From Flavobacterium quisquiliarum (lineage in GTDB: Bacteria; Bacteroidota; Bacteroidia; Flavobacteriales; Flavobacteriaceae), in NCBI RefSeq assembly GCF_019308285.1, contig NZ_WWEM01000013.1:1-64000 (forward strand): DNA of 64,000 nucleotides, written 5' to 3'. The position numbers and the translations under genes are program-made. The first letter of the stretch is position 1, and every line of letters starts with the position of its first letter. Of this stretch, positions 1 through 64,000 are shown in pieces. A model generated the notes under the pieces. That model was not told where the DNA came from. It saw nothing but the letters and a program-made list of their open reading frames with translations, and did no database searches.

Positions 1-366
1 CTCTAATTTATTCTAAATGATTTAAATTAATTCGTGAATTCGTGGCGGAAAATTTAGATTATGTCAAAACCACGAATTATTTTTCATTCTTTGAATATGA
101 TTTCGAATAAATTCGCTTAATTCAACTTTGCCATTTTTTATTTTCATAAAATTCAATTGAAAAATTGTGAATTTATTCAAAAAAGTGAGCTCTAGATTAT
201 AAAAGGCATTTTCTATGTTGTAAATTTGCAACCATAAAATTCCAGAAACATTTTCAATGCAAAAATTGAAAGTTGTATTCTAAATAATAGCCACAAATTC
301 ACGAATTAACTTTTTAAAAAATTAATTAGAAAAATTCGTGAATTCGTGGCGGAAAAAATTTAGATC
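1..366. other. Gene-free left end made of palindromic repeat copies
   Basis: I see no convincing gene here. The stretch is very AT-rich and holds several copies of a repeat with the core GTGAATTCGTGGC (repeat family A). One copy at about 31-60 runs on to an ATG at 61, and its flank (GTGGCGGAAAA, then TTTAGAT and ATG) closely matches the sequence just before the start codon of the gene at 367. The ATG at 61 opens only a 19-codon frame, so it may be the remnant of a second element or chance. AATTCGTGG at 38-46 and CCACGAATT at 70-78 form a 9-bp inverted repeat. Confidence 0.6.
289..350. repeat. Family A palindromic repeat, copy upstream of GxxExxY gene
   Basis: The left arm at 290-307 (GCCACAAATTCACGAATT) is nearly the reverse complement of the right arm at 333-350 (AATTCGTGAATTCGTGGC), with a short AT-rich loop between. 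The same hairpin occurs at 13694-13752 and 26032-26081, so it is a dispersed intergenic element. It lies 16 bases before the start codon of the GxxExxY gene. Confidence 0.8.
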
Positions 367-741
367 ATGACGAAAATATTGTATCAAGAAGAAAGTTATC
401 AGATAATCGGAATTTTATTTGATGTTCATAGAAATTTAGGTGGAGGCTTTTCTGAAATTGTATATAAAGATGCTTTAGAATACGAATTTAAAAAAGCTAA
501 TATTCCATTTGAAAGAGAAAAAGAATACTTAGTAAATTATAAAGACATTATTCTAGATCATAAGTTTTATGCTGATTTTGTTTTGTTTGATAAAATTATA
601 CTTGAAATAAAATCAAGTGATTTTCTACATCCAAAATATATTTCACAATGTCTTAATTATTTAAAAGTTTCCAAAAACAATCTAGCGATTTTGGCAAACT
701 TCAATTCTACTTCACTTGAACACAAACGTATTATTTTATAA
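367..741 (+). CDS. GxxExxY family protein
   Basis: This 124-residue protein has the name-giving GxxExxY motif (GFSEIVY, about residues 27-33) after a short helical N-terminus, then an acidic and lysine pattern, YADFVLFDKIILEIKSS, that resembles a PD-(D/E)xK nuclease-like core (D...ExK). The family is common in Bacteroidota and its function is unknown. The ATG at 367 gives a normal family length. The gene sits between copies of the family A repeat (289-350 and 743-761) and is followed after 15 bases by the tRNA nucleotidyltransferase gene. The nuclease-like reading is weak; the family call is firm. Confidence 0.8.
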   Translation: MTKILYQEESYQIIGILFDVHRNLGGGFSEIVYKDALEYEFKKANIPFEREKEYLVNYKDIILDHKFYADFVLFDKIILEIKSSDFLHPKYISQCLNYLKVSKNNLAILANFNSTSLEHKRIIL

Positions 742-761
742 AAAATTAGTGAATTCGTGGC
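742..761. repeat. Half copy of family A repeat overlapping the next start codon
   Basis: This is a right arm of the family A palindrome (TTAGTGAATTCGTGGCT). It is the reverse complement of 289-307 with about two mismatches, so the GxxExxY gene is enclosed by inverted arms. The GTG in GTGGCT, at 757, is the only usable start codon for the downstream gene. Confidence 0.75.
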
Positions 762-2190
762 TATACAAACAAACTATAAAACTGCTTTACAAAACAAAAT
801 CTTCGATGTTATTTCGAAAGCTTCTCAGGAACTAAAAGTTGACTCTTATGTCATAGGAGGTTTCGTTCGTGATTTGCTTTTAAATCGAGGTTCTAAAAAA
901 GATATCGACGTTGTGGCAGTTGGAAGCGGTATCGAATTGGCGCTTAAAGTTTCTGATTTACTTCCAAATAAACCGAAAGTTCAGGTTTTTAAAACATACG
1001 GAACAGCCATGCTTCGTTTTGAAGATACCGATATCGAATTTGTTGGTGCAAGAAAAGAATCTTACACTCGTGACAGCCGAAATCCAATTGTAGAAAACGG
1101 AACTTTACAAGATGATCAGAATCGTCGTGATTTTACCATCAACGCTTTGGCTTTATCATTGAATGAAAACAATTTTGGAGATCTTTTAGACCCTTTTAAC
1201 GGCTTAACAGATTTAGAAAATAAAACAATAAAAACGCCATTGGATCCAGATATTACCTATTCTGATGATCCTCTGCGAATGCTTCGTGCGATTCGTTTTG
1301 CAACACAATTGAATTTTGAAATTGAAGAAAATTCATTGAATGCCATCACAAAAAATGCTGATCGCATCAAAATTATTTCTGGCGAAAGAATTGTGGATGA
1401 ATTAAACAAAATTCTTTCTACAACGAAACCTTCAACTGGATTTTTACTTTTATATAAAACTGGACTTTTAGATCTTATTTTACCTGAATTAACAGCTTTA
1501 AATCAAGTAGAAGAAATTGAAGGTCATACGCATAAAAACAACTTTTATCATACGCTTGAAGTTGTAGATAACATTTGTCCAAATACAGATGATGTTTGGT
1601 TACGCTGGTCTGCTTTATTGCACGATATTGGAAAAGCACCAACCAAACGTTTCACTAAAAAACAAGGATGGACTTTTCATGGACATGAATTTTTGGGCGG
1701 GAAAATGGCAAAGAAAATCTTTGAACGTCTACACATGCCTTTGAACCATAAAATGAAATTCGTTCAGAAAATGGTTATCATGAGTTCACGCCCGATTGTT
1801 TTGGCGCAAGATATTGTGACTGACAGTGCAGTTCGTCGTTTAGTTTTTGATGCTGGCGAAGATGTCGAAGATTTAATGACTTTATGCGAAGCTGATATCA
1901 CAACCAAAAATCCTTCGAAATTCAAGAAATATCATAAGAACTTTGAAATCGTCCGCAAGAAAATTGTAGAAGTTGAAGAACGTGATCATGTACGTAATTT
2001 CCAACCACCAATTACTGGGGAAGAAATTATGGAAATGTTTGATTTGAAACCTTCAAGAGAAATTGGTGTTTTAAAAGAAGCTGTAAAAGAAGCTATTTTA
2101 GAAGGAGACATTCCAAATGAATATCAAGCAGCTTATGATTTTGTGATTAAAAGAGCGGCAAAATTAGGCTTAAAAAAAGTTGAGAAATAA
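757..2190 (+). CDS. cca: tRNA nucleotidyltransferase (CCA-adding type) with HD domain
   Basis: The enzyme should add or repair the 3' CCA of tRNAs in the cytoplasm; neither tRNA gene in this window encodes its CCA. The N-terminal nucleotidyltransferase head shows GGFVRD (residues 34-39) and the metal-binding D49-x-D51. The poly(A) polymerase-type RNA-binding region follows (DDPLRMLRAIRFA near residue 170). A C-terminal HD phosphohydrolase domain has HDIGK at 289-293. At 477 residues the length is normal. The start is unusual: the only codon available is a GTG inside the family A repeat, so the repeat may have replaced the native start. The heme A synthase gene follows after 15 bases and may be co-transcribed. 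Confidence 0.93.
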   Translation: MAIQTNYKTALQNKIFDVISKASQELKVDSYVIGGFVRDLLLNRGSKKDIDVVAVGSGIELALKVSDLLPNKPKVQVFKTYGTAMLRFEDTDIEFVGARKESYTRDSRNPIVENGTLQDDQNRRDFTINALALSLNENNFGDLLDPFNGLTDLENKTIKTPLDPDITYSDDPLRMLRAIRFATQLNFEIEENSLNAITKNADRIKIISGERIVDELNKILSTTKPSTGFLLLYKTGLLDLILPELTALNQVEEIEGHTHKNNFYHTLEVVDNICPNTDDVWLRWSALLHDIGKAPTKRFTKKQGWTFHGHEFLGGKMAKKIFERLHMPLNHKMKFVQKMVIMSSRPIVLAQDIVTDSAVRRLVFDAGEDVEDLMTLCEADITTKNPSKFKKYHKNFEIVRKKIVEVEERDHVRNFQPPITGEEIMEMFDLKPSREIGVLKEAVKEAILEGDIPNEYQAAYDFVIKRAAKLGLKKVEK

Positions 2191-2205
2191 GTATTATTTA
2201 ATAAA

Positions 2206-3231
2206 ATGAAAAAAGAGAATAAATCAGTAATCATTTGGTTACTATCGGGTTGTGTTTTATTATTTTTAATGGTTGTTGTGGGCGGAATTACCCGCTTAAC
2301 TAATTCAGGTTTATCAATGACCGACTGGCATTTGGTAACCGATACCTTCCCTCCTTTGACAGATGCCAAATGGCAGGCCGCTTTTGACGAGTATAAAAAG
2401 TTTCCTGAATATCAAAAAATCAATATTCACAACGATTTTCAATTAGCCGATTATAAATTCATTTATTTCTGGGAATGGTTTCACCGATTCATCGGTCGTA
2501 TTATTGGATTGGTTTTCTTTGTTCCTTTTGTTTACTTTTTAGCCAAAAAGAAATTAGATACTCCAACTATCAAAAAGTGTATTGTTCTTTTGGCAATGGG
2601 AGGTTTCCAAGGATTTTTGGGCTGGTTTATGGTTCGCAGCGGATTAATCGATAATCCAGATGTAAGTCACTTTAGACTTTCACTACACTTAACTTTTGCT
2701 TTTATCACTTTCGCTTACACGCTTTGGGTGGCTTTGGACTTGATTTATCCTGAAAGAAACATCAATAAAATATTACCGCTTCGCACCATTGCGCGTTATG
2801 CTTTAGTAGCTTTATTAATCCAAATTATTTACGGTGGATTTGTGGCAGGATTAAATGCTGGATTAATTCACAATCACTGGCCTTTGATGAGTGATGGAGA
2901 ATTTATTCACGAATCGGTTTTTATTGAGCAGTCTTCTTTGGTAAAGAATTTAATTGAAGGAAAAAGCGGGGTTCAGTTTGTACATAGAACTTTTGCTTAT
3001 GTTGTGGTAGCTGCTATTTTATTTCTTTTCTTTAAAAGCAAAAAATATACGCTTACAAGAACACAGTCAAACGGAATCAACACTTTAGTTGTTTTTGTTT
3101 TTATTCAGTTTTTACTTGGAGTATTTACTTTATTATACAGCGTTCCTTTGGCATTGGGATTAATTCACCAGATTATGGCGTTTTTTCTTTTGAGTGCAAT
3201 GACGTTTACCTTGCATAGGTTGAGCAAATAA
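2206..3231 (+). CDS. ctaA: Heme A synthase, COX15/CtaA family
   Basis: This is an integral membrane monooxygenase that converts heme O to heme A for cytochrome oxidase. The 341-residue protein has about eight hydrophobic helices. It shows family motifs: GGITRLTNSGLSMTDW after the first helix, EWFHRFIGR with a heme-ligand histidine, HLTFAF, HNHWPLM, and a second-half histidine in FVHRTFAY. LIHQIMAFFLL lies near the end. The duplicated two-half layout with paired histidines is typical. It lies 15 bases after the tRNA nucleotidyltransferase gene, and a strong terminator follows. Confidence 0.93.
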   Translation: MKKENKSVIIWLLSGCVLLFLMVVVGGITRLTNSGLSMTDWHLVTDTFPPLTDAKWQAAFDEYKKFPEYQKINIHNDFQLADYKFIYFWEWFHRFIGRIIGLVFFVPFVYFLAKKKLDTPTIKKCIVLLAMGGFQGFLGWFMVRSGLIDNPDVSHFRLSLHLTFAFITFAYTLWVALDLIYPERNINKILPLRTIARYALVALLIQIIYGGFVAGLNAGLIHNHWPLMSDGEFIHESVFIEQSSLVKNLIEGKSGVQFVHRTFAYVVVAAILFLFFKSKKYTLTRTQSNGINTLVVFVFIQFLLGVFTLLYSVPLALGLIHQIMAFFLLSAMTFTLHRLSK

Positions 3232-3250
3232 AATGTAATCTATAAAAGAA

Positions 3251-3290
3251 ATGGAGTCTTAAAAAATTAAGACTCCATATTTTTTTATTT
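3251..3290. terminator. Intrinsic terminator after ctaA, probably bidirectional
   Basis: A 12-bp perfect stem (ATGGAGTCTTAA at 3251-3262, TTAAGACTCCAT at 3267-3278) with a four-A loop is followed by a T-rich tract. It lies between convergent genes and could serve both ctaA and the LytTR operon. Confidence 0.85.
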
Positions 3291-3336
3291 AATCAATTTT
3301 ACTCCCAAGGAATTAAAATCTATAATAATCTACTTT

Positions 3337-4101
3337 TTATCCCAGCCAAGCTTTAAAATCCTGCACTTTTTCACGGCTCACGATTACCTCATCCTCTTTA
3401 TAACTTGGTAAAATCACTTTTAAACGTGAATTGGTGTAAACCTGAATTTCTTTAATTGCTTTTAATGGCACAATGAATTTTCTGCTTACGCGAAAGAAAT
3501 CCTTTTTGTCTAGTTCCTGCTCGAGGATTTCTAAAGTCGAATCGATCAAATAATCTCGATTTTCATAGGTATGAATATAAGTTCCTTTGTTTTCACTGAA
3601 AAAACATTCGATTTCTTCTGTAGTAATAACTTTTAAATGCTGTCCAATTTTAACGGTAAATCTCTTTTTATACGTTTTCTCAAAAGGATTGGAAAGCATT
3701 TGACGAATCTGCTCAAAGTCTAATTGCAGATTTGAAGTTTCTGCTGCTTTCGGTATTCGGGTTTTAAATTTTGAAACTGCTGTTTCTAGATCATCTTCAT
3801 CGATTGGTTTTAATAGATAATCAATGCTGTTTAATTTAAACGCTTTTAATGCATATTCATCATAAGCAGTTGTGAAAATAATAGCACTTTTGATATCGAT
3901 TTTTTCAAAAATTTCAAACGATAAACCATCTGACAATTGAATATCCAAAAAAATTAAATCTGGATGCGGGTTATTTTCAAACCACTCGATAGATTCTTCA
4001 ACCGAATGAAGCATCGTTTCTACTTTTACATCTAACTTTTCAAGTTTTCTTTGCAGCAATCTTGCAGCTGGTTTTTCGTCTTCTATAATTAATGTGATCA
4101 T
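3337..4101 (-). CDS. LytTR family response regulator
   Basis: A two-component response regulator of the LytR/AlgR type. The receiver domain covers about residues 1-120, with acidic residues E7-D8-E9, the phosphoacceptor D53 in LIFLDIQLSDG, a conserved threonine in FTTAYDEYALKAF and lysine in YLLKPID. A LytTR DNA-binding domain fills about residues 145-254 (RFTVKIGQHLKVI, ENKGTYIHT, FFRVSRKFIVPL). It is the last gene of a minus-strand operon that begins with a TPR-like protein and a LytS-type kinase, so it should be that kinase's partner. Targets cannot be read from the sequence. Confidence 0.93.
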   Translation of the reverse strand: MITLIIEDEKPAARLLQRKLEKLDVKVETMLHSVEESIEWFENNPHPDLIFLDIQLSDGLSFEIFEKIDIKSAIIFTTAYDEYALKAFKLNSIDYLLKPIDEDDLETAVSKFKTRIPKAAETSNLQLDFEQIRQMLSNPFEKTYKKRFTVKIGQHLKVITTEEIECFFSENKGTYIHTYENRDYLIDSTLEILEQELDKKDFFRVSRKFIVPLKAIKEIQVYTNSRLKVILPSYKEDEVIVSREKVQDFKAWLG

Positions 4102-4136
4102 TTACTTCTAAAATTTGAAAAAATATTCGTTCAAAG

Positions 4137-4517
4137 TTACTCCCATTTATTTTTATTTGAAGCTTCTTTATCCATATATTTTTGGATCTTTCTTTTCTCC
4201 CAGTCAGAACCAAAAAACCATTCTGAGCTAAAAACAGACAATCCATGCGCTACCAAACCTATTCCCCAAAATAAGGCTGTCGAATAGGTATGCCATTCTG
4301 ATAAACCGCTGAAATCGATTCCTCCTACTTCATGATTTCTGCTTAAACTTGATGCAATGATAATGATATTTACTATGACATAAACTTTTAAATGCGAGTA
4401 AAATCCTTTTATCTTTTTTACTTTTTTGTAAGCGACATTGTAACTTTCATCTGAACTGAATTCTCCAGAATGTTGTCTTGTATAATCTTCGTACATATAT
4501 CTTCTTAAACGTCCCAT
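4137..4517 (-). CDS. 2TM domain protein
   Basis: A 126-residue membrane protein with the 2TM pattern: a basic-aromatic lead-in (AYKKVKKIKGFYSHLKVY), two hydrophobic helices around residues 45-60 and 78-98, and a charged tail SDWEKRKIQKYMDKE near the C-terminus. The same pattern recurs in the three genes upstream and in the C-terminus of the histidine kinase. It differs from its neighbours by a longer N-terminal extension. The biochemical role of the 2TM domain is unknown; the operon suggests a part in sensing or kinase modulation. Confidence 0.8.
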   Translation of the reverse strand: MGRLRRYMYEDYTRQHSGEFSSDESYNVAYKKVKKIKGFYSHLKVYVIVNIIIIASSLSRNHEVGGIDFSGLSEWHTYSTALFWGIGLVAHGLSVFSSEWFFGSDWEKRKIQKYMDKEASNKNKWE

Positions 4518-4538
4518 AATATTATGCTTTTAAACTAA

Positions 4539-4844
4539 TTATTTCCACTTGTTTTTATTCTGTTTTTCCTTTTCCATGAATTCTTTGATTTTTCTTTCTT
4601 CCCATTCTTTACCCATTCCTGGAAAAACTTCAAAAACCTTTAATCCGTGAAAAATTACTCCTACACCCCACCATAACAATGGCCAGAAAAACCATAAATA
4701 CTGTGGTGATGTATATAAGTTTATAAAAATCAAAATTGCATTAACTAATACAAAAGCAACTAGATTTCCGTAAAAACCTTTTAAGTTTTCTACTTTTTTT
4801 CTTGCTTGGAGGTATCTATCCTCTTCGTTTAAATTCATTTCCAT
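4539..4844 (-). CDS. 2TM domain protein
   Basis: A short membrane protein of about 101 residues beginning MEMNLNEEDRYLQARKKVENLKGFY, then two transmembrane helices joined by a short loop (TSPQYLWFFWPLLWWGVG) and the tail EWEERKIKEFMEKE. I prefer the ATG at 4844 to the one at 4856, because every gene of this array starts at an ATG two bases after the previous stop (TAATCATG or TAATTATG). That spacing implies translational coupling. Paralogue of its neighbours, function unknown. Confidence 0.82.
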   Translation of the reverse strand: MEMNLNEEDRYLQARKKVENLKGFYGNLVAFVLVNAILIFINLYTSPQYLWFFWPLLWWGVGVIFHGLKVFEVFPGMGKEWEERKIKEFMEKEKQNKNKWK

Positions 4845-4846
4845 GA

Positions 4847-5176
4847 TTACTCCCATTTTTGTGTTGTTTTTCTTTTTTCTAAAATACTTTTTACTTTACG
4901 TGCCTCCCATTCCTCATCAAAAATCCTGAAAGAAGCAAAAACGTCAATTGCTGAACCTATATAAACTGCTGACCAGATAATCATTACGACACCATTTAAA
5001 AACTGAATTGGAAAAACATTCAATGGTAGTTCTGTGTATTCTTTTAAAAGGAAAAGAGTCATTCCAATCATGTAAAGAAATGTATGCTTGTAAAATGATT
5101 TTAGTTTCAAAACTTTTTTGCTGGCCAATTGCTGCAATTCTTGCTGTTCTTGATCTGTATTAAAATTAGCTTCCAT
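4847..5176 (-). CDS. 2TM domain protein, divergent copy
   Basis: About 109 residues starting MEANFNTDQEQQELQQLASKKVLKLKSFYKHTF. The two hydrophobic helices and the closing EEWEARKVKSILEKRK match the array consensus, but the loop between the helices (LPLNVFPIQFLNGVVMI) differs from the SPGxxWF loop of the other copies. The start at 5176 sits two bases after the upstream stop codon; an in-frame TTG at 5188 is less likely. Function unknown. Confidence 0.82.
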   Translation of the reverse strand: MEANFNTDQEQQELQQLASKKVLKLKSFYKHTFLYMIGMTLFLLKEYTELPLNVFPIQFLNGVVMIIWSAVYIGSAIDVFASFRIFDEEWEARKVKSILEKRKTTQKWE

Positions 5177-5178
5177 AA

Positions 5179-5481
5179 TTACTCCCAAGATTTTCTGTTT
5201 TTTTCTTTGTCCATGATTTCTTTAATCTTTCTTTCTTCCCATTTTTTATTAAAGAAAGGAGGCAGACTAAAAACTTTCAATCCGTGTAAAACAATTGCCA
5301 TTCCCCAGCCCATCAAACACCATAAAAACCATAAATATCCAGGCGAAGTCATAAGATTTACTACAATTACAATTGGATTTACCAATACATAAACTGTAAG
5401 ATGCTCGTAAAACTCTCGAATTTCTTTTACTTTCTTTTGAGCATCATAATAACGATCTGCTTCTGTAAAATCTTTTTCCAT
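5179..5481 (-). CDS. 2TM domain protein
   Basis: About 100 residues starting MEKDFTEADRYYDAQKKVKEIREFYEHL. Two transmembrane helices surround the loop TSPGYLWFLWCLMGWG, followed by the tail KKWEERKIKEIMDKE. It starts two bases after the stop of the histidine kinase gene, and its sequence closely resembles that kinase's own C-terminal 2TM domain, so duplication of the domain is the simplest origin. An upstream ATG at 5547 would add 22 residues read from inside the kinase gene and is not favoured. Confidence 0.83.
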   Translation of the reverse strand: MEKDFTEADRYYDAQKKVKEIREFYEHLTVYVLVNPIVIVVNLMTSPGYLWFLWCLMGWGMAIVLHGLKVFSLPPFFNKKWEERKIKEIMDKEKNRKSWE

Positions 5482-5483
5482 GA

Positions 5484-6821
5484 TTATTTCCAAGTTTTTT
5501 GTTTGTTGTCTCTTTCCATAATCTCTCTGATCTTTCTTTCTTCCCAATCGGAGCTGTAACCAAACACTTTAAAAGCGTGCATTGCTACTCCAAATCCCCA
5601 TCCTAAAGCAGAAAACCAAAACCATTGAAATCCTGGTGAAAATCGTAAGTTTATAAAAATTAAAAACGGAATCACACAACAATAAGAAATCACATTGGCA
5701 TAAAATCCTTTTAGTTCTTCTACTCTTTTTTTAGCTCTATAATAAGCTTTAGCTTCATCATTAAAATCTGCATTTGCTTCCATAACTGCAATTTGTTTTG
5801 TTAAAATTGGAATTCTAACCGTAAAATTTTTCTCGTCTTCCTGAACTTTTACTTTCCTATCGGTAATAATTCCGTATCGATTTACAATATTCTGCAGCCC
5901 AACACCTCGTCTGTCCTGCAACACTTCTTTTTTCTGAAGATCATTTTGGATAGCTAAATAATCTTTATCAATAAATATCCTAATGTGAAGTGGTTTCTGC
6001 TCACTTACCACATTGTGTTTAACCGTATTTTCGAGTAAAAGCTGTAACGAAAGCGGTACTACTTTTGCCTCTGGATTTATGCTTTCGGTTGGCAGTTCAT
6101 AAAACAAGCTGTTTTCAAATCGCATTTTCAACAGATTCATATACGTTTTTGCGAATGATAATTCATCTTCAACAGAAACCAATTCTTTATCTTTCTGCTC
6201 CAAAACATATCGATAGATTTTAGATAAAGAAGTGGTAAAACGTTGTGCATTGTCTGGATTTTCTTCAATCAATGAACTTAAAACATTCAAACTGTTAAAA
6301 AGAAAATGCGGGTCGATCTGGTTTTTTAAACTTTCAAATTTCGCATTTGCTGTTCCTGCAATAATTTTCTGCTGTGTGACTTTATTTTCCTGATAGAGTT
6401 TATAAAAATTAAGTCCATGAAAAAACAATAAAACAATAAATGTCATTACCGCAGATTCGATATAATTTTCTGCTTTTTCATTGGCAAGAAAACCAATAAT
6501 TGTCCTATTCTCGATTATTACATTTGTAAACAAACGTAATATTCCGATTATAATCATCGAGATCAAAAATGAACTTACAAAACCTATTAGGATTCTCTTT
6601 AGCGAATACGGATTTTCTTTGAAGACCCTATCCAAAAACTCAAAAAGAACAACATTTACGATATACAAAACCACACTGTAAAGCATGCAGTACAAGAAAT
6701 AGATGGAAAGATTCTTATTAAAAACTGCCGTTCCAACAGAAGCAAACCGAATTAGAAAAGAAAATAAAAATACTATTCCTCCAACTAAACATGCTTTTAA
6801 CAAATTAGGTTTTAATATCAT
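5484..6821 (-). CDS. LytS-type sensor histidine kinase fused to a 2TM domain
   Basis: A 445-residue membrane kinase. Four hydrophobic helices fill about residues 8-145. A His_kinase (LytS/YehU type) region follows, with the phosphoacceptor in DPHFLFNSL (H172), then an ATPase region with LLLENTVKHN (N box) and RRGVGLQNIVNRYG (G box). From residue about 347 the frame runs into a complete 2TM domain (AKAYYRAKKRVEELKGFY, two helices, DWEERKIREIMERD). The reading frame is continuous, so this looks like a true fusion. It should phosphorylate the LytTR regulator four genes downstream. Signal sensed unknown. Confidence 0.9.
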   Translation of the reverse strand: MILKPNLLKACLVGGIVFLFSFLIRFASVGTAVFNKNLSIYFLYCMLYSVVLYIVNVVLFEFLDRVFKENPYSLKRILIGFVSSFLISMIIIGILRLFTNVIIENRTIIGFLANEKAENYIESAVMTFIVLLFFHGLNFYKLYQENKVTQQKIIAGTANAKFESLKNQIDPHFLFNSLNVLSSLIEENPDNAQRFTTSLSKIYRYVLEQKDKELVSVEDELSFAKTYMNLLKMRFENSLFYELPTESINPEAKVVPLSLQLLLENTVKHNVVSEQKPLHIRIFIDKDYLAIQNDLQKKEVLQDRRGVGLQNIVNRYGIITDRKVKVQEDEKNFTVRIPILTKQIAVMEANADFNDEAKAYYRAKKRVEELKGFYANVISYCCVIPFLIFINLRFSPGFQWFWFSALGWGFGVAMHAFKVFGYSSDWEERKIREIMERDNKQKTWK

Positions 6822-6842
6822 GATGGCTTATAACTGTTTAAA

Positions 6843-7463
6843 TTATTTACAAGTTTTCTGAACTTCTAAAGCTCTTTCTAATCCCCATTTTGGAGAAAAA
6901 GGTGTTTCTGGTTTAAATGTACCAAAAAGTTCGATAGCTTTATTAACTTGTGCACACAAAGGTTTTGTATCTACTCCTGTCCATTTTGCACCTCCTAATT
7001 GGTAATCTGCTTCTCCAAAAACTGCTCTAGGATTATTTGGATCAAGTGCTTTTGCTTTGGCATAAGCTTCCATCACTTTTCCAGAATATTTCATTCCGTT
7101 TGTCATTGGATCTGCTACTACATATCCAGTATAGATTAAAGCTTGTAAAACGTATAATTCTGAATTGCTTTGATCTTTTAGCATTTCTGCATCTACAGCG
7201 TCTTGAGCTTTTACTAACAATAACTCTATTTTTGTTTTATCTTTTTCTGTAAAAACTGATAATGTGTTTACTAAACCAACATAATAATTAGGAAGCCAGC
7301 TCGTTTTTTCCGCTGCTGCAATTCTTTCAAACATTGCAGAAGCTTCTGCATTTTTACCTTCTTTCCAAAGCCCGAAAGCTTTATTCATTCCTTGTTCAAA
7401 TTGTGTCTGTGCAGATAATAAACTGCAGATAAATAATGTAATAACTGTGATAATTTTGGTCAT
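6843..7463 (-). CDS. Secreted TPR-like protein of unknown function
   Basis: A 206-residue protein with a clear signal peptide (MTKIITVITLFICSLLSAQ) and an alpha-helical body with TPR-like spacing (KAFGLWKEGKNAEASAMFERIA, AYAKAKALDPNNPRAVFGEADYQLG). It heads the operon, 21 bases before the histidine kinase, so it could be a periplasmic sensor subunit or a target of that system. That link rests on position only. Confidence 0.7.
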   Translation of the reverse strand: MTKIITVITLFICSLLSAQTQFEQGMNKAFGLWKEGKNAEASAMFERIAAAEKTSWLPNYYVGLVNTLSVFTEKDKTKIELLLVKAQDAVDAEMLKDQSNSELYVLQALIYTGYVVADPMTNGMKYSGKVMEAYAKAKALDPNNPRAVFGEADYQLGGAKWTGVDTKPLCAQVNKAIELFGTFKPETPFSPKWGLERALEVQKTCK

Positions 7464-7867
7464 GATTTCTTTTTTTTAAAGTTACTAAGGTTCTGTTTTT
7501 TTAAGATTCTGAGGTTCTGAGTTGCTAAGTCTCTAAGTTTTTTTCTTAGTATCTTAGGGTTTTAGCAACTTATTCTCTCAAATTTCATTGATGATTAAAA
7601 CTCTTTTTTTTAGCCTCTAAGTTTTTAAGAAATCTAAGGTTCTAAGCTTTTTCACTTAGTATCTTAGAATCTTTGCCGCTTAGCGACTTTTAATTTATAC
7701 TTCAAAAGTATATCGGATTTTACTGTTTTAAAATTAAATGATACTGAGTTGTTGATTTTTGATGATGAATTGTTTCTTTATAAGATTCTGAGTTTCTGAG
7801 ATGCTGAGCTTCTAAGTTTTTTTCTTAGTATCTAAGAATCTTAGCAACTTAGCATCTATACCACGAA
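7464..7867. repeat. 404-bp intergenic region with three family B palindromic repeats
   Basis: No gene is visible. The region holds three copies of a repeat built from units such as CTGAG, CTAAG and CTTAGTATCTTAG, at about 7493-7572, 7612-7690 and 7784-7856. The last is a clear hairpin: arms of 33 bp at 7784-7816 and 7824-7856 (about 25 of 33 paired) around a loop of seven T. The same family encloses the four-helix-bundle gene at 15235 and lies at 25984-26117. Confidence 0.8.
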
Positions 7868-10027
7868 CTACAAGTTCTTCAACTGATTCTCATTTTTATT
7901 CTGGCTGATCGTCCAAAAGAAACCAACGAAGAAAAATCGATCTGCAGTTGGCACTACGGCTTGTCTTTGATAAACTCCACTTGCGTCTGGTGTTTTTGCG
8001 TAATCGTAACCAAAAACATTCTGAGTTCCTAAAATGTTTGACACTGAGAAATAAAGGATTTTTTGAGTTGTCAATAAATACGCCCAGTTAAAACTTAAAC
8101 TATTGTATGATTTTGTTTTTCCGCTCATAAATTGCGTTTGGTTTGGATCATTGTATGGACGTCCTGAACTGAAACTATTGGTAAATCCTACTTGTGATTT
8201 CCAATCTGTAATAAAATATTTCGTTACAACCGACAAACTATGATTTGCAATAAAACTTGGAGTTGCCATCGTTGGGAAATTTTTATATTGTCTTTCTGAA
8301 TCAATATAAGAATACGAAATCCAATATTCTAAGTTTTTATACAGATTGCTGTCTCTCCAAAGCAAATCAAATCCTTTTGCGTAACCTGATCCATTGTTAT
8401 TGAAAACAGAATTGTACTGAATATCTTGTGTATCATATTGAACTAAGTTGCTGTAATCTTTGTAATATAACTCTGTTCTAAGCAATTGTCCAGGTCTTGT
8501 AAATGTATAGTTGAAAATATAGTGTCTTGCTTTTTCGCTTTCAAACTGATGGTATTTTGAATATTTAATATAATCAACCACAGGCGTTTGAGTAAAATCT
8601 CCGTAAGCAAATGAGAACTGACTGCTTTTTGAAGCTTTAAATCCTAATGAAGCTCTCGGCGCAATATTGTTTTCGTTTAATAAACTGTTGTTTGAATATC
8701 TTAAACCAACTTTTAAAGCTAGGTTTTTAGAAAAAGCAATATCGCCTTCAGCATAACTTGCAAAAATATTAGAGTCGTATCCGTTTGCTCCATTGATAGA
8801 AACATTGTCATCAAAATTTTGATTGTATTTTGTAATGAAATAATCGCTACCAAAAGACAATCTGAAGTAATTAGAAACCTTTTTTGATAATTTCAATTTT
8901 AACTGCGCTGCATTTTCATCACTGTCAACATCAGTAATATCATACTTCAGTTTATTTTTACTATAACCGTAACTGATTCCAGATGTTAGCTGCCAGCCAG
9001 TTCCAATTGTTCCTTTATATGAAGAATTCAGATAAAAGTTGTTATTGTTCATATCAGTTCTAATCGGATTTTCGAAATTGATATTTTTCTGATTTAAATC
9101 GAATTTTTCTGAATCGAAAGAAGCATATAATTTAAAAATTCCGTTTGTGAATTTATATCTGTAAACCGTTTCACCTCCAAGTGATTGATACGGATTATTC
9201 CAATCTACATTCTGAGGAATAACGGCTTGGTAAGGAGCTAAATTAATATAGGCCATGTTCACACTCAAAGAACTCTTTTTCCATTTCTGCGTATTTCCTA
9301 AACTCAATCCAACCGTCATTAATCCAATATCTGTTTTTTCGTGATCCTCTTCATCATTCGTATTCAAAAGCAAAACACTTGATAACGCTTCACCATATTC
9401 AGCTGAATAACCTCCGGTAGAAAAAGCCATACCGCTAAATAACATTGGTGAAAAACGGCTTCGAGTTGGTAAATTATTCGTTGTCGCTCCATACGGCTGC
9501 GCTACACGAATTCCATCTACAAAAGTCTGAGTTTCGCTGGCTTCCCCTCCACGTACAAACAAACGTCCGTCTTCACCAACCGTTTGCGTTCCTGGAAGCG
9601 TTTGCAGTGTTGCGACAATATTTCCATTCGAGCCTGCTGTTGTAAGAATGTCTAAAGGTTTTAAAACCGAAACTCTTGCTTTTTCACCAGATTCTAATGT
9701 TCCTGCTGTGATTACAACAGCATCAAGAGCATTCATATTTTCTCTTAATTTTACTGTTTGATCTTTAAAATTAGTAACATCGATTTCTTTCTTATAGGTT
9801 TCGAAAAGTAAAAAGCTTATTACTATAAACTGATTTCCTTCTGCGGTTGTCTCAAAAGAAAATTCTCCAGTTTCAGAACTTGTTGCTCCATCATAAGTTC
9901 CATCAATGTAAATATTTGCACCTGCAACTGGTTTACCTTTTTGGTCTGTAACTTTTCCCGAAATAATATTTTGAGCAAAAGTAAAAGTGCTTAACAATAA
10001 TAAAATAAAAGTAATTCTGGTTTTCAT
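7868..10027 (-). CDS. TonB-dependent receptor with carboxypeptidase-D-like N-terminal domain
   Basis: An outer membrane receptor of about 719 residues. After the signal peptide (MKTRITFILLLLSTFTFAQ) comes a beta-sandwich CarboxypepD_reg-like domain (ISGKVTDQKGKPVAGANIYI), then a plug (GSNGNIVATLQTLPGTQTVGEDGRLFVRGGEASETQTFVDG) and a beta-barrel. I chose the ATG at 10027, where the signal peptide begins, over one 24 bases upstream. No SusD lies beside it, so it is not a SusC-type glycan importer; the substrate (siderophore, cofactor, metal or other) cannot be told. A promoter-like TACATTTG lies just upstream. Confidence 0.9.
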   Translation of the reverse strand: MKTRITFILLLLSTFTFAQNIISGKVTDQKGKPVAGANIYIDGTYDGATSSETGEFSFETTAEGNQFIVISFLLFETYKKEIDVTNFKDQTVKLRENMNALDAVVITAGTLESGEKARVSVLKPLDILTTAGSNGNIVATLQTLPGTQTVGEDGRLFVRGGEASETQTFVDGIRVAQPYGATTNNLPTRSRFSPMLFSGMAFSTGGYSAEYGEALSSVLLLNTNDEEDHEKTDIGLMTVGLSLGNTQKWKKSSLSVNMAYINLAPYQAVIPQNVDWNNPYQSLGGETVYRYKFTNGIFKLYASFDSEKFDLNQKNINFENPIRTDMNNNNFYLNSSYKGTIGTGWQLTSGISYGYSKNKLKYDITDVDSDENAAQLKLKLSKKVSNYFRLSFGSDYFITKYNQNFDDNVSINGANGYDSNIFASYAEGDIAFSKNLALKVGLRYSNNSLLNENNIAPRASLGFKASKSSQFSFAYGDFTQTPVVDYIKYSKYHQFESEKARHYIFNYTFTRPGQLLRTELYYKDYSNLVQYDTQDIQYNSVFNNNGSGYAKGFDLLWRDSNLYKNLEYWISYSYIDSERQYKNFPTMATPSFIANHSLSVVTKYFITDWKSQVGFTNSFSSGRPYNDPNQTQFMSGKTKSYNSLSFNWAYLLTTQKILYFSVSNILGTQNVFGYDYAKTPDASGVYQRQAVVPTADRFFFVGFFWTISQNKNENQLKNL

Positions 10028-10049
10028 GATTATTGGTTTTTGATGAAGC

Positions 10050-10057
10050 AAATGTAT
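10050..10057 (-). promoter_or_regulatory. Promoter -7 box of the TonB-dependent receptor gene
   Basis: On the minus strand TACATTTG matches the Flavobacterium -7 consensus TAnnTTTG, about 22 bases upstream of the start codon. The -33 element is weak (TTT instead of TTG), so confidence is moderate. Confidence 0.45.
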
Positions 10058-10166
10058 TTTAACAATTCCTGTTAAAAAATATATAATAACCCAATTGTAG
10101 ATTTTCGAGGATGAGTTGTAAATACCAAAATTTGTATCTTAGCTAGGAATTCCAAAATCATCATAT

Positions 10167-10631
10167 ATGTCAGAAAGCAAACGAATTTCGAATCTATATC
10201 AATCCATTTATAATGGAAATCCTTGGCTGGAAGTTAATCTGGCTAATACCTTAAAAAATGTAACGGCAGAACAAGCTTATAAAAAAGCAAACCCAAATCT
10301 AAACACGATTTGGGAAATTGTGAATCATTTGATACAATGGAGAAGAAACATTCTGGAACGCATGCAAGGCGAAGTAATCGTAACTCCGGATCATAATTAT
10401 TTTGTTCCTGTTTTAGATCCTTCTGAAGCTGCCTGGGCGCAATCGCTTCAAACATTGGCAAAATCACAAGAATCTTGGAGTACTTTTTTTGAAAGTTTTA
10501 ATGATGAAGATTTAGCGAAAATCTATGTCAATAACGGTCATACCTATTACGAGCATATTCATGGGATTATTCAGCATGACGTGTATCATTTAGGGCAGAT
10601 TGTTATTTTGAAGAAGTTATTAAACACATAA
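10167..10631 (+). CDS. DinB/YfiT-like four-helix metal-binding protein
   Basis: A 154-residue cytoplasmic protein with the DinB-like layout: histidine in IWEIVNHLIQWRR (about residue 51) and the C-terminal pair in HDVYHLGQIVILKK. These three histidines bind a divalent metal in the family. DinB-like proteins include thiol transferases and many members of unknown function. It is followed after four bases by the YciI-like gene, so the two, and probably the next two genes, form an operon. Confidence 0.82.
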   Translation: MSESKRISNLYQSIYNGNPWLEVNLANTLKNVTAEQAYKKANPNLNTIWEIVNHLIQWRRNILERMQGEVIVTPDHNYFVPVLDPSEAAWAQSLQTLAKSQESWSTFFESFNDEDLAKIYVNNGHTYYEHIHGIIQHDVYHLGQIVILKKLLNT

Positions 10632-10635
10632 TATT

Positions 10636-11094
10636 ATGAAAAACGCTGTTTTCTTTTTAGCTTTTTTATTCTTCCATACAATTGGTTTCTCACAGGAAAC
10701 TGAAATAAAATATGATGAAAAGTTGGCAAAGTCACTAAATGCTGATGAATACGGAATGAAGAAATATGTTTTCTGTCTTTTGAAATCGGGAAACAATACA
10801 ACCGCATCAAAAGAAGAACGCAAAAAATTGTTTGAAGGTCATATGGCTAACATTGGTAAATTAGCCAAAGAAGGAAAACTTGCTTTAGCTGGGCCTTTTA
10901 TGGAAAACGACCGAAATTATAGAGGTATTTATATTTTTAATGTCGAAACTGTAGAAGAAGCAAAAAAACTAGTAGAAACAGATCCAGCCATTAAAGCCAA
11001 TTTACTCGAACCCGAATTAACGCCTTGGTATTGCTCTGCTGCTTTACAGGAAATTCCGAAAATGCACGATAAAATTGCCAAGACGAAAATGTAA
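10636..11094 (+). CDS. Exported YciI-like (dimeric alpha-beta barrel) protein
   Basis: A 152-residue protein with a signal peptide (MKNAVFFLAFLFFHTIGFSQ) followed by a YciI-related domain from about residue 45: KKYVFCLLKSG, FEGHMANIGKLAKEGKLALAGPF, GIYIFNVETVEEAKKLVETDPAI. The histidine in GHMANI matches the conserved family histidine. Most YciI proteins are cytoplasmic, so export is somewhat unusual. The activity is unknown. Three bases separate it from the acetyltransferase gene. Confidence 0.82.
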   Translation: MKNAVFFLAFLFFHTIGFSQETEIKYDEKLAKSLNADEYGMKKYVFCLLKSGNNTTASKEERKKLFEGHMANIGKLAKEGKLALAGPFMENDRNYRGIYIFNVETVEEAKKLVETDPAIKANLLEPELTPWYCSAALQEIPKMHDKIAKTKM

Positions 11095-11097
11095 AAT

Positions 11098-11673
11098 ATG
11101 AAAACAGAAAAAGAAAAAATGATCTCTGGCGAATATTACAACGCCTTTGATCCAGAATTAGTAAAAGGCCGTCGAACAGCCAAAAATCTTTTGCATAGTT
11201 TGAATGTAAAAGAATATAGAGTTACCAAAAAAGCCAAAGAAATTTTAAAAGAACTTATTCCAAATGCTGGAGCAGGACTTTATATCGAACCTCCTTTTCA
11301 TTGTGATTATGGTTATAATATTTTCTGTGGAGACAATGTTTATTTTAATGTAAATTGTGTTGTTTTAGACTGTGCACCTGTAACTATTGGTTCGAATGTA
11401 TTCATTGCGCCGAATGTTCAAATCTATACCGCTTCGCATCCGCTTGACGCTGAATTAAGAAAAACACTCGAAAATGCTTATCCTGTTACCATCGGAGACG
11501 ATTGCTGGATTGGAGGCAATTCGGTTATCTGCCCTGGCGTTACAATTGGAAAAGGCTGTGTTATTGGAGCTGGCTCTGTTGTAACAAAAGATATTCCGGA
11601 CAATTCGCTTGCTGTTGGAAATCCAGCTAAAGTTATTCAAAAATTAAATCAAGAACCTGAATCCAAATCATAA
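11098..11673 (+). CDS. Sugar O-acetyltransferase, maltose/galactoside acetyltransferase type
   Basis: A 191-residue acetyl-CoA-dependent hexapeptide-repeat acetyltransferase. The N-terminal Mac domain reads MISGEYYNAFDPELVKGR; the left-handed beta-helix covers about residues 60-180 with repeats such as PVTIGDDCWIGGNSVICPGVTIGKGCVIGAGSVV. The catalytic histidine is in TASHPLD near residue 116. Length and motifs fit the Maa/LacA group. The stop overlaps the next start (TAATG), showing coupling with the VOC gene. The natural acceptor sugar is not predictable. Confidence 0.92.
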   Translation: MKTEKEKMISGEYYNAFDPELVKGRRTAKNLLHSLNVKEYRVTKKAKEILKELIPNAGAGLYIEPPFHCDYGYNIFCGDNVYFNVNCVVLDCAPVTIGSNVFIAPNVQIYTASHPLDAELRKTLENAYPVTIGDDCWIGGNSVICPGVTIGKGCVIGAGSVVTKDIPDNSLAVGNPAKVIQKLNQEPESKS

Positions 11674-12062
11674 TGCTTACTCTCAACAAAGTTCATCATA
11701 TCGCCATTTTATGTTCCGACTACGAAAAATCGAAATATTTCTACACTCAGATTTTGGGTCTTACTATTATTAGAGAAATTTATCGCGAAGAACGTCAGTC
11801 TTATAAATTAGATTTGGCTTTAAATGGTTCTTATGTGGTTGAATTATTCTCGTTTCCTAATCCGCCAAAAAGACCTTCAAGACCTGAAGCAGTTGGGTTG
11901 CGTCATTTGGCTTTTGAAGTGATCAATCTGGAAGAAACCATTGCTTTTTTAACTTCCAAAAACATAGAATCAGAACCCATTAGAATTGATGAAACAACCG
12001 AAAAACGTTTCACTTTTATTGCTGATCCTGATTTACTGCCGATTGAGTTTTATGAGAGATAA
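11673..12062 (+). CDS. VOC (glyoxalase-fold) protein, YaeR/GloA2-like
   Basis: A 129-residue protein with two beta-alpha-beta-beta-beta modules: VHHIAILCSDYEKSKYFYTQILG at the N-terminus and GLRHLAFEVINLEETIAFL in the second half. The metal-binding positions H9, E57 region (VVELFSFP), H in LRHLAF and the terminal E in LPIEFYER are present. Known relatives are glyoxalase-I-like but the substrate is often unknown. It overlaps the acetyltransferase gene by one base and probably ends that operon. Confidence 0.87.
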   Translation: MLTLNKVHHIAILCSDYEKSKYFYTQILGLTIIREIYREERQSYKLDLALNGSYVVELFSFPNPPKRPSRPEAVGLRHLAFEVINLEETIAFLTSKNIESEPIRIDETTEKRFTFIADPDLLPIEFYER

Positions 12063-12406
12063 GTTTTTTTTGCCACGAAGGCGCTAAGTCACAAAGTTTT
12101 TTTTTGGTAGCCACCAATTAAAAAGATTCAAAGTTTATCTCTCGCAGATTTGGCAGATTATGGAGATTATTTTTTTCTTTTTTTATCAAATCTGCTCAAT
12201 CTTCCAAATCTGCAAGAAAAAAATTTTGCTTTTCTGCGACTTTGCCAGATTCATTCACAACGTCATGCTCATGGAAACATATTGAGCGAATTTTCTTCTT
12301 TATATCGATTTTAACACACTAAAATCAAGATTTCCTATAAAAAACCGAATTTGATGCTTAATTTTGTGATCCGCATAAAAAAAGTGCGATTTCAAATTTA
12401 CTTCTG
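12063..12406. repeat. 344-bp intergenic region with palindromic repeats
   Basis: No gene is visible. Near 12070-12110 lies GCCACGAAGGCGCTAAGTCACAAAG, related to the dispersed families. A separate hairpin (family F) has arms at 12142-12168 and 12189-12215 (22 of 27 paired), built on GCAGATTTGGCAGATT. A TAATTTTG at 12359-12366 matches the -7 consensus and is a candidate promoter for the ClC gene. Confidence 0.65.
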
Positions 12407-13684
12407 ATGAACAAAACGGCGCAAATCAAAAAAAATCATCAATTCATTAAATTCCGAAAATTAGTTATTGTTTCTATTCTAATTGGCTTCCTTTCTGCCT
12501 TTCTCGGAATTTCACTAAAAAAAATAACCGAATATTACGAAGAAATCTTCTTTCACGAGGTATCGGTTCATCCAGTATTCTACATTATTTTTCCAGTTTT
12601 TGGATTATCTGTAATTTATTTTCTGAGACAGTATCTTTTCAAGAAAAAAGAAAATAAAGGAATTAAAGAAGTTTTTGAAAGTACACAGACTAAAAAAAAT
12701 CTTCCCTCTTATAAAATTCCATCTCACTTTATAAATGGATTATTAACCGTTATTTTCGGAGGTTCAACAGGAATCGAAGTTTCGACAGTAGTAGCTACAG
12801 CAACAATTGGTTCTGTTGCGCATGAAAAAGAAAATGTTTTCCGTCAATACAAAACCGAATTAATTTGTGCGGGAGTTGCTGCGGGAGTTACAGCACTTTT
12901 CAGCAGTCCGATTGCGGGAATTTTATTTGCTTTTGAAGTAATTTCCAGAAAAGTGACTCGTGCCTTTATTATCTCAAATGTAATTGCAGTTTCGATTGCA
13001 TTTGGTTTACTGACCATTTTAAAAGAAGAGCCTTTATTTGCCGTATCTGTTACAACTTGGCACTTAAAAGCAATTCCGTACTTTATTCTTTTGGGAATTT
13101 TAGCAGGTATGAATTCGGTTTATTTGACTAAATGTGTTTTATTCATCAAATCACAATTCGGAAAAATTGATACCCATTATTATAAAATCATTATTGGATC
13201 AGCTGTTTTAAGTATTTCGTTATTCTTTTTTCCTCAATTATATGGAGAAGGATATCATGCTATCAAAGGGATTTTCGGCAGTTCAAGTCAGCTTCCGTTA
13301 ACCATAACTTTAGCACTTACTTTTATTGCAATATTGATCTTAAAACCAATTGTAACTTCAATTACACTGGCATCAGGAGGCGACGGAGGTGTTTTTGCGC
13401 CAAGTTTGTTTATCGGTGCTTTTTTAGGATTGCTATTAGCTTCTATCTTAAACAGCTTCTTTCATGTCAATGTAATTCCTGTAAATTTTATGATTATCGG
13501 AATGGCCGCAGTTTTAAGCGCCAGCATTCACGCTCCATTTACAGCCATCTTTTTAGTATGTGGTTTAACAAATGATTATACTTTGTTTTTACCCATTTTG
13601 GTAGTTTGTTTAATTTCAAAATATACAGCAAAAACAATTTATCCATATACCGTATACAGTTACGCTCCAAGCTTGACGAAATAA
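12407..13684 (+). CDS. ClC family chloride channel/transporter, atypical selectivity motifs
   Basis: A 425-residue inner membrane protein with about ten hydrophobic helices and the ClC fold signatures. GGDGGVFAPSLFIGA near residue 323 is the GxFxP anion-binding motif. The motif normally read as GREGP is here GSTGIEVS, near residue 118, so the external gating glutamate is replaced by threonine; the first GSGIP-like motif is also altered (NKGIKEVFE). There is no C-terminal CBS pair. Loss of the gating glutamate suggests channel-like or uncoupled transport, as an inference from studied ClC proteins. A family A repeat follows. Confidence 0.85.
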   Translation: MNKTAQIKKNHQFIKFRKLVIVSILIGFLSAFLGISLKKITEYYEEIFFHEVSVHPVFYIIFPVFGLSVIYFLRQYLFKKKENKGIKEVFESTQTKKNLPSYKIPSHFINGLLTVIFGGSTGIEVSTVVATATIGSVAHEKENVFRQYKTELICAGVAAGVTALFSSPIAGILFAFEVISRKVTRAFIISNVIAVSIAFGLLTILKEEPLFAVSVTTWHLKAIPYFILLGILAGMNSVYLTKCVLFIKSQFGKIDTHYYKIIIGSAVLSISLFFFPQLYGEGYHAIKGIFGSSSQLPLTITLALTFIAILILKPIVTSITLASGGDGGVFAPSLFIGAFLGLLLASILNSFFHVNVIPVNFMIIGMAAVLSASIHAPFTAIFLVCGLTNDYTLFLPILVVCLISKYTAKTIYPYTVYSYAPSLTK

Positions 13685-13693
13685 TTTTTTTTC

Positions 13694-13752
13694 GCCACAA
13701 ATTCACTAATTTCTCTAATATGTTTTGCGTAAAAAATTCGTGAATTCGTGGC
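13694..13752. repeat. Family A palindromic repeat overlapping a possible GTG start
   Basis: Left arm GCCACAAATTCACTAATT at 13694-13711 pairs with right arm AATTCGTGAATTCGTGGC at 13735-13752 (16 of 18). The right arm contains GTG at 13748, which is in frame with the HPP gene. Confidence 0.85.
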
Positions 13753-13780
13753 TAATAATACCACAATTGAATATCAAATT

Positions 13781-14383
13781 ATGCCAACTCAAAAATTAAA
13801 AAGAAGCTATCGCAAAACACGTTATATTCTTTATAAAGAAACTTTAATTGATTATAAAGAACATTTTTGGTCGTTTTTAGGATCTTTTGTTGGAATTGGA
13901 ATTTTGGCTTATTTAGAAGCTTCTCATTTTTCAGGAAGTGATGTTGTATATTTGATTGGTTCTTTTGGAGCATCCAGCGTTTTGGTTTACGGAATTATCC
14001 AGAGTCCTTTTTCACAGCCAAGAAATTTAATTGGAGGGCATTTAATTTCAGCTATTATAGGTGTTACCATAAATAAACTTGTTCCAGATATTGTTTGGAT
14101 TTCTGCTCCATTGGCAGTTTCGCTTTCTATTATTTTTATGCAGATTACCAAAACACTCCATCCGCCAGGAGGCGCAACGGCCTTAATTGCCGTTACAGGT
14201 TCTGCACAAATAAAAGGTTTAGGTTATATGTATGTAATTTCACCAGTATTGGTTGGCGTACTTATATTATTTGTAACCGCTTTGATTTTTAACAATATGA
14301 CGTCAAGTAGAAGTTATCCGAGTCATAGCACTTATCACAAACATTATCATAAAATTAGGAAGAGACTGACTGGAAAATCCTAA
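13781..14383 (+). CDS. HPP family membrane protein
   Basis: A membrane protein of about 200 residues with four hydrophobic helices and the family signature HPPGGATALIAV near residue 135. In characterised relatives HPP proteins carry nitrite or other small anions in plastids and cyanobacteria; here the substrate is unknown. I chose the ATG at 13781, giving MPTQKLKRSYRKTRY; an in-frame GTG at 13748 lies inside the family A repeat and would add eleven residues. It follows the ClC gene by less than 100 bases on the same strand, so anion transport is a shared theme. Confidence 0.85.
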   Translation: MPTQKLKRSYRKTRYILYKETLIDYKEHFWSFLGSFVGIGILAYLEASHFSGSDVVYLIGSFGASSVLVYGIIQSPFSQPRNLIGGHLISAIIGVTINKLVPDIVWISAPLAVSLSIIFMQITKTLHPPGGATALIAVTGSAQIKGLGYMYVISPVLVGVLILFVTALIFNNMTSSRSYPSHSTYHKHYHKIRKRLTGKS

Positions 14384-14397
14384 TGAGATTTCCAATT

Positions 14398-14475
14398 CCT
14401 GCAAAGTTTTCAAAACTTTGTAGGTATAACTTGAAATACAAATGCAAACCTACAAAGTTTTGAAAATCTTGCAGG
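14398..14475. repeat. Family C palindromic repeat
   Basis: Arms at 14398-14425 and 14448-14475 pair at 26 of 28 positions around a 22-base loop. The unit contains TGCAAAGTTTTCAAAACTTTG. It lies downstream of the HPP gene and could also end its transcript, but lacks a T-run. Confidence 0.8.
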
Positions 14476-14565
14476 AGCGCCAGCTAAATAAACTACAGTA
14501 AATCAAAAGATTAAAATCTTTTCAACAAATCGTAATTCAAAATTCGTATTTCGTTTTTTATATTT

Positions 14566-14573
14566 TACCTTTG
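14566..14573 (+). promoter_or_regulatory. Promoter -7 box before the pRiA4b ORF-3-like gene
   Basis: TACCTTTG matches TAnnTTTG, about 23 bases upstream of the start codon. The -33 region is T-rich but has no clean TTG. Confidence 0.45.
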
Positions 14574-14596
14574 ACCTCTCAATAAAAACAAAGATT

Positions 14597-15139
14597 ATGG
14601 TTTATAAATTTAGAGTAATTCTAGACGCCGAAGAAGATATTTTTAGAGACATTGCTATTCTTGAGGAAGATACTCTTGAGGATTTACACAATGCAATCTT
14701 CAACGCTTTTGGCTTTGACGGCTCAGAAGTGGCTTCATTTTATACTTGCGATGATACTTGGAATCAAGAAGATGAAATTCCGCTTTTTGATACAGGAGAT
14801 GTTCCTGGCGAAATAAGAACCATGAACGACTATCCGTTATCTAGTATCTTAGATAAAGAAAACACAAAAATTATCTACGTTTACGATTTCATCAGTATGT
14901 GGACTTTCTTAGTAGAATTGGCTGCTGTTGAAGATGAAGCTGTAGGAGCAACTTATCCTGAAACGTTATTTTCTCACGGAGAAATGCCTTCAGACGCTAT
15001 CGAAAAAAACTTCGAAGCCGATGATATGCACAACGACATCTACGGAGAATTTGAAGACGACCTAGACGAAGATGATCTTGATATGTTCGAAGGCGATGAC
15101 AGCTTCGAAGATTATGGATTTGAGGAGAATTGGAACTGA
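14597..15139 (+). CDS. Plasmid pRiA4b ORF-3-like (IS1096 passenger TnpR-type) protein
   Basis: A 180-residue acidic protein. The first 120 residues match the pRiA4b ORF-3-like fold (YKFRVILDAEEDIFRDIAI, LEDLHNAIFNAFGFDGSEVASFY, YVYDFISMWTFLVEL). The last 40 residues are extremely acidic (DLDEDDLDMFEGDDSFEDYGFE), which suggests interaction with a basic partner. Despite the family name there is no transposase nearby. It is chromosomal, conserved-looking and of unknown function. Confidence 0.78.
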   Translation: MVYKFRVILDAEEDIFRDIAILEEDTLEDLHNAIFNAFGFDGSEVASFYTCDDTWNQEDEIPLFDTGDVPGEIRTMNDYPLSSILDKENTKIIYVYDFISMWTFLVELAAVEDEAVGATYPETLFSHGEMPSDAIEKNFEADDMHNDIYGEFEDDLDEDDLDMFEGDDSFEDYGFEENWN

Positions 15140-15143
15140 CATT

Positions 15144-15184
15144 AGTTACTAAGATACTGAGACGCTAAGATTCTAAGTTTTTTT
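15144..15184. repeat. Family B left arm of the inverted repeat around the four-helix-bundle gene
   Basis: This 41-base arm is the inverted repeat of 15593-15633: 34 of 41 positions pair, and the 20 inner bases, CTAAGATTCTAAGTTTTTTT, pair perfectly. It starts five bases after the stop codon of the upstream gene. Confidence 0.88.
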
Positions 15185-15234
15185 ATTTTGAGAGTTTTTT
15201 CTTATTTTTAAATCTAATTTTAAAAGTAAAAAAA

Positions 15235-15594
15235 ATGAGTCATTTTAGAAAAATCTTAGTTTGGCAGAAATCAATATCCTTAGTTACCAAAATTTACAAA
15301 ACAACAAGTACATTTCCTAAAGAAGAAATGTTTGGATTAACTTCACAGATACGTCGAAGTTCAGTTTCAATTCCGAGCAATATTGCGGAAGGATCAGGTA
15401 GAGAAACCACTAAAGATTTTTTACGATTTTTATATATTTCTCTTGGTTCCGTATTTGAGATGCAGACTCAACTCGAAATTGCAAAAAATATTATTTATAT
15501 AAACGAAGAAGAATTTAACCTTTTATATGAGGATAGTCGAGAGATCGAAAGAATGTTAGCGTCATTAATCAGAAAATTAAAAGACAGTAACTAA
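15235..15594 (+). CDS. Four-helix-bundle protein, 23S rRNA intervening-sequence (S23/IVP) family
   Basis: A 119-residue helical protein with the family pattern: FRKILVWQKSISLVTKIYKTT, FPKEEMFGLTSQIRRSSVSIPSNIAEGSGR, FLRFLYISLGSVFEMQTQLEIA. Homologues are encoded inside intervening sequences of 23S rRNA genes in spirochaetes and others, and elsewhere as stand-alone genes or as the Avd accessory protein of diversity-generating retroelements; they bind nucleic acid through a basic surface. No rRNA or reverse transcriptase is present here. The gene is enclosed by 41-bp inverted repeats whose right arm overlaps its stop codon and ends seven bases before the next gene. Confidence 0.88.
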   Translation: MSHFRKILVWQKSISLVTKIYKTTSTFPKEEMFGLTSQIRRSSVSIPSNIAEGSGRETTKDFLRFLYISLGSVFEMQTQLEIAKNIIYINEEEFNLLYEDSREIERMLASLIRKLKDSN

Positions 15595-15633
15595 AAAAAC
15601 TTAGAATCTTAGAAACTTAGAATCTCAGCAACT
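15593..15633. repeat. Family B right arm of the inverted repeat around the four-helix-bundle gene
   Basis: Reverse complement of 15144-15184 with seven mismatches. It overlaps the last two bases of the stop codon of the four-helix-bundle gene and ends seven bases before the ATG of the nucleoid-associated protein gene, leaving no room for a separate promoter between them. Confidence 0.88.
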
Positions 15634-15640
15634 CAAAAAA

Positions 15641-16699
15641 ATGATCAACCTATTCAACACCCACATCGATACGCTTTCTATACATCGCGTAGGAAATAAA
15701 AGCCGTAACGAAGCTATTTTTTTATCAGAGCAGCCATTTAATCTTAATGACGAAATTGTTCCTTTGATAAAAGAGTTCTTTTTTAAGCCTTTTAGAGAAA
15801 AAGAAGAAAACTATTATCAGTTTGCGCACGAAGTGGACTTGGACTACAACGACATGTTTAAATATGCCACTGAGATTTTTACTAATCCGGCAAATGTTCA
15901 TGAGGTTTCCAAAAACATCACAAAGCACTTATATGAGCAGTCAAATCATCCGCACATTAAAAACGGAGAGGTTTATGTAACCTATTTGACCAACTTAAGC
16001 ATTGATAACAATGTAGTTGATGCAATTGGTATTTTTAAAAGTGAATTACAAGCTGACTTTTTACAGTTTGAAGAAAAAGAAAGTAACCTTGAAATGATCT
16101 TACAACAAGGAATCAACCTTAATAAATTAGACAAAGGATGTTTAATTTTTAACTTTAAAAAAGAAGAAGGATATAAAATCTTAACTGTAGACAGCAACCG
16201 TTATGATGCTCGTTACTGGTTAGAGCACTTTTTATCTGTAGACGCTTTTGAAGATGAAAATTTCATCACTAAAAAATATTTAAAATTCTGTCAAAACTTC
16301 GCAAAAGACGTGGTTTTGCCAGCAGAAGACAAGAAAGAGGAAGTAATGTTTATGAATCGATCTGTGAATTATTTCGCTAAAAATGATCAGTTTGAGGAGC
16401 AGAATTTCTTGAATGAAGTACTAGACAATCCTGAATTAATTCCTGAATTCAAAAACTATAAAGTGGATAAAGGAGAAAAATACAGCATCGAAGATGTAAC
16501 CTCATTCCCTATCGCCAACGCAGCAGTTTCTGACGCTAGAAAATCGATTAAAAACGTAATTAATCTGGACACTCATATTCAGATTAAAATGGATTTTATC
16601 AACCCTGAAAGTGCAGAAAAATTTGTTGAAAAAGGCTGGGATGAAGAAAAAAAAATGTATTACTACTTAGTTTATTTCAATAAAGAAGAAAAAAGCTAA
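15641..16699 (+). CDS. Nucleoid-associated protein, NdpA/YejK family
   Basis: A 352-residue cytoplasmic protein matching the NA37/YejK family: start INLFNTHIDTLSIHRVGNKSRNE, central KSELQADFLQFEE and GCLIFNFKKEEGYKILTVDSNRYDARYWLEHFL, and a C-terminal part with KMDFINPESAEKFVEKGWDEEKKMYYYLVYF. The E. coli member associates with the nucleoid; its role is poorly understood. Its ATG follows the right arm of the four-helix-bundle element after only seven bases, so its transcript must start inside or upstream of that element. A strong terminator follows. Confidence 0.88.
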   Translation: MINLFNTHIDTLSIHRVGNKSRNEAIFLSEQPFNLNDEIVPLIKEFFFKPFREKEENYYQFAHEVDLDYNDMFKYATEIFTNPANVHEVSKNITKHLYEQSNHPHIKNGEVYVTYLTNLSIDNNVVDAIGIFKSELQADFLQFEEKESNLEMILQQGINLNKLDKGCLIFNFKKEEGYKILTVDSNRYDARYWLEHFLSVDAFEDENFITKKYLKFCQNFAKDVVLPAEDKKEEVMFMNRSVNYFAKNDQFEEQNFLNEVLDNPELIPEFKNYKVDKGEKYSIEDVTSFPIANAAVSDARKSIKNVINLDTHIQIKMDFINPESAEKFVEKGWDEEKKMYYYLVYFNKEEKS

Positions 16700-16733
16700 G
16701 AAGTTTTCATTTTCTATTACTTACTTAAAGCAA

Positions 16734-16770
16734 AAAACGGCAGTTACTAACGTAACTGCCGTTTTTATTT
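16734..16770. terminator. Intrinsic terminator between convergent genes
   Basis: A 14-bp perfect stem, AAAACGGCAGTTAC at 16734-16747 and its complement at 16752-16765, with loop TAAC and flanking A and T runs. It can end both the nucleoid-associated gene and the TetR gene. Confidence 0.92.
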
Positions 16771-16784
16771 CATGCATTTTCATT

Positions 16785-17366
16785 CTATAAAACAGAAAAT
16801 ACTGCTTTTACAATATCATCATAAACCTGCTTATCTCGTTCTCCAGTTCTTGCCAAAACACGAATACCCGAATAATTATTGAAGATAAATCGAGCTAAAA
16901 CTTTCGCGTCAAGCTGTTTGGAAATATGTCCTGACTCCTGCCCTTTTTTAACGGCATTTGTAAAAACTTCTTCCATTGTCTGACTATTATCTTTGACAAT
17001 CTTTGCAATCTCTTCATCATGCATAGCCAACTCAACAGAAGAGTTAACCATGAAACAACCTTTTGTAATTCGGTCTTCTAAACTTTCGATTACGGCTTGT
17101 TTAAAAATATCCAGCAATGTTTCTTTGACATTTTCAGACTTTTCTAAAAGTTCTTTTACAGTATTCTGAGCCTGTAGTTGATAACGCTGTAAAGATTTGG
17201 AAAACAACTTTTGTTTATCTCCAAAAGTATCATACAAACTCGAACGGCTTAAACCTAAATATGTTACCAAATCTTGGGCAGATGTTCCGTTATATCCTTT
17301 ATGCCAAAAAATTTCGATTGCTTTATCTAAAGCCTTTGCCTCATTAAATTCTTTCGTTCTAGCCAT
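16785..17366 (-). CDS. TetR family transcriptional repressor
   Basis: About 193 residues. The N-terminal HTH covers residues 10-50 (ALDKAIEIFWHKGYNGTSAQDLVTYLGLSRSSLYDTFGDKQKLF), and the C-terminal ligand domain is of the AcrR_C type (FIFNNYSGIRVLARTG). The ATG at 17366 (MARTKEF) is preferred to an upstream ATG at 17414, which lies beyond the promoter-like box. Near-palindromic GGAACAATCGTTCC lies in its promoter, and a perfect version lies in the promoter of the neighbouring SDR gene, so it should repress both. The inducer is unknown, probably a substrate of the reductase. Confidence 0.92.
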   Translation of the reverse strand: MARTKEFNEAKALDKAIEIFWHKGYNGTSAQDLVTYLGLSRSSLYDTFGDKQKLFSKSLQRYQLQAQNTVKELLEKSENVKETLLDIFKQAVIESLEDRITKGCFMVNSSVELAMHDEEIAKIVKDNSQTMEEVFTNAVKKGQESGHISKQLDAKVLARFIFNNYSGIRVLARTGERDKQVYDDIVKAVFSVL

Positions 17367-17389
17367 GATATCCAAATTAAATTTCGTTA

Positions 17390-17421
17390 CAAAGGTAATG
17401 ATTAAACGGAACAATCGTTCC
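17390..17421 (-). promoter_or_regulatory. Promoter and operator of the TetR gene
   Basis: On the minus strand TACCTTTG (17390-17397) matches the -7 consensus. Just upstream lies GGAACAATCGTTCC (17408-17421), a palindrome broken only at one central pair and nearly identical to the core of the perfect site at 18244-18269. Its place between -7 and -33 suits repression by blocking polymerase. Confidence 0.75.
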
Positions 17422-17438
17422 TGAATTAGTCAAAAAAA

Positions 17439-18191
17439 TTATAATACTGTGTTTACAGTAAGTCCACCGTCAACAACAATCTCTGTTCCTGTAATAAATG
17501 ATGCATCATCTGAAGCAAGGAAAGCAATAGTTTTTGCTACTTCAGCAGCTTGTCCAAAACGTTTTAATAAAATCTTTTGCCCTAAAGCAACTCCTAAACC
17601 TTCTACTTCTTCTTTTTCTAAACCTACTTTTCCATACAGAGGTGTTTCAATTGGGCCAGGAGAAACGGCATTAACTCTGATTTTTCTTCCTGCTAATTCA
17701 GCGGCAAAGATTCTATTTAAGGATAAAACTGCGGCTTTGCTTGCTCCATAAACACTTGAACCTGGCATTCCTAATTGAGCATTTACTGAAGTATTAAAAA
17801 TAATAGAACCTCCATCATTTAAAATTGGCAATACTTTTTGAACGGTAAAATAAACTCCTTTTACATTTACATTCATGATACTGTCATAATGCTCTTCTGA
17901 GGCTGAATCTACTGGAGCAAAAGCTGCAATTCCTGCATTCAAAAATAAAATATCAACTTTTCCGAATTTTCCTTTTACTTCCTCAACCAAATTATCAATC
18001 GATTTTAGATCTGATTGATCTGCTACAATTCCAGTAACGTTTAATTCTGTTTCGGCTTTTGCTAAAGCTTCTTTGTTTCTTCCTGTTACAATTACTTTTG
18101 CACCTTTTGATGCTAATTCTGCTGCAGCTGCATATCCAATTCCGCTGTTTCCACCTGTTACGATTGCAACTTTGTTTTCTAAATTTTTCAT
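17439..18191 (-). CDS. SDR family NAD(P)-dependent oxidoreductase
   Basis: A 250-residue classical short-chain dehydrogenase/reductase. The cofactor motif TGGNSGIG is at residues 12-19, followed by VIVTGRN, whose arginine suggests NADPH preference. NAG at LFLNAGIAAF, the catalytic S in FNTSVNAQ, Y148 and K152 in YGASK, and the C-terminal SFITGTEIVVDGGL are all present. The substrate is unknown. It lies upstream of the TetR gene on the same strand, and each gene has its own operator, so expression is probably induced by a toxic or rare carbonyl compound. Confidence 0.93.
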   Translation of the reverse strand: MKNLENKVAIVTGGNSGIGYAAAAELASKGAKVIVTGRNKEALAKAETELNVTGIVADQSDLKSIDNLVEEVKGKFGKVDILFLNAGIAAFAPVDSASEEHYDSIMNVNVKGVYFTVQKVLPILNDGGSIIFNTSVNAQLGMPGSSVYGASKAAVLSLNRIFAAELAGRKIRVNAVSPGPIETPLYGKVGLEKEEVEGLGVALGQKILLKRFGQAAEVAKTIAFLASDDASFITGTEIVVDGGLTVNTVL

Positions 18192-18234
18192 TTTATTTGT
18201 TATTTAAGTTATTGATTATTCAATTATTATGATA

Positions 18235-18269
18235 CAAAGATATAATAACGGAACGATCGTTCCGTTATT
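18235..18269 (-). promoter_or_regulatory. Promoter and perfect 26-bp operator of the SDR gene
   Basis: TATCTTTG on the minus strand (18235-18242) is a perfect -7 box. Immediately upstream, 18244-18269 is a perfect 26-bp palindrome with half-site AATAACGGAACGA. It fills the spacer of the promoter. The core GGAACGATCGTTCC matches the site before the TetR gene, so TetR is the likely ligand. Confidence 0.85.
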
Positions 18270-18372
18270 TGCCAAGTTAATATTTTGTTAAAATAAATAA
18301 CTGATTTTAGAAATGCCCGTCAGATAAGGAATTTATCTATGGAATAATAAAGGAAAGAAATCGTAAAATGTC

Positions 18373-18400
18373 GTTGATTCTTAATTTATCCTTAATTTTG
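18373..18400 (+). promoter_or_regulatory. Promoter of the GAF protein gene
   Basis: GTTG at 18373-18376, a 16-base spacer and TAATTTTG at 18393-18400 resemble the Flavobacterium TTTG/TAnnTTTG promoter. The start codon is 18 bases further on. Confidence 0.55.
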
Positions 18401-18418
18401 CATTAAAAAATAAACAAG

Positions 18419-20788
18419 ATGGATATTCAATTTTTCAAAGAAAGTCCTTTCACTACCATAATATCATTTCACAAGCTAATTGAATCATTTGAAGAAATTG
18501 CTTTGTCTGACGTCGATTATAGATCTAACTACGCTAAAGCTATTCTTAAACAAATTGAATTGATTCCAGAGCTGCGAACTGGAATTCAAGATTATTCGGT
18601 TATTAAGGAGAATGAAGGTTTAATCAAAAATATTCTAGCCGATTTATTTCCTACTGCTTTAACTCAGAACGAAATAAAAGCCGTTACCATTCCCTTTCAA
18701 AATATTTCTTTTAATTACACAGAGCGCTTTAAGAAAATTCTAAAAAATGCTGGAGATGAATTTTACATGGAAATTCGTGATTTTGATGATCATCAATTTT
18801 ATGTAAATAACTGCTGTTTGATATTAGCATACTATTATAATTATAATATTGATTTTAACAAACCTTTTTTCTACGATATTCCAGATGAAGAAGGTGTCGA
18901 AAAACACTATCGCATTTTGTACAATGCAGATTTCATGGAAATTACTCCAACTGAAAAATCTGTAGAATTAACGCAGCAAGATATCGATCAATTAATTGAT
19001 AATTATAATGACATTGAGTTGTGGAAATCGAAATTTCCTCCGGGAAGCTGGATTTTAAAAGGTTTTGGAATTGTCTCTCTTTTTGATGCTACAACCGAAA
19101 GTGCAATTTCTACATTAAAGAGTAATCTTTTAAAACCAAATACAAAAAGCCTAGACTCTGATAATATTCTGGAAAACATTTTTAGATCTATTTTTAAAAT
19201 TCCGAGTCTAAAAGTTGGTTTTATCATCTATAATCCTGAAGAAGAAAAGTTTATTAGACCTATTAAATTTGACAAACAGATCACAAGCTTTTTACTACAC
19301 ACTGATCAGGAAGTGGATTGTAAAAATGCTTTTTTCGGATGTTCTTTTGAAAACCTTCTAGATAAAAATGAGCCTTTTGTAATTTCAAATGTGAAAAAGT
19401 TTATCGAGGAATCGACAAATAAACATTTAGGAGAACATCTGTTGAGACAGGGAATTCAGAGCTGTGTTTTTGCACCAGTTACAAAAGATGGTCATTTATT
19501 AGGTGTTATCGAATTAGTTTCTGAAAATGCCAGAGATTTAAACAGCGTAAATGCAACAAAACTAGAATTGGTTCTTCCGTATTTAACCGATACCATTGAT
19601 CGTTACAATACAGACATGCAACACCAGATCGAAGCGATTATTCAGCGAGAATATACTACGATTCATCCTAGTGTATATTGGAAGTTTAGGAAAGAATCTC
19701 AAAACTATTTTCAAAACATAAACCATACAAAAGATTATATTTTTAAAGAAATTGTATTTAAAAATGTATTCCCGCTTTATGGTCAGATTGATATAAAAGG
19801 TTCTTCTGAACACAGAAATGAAACTGTAAAAATTGATTTAAAAAGTCAGCTTTCTGCACTTTTGGAAATTTTCGATAATCAAGAAGCAAATTCAAATCTA
19901 GTTCTTTTGGAACAAAGAAAATTTGAACTGGAATCATTGCGAAGCGAATTGGATTTTCCTTTAAAAGCAGATACAGAACAGCATATTCAGCGATATATAG
20001 AAGAAGAAATTCATCCGATACTTAAAAACACAAAAAGTAACCCTAAAAGCGAAAAATTAGAAAAACTTTACTTTGAAACTCTGGACGAAAAAACAGGAAT
20101 GTTTTATCAGGAAAGAAAGAAATTTGACAATGCCATGTCAATCATTAATAAAAGACTGGCAACCGTATTAGATAAAAAACAAGTTGAAGCGCAACAGATT
20201 TATCCGCATTATTATGAGCGTTTTAAAACAGATGGTGTAGAACACAATTTATATATCGGAGCTTCAATTTCGCCTACAAAACCATTTGACATTATGTATC
20301 TGCATAATCTTCGTTTGTGGCAATTGCAGACTTTGTGTGAAATGGAATTAGAACATCATCAATTGAAAGAATCGCTTCCATACGAATTGGATGTAACTTC
20401 TTTGATTTTGGTTTTCAGTTCGCCGCTTTCTATCCGTTTTAGAATGGATGAAAAACGTTTTGATGTTGATGGAACTTATAATGCGAGATATGAAGTCGTT
20501 AAAAAACGAATCGATAAATCGCATATTAAAGGAACAAGTGAAAGAATTACTGAAAAAGAGAAAATCACGATTGTATATTCTCAAAACAGCGAAGAAGCAG
20601 AATATTTAAAATACATCAAATATTTACAGCATAAAAAAATTCTAGAACCGGCAATAGAACAATTTGAAGTTGAAGATCTTCAGGGAGTTTCTGGTTTAAG
20701 AGCCATTCGTGTAAAAGTGATTAATAACACTTCAAACTCTGCAGTAAAAAAGATAACTTATCAAGATTTATTAGATGAGCTCAACTAA
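18419..20788 (+). CDS. Large GAF domain protein of unknown function
   Basis: A 789-residue soluble protein without signal peptide or membrane helices. A GAF-like domain is visible at about residues 235-400 (VGFIIYNPEEEKFIRPIKF, LLRQGIQSCVFAPVTKDGHLLGVIELVSENARDLNSVNA). The N-terminal 230 and C-terminal 390 residues are helical and unfamiliar; no kinase, HTH, GGDEF or cyclase motif could be found. It looks like a Bacteroidota-specific cytoplasmic sensor. It is expressed alone, with its own promoter and terminator. Divergent effector-type genes follow, but no functional link is shown. Confidence 0.7.
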   Translation: MDIQFFKESPFTTIISFHKLIESFEEIALSDVDYRSNYAKAILKQIELIPELRTGIQDYSVIKENEGLIKNILADLFPTALTQNEIKAVTIPFQNISFNYTERFKKILKNAGDEFYMEIRDFDDHQFYVNNCCLILAYYYNYNIDFNKPFFYDIPDEEGVEKHYRILYNADFMEITPTEKSVELTQQDIDQLIDNYNDIELWKSKFPPGSWILKGFGIVSLFDATTESAISTLKSNLLKPNTKSLDSDNILENIFRSIFKIPSLKVGFIIYNPEEEKFIRPIKFDKQITSFLLHTDQEVDCKNAFFGCSFENLLDKNEPFVISNVKKFIEESTNKHLGEHLLRQGIQSCVFAPVTKDGHLLGVIELVSENARDLNSVNATKLELVLPYLTDTIDRYNTDMQHQIEAIIQREYTTIHPSVYWKFRKESQNYFQNINHTKDYIFKEIVFKNVFPLYGQIDIKGSSEHRNETVKIDLKSQLSALLEIFDNQEANSNLVLLEQRKFELESLRSELDFPLKADTEQHIQRYIEEEIHPILKNTKSNPKSEKLEKLYFETLDEKTGMFYQERKKFDNAMSIINKRLATVLDKKQVEAQQIYPHYYERFKTDGVEHNLYIGASISPTKPFDIMYLHNLRLWQLQTLCEMELEHHQLKESLPYELDVTSLILVFSSPLSIRFRMDEKRFDVDGTYNARYEVVKKRIDKSHIKGTSERITEKEKITIVYSQNSEEAEYLKYIKYLQHKKILEPAIEQFEVEDLQGVSGLRAIRVKVINNTSNSAVKKITYQDLLDELN

Positions 20789-20806
20789 AAGTTGGGCTTT
20801 TTTTTT
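20778..20806 (+). terminator. Intrinsic terminator of the GAF protein gene
   Basis: Nine-bp stem (AGCTCAACT at 20778-20786, AGTTGGGCT at 20790-20798, one G-T pair) followed by a run of T. The stem overlaps the stop codon. Confidence 0.85.
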
Positions 20807-20813
20807 ATTTTTT

Positions 20814-20952
20814 AAACACATAGAGACATAGCTTTTAGAGCTTCAAAAAGGCGTTTCACTTGCATTAATTCACATAGGTAAGCTATGTGTTAGAAACTAG
20901 TTTCTTTCTCTATTCTTTGTAGTTAAAGAAAAAACTATGTTTCTATGTGTTT
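20814..20952. repeat. Family E inverted repeat
   Basis: Outer arms AAACACATAGAGACATAG (20814-20831) and CTATGTTTCTATGTGTTT (20935-20952) pair at 17 of 18 positions around a loop of about 100 bases that itself contains CACATAGGTAAGCTATGTG. No gene is visible inside. Confidence 0.75.
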
Positions 20953-20973
20953 AAAAATATTTTTGCATAAAAA

Positions 20974-21006
20974 AACTTTGTCAAAGTTTGAAACTTTGAC
21001 AAAGTT
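20974..21006. repeat. Family D perfect hairpin
   Basis: AACTTTGTCAAAGTTT (20974-20989) and its exact complement (20991-21006) are separated by one base. It lies just after the end of the minus-strand HD-PycTM gene and could halt its transcription. Confidence 0.8.
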
Positions 21007-21034
21007 GCTAATCTTAAAAATAGATTCTAAAATT

Positions 21035-22213
21035 TTAAATTGATTTAAAAGCAATTACGAACGAGATAACCGTAATAATCAACCCGAACATAAAGAAGTT
21101 GTAAGCAATACGCAGTAAATTATACTTTCGCTGTAAAACCAACCCCAGATAATACAAATCTTTTATCATGGTTGAATACAGATAATCTCGGTCTTTCATC
21201 ATTTCATTCATGGCCCAGTCATAATCTTCCAAAGGCATTTTATAAAAATTTCCAAAGAACATTAAATTTACTTTTTTGGCTTCAACATCTTCTCGTGTAA
21301 AAAATCCAGATGTTACTTTGGGTCTTGTGGAAAGAATCGCAAAAATAATTGTAATTACACTTGACATCAGCATGATGAAAGTTGGAACAACCAAATGTGC
21401 ATTTTTAGGACTATCTAACTTTGGAATAATAGAAGATAAAGCTATTGAAATAATAATAGCATTTACTGATAATAAAATATTCGCTTTGCTATCGGCAATG
21501 CCACTTAAGCGAGTATGATTTCCAAGTGTTACACGAAACAAAGTATCGATGCCGCGATCTGGTTTTTCTACTTTTTCCTTCTTTTTATTTTCTTCTTCAA
21601 TTGCTGCGGCCGCTTTTAACTCTTGTTTATTGATTTTCTTCTGAATCAAAAGCAGATTTTTTTCTTTTAATGGCTGCCATTTTCTAAGAGCATAATCGGT
21701 GTAAAAGCGATGTTTGTTTAGTAAAAAGTTTAAGTTTTCTCTTGTCCATTCCGAATTGGAGAAACTTACAATTCCTGTGTTTTTTAATTCCAAACGCAAT
21801 AATTCGCAGGTTGTAGTATATTCTTCTCCCATTAAATGAGCATAATCGGCATCTCTGATTATCTTTTCTAAATGCGTTTTAGGTTCATATTCTTTAACTG
21901 TTGCTAGAATCAAACTTGAAACCAATGCAATAAACTCTTCCGATTTACCTTTTTCGCGTAAAAAATCAGCAGCTATTTTAACACTCGCTTTTTCATGATT
22001 TTCATAACCTTCTACATATCCTGCATCATGAAACCAAGCAGCAACCAAAATCGCTTCCTTATCATCATCTTTAACATCCTCTTTTTTACAGAGTTCTTTT
22101 ACCGCAGTAACTACAGTGAAAGTATGGTTAAAATTATGATAAGAATATAAATTAGAAAGTTTATCTTTGAGTAAATTACTGACGAAATCCTCGGATTGTT
22201 CTATTAGATTCAT
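21035..22213 (-). CDS. HD phosphohydrolase fused to a Pycsar-type transmembrane effector domain
   Basis: A 392-residue protein of two parts. Residues 1-190 form an HD domain with YHNFNHTF, H62-D63 in WFHDAGY, H in YENHEKAS and D in IIRDADYAH. After a charged linker rich in K and E, residues 220-392 match the PycTM effector domain: LFRVTLGNHTRLSGIADSKANILLSVNAIIISI, two helices, then a third at the C-terminus. In Pycsar defence, PycTM proteins are opened by cCMP or cUMP and damage the membrane. No pyrimidine cyclase gene lies beside it, so its role in defence is uncertain. It starts 26 bases from the divergent phosphatase-fusion gene. Confidence 0.85.
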   Translation of the reverse strand: MNLIEQSEDFVSNLLKDKLSNLYSYHNFNHTFTVVTAVKELCKKEDVKDDDKEAILVAAWFHDAGYVEGYENHEKASVKIAADFLREKGKSEEFIALVSSLILATVKEYEPKTHLEKIIRDADYAHLMGEEYTTTCELLRLELKNTGIVSFSNSEWTRENLNFLLNKHRFYTDYALRKWQPLKEKNLLLIQKKINKQELKAAAAIEEENKKKEKVEKPDRGIDTLFRVTLGNHTRLSGIADSKANILLSVNAIIISIALSSIIPKLDSPKNAHLVVPTFIMLMSSVITIIFAILSTRPKVTSGFFTREDVEAKKVNLMFFGNFYKMPLEDYDWAMNEMMKDRDYLYSTMIKDLYYLGLVLQRKYNLLRIAYNFFMFGLIITVISFVIAFKSI

Positions 22214-22239
22214 AAAGAATATTTTTATACCACTAAATT

Positions 22240-25200
22240 ATGAAATTGTTTTTGGATAATCATTTTATTGCCAAAATTAAAACTGGAACGGTTACTTTAT
22301 TGCTGCTTTCCCTCGTTTATTCTTGTGCAACTCACAAGCCCCAATACGGAAAAAATGTAAGTTCTATCGAGAATGAAAACGCAACCGATACCATAAAAAT
22401 TGACCATACGTTTTTTCTTGTAGGAGATGCTGGAAATGCTGACGAAGAACAGGCGCAGCAAACACTCGAACTTTTACATCAAAGACTGAAAAAAGCGAGT
22501 AAAAAATCTACTTTGCTTTTCTTAGGAGACAATATCTATCCGAAAGGTTTTCCGAGTGATAAAAAGTCTGGAGATAAGGCTTTAGCCGAAACCAAACTGA
22601 AAAATCAATTAAAGTTAGCCGATGGTTACAGAGGAAAAACTATTTTTATTCCCGGCAATCACGATTGGTACAGCGGTATTAAAGGCTTAGAACTACAAGC
22701 TGATTTTGTGACCAAACATTTAAACGACAAGAAAGCATTTCTTCCTAGAAAGTCTTGTCCAATAGAAGATGTCAAAATTGATAGTATTACAACGTTAATA
22801 ACTATTGATAGTGAATGGTTTCTAGAAGATTGGGACGATCATCCAACAATTAATGATAATTGCGAAATTAAAACAAGAGAAGCTTTTTTTGAAGAACTGG
22901 AAAGTCTTTTAAACAAAAATCAGGAAAAAACGGTTGTTTTGGCAATTCATCATCCTTTGTTGAGCAACGGAACTCACGGTGGACAATTTTCACTGGAAAA
23001 ACAATTATTTCCATTAGAGAAAAAAATTCCGCTACCTGTCATTGGATCTTTTATTAATTTATTGAGAAAAACTTCCGGTGTTAGTCCGCAGGATATTCAA
23101 AATAAACAATATACAATTTATGCCAAGCGAATTAAAACGCTTTTGCAAAAGCAAAAAAATGTAATTGTAGTTTCGGGTCACGATCATAATCTACAATATA
23201 TCAGCAATGAAAATATTCAGCAAATTATTAGTGGTGCGGGATCTAAATCTGAAGCGGCAAGAGCTGTAAACGAAAATGATTTTTCGTACGGAGGAAATGG
23301 TTACGCTACTTTGACATTATTTAAAAGTGGCGATGCTAAAGTTTCTTTCTATGGAAATGAAAATAATAAAGAAAAACTGCTTTTTGAACGCGAAATTATA
23401 AAAGCCAAAGAAATTAACTGGGCTTCTAATATTCCAAATAAATTCCCGGCAAAAATTACTACTTCTATCTATTCGCCAAAAATGACGGATAAAAGCTGGT
23501 TTCATAGTTTTTTATTCGGAAAACATTACAGAAAATATTACAGTATGCCAATTGAGGCCACTGTAGCAACTGTTGATACTTTAAAAGGAGGTTTGAAACC
23601 TATTCGTGAAGGTGGAGGACATCAGTCTGTCTCTTTGAGAATGTCAGATCCAAAAGGTCGTGAATTTGTCATGCGAGGCATGAAAAAAAGTGCGACAGTA
23701 TTTTTACAATCTGTTGCTTTTAAAGATCAATATGTAGTAAATGATTTTGAAGATACGTATGCCGAAAGTTTTTTATTTGATTTTTACACCACTTCTCATC
23801 CATACGCTCCTTATGCAATTGACGGTATGTCCAACAAAATTGGATTACTGCACACCAATCCGATTTTATATTATATTCCGAGACAAAATGGTCTGGGCGA
23901 ATTTAATGCAGGTTTTGGAGATCAGTTGTATATGATTGAAGAAAGACCAGCTGATAATCATTTAGATGGAAAAAACTTCGGAAATCCAAGTAATATTATT
24001 GGAACTGATGATGTCATGCTGAATCTTCATAAAGATGAAAAATATTCGGTTGACGAAAAAGAATACATAAAAGCCCGTTTGTTTGATATTTTAATTGGCG
24101 ACTGGGACAGACATAGTGATCAATGGCGTTGGGCCGAATTTAAAAAGGACGGAAAAGTAATTTATAAACCAATTCCGCGAGATCGCGATCAGGCTTTTGT
24201 AAAATATGATGGTGCTTTGCTTTCTATTTTAATGAATATCCCGGCATTGCGACACATGAGAACTTTTAAGGATAAAATTGGCAACGTTAAATGGCTGAGT
24301 AGAGAACCTTATCCTCAGGATTTGGCTTTCTTAAAAACGGCTGACCAAAAAGACTGGATTGAGCAGGCAAAATATATTCAGGACAATTTATCGGATGCTG
24401 ATATTGAAAAGTCTTTTAAAAATATGCCTAAAGAAGTTCAGGATGAAACGGTTGACGAAATTATCCGAAAACTAAAAAACAGAAAAAGAGAGCTTCAGAA
24501 ATATGCTGCCATTTATGCTGATGTTTTAAGCAGAACTGTTATGATTGCCGGAACAGATAAAAAAGACAAATTTGTTTTGAATCATAATGCAAAGAAAAGC
24601 ATTGAAATTCAAGTTTTCAGATCGAAAAAAGAAGGCGACGAATTACAATACACTAAAACCGTTACCGATGCCAAAACTAAAAATTTATGGATTTACGGTT
24701 TAGATGATAATGATACTTTTGAAGTGAAAGGAAATTATAAATCGAATATTAAAATTCGTTTAATTGGCGGTCAGAACAACGATACTTACAATATTGAAAA
24801 TGGAAGAAAGGTTATTGTTTACGATTTTAAATCAAAAGAAAACACCTATAATTTAGATTCTAAAACCCAAACACAGTTAACAGACGATTACGATGTTAAC
24901 TTATACAACTATGAAAAACCGAAATACAATGTAGTTTCTGGTCTTCCAAATATTGGTTTTAACCCTGATGATGGTGTAAAAGTGGGCATCAATTTAAATT
25001 ACACGGTTAATAATTTTAAACAGAATCCGTACACGCAAAGACATGTTTTAAATGCTTTCTACTATTTCGCAACTGGAGGTTTAGAGTTTAACTATGCGGC
25101 GCATTTCCCTGGATTACTTGGAAAATGGGTTATCGATGTGGAATCACTTTATACGACGCCAAATTTTGCCATGAATTATTTTGGCTACGGAAATGAGTCG

Positions 25201-25971
25201 AAATATGATGATGATTTAAGTTTGGACTACAACCGTGTCCGCATCAGAAAATTTAATGCTTCGGGAGCCATCAGACATGTTGGAAGATATGGAAGCGAAT
25301 TCAGCGTTCAGCCTATATTCCAGAGAATGACGGTTGAAGAGACTGAGAATCGTTTTATTAATCTTCCAAATATTGTAAATCCAGATGTTTTTAATACTCA
25401 GAATTATGGAAGTTTGAAAGTGAAATATCTTTTCAAAAATTCTGATTTTGCTGCGAAGCCAACTCTTGGAATGTTTTTTATGATTGCTGGAACTTGGACG
25501 GCAAATCTGGACGAAACCAATAAAAATTTCCCAACTCTAGAAAGTGCTTTAGGATTTACACATAAAATTGATAAAACGGGCAAACTGGTTTTAGCAAGTT
25601 ATCTTAAAGGAAAAGCTATTTTTAATAATAATTACGAATTCTATCAAGGTGCTTCTTTAGGTGGCGATACTGATTTAAGAGGTTTTAGAAACGAACGCTT
25701 TTTAGGAAGTTCGTATTTCTCTCAAAGTTCGGACTTACGTTTAAGCATCGGCCGAATCAGAAAAACTATTGCTCCTTTTACTTACGGAATTCTAGGTGGA
25801 TTTGACTACGGAAGGGTTTGGCTTGATGGCGAAGATTCTAAAAAATGGCATCACGATTACGGTGGAGGACTTTGGTTAAATGCAATTAATGTTTTAACTG
25901 CCAGAATATCATATTTTAAATCTCCTGACGAAATTGGAAGGGTTATTTTTGGAGCGGCATATAGTTTTTAA
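22240..25971 (+). CDS. Lipoprotein fusion: calcineurin-type phosphoesterase, kinase-like middle region, Omp85-like beta-barrel
   Basis: A 1243-residue protein. The signal sequence ends in a lipobox-like LVYSC (Cys29). Residues 50-400 are a metallophosphoesterase with GDAGN (62), GDNIYP (95), GNHDW (139), HH (235) and GHDHN (313). Residues 430-730 hold a region with DILIGDWDRHSDQW near 620 and PRDRDQAF near 646, which I read as a kinase-like catalytic loop and metal-binding DRD, similar in spacing to FAM20/HipA-type kinases; this is inference. Residues 900-1243 form a beta-barrel with GGDTDLRGF at 1141, like the (V/L)RGF loop-6 motif of Omp85 proteins, and end in a terminal Phe. It is probably anchored in the outer membrane. 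The substrate is unknown. Confidence 0.82.
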   Translation: MKLFLDNHFIAKIKTGTVTLLLLSLVYSCATHKPQYGKNVSSIENENATDTIKIDHTFFLVGDAGNADEEQAQQTLELLHQRLKKASKKSTLLFLGDNIYPKGFPSDKKSGDKALAETKLKNQLKLADGYRGKTIFIPGNHDWYSGIKGLELQADFVTKHLNDKKAFLPRKSCPIEDVKIDSITTLITIDSEWFLEDWDDHPTINDNCEIKTREAFFEELESLLNKNQEKTVVLAIHHPLLSNGTHGGQFSLEKQLFPLEKKIPLPVIGSFINLLRKTSGVSPQDIQNKQYTIYAKRIKTLLQKQKNVIVVSGHDHNLQYISNENIQQIISGAGSKSEAARAVNENDFSYGGNGYATLTLFKSGDAKVSFYGNENNKEKLLFEREIIKAKEINWASNIPNKFPAKITTSIYSPKMTDKSWFHSFLFGKHYRKYYSMPIEATVATVDTLKGGLKPIREGGGHQSVSLRMSDPKGREFVMRGMKKSATVFLQSVAFKDQYVVNDFEDTYAESFLFDFYTTSHPYAPYAIDGMSNKIGLLHTNPILYYIPRQNGLGEFNAGFGDQLYMIEERPADNHLDGKNFGNPSNIIGTDDVMLNLHKDEKYSVDEKEYIKARLFDILIGDWDRHSDQWRWAEFKKDGKVIYKPIPRDRDQAFVKYDGALLSILMNIPALRHMRTFKDKIGNVKWLSREPYPQDLAFLKTADQKDWIEQAKYIQDNLSDADIEKSFKNMPKEVQDETVDEIIRKLKNRKRELQKYAAIYADVLSRTVMIAGTDKKDKFVLNHNAKKSIEIQVFRSKKEGDELQYTKTVTDAKTKNLWIYGLDDNDTFEVKGNYKSNIKIRLIGGQNNDTYNIENGRKVIVYDFKSKENTYNLDSKTQTQLTDDYDVNLYNYEKPKYNVVSGLPNIGFNPDDGVKVGINLNYTVNNFKQNPYTQRHVLNAFYYFATGGLEFNYAAHFPGLLGKWVIDVESLYTTPNFAMNYFGYGNESKYDDDLSLDYNRVRIRKFNASGAIRHVGRYGSEFSVQPIFQRMTVEETENRFINLPNIVNPDVFNTQNYGSLKVKYLFKNSDFAAKPTLGMFFMIAGTWTANLDETNKNFPTLESALGFTHKIDKTGKLVLASYLKGKAIFNNNYEFYQGASLGGDTDLRGFRNERFLGSSYFSQSSDLRLSIGRIRKTIAPFTYGILGGFDYGRVWLDGEDSKKWHHDYGGGLWLNAINVLTARISYFKSPDEIGRVIFGAAYSF

Positions 25972-25983
25972 AAAAGGTACTGA

Positions 25984-26117
25984 GATTCTGAGATGCTAAG
26001 GTTCTAAGGTTTTCTTAGATAGCGATAAAAAAGCCACGAATTCACGGATTTTAATTACAAATAATTCGTGAATTCGTGGCTAACTTTTTTGACTTAGTCC
26101 CTTAGTATCTTAGAACC
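25984..26117. repeat. Nested repeats: family A hairpin inside family B arms
   Basis: Outer family B arms at 25984-26008 and 26093-26117 pair at 20 of 25 positions. Inside them lies a complete family A hairpin, with arms at 26032-26050 and 26063-26081 pairing at 18 of 19. The outer right arm ends at the base before the last codon of the convergent lipoprotein gene. The whole may act as a bidirectional transcription stop. Confidence 0.85.
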
Positions 26118-26975
26118 TTAAAGTCTAAACTCATACACATTCCCTCCTATTTTATCGGCTTTTTCATCGGCGATTAACAGGGTGTTGTTGTCTTTGAAAA
26201 CGATGGCTTCTTTTTGAGAAAAATGATTTAGTTCTATTTGGGTTTGAGTTCCTTTATGAAATAAATCGCCTTTGAATCCTTTAAACAAAAGAACTTTGTC
26301 GTGACTTAACAAAGCTACTTTTTTCCCGTCTGGACTTATTGTCGCGCTCGTCAGCACACAATGATTGTAATTGTTACAGGTTTTAAACTCTCCTATTTTC
26401 ATTGCTTTCTGAGTTCCAGAAGCATTTTTTATTTTGTAGATAAAAGCAGTTCCATCAAAACCTTTACTTCTGTTTTTTGTGAAAAGGTAGAAATAACCGT
26501 TGTGCTCAAAGAAACTTTCTACGTCATAAAACATTTCTTTTTTCTTTGGAGGAAATTCTTTCTGTTCCGGATATGAAAATGAGATTTTATATTCGGCGGA
26601 AGCCACATCTTTATTCAACTGATTTTTTGGCAGCTTATAAATGCAAAGATCTCTTCTTTCGTTATCATTATTTCCGAAATCGCCAATGTAAATATTTCCA
26701 GCTTTATCTTTTGTAATGTCTTCCCAATCTACATTTTTGGCATTTGAAATTGTAATCGTTTTTTCTATTTTACCTTTAGAATTTAAAGCATAGATAGCAT
26801 TTTTATTACCGCTGTCTTCTAAGGTATAAAGCAGATTGTTCTCAGGAAAATACGTTATTCCTGAAACTTCTTTTAATTTCTTTGGAAGCGAATAAAGCAC
26901 TTTTAAATCATTCCCGGACTGCTGTTGGCAAGCCAATAAAACTATTGAAACGGCTATTAAAAAAGATTTTTTCAT
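26118..26975 (-). CDS. Lipoprotein, SdiA-regulated/beta-propeller-like
   Basis: A 285-residue lipoprotein (MKKSFLIAVSIVLLACQQQ, Cys16). The body looks like a small beta-propeller: KLKEVSGITYFPENNLLYTLEDSGN, WEDITKDKAGNIYIGDFGNNDNERRD, TSATISPDGKKVALLSHDK and VFKDNNTLLIADEKAD repeat the blade pattern. It resembles the SdiA-regulated/YjiK-like family. It faces the phosphatase-fusion gene across the nested repeats. No enzymatic residues are evident; a binding or scaffold role in the envelope is likely. Confidence 0.72.
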   Translation of the reverse strand: MKKSFLIAVSIVLLACQQQSGNDLKVLYSLPKKLKEVSGITYFPENNLLYTLEDSGNKNAIYALNSKGKIEKTITISNAKNVDWEDITKDKAGNIYIGDFGNNDNERRDLCIYKLPKNQLNKDVASAEYKISFSYPEQKEFPPKKKEMFYDVESFFEHNGYFYLFTKNRSKGFDGTAFIYKIKNASGTQKAMKIGEFKTCNNYNHCVLTSATISPDGKKVALLSHDKVLLFKGFKGDLFHKGTQTQIELNHFSQKEAIVFKDNNTLLIADEKADKIGGNVYEFRL

Positions 26976-26992
26976 AAGATTATAATTTTGCA

Positions 26993-27052
26993 GACCATAT
27001 AAGTCATATAAGTAAATTTAAGAAGCAGACTTCATGAACTTATATGGTTCAA
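26993..27052. repeat. Short imperfect inverted repeat (CCATATAAGT type)
   Basis: ACCATATAAGTCATATAAGT near 26995 and ACTTATATGGTT near 27038 form an imperfect inverted pair in the 82-base gap between two minus-strand genes. It may be another dispersed repeat family or a terminator of the upstream gene. Confidence 0.45.
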
Positions 27053-27057
27053 CCCTT

Positions 27058-28110
27058 TTAAACTAAGTTAGTATTTTTAAAATTACGTGTAATAAATTCG
27101 AATGCTGCATGCATGACATGTCCCATTGATTTGGCATTTTTAAATTTCATATCATTGGTATATCTATATAATTCCATTTTGAGCTGATTGAGATGCTCTT
27201 CGGTTGAAATGGTATCGTGACACATTATATTCAGAAGTTTTTTAATTCTGTTTTCTGCTGAATGAATACGTTTTGCCAAGATCGCTCTTTCTTCATCTTT
27301 ATATTGAATAATAGAACGTTCTTCTAGTTTTTCTTTAATCAGCTGAATCATTGGGAAATTTTCCTTGAAAAATTGCGGACGATATACTTTAAAATTTCCT
27401 TCGTAACATTGCTGGTCAAAATCGATCGGGCGGATTTTATACACCACCTGATCAAAATCGTGAATTGGAACAATGACATAATTATATGCCCTCATATCTC
27501 CCAAAAGACGAATCATACAACGCTCATTAAACTTTACAAACTCTTTTGCAATCTGTGCTTTTTCCATTTCTGAACAGCCATCCAGCAAAGTGTCCATAAA
27601 AACGTCTCCTGGAATTCCAATAATATGCTCTTCGATTAAAGTATCATTATAAACTAGAAAGTTGATTTTATCCGGTGATAAAATATCTTCCAATTCCAAA
27701 CCATAAATTCGGGAAGCATCGGCTTTTTTGATATAAAAATGAACGTAGTTATCATTGAGAATGTTTCGAACTTTAATTCTAAAAGGTTTGGAATTCCCGA
27801 AAGTACAGTAATCAATTGCATCAATATTTAGAAATTGAATAATCTCGCTGTTACCATCAGAATGCAAAAGTGAATAAATTCGTTTAAGGTTTAAGTCAAT
27901 TTCATTGCGTTCAAATTCACTGTAATAAACGCGAATCCAAAGTGTGTCATTGTCATGTTTGTCATAAACATTTATCGATCCCGAAAAACGAAGCAAGTCA
28001 TCATAAAACACAGAAACTTTAGAAATACGTTCGTATCGCTCCAAATAACTTAAAAGTGGTTGTGTTAAAGGATAAGAAGGTTTTTTTAAAACCATTAAAG
28101 GCTCGCTCAT
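27058..28110 (-). CDS. Conserved-looking protein of unknown function, possible kinase-like fold
   Basis: A 350-residue soluble protein with no signal peptide or membrane helix. I do not recognise a named family with confidence. Two segments stand out: LGDMRAYNYVIVP near residues 203-215 and YKIRPIDFDQQCYEGN near 225-240. Their order and spacing (D-x-x-x-x-N, then D-F-D) resemble the catalytic loop and metal-binding motif of HipA/FAM20-type kinases. The C-terminal 90 residues are helical. It is divergent to the ABC exporter genes, with about 100 bases between them. Confidence 0.6.
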   Translation of the reverse strand: MSEPLMVLKKPSYPLTQPLLSYLERYERISKVSVFYDDLLRFSGSINVYDKHDNDTLWIRVYYSEFERNEIDLNLKRIYSLLHSDGNSEIIQFLNIDAIDYCTFGNSKPFRIKVRNILNDNYVHFYIKKADASRIYGLELEDILSPDKINFLVYNDTLIEEHIIGIPGDVFMDTLLDGCSEMEKAQIAKEFVKFNERCMIRLLGDMRAYNYVIVPIHDFDQVVYKIRPIDFDQQCYEGNFKVYRPQFFKENFPMIQLIKEKLEERSIIQYKDEERAILAKRIHSAENRIKKLLNIMCHDTISTEEHLNQLKMELYRYTNDMKFKNAKSMGHVMHAAFEFITRNFKNTNLV

Positions 28111-28216
28111 TTTGAATATCTTTATTACAAATTTACATCAATACGATTGAATGTTAGAAATTAAAGTAACAAAAATCGAATTGGTTCGTCATACTAAAAA
28201 CTAAAACCAGAAAAAT

Positions 28217-29125
28217 TTGGAAACCATTTTAACCATTGAGAATCTAAATAAAAGATACGGCCGAATCCAGGCGCTAAAAAATGTATCTTTTTCAATACAA
28301 AAAGGTCGTGTTTATGGCATTCTTGGCCCAAACGGTAGCGGAAAATCGACCACATTAGGAATTGTTTTAAATGTTGTCAATAAATCTTCCGGCAATTATC
28401 GCTGGTTTGACGGGAATGTAGAAACCCACGAAGCTTTAAAAAAAGTTGGTGCCATTATAGAAAGACCCAATTTCTATCCTTATATGACTGCCGAGCAAAA
28501 CCTAAAACTGGTTTGCAAAATCAAAAATATCAATTACGCCAAAGTCAATGAAAAATTGGAATTGGTTGGTTTAAGCGAAAGAAAAGACAGCAAGTTCAGT
28601 ACCTTTTCTCTGGGAATGAAACAACGTCTGGCAATTGCATCGGCACTCTTAAATGATCCTGAAATTTTGATTTTAGATGAACCAACCAACGGATTAGATC
28701 CGCAGGGAATTCATCAGATTCGAGATATCATTAAAAAAATTGCTTCACAGGGAACGACAATTTTATTGGCTTCACATTTATTGGACGAAGTAGAAAAAGT
28801 CTGCTCTGAAGTAATTGTCTTAAGAAAAGGAGAAGTTTTATACTCGGGTTCTGTAGACGGAATGGCTTCGAATGAAGGCTTCTTCGAAGTCTCTTCAAAT
28901 GACAATGAAGTTTTAAAATCCGTTTTAAGCAATCATGATGCAGTTGGACAAATAAAAGAAGAAGATGGAAAAGTTTTGGTCTATCTAAAATCAGAGTTGC
29001 CAGCTTCTGAATTAAACCAATTTCTGTTTTCTAAAAATGTTGTTTTAAATCATTTGGTAAAACGTAAAAATAGTCTGGAAGCTCAATTTTTAGAATTAAC
29101 AAAAAACACCAATCCAAAAAACTAA
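28217..29125 (+). CDS. ABC transporter ATP-binding protein
   Basis: A 302-residue ATPase with Walker A GPNGSGKST (about residue 38), Q-loop region, signature SLGMKQRLAIA, Walker B ILILDEPTNGLDP and switch histidine in LLASHLLDEVEKV. The C-terminal extension is typical of ABC-2 exporters. The start is TTG at 28217 (METILTIENLNKRYG); there is no ATG close by and this gives the usual N-terminus. The permease gene starts seven bases after its stop, so the pair forms one exporter of unknown cargo, perhaps a drug or a lantibiotic-type peptide. Confidence 0.9.
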   Translation: METILTIENLNKRYGRIQALKNVSFSIQKGRVYGILGPNGSGKSTTLGIVLNVVNKSSGNYRWFDGNVETHEALKKVGAIIERPNFYPYMTAEQNLKLVCKIKNINYAKVNEKLELVGLSERKDSKFSTFSLGMKQRLAIASALLNDPEILILDEPTNGLDPQGIHQIRDIIKKIASQGTTILLASHLLDEVEKVCSEVIVLRKGEVLYSGSVDGMASNEGFFEVSSNDNEVLKSVLSNHDAVGQIKEEDGKVLVYLKSELPASELNQFLFSKNVVLNHLVKRKNSLEAQFLELTKNTNPKN

Positions 29126-29132
29126 CCAAGCC

Positions 29133-29969
29133 ATGAAAAGACTTCTCTCTATAGAATTACAAAAAATTTGGATGAATAAAGCCAGTAAAATATTGACTTT
29201 AACTTATTTTATATTACTTTCTTTTATTGCTTTAATTGCTGCCATAAAATTTGATATTGGGCCTTTCAAATTTCATTTGGCTGAAATGGGAATTTTTAAT
29301 TTTCCTTTTATCTGGCATTTCAATACTTATGTGGCCGCTATCTTAAAATTATTTTTAGCTATTGTTATCGTTTCGATGATGGCAAACGAATACAGTTATG
29401 GAACTTTAAAACAAAATTTGATCGATGGTTTAAGTAAAAAAGAATTTATTCTGTCTAAATTTTTAACGGTTGTTTTGTTTGCATTTATCTCAACTGTTTT
29501 TGTTTTTGTAATGAGTTTAATTTTAGGACTAGCTTTTTCTTCTTATACTGAAATAGGCATTATTTTTACTGATTTAGATTATCTTTTAGCCTTTTTTGTC
29601 AAACTGACAGGTTTCTTTTCTTTCTGTTTATTTTTAGGAATTTTTGTAAAAAGATCAGCATTTGCTTTAGGTTTTCTTTTAGTTTGGAGTATTATTGAAA
29701 GCATATTAAGAGGATTTCTAGCTTTTAAAGTATTTCCTGAAAGTAATACTGATGAAAAAATCACACAGTTTTTTCCTTTAGAATCCATGTCAAATTTAAT
29801 TGTCAATCCAGCTCCTAGATTGTCTGTGGTTAAAAATATCGGTACTCAAATTGGGATCGAAACAGACATTGATTACAGTGTAAGCTACTTTAGTATTTTG
29901 ATCGTTTTAGCATGGACTTTCTTATTTGTTTATTTTTCTTACAAACTATTAAAAAATAGAGATTTATAG
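29133..29969 (+). CDS. ABC-2 type permease
   Basis: A 278-residue membrane protein with six hydrophobic segments and the layout of ABC-2 permeases: a cytoplasmic N-terminal MKRLLSIELQKIWMNKASK, then helices, with ANEYSYGTLKQNLIDGLSKKEFILSKFL after the second helix as in this family. It should form the membrane part of the exporter with the ATPase just upstream. A promoter-like TATATTTG immediately follows its stop codon and belongs to the next gene. Confidence 0.88.
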   Translation: MKRLLSIELQKIWMNKASKILTLTYFILLSFIALIAAIKFDIGPFKFHLAEMGIFNFPFIWHFNTYVAAILKLFLAIVIVSMMANEYSYGTLKQNLIDGLSKKEFILSKFLTVVLFAFISTVFVFVMSLILGLAFSSYTEIGIIFTDLDYLLAFFVKLTGFFSFCLFLGIFVKRSAFALGFLLVWSIIESILRGFLAFKVFPESNTDEKITQFFPLESMSNLIVNPAPRLSVVKNIGTQIGIETDIDYSVSYFSILIVLAWTFLFVYFSYKLLKNRDL

Positions 29970-29977
29970 TATATTTG
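29970..29977 (+). promoter_or_regulatory. Promoter -7 box very close to the start of the first T9SS cargo gene
   Basis: TATATTTG matches TAnnTTTG and lies only seven bases before the ATG at 29985. If used, transcription would begin almost at the start codon, giving a leaderless mRNA. No clear -33 TTG is seen. Confidence 0.4.
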
Positions 29978-29984
29978 TTATACT

Positions 29985-32318
29985 ATGAATTATTTTAAAA
30001 GCCTTTTAATCTTATTACTTGTAAACTTCACATGTATTTGTGCCAATGCACAAGTAATCACTATAGATGGTGTTAGAACGCCACAGCAATTAATAGAAAA
30101 CACTTTAGTCAACAGCTCTTGTCTTGCTATTGGTAATACTGCCGGTAAGGGAGATGGAACTTTTCCTATTGTACCTATGAGCTATGCTTATTTTAATTCA
30201 GGTACAAGCAATTTTCCGTTTTCTGAAGGTGTGGTTTTGAGTACCTCTATGGCATCACAAATAGCAGGGCCTTATACAGCGTCAATGGGAGGAGGGAGTA
30301 ATGTTTGGTTAGGAGATTCTGATTTAAATCAAGCTTTAGGAATTACTTCTGTTAATGCAACAGTCTTAGAGTTTGATTTTGTTCCTTTAACGGATTTAAT
30401 TAGTTTCAATTACATTTTTGCTTCAAATGAGTACCAATATGGCTATCCTTGTTCCTATTCAGATGGTTTTGCTTTTTTAATTAAAGAAGCAGGGACAAGT
30501 GGCCTTTATAAAAATATAGCCACATTACCTAATACAAATACTCCCGTTTCTTCATTAAATATTCGCCCCACAATTGTACCTGGAAAAGATCGAAATGGAA
30601 ATGATTATAATGGTTGTCCAGCAGTCAATCAGGAATATTTTAATGGATTTAATCTGCCATCTGCTCCAATTAATTTTACAGGACAAACCATTGTAATGAA
30701 TGCTAGAACCAACGTTACACCTGGAAAAACATACCATATTAAACTTGTCATCGGCGATGACAGATTTCAATATTACGATTCAGCTGTGTTCTTACAAGCA
30801 GGCAGTTTCACTTCAAAAATTGATTTTGGTGAAGATAGAACCGCAGCAAACAATAATTCTGTTTGTTATGGAGAAACAATACTTTTGGACACAAAATTAT
30901 CTCCTTCCTATACTTACAAATGGTTTAAAGATAATGTCGAAATTGTTGGCGCAAACGCTTCATCATATAATGCCACAGAAACTGGAAATTATAAAGTAGA
31001 AGTGACATTTGCACCATCAACTTGTGCTGTAATGGGAGAAATTAAACTTGAATTTGCTCCCGAGATTCTTTCAACAAATACTACATTATTGCAATGTGAT
31101 GACAACACTGATGGTTTCTCAATTTTCGATTTAACTAAAGTAAATAATATCGTAAAAAACAATATCGCATCCACTTTGAATGAAGGGTATTATGAAACTT
31201 TGGCAGATGCGCAAAACAAAACAAATAAAATCACAATACCACAAGCCTACATTAATAAAGCTCCAAACCAAATTGTATATGCTCGTCTGGAAAATGAATT
31301 TGGCTGTTTTATAACAGCTACCGTAACACTGCAAATCGCAACAACTTCAATTACAAATCCTGCTCCTATCAATACTTGTGATGGAGATGAAATTCAAGAC
31401 GGATTTTATCAGTTCAATTTGAATACTGAAGTTACACCAGTAATCACAACTGGTCTTCCAAGCGGATTAACAGCTAATTATTTTTTAACGGCTACTGAGG
31501 CATTAACAGAAACAAATCCGTTACCTAATATCTTTAAAAATAGTACTGCTTATAATCAAACCATTTATGCCAGAGTTGTAAATGGCCCTGATTGTTATGA
31601 TATTGTTCCTGTTCCGCTTGTAGTAAATACTTTTGACCCTCCAAATTTTGAAGACGAATCAAAATATTTATGCCCAAATAATACTCTAACTCTCACTGTT
31701 GATACTGGTTTCAGCAGTTATTTATGGAATACTGGAGAAACCTCAAATACTATAAATATTAATACAGCTGGAGATTATTCAGTAACAGTAAAAGCTTCCA
31801 ATGGCTGTGAAAAAACGAAAAACTTCAAAGTTATTTCATCTGAACCTGCGATTATTACAAACGCTGTTATTAAAGATTTCTCAGGAAACGATAATTCAGT
31901 ACTACTCGAATATACTGGAACTGGCGATTATGAATTTTCATTAGATGGCTTAACTTTTCAAGACAGTCCAACATTTAACGGAGTACCTACAGGAACGTAC
32001 AATGCTGTCGCAAGAGACAAAAATGGTTGCGGTTTGTCCAATCTGTTTTTAGTATATGTTCTAGATTATCCTAGATTTTTTACTCCAAATGGAGACGGAT
32101 ATAATGATTTATGGGTTATTAAAGATTCTAATCTGCTTCCAAATTATACCATAAGTATTTTTGACCGCTATGGAAAATTATTAAAACAAATGAATCAAAA
32201 TAGTATAGGCTGGACTGGAAACTTTAACGGACAGCAATTACCATCAGACGATTATTGGTTTACTTTAACATTTGTAGACGGCAGAAAAATAAAAGGTCAT
32301 TTTAGCTTAAAAAGATAA
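29985..32318 (+). CDS. Secreted T9SS type B cargo with choice-of-anchor L domain
   Basis: A 777-residue exported protein. The signal peptide (about residues 1-23, ending CANAQ) is followed by a choice-of-anchor L-like domain to about residue 270 (FPFSEGVVLSTSMAS, FNYIFASNEYQYGYPCSYSDGFAFLI). Ig-like or PKD-like beta modules follow, then a gliding-motility-type CTD ([38 protein letters not shown]), the type B signal for the type IX secretion system. The protein should be secreted and attached at the cell surface. Its CTD is nearly the same as that of the next gene. No PorP/SprF-like partner lies nearby. The ligand is unknown. Confidence 0.9.
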   Translation: MNYFKSLLILLLVNFTCICANAQVITIDGVRTPQQLIENTLVNSSCLAIGNTAGKGDGTFPIVPMSYAYFNSGTSNFPFSEGVVLSTSMASQIAGPYTASMGGGSNVWLGDSDLNQALGITSVNATVLEFDFVPLTDLISFNYIFASNEYQYGYPCSYSDGFAFLIKEAGTSGLYKNIATLPNTNTPVSSLNIRPTIVPGKDRNGNDYNGCPAVNQEYFNGFNLPSAPINFTGQTIVMNARTNVTPGKTYHIKLVIGDDRFQYYDSAVFLQAGSFTSKIDFGEDRTAANNNSVCYGETILLDTKLSPSYTYKWFKDNVEIVGANASSYNATETGNYKVEVTFAPSTCAVMGEIKLEFAPEILSTNTTLLQCDDNTDGFSIFDLTKVNNIVKNNIASTLNEGYYETLADAQNKTNKITIPQAYINKAPNQIVYARLENEFGCFITATVTLQIATTSITNPAPINTCDGDEIQDGFYQFNLNTEVTPVITTGLPSGLTANYFLTATEALTETNPLPNIFKNSTAYNQTIYARVVNGPDCYDIVPVPLVVNTFDPPNFEDESKYLCPNNTLTLTVDTGFSSYLWNTGETSNTININTAGDYSVTVKASNGCEKTKNFKVISSEPAIITNAVIKDFSGNDNSVLLEYTGTGDYEFSLDGLTFQDSPTFNGVPTGTYNAVARDKNGCGLSNLFLVYVLDYPRFFTPNGDGYNDLWVIKDSNLLPNYTISIFDRYGKLLKQMNQNSIGWTGNFNGQQLPSDDYWFTLTFVDGRKIKGHFSLKR

Positions 32319-32511
32319 AAAAGCACTTCAATCATTAATTTTGTTTTTTAATTTTTCATCTTAGACTCAATTTTGAAGTAAGAAAACTTTAAAAAACTCT
32401 TAAATTTTCAACTATTTGAAAAGAAAAAACAATCAATATTAAAAGAGAATTAAAATATATTCTATTTTTGGTTTAGGCGATTCAAATCAGTAACAGCCAT
32501 TTAACAAGCCA

Positions 32512-35500
32512 ATGAAAAAAATATTACCCTTCTTTCTGTTTCTGTTTTGCATTTTAGATTGTTTCTCACAATTTAGTAAGACTCATTATATTCCACCTTT
32601 GATTTCTGTTGACGGACTTGCAAACGATCAATATTTATATATTTCAACTCCAAGTTTGACAACTGTAAATTTCAAAATCATAGCCAATAATGGCAGCGTA
32701 GTCAATGGAACCGTAAGTAGTACTAATCCTTATTTCTATTATATAGCAACAGGAAGTAATACACAATTATTTGCTCCACCAAACAGCAATGGAATTGTGT
32801 CGGGGCGCGGTTACGTAATTGAAGCCGAGGATTTAATTTATGTAAGTGTGAGAGTAAATGCAGGATTAGCTCAAAATGGACAATATAGTCATGCCGGTGG
32901 CTTAGTTTCTAAAGGAAACAGTGCTCTTGGCACCACTTTTAGATTGGGAGCGATGTTAAATCCATTATATGACGAAACATTGTTGAACTTCGCCTCAATC
33001 ATGGCTACAGAAAACAATACTAAAATCACTATTTCAAATATTCAAAACGGTACTCAGCTTTTAGATGGAACAGTAATTTCTGGGCCAATATCAGTTACAT
33101 TAAATAAAAATGAAAGCTATGTATTGGCTTTGAAAAACTACAATGATGGCCAGCCTGTTTCAAACAGCTCAAAAATGATTGGAGCATTAGTCCAATCTGA
33201 CAAATCAGTTGTAGTGAATTCTGGCTCATTTGGAGGAAGTAATAGTACTGTCATGACCAATCAAGGTAAAAATTCTGTTCCTGCAGGAAGAGATGTGGGC
33301 TTTGACCAAATCGTTTCTCTTGAAAAAACAGGAAAAGAATATATATTCATAAAAGGTCTTGGCACTGACGAATTAGAACGTGTATTACTAGTTGCACATT
33401 ATAATAATACAGACGTTTTTCTTAACGGTTCTTCATCTTCATACAAAACACTTAACAGTGGAGAATATGTAGTAATTGACGGAAGCCAATTTGATAATGG
33501 AAGTTTATATGTAAAGACATCTGCAAACGTATTTGCTTATCAAAGTATTGGAGGAACCATACAGCCCGCCAATCAAAATATGTTCTTTGTACCTCCAATA
33601 AACTGTGCAACACCAAATACAGTAGATAATATTCCTCAAATTCAATCTATTGGCAGTAACACTTTTAATGGTTTTCTTAATATTGTAACCGAAACTGGAG
33701 CTTCAGTTTCGTTAAACAATAGCCCTATTACAGATTCTCCAATTCCAATTCAGGGAACTTCAGATTTTGTACGTTACAATATTCCAGATTTATCAGGAAA
33801 TATAGCTGTAAAATCAACTAAGCAAATCTATGTTTCTTATTTTGGCACTAATGGCGCTGCAACCTATGGCGGTTATTATTCTGGTTTTGATTTAAAACCT
33901 GAAATTGTCAGTGGTAAAATTACACTGGACAATTCTTCATGTATTCCAAATGTATCTTTAAAAATAAATACATTATCTTCTTATGATACTTTTCAATGGT
34001 ATAAAGACGATATTCTTATCCCAGGGGAAACTAAAAACAGTTACACTCCTACCCAACCAGGCTTTTATCAAGTAAGAGGAAGTATATCTGGCTGTGTTAC
34101 GAACATTTTCTCTGACAAAATTCCGGTAAGTGATTGCCCTATTAATCAGGACAATGATCTAGTAAACGACAATATTGACATTGATTATGATAATGACGGA
34201 ATAACAAATTGTACAGAATCTTATGGAGATCAGCCATTAAACGTTTCAAATCCACTTTTGGGATTAGTTAAAGTTGGCACATATTCTAATTCTTTTTCTG
34301 GTGAAATTACCAATCCTTTGCCGGTTGTAGCGCCCATAAGTGGAAGTGTAGATGGAAGTTTTATTACTCATATTGCATCTGGAAAAGGAGCTTCGACGAG
34401 TTATACTCTAAAATTTACAAATCCTATAAACCTTCGTTTAGAATACAGCTCGACAGCAAACACTGATGAATTAATAAATCCTGATTCAGAATACATTATC
34501 AATTCAGATATCAATAAAACTTTTACTGTTTTAAATCCTGATAATCAATTATTAATTGATACTAATTATGATGGAATATATGAAAGTGGTGTTACGGAAT
34601 TCTCTTCTTTCGAAATTCGCTTTCGATTAAATGGAAATGTTCCTTTGCCAGCGGGAACTGGTACATTCAAATTTCAATCTTACCAAACCCAATCGTTTAA
34701 AATCACTCATAAAAATCTGTCCGATGAAACAGAAAGCAAATCAACCTTTAAACTTATTGCGACTTGTGTACCTAAAGATACCGATGGAGACGGAATTCCT
34801 GACCAATTAGATTTAGATTCAGACAATGATGGAATTCCAGACTTAATAGAATCGCAGATACAACCAAAACCGTTGTCTAATAGAGACACTAATTTAGACG
34901 GATTAGACGATATTTTTACTTTATCCGAAAACGCCTTAGATACTGATAAAGACGGCATTCCAAATTATCTCGATTTAGACAGTGATAATGACGGAATATA
35001 TGATTTGGTAGAATCTGGCAGTAACGCTCCAGATGCAAATAGAGATGGGGTAATTGATACAATGGATTTTGGAACCAACGGATTATCTAATTCTTTAGAA
35101 ACGAGTCCTGACAATGGTATTTTAAAATATACTGTTTTAGATTCTGATAATGACGGCATAAAAAATTACACAGAAATTGACAGCGATGATGATGGTTGTA
35201 ACGATGTTACTGAAGCTGGGTTTACTGATCCAGACTTTGACGGTCAATTAGGCAGCGCTCCTGTACTCGTAAATTCATTTGGAATTGTAACCAGCAGAAC
35301 TGATGGTTATACAACACCAAATGGGAATTATATTATTGCAACTCCAATTATAATTACAAAACAACCAGAAAATCAAACCATTTGTGAGTTAGAAAAAGCA
35401 ATCTTCTCTGTAGAGTCTAATGCCGACAGTTTTCAATGGCAGGTCTCAAGTGATGGTGGAATTGTTTGGAATGCTTTAACTGAAAATACTGTTTATACTG

Positions 35501-37002
35501 GAACCAAAACCACATCTTTGACAATTCAGAAAACAAGTAATACAATGAATGGTTATCAATATCGCGTGCTTTTAAACAGAATTAATAATGCCTGCGGATT
35601 GACTTCAGCTAATTCTGTGACATTAAAAATTCTAGCTCTTCCAGTATTAAATTCTCCTGTTACAATCGTGCAGTGCGATGACGATACTGATGGTATTTCA
35701 AATTTTAATATAACGGAGAAAAACAGCTTTGTTTCTTCCAATTCGACCAACGAGACTTTTACCTATTACACTAGCTTAGTTGGAGCAAATACAAAAGATC
35801 CAGCTACATTAATTTCAAATCCACTTTCTTTTACAAGCAATAACAAAAGTATTTGGACAAGAGTTGAAAATTCAAACGGATGTTTTTCTGTTGCTCAATT
35901 AAATCTAGTAGTTTCAACTACACAAATTGACCCTGCTTTTAAAAGATCATTTACCGTTTGCGATGATTCAGTTGAAAACATAAGTATTGATACTGATGGC
36001 ATTGCGACCTTTGATTTTAGTAGTGTAACTAATGAAATTGAAGCGATGCTTCCTTCAGCAAGTATCAATTATTCCATAAAGTATTATGCTAATGAAATAG
36101 ATGCTTTTGCAGAAATGAATGCAATATCAGATCCTTCTAGTTATAGAAATTCAAAACCAAATCAGCAAGATATTTGGGTAAGAGTAGACAGTAATCTGGA
36201 TAATGCTTGTTTTGGAATTGGACCATTTATAACATTAAAAGTAAATGCAAAACCCAATATAGATATTAATATTGATAAGAGTGATGATGGATTAGTTTGT
36301 TCCAATTTACCAACCTTTTACATTAAACTTGATGCAGGAATCATCGGAAATATTCCAGCCAGTACATATACTTATGTCTGGTCAAAAGATGGAAGCATAA
36401 TTCCGGGAGAAACGAATGAAACTTTAGATGTTAATGAAGAAGGAAAATACACTGTAGAAGTTTTCACAAAAGACGAGGCAAGCTGCAGCAGAACTCGAAC
36501 CATCACTGTAACCGCTTCGGATATTGCACATCTCGATTCTGTCACTATCTCTGACTTATCTGATTTTAACACAGTTGAAGTAAATGTTTCGGGAACAGGA
36601 AATTATGAATATAGTATTGATGATCCAAATGGTTCTTTTCAAGATTCAAACTACTTTGAAAATATTAGAGCAGGAATACACGAGCTTTATATCAACGATA
36701 AAAATAAATGCGGCAAAATCTCCAAAACTATCGCTGTACTTGGCATTCCTAAGTTTTTCACACCAAATAATGATGGCCACAATGATTATTGGAATCTACA
36801 AGGAGCTGATGACGTTTTTAACTCAGGAGCAAAAATCCTTATTTTCGATCGATATGGTAAATTAATCAAACAGATTATAGCTTCTGGAAATGGCTGGGAT
36901 GGAACATATACCGGAAGTCCAATGCCTGCCGATGATTATTGGTATACTATAAAATTGGAAGATGGACGAGAAGTAAAAGGTCATTTCAGTTTAAAAAGAT
37001 AG
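32512..37002 (+). CDS. Giant T9SS type B cargo with IgGFc-binding-like domain and thrombospondin type 3 repeats
   Basis: A 1496-residue exported protein. After the signal peptide (to about residue 20) comes an IgGFc-binding-protein-like N-terminal domain (residues about 90-430; [26 protein letters not shown]). Around residues 550-920 are calcium-binding thrombospondin type 3-like repeats ([51 protein letters not shown]). Ig-like modules follow, and the type B CTD ends in KGHFSLKR. It is a probable adhesin or surface stalk protein, secreted by the type IX system. The 193 bases before it are AT-rich and no clear promoter was found. Confidence 0.9.
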
Positions 37003-37032
37003 ATCTTTAAAATTCCAATAAATAGCAAAAAG

Positions 37033-37075
37033 AAATCCCAAACTCCAAGTAATTGGAATTTGGGATTTTTTATAT
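37033..37075. terminator. Bidirectional intrinsic terminator
   Basis: A stem of 15 pairs with one mismatch (AAATCCCAAACTCCAA from 37033, complement ending 37068), loop GTAA, flanked by A and T runs. It lies between the convergent T9SS cargo and typA genes. Confidence 0.9.
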
Positions 37076-37091
37076 TGAGATCTAAAATTTA

Positions 37092-38888
37092 TTAGATTTT
37101 ATATCTTTTTCTATCTGTTTCGCTTAAGTAGATTTTTCTTAAACGTAAAGATTTTGGAGTAACTTCAACATACTCATCTTTTTGAATGTACTCTAAAGCT
37201 TCTTCTAAAGAGAATTTGATAGCTGGAATAATTCTAGCTTTATCATCAGCTCCAGAAGAACGAACGTTAGAAAGTTTTTTCGTTTTAGTAACGTTAACAG
37301 TCATATCGTCGCTACGAGTATTTTCTCCAATTACTTGCCCTTCGTAGATATCCTCATTTGGATCAACGAAGAATTTACCACGATCTTGTAATTTATCGAT
37401 AGAGTAAGGAATTGCTTTTCCATTTTCCATAGAGATTAATGAACCGTTGTTACGTCCAGGAATTTCTCCTTTGTATGGTTCGTATCCAATGAAACGGTGT
37501 GCCATGATAGCTTCACCAGCAGTTGCAGTAAGTAATTGATTTCTTAAACCGATAATTCCACGAGACGGAATATTGAACTTAATAATCATACGCTCACCTT
37601 TACCTTCCATAGAAAGCATTTCACCTTTACGGATTGTAACGAATTCAACCGCTCTACCTGAAAGATTTTCCGGTAAATCGATAGTTAATTCCTCAATTGG
37701 CTCACATTTCACACCATCAACTTCTTTGATGATAACTTGTGGCTGACCAATTTGAAGCTCATACCCTTCTCTTCTCATTGTTTCAATAAGAACCGATAAG
37801 TGAAGTACACCACGACCAAAAACCATGAATTTATCAGCAGAATCAGTTTCTCCAACTTTCATTGCTAAGTTTTTCTCCAACTCTTTTGTCAATCTTTCAC
37901 GGATATGACGAGAAGTAACAAATTTACCTTCTTTACCAAAGAAAGGTGAATCGTTAATTGTAAACAACATAGACATTGTTGGCTCATCGATTGCGATAGT
38001 CTGTAAAGCCTCAGGATTTTCAAAATCAGCAATAGTATCACCAATTTCAAAACCTTCAATACCTACAACAGCACAAATATCTCCAGCAACTACTTCTTCT
38101 ACTTTTCTACGGCCTAAACCTTCAAAAGTATGTAATTCTTTAATTCTTGATTTGATTACTTTACCATCTCTTTTTACTAAAGAAATAGGTGATCCTTCTT
38201 TCAATACACCTCTTTCAAGACGTCCAATAGCGATACGACCTGTAAAAGAAGAGAAATCTAAAGATGTAATCAACATTTGAGGAGTTCCTTCAGAAACTTT
38301 AGGAGCTGGAACATTAGCAATAACCATGTCTAATAATGGCTCAATGTTTTCCGTTTGATTTTTCCAATCATCAGACATCCAGTTGTTTTTAGCAGAACCG
38401 TAAACAGTTGGAAAATCCAATTGCTCTTCAGTAGCACCTAATTCAAACATTAAGTCAAAAACTTTTTCGTGAACTTCTTCAGGAGTACAGTTTTCTTTAT
38501 CTACTTTATTGATAACCACGCATGGTTTTAATCCTAAATCGATCGCTTTTTGCAAAACGAAACGAGTTTGAGGCATTGGACCTTCGAAAGCATCAACTAG
38601 CAAACATACACCATCGGCCATGTTCAATACACGTTCTACTTCACCTCCAAAATCGGCGTGGCCTGGAGTATCGATAATATTGATTTTTGTTCCTTTATAT
38701 TGAACCGAAACGTTTTTAGAAGTAATTGTAATACCTCTCTCACGCTCTAAATCATTATTATCTAAGATTAAATCACCTGTGTTTTCGTTCTCACGAAATA
38801 ACTGACAGTGATACATAATTTTATCAACCAAAGTTGTTTTACCGTGATCGACGTGGGCAATAATTGCAATGTTTCTAATAGATTCCAT
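37092..38888 (-). CDS. typA: Ribosome-associated GTPase TypA/BipA
   Basis: A 598-residue translational GTPase, the usual length. GTPase motifs are G1 [10 protein letters not shown] (residues 10-19), the switch I RGITI, G3 [12 protein letters not shown] and G4 NKVDK. EF-G-like domains II, III and V follow, then the BipA-specific C-terminal domain ([28 protein letters not shown]). BipA assists 50S assembly and stress adaptation. It is transcribed alone with a -7 box upstream. Confidence 0.97.
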
Positions 38889-38907
38889 CTGTGATTTTTA
38901 ATGGGCG

Positions 38908-38915
38908 CAAAGGTA
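38908..38915 (-). promoter_or_regulatory. Promoter -7 box of typA
   Basis: TACCTTTG on the minus strand matches TAnnTTTG, about 19 bases upstream of the typA start codon. The spacer is A- and T-rich and the -33 element is TTT rather than TTG. Confidence 0.55.
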
Positions 38916-39022
38916 CACTTTATTTTTTAAAAAAAAATGTTTCTATCATAGTTTGCGTATATACAATCAATTAGTTAATACAAAACGCCAAAATATAGCT
39001 CCCAAAATAGTATTAACATATG

Positions 39023-39051
39023 TTTAGTTATAGTTAATTTAACTATATTTG
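39023..39051 (+). promoter_or_regulatory. Promoter of the PAS histidine kinase gene, possibly leaderless
   Basis: TTTA (39023-39026), a 17-base spacer and TATATTTG (39044-39051) fit the Flavobacterium promoter with one mismatch. The ATG is only five bases after the -7 box, so the transcript would begin at or next to the start codon. Confidence 0.6.
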
Positions 39052-39056
39052 GAGTA

Positions 39057-40766
39057 ATGAAAAGTAAAACTCTCCAAATTACTCTTATTTACACCATCAT
39101 CTCGATACTTACGGCTGTTTTATGTCATAAACTGCTCATAGGTTACTTTTCATCTTCAGAATACTTGTATTTATCCCTTATAAAAGACATTATATTCATC
39201 TTAATTACAGGATTGGTCTTTAGATTTATACTTTCAAAAAACGAAAAAAGAAGCAAAACAATTTTTGAAAAGCTAAACAAAACCAACGAAGAAATAAAAG
39301 AATCTAATGAGAAATATGACATTGTAGCAAAAGCAACAAGCGATACTATTTGGGATTGGAAAATACAAGAGGACAGTATTAACTGGAATAAAGGCATAGA
39401 AGGTGTTTTTGGTTATAATCCCGAAGAAGTAGGCAAAACTTCTAAATGGTGGTTTGACAAAATTCACCCGGAAGATAGTATCCGAATGTCAATAAAACTA
39501 TATTCTTTTATTGAACAAAAAACGGAAAAATGGCAGGATCAATATCGCTTTAGATGCGCTGACGGAACTTATAAATATGTTCTCGACAGAGGCTTTTTAT
39601 TAAAGGACGAAAACGGCAGAGCCATCAGAATGATTGGAGCCATTCAGGACATCACAAAACAAAAAGAAGAAGAACAACGTTTAAAACTTCTCGAAACAGT
39701 AATTACACAATCTAAAGATTCTATTTTAATTACTGAAGCCAATTCTCCTGATGGAAAAATTCCAAAAATTGTATACGTTAATCCCGCATTTTCACAAATG
39801 TCTGGTTATCTATCCAATGAAATAATCGGAAAATCTCCAAACATTTTTAAAGGACCAAATTCCGACTCTGAAGAGCTAAAGAAACTCTTAAAAGCCATCA
39901 AAAATGAAGAAGAATGTTTAATCGAAACCATAACTTATACTAAAAACAAAGAAGAATATTGGGTACGTTTTTCTATGATTCCAATTTTCAATAACGAAGG
40001 CGTTATTTCTCATTGGATCTCAATACAACGAGATATCACTGATGAGAAAAAACTGGAAACAGAAAAAGAACATCTTATTCGCGAATTAACACAGAACAAT
40101 AAAGATTTAAAACAATTCTCCTACATCACCTCTCATAACCTGAGAGCGCCTTTATCGAATTTAATTGGATTATTAAATCTCATGGAAGATATTCCATTAG
40201 AAAATGAAGAATTGGAAGAAATTTTAGCTGGCTTCACCAAATCAACACATTTATTAAACGAAACCATAAATGACTTAGTAAAAGTTATTATCATAAAAGA
40301 CAACCCTTCAATGCAAAAAGAAGAAGTCTCTTTAAAAGAAGTTTTTGAAAATGTCTTCAGCCAGCTATCATTTCAGATAGAACTGCATAAACCAATAATC
40401 AAACTTAAATTTGACAAGGTTCCAGAACTTAATACAAACAAAGCGTATCTTGAAAGTATTTTACTAAATCTACTGACCAACTCAATTAAATACAAATCAG
40501 AAAATAGAAAATTAAAAATATCAATTACAGCCGATAAGATAGACAACAAAACGATATTAACCTTTAAAGACAATGGAATTGGAATTGACTTAGAAAGAAA
40601 TCGAGATAAAATATTCGGACTTTATCAAAGATTCCATAATTATCCAGATAGTAAAGGATTAGGCCTTTATCTTGTAAAATCGCAGGTAGAAACAATGGGA
40701 GGAATAATTTCTATAGAAAGCGAAGTCAACAAGGGAACCACATTTACAATAACATTTAAAAACTAA
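39057..40766 (+). CDS. Membrane-bound PAS domain sensor histidine kinase
   Basis: A 569-residue kinase. Two transmembrane helices fill residues 5-65. Two PAS/PAC domains follow, about 80-205 (TIWDWKIQEDSINWN, GAIQDIT) and 210-340 (ILITEAN, VNPAFSQMSGY, ISIQRDIT). The second lacks the LOV cysteine, so it is not a flavin photosensor of that type. The HisKA-like H-box is SHNLRAPLSNL (H360); the ATPase has N box LLNLLTNSIKYK, DNGIGID and KGLGLYLVKSQVE. A response regulator gene follows after five bases. Confidence 0.92.
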   Translation: MKSKTLQITLIYTIISILTAVLCHKLLIGYFSSSEYLYLSLIKDIIFILITGLVFRFILSKNEKRSKTIFEKLNKTNEEIKESNEKYDIVAKATSDTIWDWKIQEDSINWNKGIEGVFGYNPEEVGKTSKWWFDKIHPEDSIRMSIKLYSFIEQKTEKWQDQYRFRCADGTYKYVLDRGFLLKDENGRAIRMIGAIQDITKQKEEEQRLKLLETVITQSKDSILITEANSPDGKIPKIVYVNPAFSQMSGYLSNEIIGKSPNIFKGPNSDSEELKKLLKAIKNEEECLIETITYTKNKEEYWVRFSMIPIFNNEGVISHWISIQRDITDEKKLETEKEHLIRELTQNNKDLKQFSYITSHNLRAPLSNLIGLLNLMEDIPLENEELEEILAGFTKSTHLLNETINDLVKVIIIKDNPSMQKEEVSLKEVFENVFSQLSFQIELHKPIIKLKFDKVPELNTNKAYLESILLNLLTNSIKYKSENRKLKISITADKIDNKTILTFKDNGIGIDLERNRDKIFGLYQRFHNYPDSKGLGLYLVKSQVETMGGIISIESEVNKGTTFTITFKN

Positions 40767-40771
40767 TTATT

Positions 40772-41179
40772 ATGCTCGAGCAGATTTTATGCATCGACGA
40801 TGACCCCATCACGCTGATGTTATGCAAAAAAGTAATTTCTAAATCTTCATTTTCACATGAAGTTATTACAGCTCAGAACGGTGAAGAAGCACTCCATCAT
40901 TTCAACACCTTAAAATACACCAACGATAAAAGCAAAAAAAAGCCGGAATTAATTTTTCTGGACCTAAATATGCCTATAATGGGTGGCTGGGAATTTTTAG
41001 ATCATTTCACTTCGCCAGATTATAATACATTCAATTCTGTTCCTGTAATTGTCCTATCTTCTACAATTGACCCCGAAGATCTAGCCAAAGCAAAAAAATA
41101 TCCGATTATCATTGACTTCCTGTCAAAACCAATTACAATTCCAATGCTAGAATATCTTAAGAAAAAAATAAGCCTATGA
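40772..41179 (+). CDS. Single-domain CheY-like response regulator
   Basis: A 135-residue receiver domain with acidic pocket IDDDP (residues 8-12), phosphoacceptor D64 in LIFLDLNMPIMGGWEFLDHF, conserved serine in VLSSTIDPED and lysine in DFLSKPIT. It has no output domain, so it must act by protein contact or as a phosphorelay member. It is co-transcribed with the PAS kinase five bases upstream and is its natural partner. Confidence 0.92.
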   Translation: MLEQILCIDDDPITLMLCKKVISKSSFSHEVITAQNGEEALHHFNTLKYTNDKSKKKPELIFLDLNMPIMGGWEFLDHFTSPDYNTFNSVPVIVLSSTIDPEDLAKAKKYPIIIDFLSKPITIPMLEYLKKKISL

Positions 41180-41251
41180 GGTTCATTTTTAACTATATTA
41201 GATTCTAAACTCCAAAAAAACTAAAGTTTTTAAACATTAGATTTCGCAAAT

Positions 41252-41303
41252 AAAAAATCCAGATTTCAATTGTCATAAAAATTGAAATCTGGATTTTTTT
41301 ATT
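41252..41303. terminator. Strong intrinsic terminator after the response regulator gene
   Basis: A 20-bp perfect stem (41252-41271 with 41280-41299, containing AATCCAGATTTCAATT), eight-base loop and T-run. Confidence 0.93.
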
Positions 41304-41326
41304 CTTGGCCTTACCAACTGGAATAA

Positions 41327-41357
41327 AACAAAAAAAGTCCTCTAAAAGAGGACTTTT
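41327..41357 (-). terminator. Intrinsic terminator of rpsT
   Basis: An 11-bp perfect stem (AAAAGTCCTCT at 41333-41343 with 41347-41357) and a three-base loop, followed on the minus strand by a T-run. Confidence 0.9.
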
Positions 41358-41379
41358 ATATCTTTAGCAAATTGTTTAA

Positions 41380-41631
41380 TTACAATTTAGCAACGTGTTT
41401 AGTTAATTTAGACTTCAAGTTAGAAGCTTTATTATCATGAATGATGTTCTTTTTAGCTAATTTATCAATCATAGAGATTACAGTAGATAATTTAGCAGCA
41501 GCATCAGATTTATCAGTAGCTAATCTTAACGCTTTAATAGCATTACGAGTAGTTTTATGTTGATATCTGTTAAGAACTCTTTTCTTTTCGTTACTTCTGA
41601 TTCTTTTTAATGCTGACTTATGATTTGCCAT
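41380..41631 (-). CDS. rpsT: 30S ribosomal protein S20
   Basis: An 83-residue basic protein with the S20 signature: MANHKSALKRIRSNEKKRVLNRYQHKTTRNAIKAL, and the C-terminal helices ISMIDKLAKKNIIHDNKASNLKSKLTKHV. S20 binds 16S rRNA early in 30S assembly. Its own terminator follows. The two tRNA-Glu genes lie just upstream on the same strand, so one long precursor transcript is possible. Confidence 0.97.
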   Translation of the reverse strand: MANHKSALKRIRSNEKKRVLNRYQHKTTRNAIKALRLATDKSDAAAKLSTVISMIDKLAKKNIIHDNKASNLKSKLTKHVAKL

Positions 41632-41785
41632 TTTCTTTAATTTTAGATGTAATAATTATTATAAATACTAGTTAAAAAAGAAAAACCTCCCACAATTGTA
41701 AAAACAATCACTTTGGTTTTAACTAATAAAATAAAAACCGAGACACCAATTTTTATTTTACAAAACTTATTTACAACTAATTTTG

Positions 41786-41857
41786 TAGTCCGTAGGGGAA
41801 TCGAACCCCTGTTACCAGGATGAAAACCTGGCGTCCTAACCCCTAGACGAACGGACC
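41786..41857 (-). tRNA. tRNA-Glu (anticodon TTC)
   Basis: Seventy-two bases fold as a cloverleaf: acceptor GGTCCGT/ACGGACT, D-stem GTCT/GGAC, anticodon stem CCAGG/CCTGG with loop TTTTCAT (anticodon TTC), T-stem AGGGG/CCCCT. The discriminator is A and the CCA end is not encoded. Confidence 0.96.
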
Positions 41858-41901
41858 TAATTCTCCTAAGTTGGAAACTATTCAATATGTAATATAACTT
41901 G

Positions 41902-41973
41902 TAGTCCGTGGGGGAATCGAACCCCCCTTACCAGGATGAAAACCTGGCGTCCTAACCGATAGACGAACGGACC
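41902..41973 (-). tRNA. tRNA-Glu (anticodon TTC), second copy
   Basis: Near-identical to the copy at 41786 but with D-loop ATCGGTTA instead of AGGGGTTA, variable loop TAAG, and T-stem GGGGG/CCCCC. The anticodon loop and acceptor stem are the same; CCA is not encoded. The two lie 44 bases apart in tandem. Confidence 0.96.
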
Positions 41974-42051
41974 GTGCTTCTCTAATGCGGATGCAAAGAT
42001 ACATCTATTTTTTATCTGCACAATAGCTGATGCTATTTTTTTTATAATTTT

Positions 42052-43530
42052 TTAATACGCCTTTGCAAAAAGCACTCTTTTAGAAGAAGGATTCCCAGTA
42101 AACACACAGGCTCCAACCTCCTCAACAGCATCCAAAGGAATACAACGAATGGTTGCTTTTGTTAAGTCTTTTATTTTTTCTTCAGTTGCTGCAGTTCCAT
42201 CCCAATGAGCTGAAATAAAACCTCCTTTACCTTCCAAAACTTCCTTAAATTCCTCAAAACTATTTACTTCCGTAATATGAGTATTACGATAATTCAAAGC
42301 TTTATCAAATAAATCTTTTTGAACCTGCTCTAAAAGATTATTTACATGATCAACAATATTTTCGCTGGCAACAACTTCTTTCGTCAAATTATCACGTCTT
42401 GCCACCTCAAAAGTTCCATTTTCTAAATCTTTTGGACCAACAGCAATTCTAACAGGAACACCTTTTAATTCCCATTCCGCAAATTTAAATCCTGGTTTTT
42501 GAGTTGTTCTATCATCATATTTAACTGAGATTTTTAGCTTTCTTAATTTTGCTGTTAACTCATTAACTGCAGTCGTAATCTGAGCTAATTGCTCATCAGT
42601 TTTATGAATCGGAACAATAACGACTTGTATTGGCGCCAAATTTGGAGGCAACACCAAACCTTGATCATCAGAATGTGTCATGATTAAAGCCCCCATCAAA
42701 CGAGTTGAAACCCCCCATGATGTTCCCCAAACATGCTCTTGTTTTCCTTCTGCATTAGCAAACTTAACATCAAAAGCTTTTGCAAAGTTCTGACCTAAAA
42801 AGTGCGATGTTCCAGCTTGTAATGCTTTTCCATCTTGCATTAATGCTTCAATACAGTACGTTTCATCAGCACCCGCAAAACGCTCTGTTTCTGTTTTGAA
42901 TCCTTTTACCACTGGAATAGCCATAAAATTTTCAGCAAAATCAGCATAAACATTCATCATTTTTTCAGACTCTTCAATAGCTTCTGCTTTTGTAGCGTGA
43001 GCCGTATGTCCTTCCTGCCATAAAAACTCAGCAGTTCTTAAAAACAAACGCGTACGCATTTCCCAACGAACCACATTTGCCCATTGATTGATCAATAAAG
43101 GCAAATCTCTATAAGATTGCACCCATCCTTTATATGTAGACCAGATAATTGCCTCACTGGTTGGACGAACAATAAGCTCCTCTTCCAATTTAGCGTTTGG
43201 ATCAACCATTAATTTCCCAGGTCTTTCTTCATCATTTTTTAATCTGTAATGTGTTACAACAGCACATTCTTTTGCAAATCCTTCAGCATTTGTCTCTTCA
43301 GCCTCAAACATGCTCTTAGGCACGAATAAAGGAAAATAAGCATTTTGATGTCCCGTTTCTTTGAACATACGATCTAATTCAGCCTGCATTTTTTCCCAAA
43401 TGGCATATCCGTACGGCTTAATCACCATACATCCTCTAACTCCTGAATTTTCAGCTAGATCTGCCTTAACAACCAGCTCGTTATACCATTTCGAATAATC
43501 TTCTGATCTTGTAGTGAGGTTCTTACTCAT
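42052..43530 (-). CDS. proS: Prolyl-tRNA synthetase
   Basis: A class II aminoacyl-tRNA synthetase of about 492 residues, the short archaeal/eukaryote-like ProS type without the bacterial editing insertion. Visible motifs are the N-terminal [20 protein letters not shown], motif 2 [58 protein letters not shown], and the C-terminal anticodon-binding domain with the closing AKAY. The ATG at 43530 is preferred to one at 43587, which would add an unrelated 19-residue lead. Confidence 0.96.
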
Positions 43531-43594
43531 ATTATATAGTTTGGCACAAATTTTGTTTTCAATAATTTTAACTAAATAGTTTGACAAAACTAAC

Positions 43595-43602
43595 TATTTT
43601 TG
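43595..43602 (+). promoter_or_regulatory. Promoter -7 box of the Gly/Trp/Tyr-rich lipoprotein gene
   Basis: TATTTTTG matches TAnnTTTG, 30 bases upstream of the start codon. No TTG lies at the expected distance, so the assignment is moderate. Confidence 0.45.
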
Positions 43603-43632
43603 TAATGTGCAACAATAAAAATCACCACAGAT

Positions 43633-44679
43633 ATGAAAACTAACATTTCTCTTCGCCGAAACTCTAATCATTTTTACATAATTGGATTAGTGAGTTTATT
43701 ACTAGCGTCGTGTGGTTCTTACCAAAATTCATCTTATTACGATAATGACGGTGTATATGGTAACTCATCATCAAACCGCTACGTGCAACAATCTAATGGC
43801 ACAAGCAATCAATACAAAGAATACTTCAGATCTTTGCAAGACGACGATCAGCCAACTGAAATTTTTACAGACGTTGACAACTATACTAACTACTCAGAAA
43901 GCGACAGCACTCAAACTGCCTCTGTAGGCTATCCTGCATGGGGAAGCAGCAGTTCTGACGTTTCAGTAAACTTCTATACCAGCCCAACATGGTCAATGGG
44001 ATTTGGATGGGGATATCCATACTACGGATGGGGTTACGGCGGTTACTGGGGCGGAGGCTACTGGGGAGCTGGCTGGGGATATCCAGGCTACTGGGGTGGC
44101 TGGGGTTATCCAGGCTACTGGGGAGGTGGCTGGGGTTATCCAGGATATTGGGGTGGCGGATATTATGGCTACAACAACTACAACTATAGCTACGGAAGAA
44201 GAGGCTCTGCTGCCTACTACGGAAATAGATACTACACTAACAATAGAAACTATACTTCTTCTAACAGAGGTTTTACAACAAATAGAAATTACACCACTAA
44301 CAGAAGCTATACTACAAATAGAAGTAGCTACACAACCAACAGAAATTACACCACTAATAGATCATCTAACGGTTACACAGACTTTAGAAGAAGCTCAAAC
44401 TCTACCTATAATAGAGGCACAGACAGTCCTACCTTTACAAATAGAAGAAGCTACAACAATAGCACAGATTACAGCAACTCTGCTAACAGAAGATCTTACA
44501 ACAATAGTGGCACAACAAACAGAAGCTACACACCTAGCAACAACAGCAGTTCATCTAGAAACTACACTCCTAGCCCATCACGTTCTATGAATAACAGCGG
44601 AGGAGGAAGCATGAGATCGTCTGGCGGAGGCGGTGGCGGAGGCATGAGATCTGGCGGTGGCGGCGGAGGAAGAAGATAA
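43633..44679 (+). CDS. Low-complexity Gly/Trp/Tyr-rich lipoprotein
   Basis: A 348-residue lipoprotein (LLASCGSYQ, Cys27) of two halves. Residues 115-190 are built from repeats such as WGYPGYWGG, rich in aromatic residues; residues 195-290 are built from NYTTNRSYTTNRS-type repeats; the end is (GGGG)MRSGGGGGGRR. It has no recognisable domain. Such composition recalls sticky or self-assembling surface proteins, but this is inference. Other reading frames through the repeats stay open for long stretches, which is a composition effect. It lies divergent to proS and before an outer membrane channel gene. Confidence 0.75.
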   Translation: MKTNISLRRNSNHFYIIGLVSLLLASCGSYQNSSYYDNDGVYGNSSSNRYVQQSNGTSNQYKEYFRSLQDDDQPTEIFTDVDNYTNYSESDSTQTASVGYPAWGSSSSDVSVNFYTSPTWSMGFGWGYPYYGWGYGGYWGGGYWGAGWGYPGYWGGWGYPGYWGGGWGYPGYWGGGYYGYNNYNYSYGRRGSAAYYGNRYYTNNRNYTSSNRGFTTNRNYTTNRSYTTNRSSYTTNRNYTTNRSSNGYTDFRRSSNSTYNRGTDSPTFTNRRSYNNSTDYSNSANRRSYNNSGTTNRSYTPSNNSSSSRNYTPSPSRSMNNSGGGSMRSSGGGGGGGMRSGGGGGGRR

Positions 44680-44719
44680 TTTTTCCTCAGTAAACTAATT
44701 CAAACTAAAACTTATCCAA

Positions 44720-46261
44720 ATGAAAAAAATACTATTCCTACTAATAACAGGAATGACTGTCAGCGCGTCATATTCTCAAGAAGTTTCAGATGCCATACGT
44801 TATTCTCAAGACAACCTGACCGGAACCGCACGATTTAGAGCCATGAGCGGTGCTTTCGGAGCTGTTGGAGGAGATTTATCTTCCCTAAGCGTCAATCCTG
44901 CTGGATCTGCAATCTTTAATACAAATCAAGTCGGAGTATCTTTTAGCAATCAGAATATTAAAAACAATTCAGAATATTATGGGAATCAAACTTCAGATAA
45001 AGCGAATTCATTCATCCTAAACCAGGCAGGCGGAGTTTTTGTTTTTAAAGACCGAAACCCTTCGAATAAATGGAGTAAAATTGCAATTGGTGCCACATAC
45101 GAAAACACAAATAATTTTAATAATAATATATTTTCTGCCGGAATAAACCCAACCAAATCAATTGACGGCTATTTCCTAGCATATGCCAATGGCGAACCAG
45201 GACAAAATAACGGAGTTCCATTAGGCGTTATTAAAAATTTAGACTACAGAGATCAATTTTTCGCAGAACAGCAAGCCTATTTTGGATATAGAGGCTACGT
45301 AATTAATCCTGTAAACCCCTTAGACGACAACAACACTCAATACGTAACAAATGTACCAGCAGGTGCGCCTGGAGAAAACGGAAATTATCATCAAGAAAAC
45401 GAAGTTTACACCAGAGGATACAACAGTAAAGTAAGTTTCAACATTGCAACTTCATACAAAGAAAGATTGTATTTTGGAGCAAACTTAAACGTTCACGTCA
45501 CTGACTATAGGAGATCATCAAGTTTTTATGAGTACAACAAAAACCCCTTAGAAACCTACGAAACAATTTCAAATTTGCGTTTCAACAATGAGCTATACAC
45601 TTATGGAAATGGATTTTCATTCCAACTTGGAGCAATAGGCAAAGTAACAGAAGCCTTTAGACTTGGTGTCGCTTACGAATCTAATACATGGTACGAGTTA
45701 TATGATGAGCTTTCTCAAAGTCTCTACACAACAACAGAAACCAGTTCAGGAGCATCTTTTGACAATCCAATAAATCCAAATGTTGTTAATGTATATGAAT
45801 CGTACACCTTACAAACTCCTGCGAAATGGACTTTCAGTGCTGCATACGTTTTTGGAAAATCAGGTTTATTAAGCATTGATTATGCAATAAAAGATTATGG
45901 AAATTCAAAATTCAAACCAATAAATGACGAAGGTTTTTCAAGAATCAATAGAGACATCAGCAACAGTCTGACCACTGCAGGAGAACTAAGAATTGGAGCT
46001 GAATACAAAATTAAACAACTAAGTTTAAGAGGCGGTTATCGTTTTGAAGGCAGCCCTTATAAAAACGGAACTACAATTGGAGACTTGAACAGCTATTCTG
46101 GTGGTTTAGGCTATAGCTTTGGATCAACAAAGTTAGATTTAGCTTATTCTTATTTAGAAAGAAAATCAAACCAAGGTTTTTTCTCAAAAGGTTTTACAGA
46201 TGCAGCTAACATCAATTCAAAACTCAACAATGTAACCCTTACTTTATTATTTGAATTGTAA
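44720..46261 (+). CDS. OmpP1/FadL family outer membrane channel
   Basis: A 513-residue outer membrane beta-barrel with signal peptide (to about residue 19, ASYSQ). It begins with the family hallmark DAIRYSQDNLTGTARFRAMSGAFGAVGGDLSSLSVNPAGSAIF, which parallels the FadL N-terminal hatch with NPAG. The C-terminus ends in LTLLFEL with alternating strand pattern. Relatives move hydrophobic molecules such as fatty acids or aromatics. It starts 40 bases after the low-complexity lipoprotein gene. Confidence 0.88.
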   Translation: MKKILFLLITGMTVSASYSQEVSDAIRYSQDNLTGTARFRAMSGAFGAVGGDLSSLSVNPAGSAIFNTNQVGVSFSNQNIKNNSEYYGNQTSDKANSFILNQAGGVFVFKDRNPSNKWSKIAIGATYENTNNFNNNIFSAGINPTKSIDGYFLAYANGEPGQNNGVPLGVIKNLDYRDQFFAEQQAYFGYRGYVINPVNPLDDNNTQYVTNVPAGAPGENGNYHQENEVYTRGYNSKVSFNIATSYKERLYFGANLNVHVTDYRRSSSFYEYNKNPLETYETISNLRFNNELYTYGNGFSFQLGAIGKVTEAFRLGVAYESNTWYELYDELSQSLYTTTETSSGASFDNPINPNVVNVYESYTLQTPAKWTFSAAYVFGKSGLLSIDYAIKDYGNSKFKPINDEGFSRINRDISNSLTTAGELRIGAEYKIKQLSLRGGYRFEGSPYKNGTTIGDLNSYSGGLGYSFGSTKLDLAYSYLERKSNQGFFSKGFTDAANINSKLNNVTLTLLFEL

Positions 46262-46409
46262 TTAAGAATAAATAGATGAATGAAGATTTCCGTCAAAAAT
46301 CAATTTGGCGGATTTTTTTTATCCGTAAAACAGCTGTCTTCCATTCAAAAAACCTTCACAAAAAACACCTAAATAAAACCGAAACAAGCGGTGTTTGAAT
46401 AAAAAAGTG

Positions 46410-46417
46410 TAATTTTG
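46410..46417 (+). promoter_or_regulatory. Promoter -7 box of rimO
   Basis: TAATTTTG matches TAnnTTTG, 19 bases upstream of the rimO start. The -33 element is unclear. Confidence 0.5.
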
Positions 46418-46436
46418 CACTCCAATTTATAAAAGT

Positions 46437-47750
46437 ATGAGAACCAAGTCTTTAAAAAAGAACAAAATTAACGTAATCACTCTTGGGTGTTCAAAAAATG
46501 TTTATGACAGTGAAGTCCTTATGGGACAGCTGCGCGCTAATGGAAAAGAAGTTGAACATGAAGCTCCAGCAGAAAAAGAAGGAAACATTATTGTAATCAA
46601 CACTTGTGGTTTTATTGACAATGCAAAAGCAGAATCAGTAAACATGATTTTGGAATACGCCGATAAAAAAGACAGAGGACTTGTTGACAAAGTATTCGTA
46701 ACAGGATGTTTGTCTGAGCGTTACAGACCAGACTTAGAAAAAGAAATTCCGAATGTAGATCAATATTTTGGGACTACAGAATTGCCTCAATTATTAAAAG
46801 CTTTAGGAGCTGATTATAAACATGAGCTTCTTGGAGAACGTTTAACTACCACTCCAAAAAACTATGCCTATTTAAAAATCGCAGAAGGATGTGACAGGCC
46901 TTGCAGTTTTTGTGCAATTCCGCTAATGAGAGGTTCTCACGTTTCTCAACCAATTGAAAAATTAGTTAAAGAAGCTGAAGGACTTGCTAAAAATGGCGTT
47001 AAAGAATTGATTTTAATTGCTCAGGACTTAACTTATTACGGTCTTGATCTTTATAAAAAAAGAAATCTTGCCGAATTACTTGAAGCCTTGGTTAAAGTTG
47101 AAGGTATAGAATGGATTCGTCTGCATTATGCATTCCCAACAGGTTTCCCAATGGATGTTTTGGATGTCATGAAACGTGAACCAAAAATCTGTAATTACAT
47201 AGATATTCCGTTACAACATATTTCAGATTCAATCTTGAAATCAATGCGACGTGGAACTACTCAAGCAAAAACAACTCAATTGTTGAAAGATTTCCGAGCG
47301 GCAGTTCCTGGAATGGCAATTAGAACTACTCTTATTGTTGGTTATCCCGGCGAAACTCAGGAAGATTTTGAAATTTTGAAAGATTTTGTTCAAGAAATGA
47401 AATTTGACAGAATGGGATGTTTTGCTTATTCTCATGAAGAAAATACTCATGCTTACTTATTAGAAGACGATGTTCCAGATGATGTAAAACAAGCAAGAGC
47501 AAATGAAATTATGGAATTACAATCTCAAATTTCATGGGACTTAAACCAAGAAAAAGTGGGCAAGGTTTTCAAATGCATCATTGACAGAAAAGAAGGAGCT
47601 CACTTTGTAGGACGTACTGAATTTGACAGCCCTGATGTTGACAATGAAGTTTTAATAGACGCATCTAAACATTATGTAAAAACAGGTGAATTTGTTAATA
47701 TAAAAATAATTGAAGCTACAGAATTTGATTTATACGGAGAACCTGCTTAA
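46437..47750 (+). CDS. rimO: Ribosomal protein S12 methylthiotransferase RimO
   Basis: A 437-residue radical SAM enzyme that adds a methylthio group to an aspartate of ribosomal protein S12. The N-terminal UPF0004 domain has cysteines in LGCSKN, NTCGF and TGCLSERY for the auxiliary cluster. The radical SAM motif GCDRPCSFCAIP (CxxxCxxC) lies near residues 151-162. A TRAM-like C-terminal region follows (FKCIIDRKEGAHFVGRTEFDSPDVDNEVLI). S12 itself is not encoded here. Confidence 0.96.
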   Translation: MRTKSLKKNKINVITLGCSKNVYDSEVLMGQLRANGKEVEHEAPAEKEGNIIVINTCGFIDNAKAESVNMILEYADKKDRGLVDKVFVTGCLSERYRPDLEKEIPNVDQYFGTTELPQLLKALGADYKHELLGERLTTTPKNYAYLKIAEGCDRPCSFCAIPLMRGSHVSQPIEKLVKEAEGLAKNGVKELILIAQDLTYYGLDLYKKRNLAELLEALVKVEGIEWIRLHYAFPTGFPMDVLDVMKREPKICNYIDIPLQHISDSILKSMRRGTTQAKTTQLLKDFRAAVPGMAIRTTLIVGYPGETQEDFEILKDFVQEMKFDRMGCFAYSHEENTHAYLLEDDVPDDVKQARANEIMELQSQISWDLNQEKVGKVFKCIIDRKEGAHFVGRTEFDSPDVDNEVLIDASKHYVKTGEFVNIKIIEATEFDLYGEPA

Positions 47751-47792
47751 ATTTACGCTGAACAATTGTTAAAACTAGACAAAAATACTTTT

Positions 47793-48341
47793 ATGAAACT
47801 TACACAAAACTTAATTATTTTCGTTTTTACTTTATTTTGTTTCAACTCTGTTTCTGCACAATATGGAAACGGCTACTATAATAATGGCTATGGTAACGGT
47901 TATGGAAGAGGCGGCGGAATGGGAATGGATAGAAGTATGATGGCAGGACAAGGGCAAGGCTCACAAAGCAAACCTAAAGAAATTCCTGTGGAAGAAACTG
48001 CCAGTAAAATTACTGAACAGATGAAACCAGAACTTAAACTTGATGATCTACAAGCAATTGCCATTACAAATGTTTTAGCAGACAGCTTAAGAGAACAAGG
48101 CATTTTATTAAAAAATGAGAGCAGCAATCAAGATTTAAAAATTGAGCAAATGAAAGCTCTACGAGAAACTACTGATAAAAAAATAATCTCCTTTTTAAAT
48201 CCCGATCAAGTTGAACCTTATAAGACTTTCATGGAAAAATTGAAAGAAGGCAAAACAGGTAAGACTAAAAAGAAAAAAAATAAGGATTCTAAAGACTCTA
48301 AAGAAGTAAAAGAAAACGCAGATACGAAAATTGAAGAATAA
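47793..48341 (+). CDS. Exported Gly/Tyr/Asn-rich protein with Spy-like helical region
   Basis: About 182 residues. A signal peptide (MKLTQNLIIFVFTLFCFNSVSAQ) is followed by YGNGYYNNGYGNGYGRGGGMGM and then a helical part, KITEQMKPELKLDDLQAIAITNVLADSLREQ, which resembles the LTxxQ-type repeats of CpxP/Spy periplasmic chaperones. The C-terminal tail is a long lysine-rich run. I chose ATG 47793 because it opens the signal peptide; a TTG at 47766 is less likely. It lies 42 bases after rimO. A chaperone role is only a suggestion. Confidence 0.7.
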   Translation: MKLTQNLIIFVFTLFCFNSVSAQYGNGYYNNGYGNGYGRGGGMGMDRSMMAGQGQGSQSKPKEIPVEETASKITEQMKPELKLDDLQAIAITNVLADSLREQGILLKNESSNQDLKIEQMKALRETTDKKIISFLNPDQVEPYKTFMEKLKEGKTGKTKKKKNKDSKDSKEVKENADTKIEE

Positions 48342-48367
48342 TCGTTTAAACTTATAAACAACGAATT

Positions 48368-49270
48368 ATGACAAAAAAGCATTTTTGTTATCTGATTTTA
48401 GCCGTAATTATCAGCGCTTGTTCTACTAATCCATACAAGACTACCGAAAAAGCGTACGACCAGCAGCTAAAAACTTTAGAAAACCAGATCACCAGCAAAG
48501 AAGCACAGCCAATTCCAGCTGCCGCAGTTGTTATTGATACTACCTATGCACAGCAGTTGAAAATTGTAAAGGATACTTTATCCAAAACAAATTCAACTTA
48601 TCTGCAAAATGGGATTAACACAGAATGGATTGGAACGGTAAATTTCAATTTAAGAAAACCAAGTTTCGTTATCATCCATCATACTGCTCAAGATTCATTA
48701 CAACAGACTATTAATACTTTTACCAAAACCAAAACACAGGTAAGTGCTCATTATGTCATTTCTGAAAATGGAAAAGTAGTTCAGATGCTTAATGATTACC
48801 TTAGAGCTTGGCATGCAGGAAACTCAACTTGGGGAAAAGTAACCGATTTAAACTCCTGCTCTATTGGAATTGAGCTTGATAACAATGGTTTTAAACCTTT
48901 TACAGAAGCACAAATCAGCAGTTTAGTCGCTTTATTGACAAAATTGAAAAAGGATTACAATATTCCAACTCAAAACTTCATAGGTCATGCCGATATTGCT
49001 CCAGGAAGAAAACAAGATCCAAGTGCATTGTTTCCGTGGAAAACACTTGCAGAAAAAGGCTTTGGAATCTGGCAGGACGAAGTTTTAGAACCTGCGCCAT
49101 TTGATTTTAAAATCGAACCTGCTCTTAGAATTATAGGTTATAATACCAAAAATCTTACCTCAGCAATTCAGGCATTCAAGTTACATTATATTCAAACAGA
49201 TACAACCTCAACTTTAGATAGAAAAACAATTGATACTATCTACTCCATTTACAAAAAACAAGTTCAATAA
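48368..49270 (+). CDS. N-acetylmuramoyl-L-alanine amidase lipoprotein, amidase_2 type
   Basis: A 300-residue lipoprotein (LILAVIISACSTN, Cys18) with a zinc amidase domain at about residues 95-230: zinc histidine in VIIHHTAQDS, a second region AWHAGNSTWG with CSIGIELDNNG, and FIGHADIAPGRKQDPSALFPW with the last histidine and Asp. This is the AmpD/amidase_2 fold that cleaves the bond between MurNAc and the stem peptide. Outer membrane anchoring suggests cell wall remodelling or recycling. A clear terminator follows. Confidence 0.92.
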   Translation: MTKKHFCYLILAVIISACSTNPYKTTEKAYDQQLKTLENQITSKEAQPIPAAAVVIDTTYAQQLKIVKDTLSKTNSTYLQNGINTEWIGTVNFNLRKPSFVIIHHTAQDSLQQTINTFTKTKTQVSAHYVISENGKVVQMLNDYLRAWHAGNSTWGKVTDLNSCSIGIELDNNGFKPFTEAQISSLVALLTKLKKDYNIPTQNFIGHADIAPGRKQDPSALFPWKTLAEKGFGIWQDEVLEPAPFDFKIEPALRIIGYNTKNLTSAIQAFKLHYIQTDTTSTLDRKTIDTIYSIYKKQVQ

Positions 49271-49294
49271 ATAATTATTGGCTTAAAGATATAT

Positions 49295-49328
49295 AACGCA
49301 TTTCTATAAGGAAATGCGTTTTTTTTAT
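49295..49328 (+). terminator. Intrinsic terminator of the amidase gene
   Basis: A 10-bp perfect stem AACGCATTTC / GAAATGCGTT (49295-49304 and 49311-49320), six-base loop, followed by eight T. Confidence 0.92.
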
Positions 49329-49533
49329 TTATATACTCTCTCATACTTGAAAAAAACAATAAGAATATGGTGTGCAAAAAGATGCACTGCGGTGCATCTC
49401 TACAGTGATAAATACAACAAATAATATTTTTTCACAGCTATAATCGATTTAATAATGTACAGTTGCAACTTTCACTTCTAGCTTGCAACTCTTAACCTCT
49501 AACTCTTAACCCCAAACTCATAATTCTTAAAAA

Positions 49534-49571
49534 TAAAAAAGCTGCCAAAACATTAATATGTTTCGACAGCT
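49534..49571 (-). terminator. Intrinsic terminator of the porin gene
   Basis: A 14-position stem with two mismatches (49540-49553 with 49558-49571), four-base loop and, on the minus strand, a T-run after it. Confidence 0.85.
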
Positions 49572-49603
49572 CCAAAAAAAAAAAAAAATATCAATCTTTA
49601 TCT

Positions 49604-50692
49604 CTAGAAAGAGTATGTTGTTGCAATTAAAGCATAGAAGCTTCCTCCTGTTGGCAATGCATCTTTATCTAAGAATATATCTTCAGACGCTGCATCGTAT
49701 CTTAGCTCAGGAATAATTGTAAGTTTTCCAACTTTGTAATTTAAAGAAACTGTGTTTGCAAATACACTAGATCCTGTTAATGTTCCCATACTTGGCGCTG
49801 CATCTTTAGCATCAAAATACTCCATTCTGTAAGCCAGCAACAATGATGGACTGAAAGAATAATTAGCATATCCAACTATTGAAAACCATTCTCCGTCTAA
49901 AGCGCTATCAAAATCATTTGTTGTTTTTGCATAAGTCGCATTTAACCCAAGAGAGAAACTATCACTAATAGTTTTAGACGCAGTCAAATCAAACTGAGTT
50001 TTATTCTCATCTGACACCGGAATGATACTTCCTGGTATTGCATTTGTACTTCCTGTTGTAAAGTTCAAATAAGCACTTCCCGTATCACCAATATACCCTA
50101 CTTGTCCAATGAACGTTTTTTGGTAAGATCCCGCATCCATAGCCGATTTAAAATCGGTTGGATTTGTTAATCCTAACATAGCTGTAAATTTCCCAGAAGT
50201 ATACTGAGCTTTTACACCTGTATTAAAGAACGGCCCGTATGAGAAAGCATACGACATACTGTAGTTTTTGTTATCTACAGCATCTAAAACTTCATATCCG
50301 ATATGAGTTCCGAAACTACCCGCAACGAACTTAAATTCATCCGTTACATTATAGGTAAAATACAACTGTTTAATTAAAAATTTTGCACTTGCATCTTTAT
50401 CCGGTGTTTCATTATACGAAAACTCTGCTGCTCTTTTTCCGAAACCTAAGTCTACAAAAACAGAAGCTTTTCCGAACGTATGACCTGCTTCTATCGACGC
50501 CATTCCTAATTCGAATGAATTCTGTGAGTTGGTGAAGCTCGTTAATCCATTCATTTGTTTTGAAAAATCATATTTATAGTACGCATCTGCAGAACCTCCC
50601 CATGTGGTTGCTGGAGTAGCTGCTTCCTCTTCTTGGGCAAAGGCAAAAGAACTTGTTAACATCGCGGCTAAAATGTGAAATGCTTTTTTCAT
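49604..50692 (-). CDS. Outer membrane beta-barrel protein, BBP2 porin-like
   Basis: A 362-residue protein with a signal peptide (MKKAFHILAAMLTSSFAFAQ), a typical porin start WGGSADAYYKYDF, and alternating beta strands to a terminal aromatic (ATTYSF). NSFELGMASIEAGHTFGKASVFVDLGFGKRA matches the putative BBP2 beta-barrel family. It is expressed alone with a long AT-rich upstream region and its own terminator. A general diffusion or specific pore role is likely; no substrate is indicated. Confidence 0.85.
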   Translation of the reverse strand: MKKAFHILAAMLTSSFAFAQEEEAATPATTWGGSADAYYKYDFSKQMNGLTSFTNSQNSFELGMASIEAGHTFGKASVFVDLGFGKRAAEFSYNETPDKDASAKFLIKQLYFTYNVTDEFKFVAGSFGTHIGYEVLDAVDNKNYSMSYAFSYGPFFNTGVKAQYTSGKFTAMLGLTNPTDFKSAMDAGSYQKTFIGQVGYIGDTGSAYLNFTTGSTNAIPGSIIPVSDENKTQFDLTASKTISDSFSLGLNATYAKTTNDFDSALDGEWFSIVGYANYSFSPSLLLAYRMEYFDAKDAAPSMGTLTGSSVFANTVSLNYKVGKLTIIPELRYDAASEDIFLDKDALPTGGSFYALIATTYSF

Positions 50693-51059
50693 GTTTTAAA
50701 TTGGTTTTTAGTTATTAAATTGATTCTGGTTAGTTAATCGTTTATATATCTATGTAATAGTATAAGTCATTTCTAAAACCTTTCATGCGCCTTCAAATCA
50801 TCATCATTTTCATTAGCGAATTTATTAACTTTTGTATCATCAGAATAATTCAAAACCGCTTTTTTGACGTTTTTAGTGAAGAATTACGGATTACAAAAAT
50901 TAAATTAACAATAATAGTTATTTGATATTATTCTTTAATTGTTTTTGAAAATTCAACAACAGACTTTTACACAAATAGACCAAAAAACACAACACAAAAC
51001 AAAAAACAACCCTTTTTAAAAACAAAAAACATCCATAAAAAGTATAAAAAAATATAATG

Positions 51060-51079
51060 ACCCCTAAAATTTTAGGGGT
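51060..51079. promoter_or_regulatory. Perfect 20-bp palindrome, possible operator
   Basis: ACCCCTAAAATTTTAGGGGT reads the same on both strands without a loop, which fits a dimeric protein site better than a terminator hairpin. It lies about 370 bases upstream of the porin start. The binding factor is unknown. Confidence 0.45.
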
Positions 51080-51232
51080 AACTACAAAAAATATAAAAAT
51101 AATAACAAACAGAAACAACAGATAGACATGAACTCAATCATAAAAATCAAAGAAAATAATTCTTACAAAAATTAATCTTAAAAGCACATTGCATTCAATG
51201 GCAATTTTAAGAATCAAAAACTGGTTTATAAT

Positions 51233-51260
51233 AAAAAAGCCCGCTCTTATTTGAGCGGGC
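51233..51260 (-). terminator. Intrinsic terminator of the GH27-GH5 genes
   Basis: Stem GCCCGCTC / GAGCGGGC (51239-51246 and 51253-51260), six-base loop, T-run on the minus strand. It is the strongest GC stem of the locus and marks the end of the polysaccharide locus. Confidence 0.93.
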
Positions 51261-51279
51261 CATCCTGTTTATTCTTTTA

Positions 51280-52245
51280 TTATTCCGACTTATTATATTT
51301 TCTTAAATACTCTCGGACTTTTATTCCAGACTCTTTTAAATCCTCATCTTTCCATTTTCCTTCAGATCCAGCAGTTTTCTTTAAAATTGAACATGTTTCG
51401 TCTTTATCCGATACTGACCAAGTAATCCAGCTTATCTTTTTAGCTTCCATCCAGTCAATATAATCCTGCCAAGCTTGGTAATTTAATGGTCCATCGCCCG
51501 AAGCTTCCATTCCTGCGGATTCTGATACAAAAACCGGCAGACCGCTTTTTATTGCCGCATCCGTTCTGTCTCTTAATTCTTTTCCGTGTGTTGCCGCATA
51601 AAAATGCATCGTATACATTATATTAGTATAACCTGTTATGGGATCTTCAGCAGGAAGATCGATATCTTGATCCCAATGAGGGCATCCCACTAAAATAATA
51701 TTATTGGGATCGTTCTCTCGAATCACTGTAATTACTTCTTCAGCATAATTTTTTACTTCCCACCAAGTCTCATAATCGGGCTCATTAAATACTTCATATA
51801 TAATATTGGGATACTTAGCGTACTTTTTTGACATTTCTGCAAAAAACTCTTTGGCTTCTTTTAAGTTTATATTGTGGCTGTGCCAATCTATAATTACATA
51901 TACATCTGATTTTATAGCACCTTTTATGACAGCTTCAATCTTTTCTTTTGAAAACTGTGGATTATTTATATAGGAGAGATCCCCAAGTTCCACTCCCATT
52001 GCAGCACGAACTATATTACAATTAAAATCTTTCTTAAGCCAGTTTACTGCTTTTTCATTATAAAATCTAGGCCATAAACTGTGCCAGCCAAAACTCAAAC
52101 CTCTAAGAACAATTGGATTATTATTCTTATCTACCAACTGTGTTCCTTGAACGCTTAACTGCCCATGTTTTTTTACAAACTGAGCTTTTGAAGCATGTAC
52201 AAAAATCAAAAGAAAAACAATGACATGACAAAGCTTAAATTTCAT
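51280..52245 (-). CDS. Glycoside hydrolase family 5 (endoglucanase/mannanase-type)
   Basis: A 321-residue exported enzyme with signal peptide (to about residue 21, ASKAQ). It has the GH5 barrel: VLRGLSFGWHSLWP, VIIDWHSHNI, the acid/base E155 in EVFNEPDYE and the nucleophile E242 in VFVSESAG, plus MHFYAATHG. The sequence resembles GH5_2 endoglucanases, which act on beta-1,4-glucans; in a locus with GH26 and GH27 the target may be glucomannan. It starts nine bases after the stop of the GH27 gene. Confidence 0.92.
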   Translation of the reverse strand: MKFKLCHVIVFLLIFVHASKAQFVKKHGQLSVQGTQLVDKNNNPIVLRGLSFGWHSLWPRFYNEKAVNWLKKDFNCNIVRAAMGVELGDLSYINNPQFSKEKIEAVIKGAIKSDVYVIIDWHSHNINLKEAKEFFAEMSKKYAKYPNIIYEVFNEPDYETWWEVKNYAEEVITVIRENDPNNIILVGCPHWDQDIDLPAEDPITGYTNIMYTMHFYAATHGKELRDRTDAAIKSGLPVFVSESAGMEASGDGPLNYQAWQDYIDWMEAKKISWITWSVSDKDETCSILKKTAGSEGKWKDEDLKESGIKVREYLRKYNKSE

Positions 52246-52254
52246 AACACATTT

Positions 52255-53487
52255 TTAAGGAATTAATTTTAAAGTAACAACATCATGAGAAGCTATTTGA
52301 GTACTAAATATTTTTTTAGTATTTCCAACTTCTTTATTTTTCCAAAGATCTTTTATTTTGAATGTTGTTTTAGCAAAATATGCTTCATATCCAAAATCAA
52401 CATCTTTGAAATTGTTTTTATTCCAATCAAAATTGAATTTCTTCGCTGTTTCTGTTCTATTTACAAAACTCACTGCCCAAGCTCCATCTGAAAGGGGTTT
52501 CACCCATACTTCTACTCCATCTAATACAGAATATTTAAATCCTTGAATTCCTAATTTATCCTGATTTACTGCCAAAAGTTCTTTATTGGTTAAAATTGCT
52601 AAAGTTTCTTTTGACATTTTCCTGTAATCATTTCCTGTAAATAAAGGTGAAGACAGCATGCACCACATTGCAAAATGTGTTTTATCTTCAGTGTCATTCA
52701 TCTCGTTTCCAACCTCCATCATATCAAAATCATTCCAATGATCTGGACCGGAATATTTACGAATATCTTTTCGCATATCGGCGATTTTCATGAATCCCCA
52801 AGAAGACCAATTTTCTGGATGTTTGAATTCGCAATCAAAACAAGGATAAATATCTCCCGAAATTCTCCAAAGATTTCCAATTGGTTTTCCCCATTCCCAT
52901 GGCTGATTGTCGCCCCATTCACAAAGACTGAAAACAATTGGCCTGCCAGCCGTTTTCAGCGCATTACTCATCGTTGTATAAGCTTCTTTAGCCGTAATTC
53001 CTTCTGTATTACACCAATCGTACTTTAGAAAATCGATTCCTAGTTTTGCATAAAATCTAGCATCTTGATATTCGTAACCTCTTGTTCCGGGATAACCTGC
53101 ACAAGTTTTTGTTCCTGCACAATTATACAAACCAAATTTCAAACCTTTATTATGCACATAATCAATCAACGCTTTCATTCCGTTTGGAAACTTTACGGGG
53201 TCAGGCACTAAATCACCATTTTCATCTCTATCATGTGTCATCCAGCCATCATCTAATACAATATAATTATACCCAGCTGCCACTAAACCAGACGAAACCA
53301 TAATATCTGCTGTTTCCTTTACTAACTTTTCATCAATATTGGTTGCAAAAGTATTCCACGAATTCCAGCCCATTGGCGGAGTCATAGCAAGACCTTCAAA
53401 TTTTCCGCCTAGCTGTTTATGTGTATTTCCTTGACCAAAACCAAAACTGGTTATACTAAAAGCAAGTAGTAAAGCAATTTTTTTCAT
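52255..53487 (-). CDS. Glycoside hydrolase family 27 alpha-galactosidase
   Basis: A 410-residue exported retaining alpha-galactosidase, with signal peptide (MKKIALLLAFSITSFGFGQ). Motifs are TPPMGWNSWNTF, YIVLDDGWM, the nucleophile D157 in FLKYDWCN and the acid/base D255 in WNDFDMMEVGN. The C-terminal beta-sandwich has VEVWVKPLSDGAWAVSFVNR. It should remove alpha-1,6-galactose side chains from galactomannan. It lies between the surface lipoprotein and GH5 genes on the minus strand. Confidence 0.95.
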   Translation of the reverse strand: MKKIALLLAFSITSFGFGQGNTHKQLGGKFEGLAMTPPMGWNSWNTFATNIDEKLVKETADIMVSSGLVAAGYNYIVLDDGWMTHDRDENGDLVPDPVKFPNGMKALIDYVHNKGLKFGLYNCAGTKTCAGYPGTRGYEYQDARFYAKLGIDFLKYDWCNTEGITAKEAYTTMSNALKTAGRPIVFSLCEWGDNQPWEWGKPIGNLWRISGDIYPCFDCEFKHPENWSSWGFMKIADMRKDIRKYSGPDHWNDFDMMEVGNEMNDTEDKTHFAMWCMLSSPLFTGNDYRKMSKETLAILTNKELLAVNQDKLGIQGFKYSVLDGVEVWVKPLSDGAWAVSFVNRTETAKKFNFDWNKNNFKDVDFGYEAYFAKTTFKIKDLWKNKEVGNTKKIFSTQIASHDVVTLKLIP

Positions 53488-53570
53488 TTTTTCTAATTTA
53501 AAATATTTAAAAAAATGTTCCCTAATTTTTCAATCAGAGAACATTTTTAAACTAACTAAAACAAACTATT

Positions 53571-54830
53571 TTATAAAAATCCTAAATCATCTATATAAAG
53601 GATACTACCCGGAGTAATTGTACCTCCAGAAAATTCTTGAATAAATACACTATCAAAATTACCTCCATTTAAAAGATCTGGATGCAAAGCTGAAATGGGA
53701 ATTGAAATATTATTCCATTGCCCTGGCACTAAAGTAACCGTTGTACCTTTAGCAGAATCACCTGTATCACTATTTATCGTGACCATAATTTTAGTGCTTT
53801 CTGTTGGAAATATAGACATTTTAACAAACTGATAATCCGCCGTATTTAGAGCTAAATCAGAATGCATAAAAAGACCGCTCCAAGCTTCTGCAATTTTTTT
53901 AATTGCATTTGTTCCTCTGCTAACTTTTTCTGTGCTTTCCCAGGTAATGTCACCTCCCCAGCCCCAGCCCCATCCTTTCAATGAGTCTTCGTATAATAAA
54001 TATTTAAGTCCAATACCGCTTGGAGCAGAAACTCCAAAATCAGTTTCTACAACAATAAGTGCATACGAATCAAAATCGGCTGGAACAGTTGCTTTTATCT
54101 CTGTTTTTGACACCACCGTAATTGTAGCTGAAGTAGATCCAAATTTCACACTTTTAACTTTTACAAAATTTTGACCTGTAATTGTAATAACATCACCTGG
54201 AGAAGCTAAAACTTGCGACAAACCGCTAATTACTGGAGCAGGAGGCGTTAATTCTATTACATTACTTAAAACATTTATAAAACCATTTGTACCATAATAA
54301 TCTAAACCTGGTGCTGCTTTATCAGATCCGTTTACTTTTAAAACACCGTTTGTTACATTAATGCTTAGCAGATATAGATCAGGGTTTACTGCATTTGCCA
54401 TTGTGGCATAATCTCCTGTTTCCAAATAATCTGCTTGAACACCTTCGAGCTTAGCCACTCTCTTTTTAACCCCTTTAATAACGTGACTTAAAACAAGCTG
54501 TTTCAAATCTGCTACGGGTACCAAATTAATATCTGGATATCCTAAATTATTTACATAACCGTTGGCCACTAGATAAGCTTCAAAAGTAACATCATTAGGC
54601 ACAAAATAGGTATAATCATCAGGCGTATCCAGTGTTGATTCTAGTCCTGCTAATTTTATTGCTTTTGTAAATACTGTTAAATTGGTATTTGCCTGAAGCA
54701 TCCCGTATACAGTGTTATACTTTTGCTCCGCCCCTCCAATATCTTGAATTTCGTTATCACAAGAAGAAACTGTAGCAACCAAAAAGACGCATACAGCAAT
54801 ATGTTTTACTTTATTATATATATTTTTCAT
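53571..54830 (-). CDS. Surface lipoprotein with fasciclin-like and IPT/TIG domains
   Basis: A 419-residue lipoprotein (VATVSSCDNE, Cys24). Residues 35-195 resemble a fasciclin domain (YNTVYGMLQANTNLTVFTKAIKLAGL, DDYTYFVPNDVTFEAYL, VLSHVI, GTNGFINVLSNVI). An IPT/TIG module covers about 203-280 (GDVITITGQNFVKVKSVKFGS). The C-terminal 130 residues form a beta-sandwich with ILYIDDLGFL at the end that resembles the glycan-binding end of the neighbouring lipoprotein. By position it is a SusE/F-like surface glycan-binding protein. A fasciclin domain in this position is uncommon in my experience. Confidence 0.82.
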   Translation of the reverse strand: MKNIYNKVKHIAVCVFLVATVSSCDNEIQDIGGAEQKYNTVYGMLQANTNLTVFTKAIKLAGLESTLDTPDDYTYFVPNDVTFEAYLVANGYVNNLGYPDINLVPVADLKQLVLSHVIKGVKKRVAKLEGVQADYLETGDYATMANAVNPDLYLLSINVTNGVLKVNGSDKAAPGLDYYGTNGFINVLSNVIELTPPAPVISGLSQVLASPGDVITITGQNFVKVKSVKFGSTSATITVVSKTEIKATVPADFDSYALIVVETDFGVSAPSGIGLKYLLYEDSLKGWGWGWGGDITWESTEKVSRGTNAIKKIAEAWSGLFMHSDLALNTADYQFVKMSIFPTESTKIMVTINSDTGDSAKGTTVTLVPGQWNNISIPISALHPDLLNGGNFDSVFIQEFSGGTITPGSILYIDDLGFL

Positions 54831-54915
54831 AAATTCTCTTTTAGTTTTTAATTATGGATTCTACAGTATAAACTCCATTTGACTATTGAAGTATACATTA
54901 TTAAATCCTTCAGAA

Positions 54916-55989
54916 TTATTTTAATACTAAACCAATATCATCAAGCAAGATTGTGTTTCCACCAAAACCACCAAATTCCTGCCATCCAATTTTGCTTAAT
55001 ACGGCTGGATTACCTACATCACTAAAAGGAATTTCAATATAAGTCCATGAATCAGATTTAAATTCTACAACCTTGAAATTACTATCAGCATTTCCGTTAA
55101 CAAAAAACTTCACTTTTCCAGCTTTTGCACCTTTAACCGAAAATCTTACCGCTTTGAATTTATCTGTATCTGTAAAATTCCAAGAAGCAAGGGCTATCAA
55201 ATAACCATCCCACTCACCTGATTTCCATTCGATACATTTAGAACCCTGACTAAAATCTTTTGTATAAGCCAAATCAAAAACATTAGTTCCATCCCATTTT
55301 TCATCCCAACCCCAAATATTAGTTGGAGCATCATCATAAATCTCACTGCCTAACGCCTGACTTGCAACAGTTGTTCCTGAAACATTGGTTATGGATAAAT
55401 ATTTATATTTAAAATCATCTGGGACTTTTACTTTTATTTCTGTCAACGATGACTCGATAGGCTCAACTGTTGTAGTTCCAAAATTAACTACAGGACGCAA
55501 AAAATACTCTCCTTTAATCGTGATTATATCTCCAGCATTAGGGTTAATTGGAAACCCTTTAATACTTGGATTTGGAGGTCTGATAGCTATTTTATAACTT
55601 AAAGTTCCTTTAGCTGTAACTATCTTCATCTCATCCATTTCATTATAATAAGGTGTTTTTTCATCTACCAATACAACAATAGCATTATCTGTTACGAATG
55701 TTGGATTAAAATAAGACTCTAATCCATTAAATGAAATCGATTTTAATGTAGCGAAACCAGATCCTCTAATGATATAATAATTTCCTGCATTAATAATGTC
55801 TGTAGGAACATCGACTTCTCGATCTCCTTCAACCAAAGGATCATCAACAACAGATTTGCTAACTCCTGTTACTTCAATATTTCCAGAGGAACCATTCGAA
55901 TCATCGTTTGAACAAGAAGCCAAAAGCAAAATTGAGATCGAAGCCAAAAAATACAACTTCAATAACATTTTATTTTTTATATTTTTCAT
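54916..55989 (-). CDS. IPT/TIG domain surface glycan-binding lipoprotein
   Basis: A 357-residue lipoprotein (SILLLASCSNDD, Cys26). Two IPT/TIG-like modules (residues about 65-150 and 150-235: GDIITIKGEYFLRPVVNFG) are followed by a C-terminal beta-sandwich (FKAVRFSVKGAKAGKVKFFVNG, WQEFGGFGGNTILLDDIGLVLK). This is the standard build of SusE-position surface glycan-binding proteins. It follows the SusD gene by 21 bases on the same strand and should hold mannan chains for the SusCD importer. Confidence 0.88.
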   Translation of the reverse strand: MKNIKNKMLLKLYFLASISILLLASCSNDDSNGSSGNIEVTGVSKSVVDDPLVEGDREVDVPTDIINAGNYYIIRGSGFATLKSISFNGLESYFNPTFVTDNAIVVLVDEKTPYYNEMDEMKIVTAKGTLSYKIAIRPPNPSIKGFPINPNAGDIITIKGEYFLRPVVNFGTTTVEPIESSLTEIKVKVPDDFKYKYLSITNVSGTTVASQALGSEIYDDAPTNIWGWDEKWDGTNVFDLAYTKDFSQGSKCIEWKSGEWDGYLIALASWNFTDTDKFKAVRFSVKGAKAGKVKFFVNGNADSNFKVVEFKSDSWTYIEIPFSDVGNPAVLSKIGWQEFGGFGGNTILLDDIGLVLK

Positions 55990-56010
55990 AGTGATTTACT
56001 TTTAAAAAAA

Positions 56011-57573
56011 TTATTTGAAATTGTAAGGAACTGGTGCCTCTTTCAACTTTGGATTTTTTCTAACTTCAATATCTGGTTTTGGATAAGTAAAATCAGCTGG
56101 CGTAGGAGTGTAATGCATTACGCCTTGAGAATCAAAACCTCTATCTTGCTGAGAAATTATATTAATTGCTTCCTGACGTGGCAATCTCCCTAAATCAAAC
56201 CAAAATTCTCCTTCAAAAGCAAATTCAACTCTACGTTCATGAAATAAAGCGGCTTTTGTTAAAGGCACATTTGTTCCTAAAGTTCCAAGACCTGCTCTAA
56301 GTCTTACTTTATTAAATGATTCTTTTGCTGCAGCGTTTGTAGTTTCATCAGCTCCTGCCATAGTTGCCTCAGCATGAATCAATAAAAGATCAGCATAACG
56401 CATAATATAGTTACAGTTATTCATTCCTCCCCAAGAATCAGCTGGCCCTGTTTCACTGGTAGCCTGACCTACTACATATTTCTTAACAGCTGCTCCTGTA
56501 TTAGCCAATACATCTGGATATTTCGTTTTGTCCATAACGAAACCTACAACACCGTCTCCTTTCATATTTGGATAAGAATCACCATAAACCATAAAAGATT
56601 CTTTTCTTCTTAAATCTCCAATTTCAAAAGCATCCTGAACATCATTACTTGGCACATAAGTAGCTCCATAAGAAGCATTATCATTCAAAATATCCAGACC
56701 ATATTGGATATTAGAGAAATTTCCTCCTCCATAAGTATTTATAGCCCCAGACCATTGCCAAGAATAAATAGATTCTTCGTTGTTATTTTTACTTGTTAGA
56801 AACAAATCTGCAAAATTTGGAAGTAATCCAAACTCACCCGAATTAATGACCTTTTCAGCCATTGCTTTAGAATCTGCATATTTTTTCTCATATAAATATA
56901 CTTTGGCCAAAAATGCTTCAGCTGAACCTTGAGTTACAAAAATATTTTCTCCTCCTGGAGTTCTAGATCTTATTTTTGATTTAAGATTTGCTGCTGCAAA
57001 TTTCAAATCATTTTCAATAAATATATAAACATCTTCAATTCTATTGGTATTAACCAGAGGATCCTTAGCCAATGCTAAATTATCTTCTATAATAGGCACA
57101 GTTCCATACAAACGCACCAAATAAAAATAGGCTATTGCTCTAAAAAAATGCGCTTCTGCTACAGTGTTTTTAATGACGTCTCTGCTCACATTTGCAGTGG
57201 CATTTTTTTCAATATTATTAATTAAATTATTAGATTGAGCTACAATTGCAAAACAGGCTCTCCACGGATCAAGCAAAATTGGACTATCAGAAGTCAATTT
57301 AAACTGAATCAACTCTGGTCCATCAGCATAAGCCAAACAATTTCCTGATGACAACTCAGACAAAGCGTAAAAATTTTTAGTATAGTAAGGAGCCCACATT
57401 GCACCATACATTCCATAAGTCGTTCTTGCAACCTGCTCATCAGTATTATAAAACTCAGAACTGCTGTAACTATCTTCAGACGGGCGATCCAAGAAATCTT
57501 CACTGCAAGAAGTAGTTGCCAAACCTAGTGTTAAGAATAAAACTAAGGTCTTTATATTGATATATTTTTTCAT
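56011..57573 (-). CDS. susD: SusD/RagB family nutrient-binding lipoprotein
   Basis: A 520-residue outer surface lipoprotein (LATTSCSEDFLDRPSEDSYSS, Cys23). It has the SusD pattern: the N-terminal DFLDRPS, TPR-like helices (RAIAYFYLVRLYGTVPIIEDN, EAFLAKVYLYEKKYADSKAMAEKVI), and NYIMRYADLLLIHAEA with FHERRVEFAFEGEFWFDLGR near the C-terminus. It caps the SusC channel and captures oligosaccharides. The gene starts 11 bases after the SusC stop. Confidence 0.96.
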   Translation of the reverse strand: MKKYINIKTLVLFLTLGLATTSCSEDFLDRPSEDSYSSSEFYNTDEQVARTTYGMYGAMWAPYYTKNFYALSELSSGNCLAYADGPELIQFKLTSDSPILLDPWRACFAIVAQSNNLINNIEKNATANVSRDVIKNTVAEAHFFRAIAYFYLVRLYGTVPIIEDNLALAKDPLVNTNRIEDVYIFIENDLKFAAANLKSKIRSRTPGGENIFVTQGSAEAFLAKVYLYEKKYADSKAMAEKVINSGEFGLLPNFADLFLTSKNNNEESIYSWQWSGAINTYGGGNFSNIQYGLDILNDNASYGATYVPSNDVQDAFEIGDLRRKESFMVYGDSYPNMKGDGVVGFVMDKTKYPDVLANTGAAVKKYVVGQATSETGPADSWGGMNNCNYIMRYADLLLIHAEATMAGADETTNAAAKESFNKVRLRAGLGTLGTNVPLTKAALFHERRVEFAFEGEFWFDLGRLPRQEAINIISQQDRGFDSQGVMHYTPTPADFTYPKPDIEVRKNPKLKEAPVPYNFK

Positions 57574-57584
57574 AAGAGTAGTAA

Positions 57585-60500
57585 TTAAAATTCTAAATTC
57601 ATTCCAAAAGTGAAACTACGATTGGTAGGATAACGACCAGAATCAATTCCTGATAATAATGGATCTTGATTGTACGATCCTACCTCTGGATCATAACCAG
57701 TGTATTTGGTAAATGTGTAAAGATTTTGAATACCAAAATAAAATCTTAATTTACTAATGCTCGCTTTTGAAATCACGTCAGAAGGCAGATTATAACCTAA
57801 AGTTACTTGCTGGATTCTTAAATATGAACCGTCCTCTACATAACGATCAGAGATAGCTATATTTGGATGTCCGTCTCCACCATCAGGTCTTGGATACTTT
57901 GCATCCGTATTTTCTGGTGTCCAAAAATCAGCAGCTTCAGCCAATTGATTTTCATACAAACGTTGGTTTTTAGTACCAGCACGTCTTGTTAAGTTCATTA
58001 CTTTATTACCATAGACTCCTTGTAACAGAACCCCTAAATCAATATTTTTATAGGTAAATGTATTGTTGAAACCATAAGTGAATTTTGGCTGTGGATTACC
58101 AATATAAGTCAAATCCTTTTCATCAATAAGACCATCTTTGTTTTGATCTACATACTCAACGTCTCCTAACTGACTTTTTACCGCTTTATTTCCTGTAAAA
58201 GGAATAGGTGCATTTGCCAATTGTTCATTCGTTCTGATTATACCAACAGACTGATATCCGTAAAACTGACCAACTGCCTGACCAACTATTGTTTTAGTTA
58301 CTGCTTTTGTAGTATAATCATTAAGCATTACATCTTTAGTCAAATCAAAATTATCCTGCAGGCTTAACAATTTACCTCTATTAGTTGAGAAAGTCGCTTT
58401 TGAAGTCCAAGAAAAATTCTTCCCAAACTTATTATTATAATCTAGAGTCATTTCAAAACCTTGGTTTCTTAAGCTACCTAAATTTACACTAGGTGCTCCT
58501 AAACCTCCTTGATAAGCATCTGTTCCTGTAACATAATAAGGTAACGGTAAAACAAATAAAAATCCAGCAGACTGTTTTCTATATACTTCAAACGTTGCTT
58601 GCAGCTTTGATTTAAAAAGTGTAAAATCCAAACCTATATTGGTTTGTTGAGAAGTCTCCCAAGTTAAGTCAGGATTGGCAATGTTATTGACTGTAAAGAA
58701 ATTACCCATAGCCGATTTTATTGCACGAACGGTACTCATGTAACCACCGCCACCAATATTTTGGTTTCCTGTCTCACCATAACCAACTCTAATTTTGATA
58801 TTGTCAATATATTCTCTAGTTCCTTCCATAAAACTTTCGTTTGAAAGTTTCCAAGAACCTGAAATCGAAGGAAAGTAACCCCATTTTTGACCTGGTCCAA
58901 AATTAGAACTTCCGTCTGCCCTCATTGATGCAAGGAGAGTATATCTATTATCATAATCATAATTAAAAGTTCCGAAGTAAGAGTAAAAAGCAGAGCTTCC
59001 TTTGTATTCTGAAGCCACAAGTGTATCTGGATCACCTAAACTAATAGAATGAACATCATTACTTACCAAACCAGAAACTGTTTGTGAATTTCCAAACCAA
59101 TGACTATCATTAGCCTCTTGAGCTGCTAAGAAATTAAAATGATGATTACCTGCATCAACTTTATAGGTTAAAACGTTTTTAACATTAAGACCATACCAAT
59201 TGTTTGCTCTCTCTGTTAGCTGGTTGGTCTCTCTGACTGCGGCACCCCATTTATAAGTAGGTTGAAAACCCTCAAAATTATCCACATTTGTAGATCCTCC
59301 AAATTCAAATTTATATTCAAGTCCTTTTCCCAATCTGAAGCTCGCATAAAAATTTCCTATAAAATTTTTCTTAATCAGTTTATTAGTATTCATCAAAGCA
59401 GAAGCCACTGGATTGATCCAAACACCAATTGATCCATCTGCCGGTGGTCCTGCATAGTTACCATTAGTATCTTTTACCGCAACATCAGGAGTAGACAAGA
59501 TAGAAGTACTAATAATTCCATTACTTGCACCATTAATAGTGATGTCTTCATTGGTAATTCCAGTTCCAAGAGAAACCCCAACTGTCAGCCAATCTTTAAG
59601 TTTGCTGTCAATATTCGTTTTAAAACTATATCTTTTGAAAGCTGAACCAATAACAATACCTTCCTGATTGGTATAACCACCTGAAATATAATAATTAGTA
59701 CCATCTTTTGCACCTGAAAACGAGATCTGATGATTATTCATTATTGCCGTTTTATAAATCTCATCCTGCCAATTTGTTCCTTTACCTAAAACAGATGGCA
59801 CTGCAAACTCGTCTCTCGGCGTTACACCGTAAACAGCGGCCAAAGCATTTTGCTGCGCTGCGTATTGACTTAAAGTCATAGTATCTAATAAACGAGTTAC
59901 ATTTTGAACAGAGAAATAGGAATCATATGTAATTTTCCCAGTTCCCTTTTTACCTCTTTTAGTAGTAATAATTACAACCCCATTCGACGCTCTAGAACCA
60001 TAAATAGCAGTTGCTGAGGCATCTTTCAAAATATCCATTGTTTCAATATCATTAGGATTCAAAAAAGCAATCGGACTTGATGTTACATTTCCAGTATTTG
60101 CCCCCAAATAACCTGTAACAATTGATCCTCCTGTAGCTGTATTTGCAGCATCTCCAGAAATCGGAATACCATCTATCACATACAACGGTTCGTTAGTTCC
60201 AGATATCGAAGTAGTTCCACGTATTTTCACTGACACACTACTTCCTGGCTGTCCAGAATTATTCGTTACTGCCACCCCTGCAGCACGCCCTTGTAATAAT
60301 TGATCTACTGATACTTGTGGAGAATCTGCAATATCTTTGGAAGTTACTGTAGAAATAGCACCAGTTAAATCTTTTTTCTTAACACTACGATATCCTACAT
60401 TTACCAGAACTTCACGTAAATCCTCTGCACTAAGCTTTAAGACAACATTGATTGTTCCTCCATTTTTCACATTAATAGTTTGTGTAACATAGCCAATAAA

Positions 60501-60752
60501 CGAGACAGAAATCGTAGAATTTGCAGGTGCATCAATAGAATATTTTCCATCAAAATCTGTTGAAGCAGTTTTTTTTGTACCTGTAACCACTATGTTCGCA
60601 CCAGGAATAGATAGTCCTTTGTCATCCGACACTGTTCCAGAAACCTTTACCTGAGCCGTAACAAAATTACTTGTCAGTAACAAAAATAATATCAAAGGAG
60701 CGGCTCTGTGGTTAGCCTTCCAATGAATGAAGCTAGTCATTAGTTTTTTCAT
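57585..60752 (-). CDS. susC: SusC/RagA family TonB-linked outer membrane importer
   Basis: A 1055-residue TonB-dependent oligosaccharide importer. After the signal sequence lies the carboxypeptidase-D-like domain (VSGTVSDDKGLSIPGANIVVTGTKK, residues about 35-115), the plug with the SusC signature (DLTGAISTVTSKDIADSP, VKIRGTTSISGTNEPLYVIDGIP, LKDASATAIYGSRASNGVVIITTKRGK), and a large barrel ending YPTNRSFTFGMNLEF. It heads the operon with SusD, two lipoproteins and probably GH27 and GH5. The likely substrate is a manno-oligosaccharide, inferred from the enzymes nearby. Confidence 0.96.
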   Translation of the reverse strand: MKKLMTSFIHWKANHRAAPLILFLLLTSNFVTAQVKVSGTVSDDKGLSIPGANIVVTGTKKTASTDFDGKYSIDAPANSTISVSFIGYVTQTINVKNGGTINVVLKLSAEDLREVLVNVGYRSVKKKDLTGAISTVTSKDIADSPQVSVDQLLQGRAAGVAVTNNSGQPGSSVSVKIRGTTSISGTNEPLYVIDGIPISGDAANTATGGSIVTGYLGANTGNVTSSPIAFLNPNDIETMDILKDASATAIYGSRASNGVVIITTKRGKKGTGKITYDSYFSVQNVTRLLDTMTLSQYAAQQNALAAVYGVTPRDEFAVPSVLGKGTNWQDEIYKTAIMNNHQISFSGAKDGTNYYISGGYTNQEGIVIGSAFKRYSFKTNIDSKLKDWLTVGVSLGTGITNEDITINGASNGIISTSILSTPDVAVKDTNGNYAGPPADGSIGVWINPVASALMNTNKLIKKNFIGNFYASFRLGKGLEYKFEFGGSTNVDNFEGFQPTYKWGAAVRETNQLTERANNWYGLNVKNVLTYKVDAGNHHFNFLAAQEANDSHWFGNSQTVSGLVSNDVHSISLGDPDTLVASEYKGSSAFYSYFGTFNYDYDNRYTLLASMRADGSSNFGPGQKWGYFPSISGSWKLSNESFMEGTREYIDNIKIRVGYGETGNQNIGGGGYMSTVRAIKSAMGNFFTVNNIANPDLTWETSQQTNIGLDFTLFKSKLQATFEVYRKQSAGFLFVLPLPYYVTGTDAYQGGLGAPSVNLGSLRNQGFEMTLDYNNKFGKNFSWTSKATFSTNRGKLLSLQDNFDLTKDVMLNDYTTKAVTKTIVGQAVGQFYGYQSVGIIRTNEQLANAPIPFTGNKAVKSQLGDVEYVDQNKDGLIDEKDLTYIGNPQPKFTYGFNNTFTYKNIDLGVLLQGVYGNKVMNLTRRAGTKNQRLYENQLAEAADFWTPENTDAKYPRPDGGDGHPNIAISDRYVEDGSYLRIQQVTLGYNLPSDVISKASISKLRFYFGIQNLYTFTKYTGYDPEVGSYNQDPLLSGIDSGRYPTNRSFTFGMNLEF

Positions 60753-61070
60753 AATAAATGTTTGGTTAGTTTAAATTTGTTGATTGCCAATTTAAGAGAT
60801 AAAAAATCGGAGTGTATTTTTGTACTCGTAAATTATTTAACAAATCTATAACAGAGAGAATTATCAAATCGATAATATTATATCATTTAATGATAATATT
60901 TTTACTTTAAACGGATAAAAAAACACATATCAAAATAAAACACATTAAAAATTACATTATTCTCAATGACAATCCTCAAAAGAACCTAAACCATACATAA
61001 AAACTAACAAAAACCCTAAAATCAAACGTTTTCGTTAAAAATAATATTTATTAGTGATAAAAAAGTATCA
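60753..61070. other. 318-bp gene-free upstream region of susC
   Basis: No gene is visible. AT-rich, with an imperfect inverted repeat of ATAATATTATATCATTTAATGATAATATT type near 60870-60902 that could bind a regulator. No clean TAnnTTTG box was found before susC, which fits a promoter that needs an activator. Confidence 0.5.
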
Positions 61071-61949
61071 TTATAAAATACGTTTCAAACCAGAAAAGTC
61101 TTCTCTATACTGACTAGGCGTACAGTTTTTCGTCGCTTTGAAACTGCGATTGAAGTTCGCAATATTATTAAAACCTGATTTGAATGCCACTTCAGAAACA
61201 CTCATGTCTTTTTCTACCAGCCAGCGTGCCGCATAACCAATTCGGATATCATTAATATAATTCACAAAAGTTTTTCCAGTACGTTTTTTAATAAAGCGGT
61301 TAAAAGAAATAATAGACATACTGGCTACATTGGCAACATCTTCCAAAGTGATTTTTTCAGCAAAATGTTTCTGCACATATTCGTAAACTAATTTCATCTT
61401 ATCATAATCATCAAACGTATCATAATCTACTGTATAAGTAGAAAGCAGACGTTGATTCCTAGAATTTGCCAGATCATATAATAGAGAAGTAATTTCCAGA
61501 AAATAATCCATTCCATCTAGTTTCGAGAGCCTCACAAGCCTTGGTGTTAATTCTTCAGCCGTTTTTTTAGAAAAAAGAATACCATGAATAGATCGATTAA
61601 ACATATCCCGAATTGGATTCATGATACGTCTCGATAATAAAGATTCATGAAATAAATCATTATGAAACTGAATCGTGATCTCATGGATTTTTTTACTAGT
61701 ACATTTATTCAATTCCCAGCCATGATATAAATTGGGACCAATCAAAACCAGCTCGACATTATCGATTTCTTCAATATTATCTCCCACAACTCTCTTCACT
61801 CCTTTTCCGTTTAAAATAAAGTTTATTTCGAATTCTGGATGATAATGAACAGGAAAATCGAAGCTGTCTTTTACACGATCGAAAACCAAAAAACTATCAC
61901 CTGCTGAAAGAGGCGCAATTTCTCTATAAAAATTTTTTGTAGTACTCAT
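61071..61949 (-). CDS. AraC family transcriptional regulator with cupin-type sensor domain
   Basis: About 292 residues. The N-terminal part is a cupin-like ligand domain (VHYHPEFEINFILNGKGVKRVVGD, HEITIQFHNDLF). The C-terminal double HTH covers about residues 190-285 (DVANVASMSIISFNRFIKKRTGKTFVNYINDIRIGYAARWLVEKDMSVSEVAFKSGFNNIANFNRSFKATKNCTPSQYRED). The ATG at 61949 is favoured over 61997. Lying between the SusC gene and the divergent GH26 gene, it is the likely activator of the locus, which has no hybrid two-component sensor. Confidence 0.92.
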   Translation of the reverse strand: MSTTKNFYREIAPLSAGDSFLVFDRVKDSFDFPVHYHPEFEINFILNGKGVKRVVGDNIEEIDNVELVLIGPNLYHGWELNKCTSKKIHEITIQFHNDLFHESLLSRRIMNPIRDMFNRSIHGILFSKKTAEELTPRLVRLSKLDGMDYFLEITSLLYDLANSRNQRLLSTYTVDYDTFDDYDKMKLVYEYVQKHFAEKITLEDVANVASMSIISFNRFIKKRTGKTFVNYINDIRIGYAARWLVEKDMSVSEVAFKSGFNNIANFNRSFKATKNCTPSQYREDFSGLKRIL

Positions 61950-62256
61950 CTTAAAAACTATTTTCAGGAAAGCAATTTTTCTCTTTTTTGACTGCAATAA
62001 TATGATATATAATTGATAAAATAATATTAATTACACGATATTCATCCAATTATCTTTGAAAAAATAAATTATCATTTCTTTAAAAAGAGCTTTAATAATA
62101 AACATTAATCATTTTTAATCGAATATCTTTTTATAGTTTTAATAATTTTAGAGACAAATTGCTAAAGAATTTTCGAACAAAACAGTCAATATATTTTCAG
62201 AACCTAAATCACTGTATCTTTAGCATTTAGCTCCATTAACAACTAACAATCCAACA
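61950..62256. other. 307-bp divergent promoter region between AraC regulator and GH26 genes
   Basis: No gene is visible. It should carry the promoters of both genes. TATCTTTA near 62215 differs from the TAnnTTTG consensus at one base and lies about 35 bases before the GH26 start. Confidence 0.5.
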
Positions 62257-63393
62257 ATGAAAAAACATTTTATCATGCTTCTAACAGTTGTATTAATTGG
62301 TACTTCTTGTAAATCACAGAAAAAACCAAGTGATACAAATTTGTCACTTTCAGATAAAAAAGCAACTTCAGAAACTAAAACACTTTACAAAAACTTATAT
62401 ACACTATCTCAAAAAGGCTTTCTATTTGGTCATCAAGACGATCTAGCGTATGGCGTAAAATGGAAATATGAAGATGAACGAAGCGATATAAAAGATGTTG
62501 CTGGCGATTACCCAGCCGTTTATGGATGGGACATTGCAGGCTTAGAGAAAGACAGTCCCAATAATATAGACGGTGTTCCTTTTGCTAAAATGAAACAATA
62601 TATTATTGAGTCCAATGCAAGAGGCGGGATTTCGACCATAAGCTGGCATTTTGACAACCCAGCAACTGGTAAAGATGCTTGGGATCATACTCCAAATTCG
62701 CTGAAAACAATTTTACCAGGTGCGGAAAATCACAAAAAATTCACTTCTTGGCTAGACAAAGCAGCAGTCTTCTTCCTGTCTTTAAAAGATAAAAATGGAA
62801 AAAACATTCCGATTCTCTTCAGGCCTTTTCATGAACTTACCGGTGGCTGGTTTTGGTGGGGAAAAGGAAATTGTACTCCTGAAGAATTTAAAACGGCTTG
62901 GAAATTCACCTTCGACTACCTTCAGAAAAAAGGTGTCCACAATTTAATCTACGTATACAACACAGGTAGTTTTGGCACTGAAGCCGATTTCTTAACTAAT
63001 TATCCGGGAGATAATTATGCTGATATTTTAAGTTTTGACAGCTACCAAAACAGCAATGATCCAAATGGAGAAAAATTCATTAACGAGGTTCAGAATCAAT
63101 TTAAAATCCTAAATAAAATAAGCACTGAAAAACACAAATTAATCGCATTGGCAGAAGCTGGTTACGAAGCCGTTCCAGATCCAAAATGGTGGACAGGAAC
63201 TTTATTAAAAGCGATTGGAGATTATAAGATTTCGTATGTCTTATTATGGAGAAATCATGGCTGGCAGGAAAAAGAGCAAAAAATGCATTACTATGCTCCA
63301 TTTTCTGGACAAGTAAGCGAAAAAGATTTTCTCGATTTTTATAACCTAGATAAAACTATATTTGAAAAAGACATTCCAAAAAAATTAAAATAA
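62257..63393 (+). CDS. Glycoside hydrolase family 26 beta-mannanase
   Basis: A 378-residue lipoprotein enzyme (LIGTSCKSQKK, Cys18). The GH26 barrel has FLFGHQDDLAYGVKW, GGISTISWHFDNPATG, the acid/base E193 in FRPFHELTGGWFWWG, and the nucleophile E300 in LIALAEAGYE, with WRNHGWQEKEQ near the end. GH26 enzymes mostly cut beta-1,4-mannan. Outer membrane anchoring means it should cleave polymer at the surface or oligomers in the periplasm. It is the first plus-strand gene, with a symporter gene 37 bases after it. Confidence 0.95.
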   Translation: MKKHFIMLLTVVLIGTSCKSQKKPSDTNLSLSDKKATSETKTLYKNLYTLSQKGFLFGHQDDLAYGVKWKYEDERSDIKDVAGDYPAVYGWDIAGLEKDSPNNIDGVPFAKMKQYIIESNARGGISTISWHFDNPATGKDAWDHTPNSLKTILPGAENHKKFTSWLDKAAVFFLSLKDKNGKNIPILFRPFHELTGGWFWWGKGNCTPEEFKTAWKFTFDYLQKKGVHNLIYVYNTGSFGTEADFLTNYPGDNYADILSFDSYQNSNDPNGEKFINEVQNQFKILNKISTEKHKLIALAEAGYEAVPDPKWWTGTLLKAIGDYKISYVLLWRNHGWQEKEQKMHYYAPFSGQVSEKDFLDFYNLDKTIFEKDIPKKLK

Positions 63394-63429
63394 CTGCCCA
63401 AAATAAATTAAAACCTTAAAAAATAACCA

Positions 63430-64000
63430 ATGCACGACAAAATTAGTTTAAAAGAAAAAATCGGTTACGGTCTTGGAGACGCTGCTTCCTCTATGTTCTG
63501 GAAAATTTTCAGCATGTATTTACTGTTTTTCTACACCGACGTTTTCGGATTAGCACCTGCCGTAGTAGGAACCATGTTTTTAATTACCCGAATCTGGGAT
63601 TCTTGTTTTGACCCAATTGTTGGAATTCTAGCTGACAGAACCAAAAGCAAATGGGGAAAATTTAGACCTTATCTTCTTTGGGTTGCTATACCTTTTGCCG
63701 TCATTGGAGTTTTAACTTTCTACACACCTGATTTTGATGAAAAAGGTAAAATTATTTATGCCTATGTTACCTATTCTTTAATGATGATGATTTATTCTTT
63801 AATCAATGTTCCTTACGCTTCACTTTTAGGCGTAATGTCTTCTGATAGAAAAGAAAGAAATACACTTTCGTCCTACCGAATGGTTTTTGCTTTTGGCGGA
63901 AGTTTATTAGCGCTCTGGTTAATTGAACCTTTAGTAAACTATTTTGGAGGAAATCTCAATTCTAAATCAGGCTGGCTGTCAACAATTGCTGTTTTCGGCT
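63430..64000 (+). CDS. GPH (glycoside-pentoside-hexuronide:cation) symporter, cut by the window end
   Basis: An open frame from the ATG at 63430 runs to the last base (190 codons seen; the rest lies outside). It begins MHDKISLKEKIGYGLGDAASSMFWKIF, then YLLFFYTDVFGLAPAVVGTMFLITRIWDSCFDPIVGILADRTKSKWGKFRPYLL, the signature of GPH/MelB-type symporters (D-P-I-x-G-x-x-x-D-R). Several hydrophobic helices follow. By context it carries mannobiose or another product of the locus across the inner membrane. Confidence 0.9.
   Translation, partial: MHDKISLKEKIGYGLGDAASSMFWKIFSMYLLFFYTDVFGLAPAVVGTMFLITRIWDSCFDPIVGILADRTKSKWGKFRPYLLWVAIPFAVIGVLTFYTPDFDEKGKIIYAYVTYSLMMMIYSLINVPYASLLGVMSSDRKERNTLSSYRMVFAFGGSLLALWLIEPLVNYFGGNLNSKSGWLSTIAVFG

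What the first reader, a model, noticed from the sequence alone, without database searches (positions are those of the whole stretch)
15144..15641. Four-helix-bundle (S23) gene inside 41-bp inverted repeats: an rRNA-type intervening sequence outside rRNA
Family B arms at 15144-15184 and 15593-15633 pair at 34 of 41 positions with a perfect inner 20 bp. In 23S rRNA intervening sequences, homologous genes sit in the loop of a long stem that RNase III cuts. Here the same architecture lies between two protein genes, with the stem overlapping the stop codon and ending seven bases before the next ATG. This may be a free-living form of the element. Gene-free family B hairpins (for example 7784-7856, seven-T loop) look like the empty version.
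Basis: partly seen in the sequence, partly recalled or inferred. Interest (0 to 1): 0.85.

Follow-up and report, generated by a model that had tools for sequence, protein, structure and literature searches.

The report
Mobile S23 gene inside iterated-repeat arms
A small bacterial gene of unknown function sits between two mirror-image DNA arms built from repeated 7-8-letter units; the same gene-plus-arms package recurs in several bacterial phyla and is seen present or absent at the same spot in related plasmids, so it looks like a tiny mobile element that may help explain a common class of short repeats.

Summary
The inverted repeat is real: 34 of 41 positions pair, inner 20 perfect, around a 119-aa S23 (PF05635) gene. 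It is not a local oddity. Of 82 S23 ORFs from the genus, 69 lie between such arms (15 of 18 site groups); of 80 from many phyla, 57 have z>3, against 21 of 460 control ORFs. Arms are arrays of ~7-nt (often 8-nt in the window's subfamily) units that differ between loci and partly track S23 subfamily. On cyanobacterial plasmids the arms plus S23 are present in some records and absent at the same place in close relatives; at two sites a gene-free hairpin of the same units stands there. S23 is in the sense strand in 37 of 38 loci with parallel neighbours. Not shown: RNase III cutting, a spanning transcript, how it moves, or that S23 moves it. Best reading: a mobile operon-intervening element, built like an rRNA IVS and related to dispersed repeats as RAYTs are to REPs. 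My searches found no paper linking S23 to heptamer repeats.

The parts
15144..15188 (+). left arm: 8-nt-period units (AGTTACTAAG ATACTGAG ACGCTAAG ATTCTAAG), begins just after the stop of the upstream gene
15235..15594 (+). S23 / four helix bundle gene, 119 aa, in the loop
15589..15633 (+). right arm, inverted copy; overlaps the S23 stop codon
14597..15139 (+). upstream neighbour, PRiA4_ORF3 family (PF07929); same strand
15641..16699 (+). downstream neighbour, NA37 nucleoid-associated family (PF04245); same strand
7497..7684 (.). gene-free stretch of the same repeat family (hairpin units at 7497-7565 and 7646-7684)
   Evidence: the middle hairpin is present or absent in relatives
7776..7861 (.). 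gene-free hairpin of the same repeat family
25971..26129 (.). gene-free hairpin of the same repeat family (arms 25971-26015 and 26086-26129)

Best explanation
The feature is one copy of a mobile operon-intervening element. Shown: the unit is two inverted arms, each an array of ~7-8-nt units, with an S23 gene filling the loop; on related plasmids this unit (about 0.4-0.5 kb) is present or absent at the same place between genes; gene-free hairpins of the same units exist at some of the same sites and are dispersed in genomes; the S23 protein is under purifying selection; arm sequence partly goes with S23 subfamily; where neighbours are parallel, S23 nearly always points their way. Inferred: the gene is expressed by read-through; in the transcript the arms pair into a long stem, as in rRNA IVS; the S23 protein binds its cognate arm or hairpin and helps copy it to new sites, leaving gene-free hairpins as non-autonomous copies. 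The activity that joins the copy to DNA is unknown. The strand bias would fit an RNA-stage copy made with a reverse transcriptase in trans; loss of antisense insertions by selection fits as well.
For: Arms at 69 of 82 genus S23 ORFs (15 of 18 site groups have at least one) and, in 80 loci from many phyla, 57 with z>3 (55 of them with 0 of 60 shuffles as good) against 21 of 460 control ORFs with z>3; 10 of the 12 cyanobacterial plasmid genes examined, of 30 records found. Arm self-match at lag 7 is 0.58 against 0.31 shuffled; best period 7 in 36 of 53, 8 in 15. Own arms pair better than arms swapped between loci: window's site 23.0 against 17.3, 0 of 2000 permutations; two other sites 1 and 27 of 2000. 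Filled/empty: site A (T. variabilis plasmid C against Nostoc linckia, 97.9% identical) 428-bp insert; D1 505 bp against 0-3 bp, D2 420 against 3 bp, E about 0.5 kb against 3 bp. Gene-free hairpins of the same units at sites A and C. In G006 and G015 flanking proteins are 97-98% identical to the window's but S23 only 61%, with other arms: gene and arms changed together. Period labels cluster on the S23 tree, 5 changes against 8.7 in shuffles, 0 of 200. Arm-unit copies are commoner in genomes with the matching S23: 25 of 27 against 34 of 123, and 35 of 48 against 10 of 102. Sense 37 of 38. Median dN/dS by site 0.11-0.32.
Against: 13 of 82 genus and 23 of 80 wider loci lack arms at z>3. Holder/non-holder counts are not corrected for relatedness, and some non-holders carry many copies (G004 38 of the c11 unit; G094 23 and G112 18 of the window unit). 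Within the window's subfamily unit flavour tracks S23 type only weakly (p 0.08; 0.03 without G006 and G015). Most subfamilies sit at fixed sites, so much of the arm-S23 match may be shared descent; between different sites the correlation is small (rho 0.12, reverse-strand control 0.02). One of four sites shows no arm co-evolution (620 of 2000). The S23-free genome sample had no iterated inverted pairs in 400 kb against 3, 5 and 7 in three others, but the genome with one S23 had 5 and the one with nine had 3, and G+C differs (a looser count gave 0.8, 3.0, 6.5 and 7.2 per 100 kb with the same disorder). S23 has no known catalytic site. No phage record matched. End duplications are short and vary.
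Confidence: 0.65

Rival explanations
1. Passenger model: the hairpins of iterated units are moved or made by another activity (an unlinked transposase, a reverse transcriptase, replication slippage with template switching), and S23 genes merely live in their loops.
For: Gene-free hairpins outnumber S23 copies; several unit families stand at the window's site in relatives without any S23 (17 of 30 loci); hairpins nest inside hairpins (L316); S23 has no known catalytic site; some genomes have many copies without the matching S23.
Against: S23 is what lies between such arms far more than other ORFs do; arm units partly track the S23 subfamily, also between sites and phyla; S23 is under purifying selection.
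Confidence: 0.25
2. Regulatory model: S23 is an ordinary operon gene and the arms are an RNA stem that stabilises, processes or insulates the S23 message.
For: Sense orientation in operon spacers; purifying selection; arms keep pairing while their sequence changes.
Against: Presence/absence at the same site with near-identical flanks; the same units dispersed elsewhere without the gene; units differ completely between families.
Confidence: 0.08
3. Chance or composition artefact of A+T-rich spacers.
For: Weak rows exist (z under 3 in 13 of 82 and 23 of 80).
Against: Dinucleotide shuffles, control ORFs and swapped arms all fall short.
Confidence: 0.01

Closest known systems
23S rRNA intervening sequence (IVS) with S23 ORF, e.g. 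Coxiella (PMC4990558, passages read)
   Same: S23 ORF between terminal inverted repeats; element of about 430 nt; long RNA stem; in the sense strand of an operon; mobility has been hypothesised in print
   Different: Lies between protein genes, not in rRNA; arms are iterated 7-8-nt units; gene-free hairpins are dispersed; RNase III cutting not shown here. rRNA copies were not compared.
RAYT/REP systems (recalled; REP papers seen only in the listing)
   Same: Protein gene, often at a fixed site, flanked by inverted copies of a repeat dispersed as small hairpins
   Different: S23 is a four-helix bundle, not a Y1/HUH transposase
Heptamer repeats: STRR of cyanobacteria (name recalled and seen in listings), GGGAATC of Xanthomonas (PMC4692102), TAACTGA of Beggiatoaceae (PMC4679880); passages read
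   Same: 7-nt tandem units, mostly between genes; 70 and 75 inverted pairs reported in two Xanthomonas genomes
   Different: The terms S23 and four helix do not occur in either main text; here such arrays are the arms of S23 elements
Avd accessory protein of diversity-generating retroelements / bAvd
   Same: Distant similarity: bAvd E 5e-6, DivGenRetAVD E 5e-4
   Different: Both below the curated cut-offs; no retroelement was looked for beside the gene

Membership tests
rRNA IVS with S23 | S23 ORF (PF05635) | tested here: met
   143.4 bits against a cut-off of 33.8
rRNA IVS with S23 | terminal inverted repeats able to form a long stem | tested here: met
rRNA IVS with S23 | location inside 23S rRNA | tested here: not met
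   between PRiA4_ORF3 and NA37 genes; no rRNA family in L001
rRNA IVS with S23 | excision by RNase III | not testable with these tools
   needs RNA ends or an in vitro assay
RAYT/REP | protein is a Y1/HUH transposase | tested here: not met
   only 23S_rRNA_IVP and bAvd match in Pfam at E 0.001
RAYT/REP | gene flanked by inverted copies of a repeat dispersed in the genome | tested here: met
STRR heptamer repeats | tandem 7-nt units | tested here: inconclusive
   window arms have an 8-nt period; most cyanobacterial S23 arms examined 7 nt
DGR Avd | score over the NF033474 cut-off | tested here: not met
   20.2 bits against 80
MITE / insertion sequence | clean insertion with a fixed-length target duplication | tested here: inconclusive
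   clean presence/absence at sites A, D1, D2, E, less clean at C and F; only 3-5-bp direct repeats that vary

The most novel reading that the evidence does not exclude
S23 proteins drive the spread of heptamer repeats in bacteria: each S23 subfamily recognises its own 7-8-nt unit and copies hairpins of it, with or without its gene, into operon spacers in the sense strand through an RNA stage. rRNA IVS would be the copies that landed in rRNA, and dispersed heptamer hairpins the gene-free ones.
Probability: 0.35. Interest if true: 0.95.

Novelty: new variant of a known kind. Interest (0 to 1): 0.87.

Why it matters
The function and origin of S23 proteins and of rRNA intervening sequences are described as unclear in the paper read (PMC4990558), and the cause of the heptamer excess in bacterial genomes is open in the passages read (PMC4692102, PMC4679880). 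If S23 and heptamer arms form one mobile system, both questions become testable with one gene removal and one binding assay, and a common hypothetical protein gains a role: at least 146 of 150 genomes of this genus sample carry one.

Tried and rejected
Density of iterated hairpins in 400-kb samples of four genomes (0, 1, 6, 9 S23 genes) was meant to test whether S23-free genomes lack such repeats; it is inconclusive because of G+C and noise. Unit flavour CAAAG against CTAAG within the window's subfamily gave only a weak trend. The PF05635 loci were scanned for rRNA to find true IVS copies for comparison; 15 loci gave none, so the arms of rRNA IVS remain uncompared. S23 in phages: no match. Swapped-arm control was confounded because most loci are one orthologous site; replaced by shuffles and by permutation within sites. 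Site B (cas6-S23-cas4, Anabaena sp. 90 against Dolichospermum) is not a clean empty site. Site sameness (blastp 1e-6) over-merged loci; a stricter rule was used. No structure prediction was run; solved relatives are 2gsc and 2rld.

Rows dropped before counts: ORFs under 95 aa and identical copies (89 ORFs to 82 rows); the 34 loci of the window's own site are orthologues, so rows are not independent. In one search five or so of the 80 matches are broken or cut ORFs (for example L148, L157, L166, L168, L201) whose flanks are misplaced; they were kept as misses. Controls there: 500 ORFs drawn, 460 with enough flank, 30 shuffles each against 60 for S23. The genus and named sets overlap (L142 and L036, L149 and L069 have the same arms). 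In one search S23 holders were assigned from hit lists capped in length, by identity (c11: 65% and over, plus one partial; window subfamily: about 58% and over, with judgement at 58%), and genomes with 56-64% c11-like hits were counted as non-holders. In one search genes are computed ORFs, 45 of the 55 armed loci had both neighbours called, and several are one orthologous Flavobacterium site.

Full report
What is there. Between the arms lies a 119-aa S23 / four helix bundle gene. The left arm starts just after the stop of a PRiA4_ORF3 gene, the right arm overlaps the S23 stop and ends 7 bases before a NA37 gene; all three genes are on the + strand. The arms consist of degenerate 8-nt units (xxxCTAAG). 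Shuffles do not give such arms (z 10.7) nor such a fold (z -4.2). The same units are dispersed in this genome.

A rule, not a case. The genome has four S23 genes; two have clear arms, and those of L011 are of another sequence (GTTTATTG units). In the genus 146 of 150 genomes have a PF05635 match. I tested 82 distinct S23 ORFs for inverted repeats between the 150 nt on either side: 69 have z>3 with none of 60 shuffles as good. By flanking genes they fall into 18 site groups, 15 of which hold at least one armed member. A profile search returned 80 loci from named genomes of many phyla. Of these 57 have z>3 (55 with no shuffle as good) against 21 of 460 control ORFs from the same loci; alignment score 17 or more in 43 of 80 against 10 of 460. 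Of 30 plasmid records with a match, nearly all cyanobacterial in the rows listed, 12 were examined: 10 have arms at z>3 with at most 1 of 100 shuffles as good, one is borderline, one has none.

What the arms are made of. In 53 arms from the named set, self-match is 0.58 at lag 7 and 0.54 at lag 14 against 0.31 for shuffles, with no rise at other lags except a small one at 8 and 16; best period 7 in 36, 8 in 15, 6 and 9 in one each. The units are very diverse (GGGACTT, TTAGTGG, AGGGACA, GGGAACA, AGTCAGG, CGAACAT, CTAAGATT). In Nostocales plasmids they look like the heptamer repeats long known there.

Arms and protein go together, with limits. In the genus each S23 subfamily has its own unit, but most subfamilies also keep to one site. 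Three observations go beyond shared descent. First, at the window's site G006 and G015 have flanking proteins 97-98% identical to the window's but an S23 only 61% identical, with CAAAG instead of CTAAG arms, while their dispersed copies are still mostly CTAAG (37 and 45 against 13 and 14). Second, between different sites arm similarity rises with S23 identity (mean 0.19 below 45% identity, 0.26 at 60-70%) while the reverse-strand control does not, though the overall correlation is small (rho 0.12). Third, on a tree with one S23 per site the period label needs 5 changes against 8.7 for shuffled labels (0 of 200), and a Nitrospirae MAG and a Chitinophagaceae MAG group with Flavobacterium in the 8-nt set. 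Genome counts agree: the TTAGACTTCTTAGA unit is in 25 of 27 genomes with its S23 subfamily and 34 of 123 without; CTAAGATTCTAAG in 35 of 48 and 10 of 102. These are not corrected for relatedness, holders were partly assigned by judgement, and several non-holders have many copies.

The arms are kept complementary. At the window's site (34 loci) own arms pair better than swapped ones, 23.0 against 17.3, 0 of 2000 permutations; two more sites agree (1 and 27 of 2000) and one does not (620 of 2000). S23 itself is under purifying selection, median dN/dS by site 0.15, 0.11, 0.14 and 0.32 (dS is near saturation).

It moves as a unit. In plasmids almost identical outside, the element is there or not. 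Site A: T. variabilis plasmid C and Scytonema carry arms plus S23; Nostoc linckia, Tolypothrix and others (97.5-97.9% identical) read straight through; the insert is 428 bp, with GTAA at both ends. At the same site Brasilonema has a gene-free hairpin of the same units and Nostoc C052 plasmid E an arm with an S23 remnant (by eye). Site C shows filled, empty and gene-free states too, less cleanly. Site D: pNsp_c carries a GGGAAAA element of 505 bp between two genes that are 0-3 bp apart in four relatives, while pNsp_a and C052_D carry another S23 with AGTCAGG arms (420 bp against 3 bp) one gene upstream; these two share one protein accession. Site E likewise. Site F is less clean. In the window's relatives a spacer equivalent to 7470-7868 has solo hairpins present or absent, of CTAAG or CAAAG type in the same slot, and in G060 none.

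Orientation. In armed named loci whose neighbours are parallel, S23 is in their sense in 37 of 38; ordinary ORFs in the same loci are co-directional with both neighbours in 52% and with neither in 8%. Several of the 38 are one orthologous site. Two of the plasmid cases (Calothrix 7716, Nostoc edaphicum) are antisense to both neighbours.

Mechanism. I think it most likely that this is a mobile operon-intervening element that moves with the help of its S23 protein, and that gene-free hairpins are its non-autonomous copies (0.65). The architecture, mobility, units and strand bias are shown; binding, excision, RNA stage and the role of S23 in movement are inferred. The passenger model is the serious rival (0.25).

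What is known. The Coxiella IVS paper reports a 28-bp stem, RNase III excision in vitro, an S23 ORF of unknown function and the suggestion of a past mobile element (PMC4990558, passages). A CPR rRNA insertion paper finds 23S_rRNA_IVP ORFs in rRNA insertions (PMC11270868, passages). Heptamer papers describe dispersed and inverted heptamer arrays without naming S23 (PMC4692102, PMC4679880). Searches listed no paper that ties S23 to heptamer or STRR repeats; the library is open-access only, so this is no proof of novelty.

Noticed in passing
L317 (Pseudanabaena galeata plasmid) and L320 (Anabaena sp. 90 plasmid), 1189-1560: S23 gene standing between cas6 and cas4 of CRISPR operons (type I-D in L320).
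   Followed up: partly
L087-L109 (relatives), spacer between PRiA4_ORF3 and NA37: Species without S23 at the window's site often have gene-free inverted repeats of quite other units there (GAGCCAAGATAAAAGAC, CCTCACCCCAACCCTCTCC, AGAATAGAAAATAG).
   Followed up: partly
L090 and L103: A different S23 subfamily with TTTAAAC arms at the window's site; the copy in L103 looks broken.
   Followed up: partly
L316 (G004) and L309, L311 (G053, G109): Hairpins nested in hairpin loops: a CTAAG hairpin inside a CAAAG one, and a CTATCCCGATAGTTATCGGGA palindrome inside a CTAAG one.
   Followed up: no
G009:C2:63915-64030: Tandem array of a 17-bp period holding TTAGACTTCTTAGA, all on one strand.
   Followed up: no
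window 14397-14476, 12129-12228, 20809-20957: Other strong gene-free inverted repeats of different sequence (29 nt 93%, 40 nt 80%, 28 nt 93%).
   Followed up: no
L041 and L063: Two neighbouring S23 copies of one subfamily in one contig, each with arms-like units.
   Followed up: no
PDB 2gsc (XCC0516) and PMC4692102: The S23 protein with a solved structure comes from Xanthomonas campestris, the same species in which 186 GGGAATC heptamer arrays are reported.
   Followed up: no
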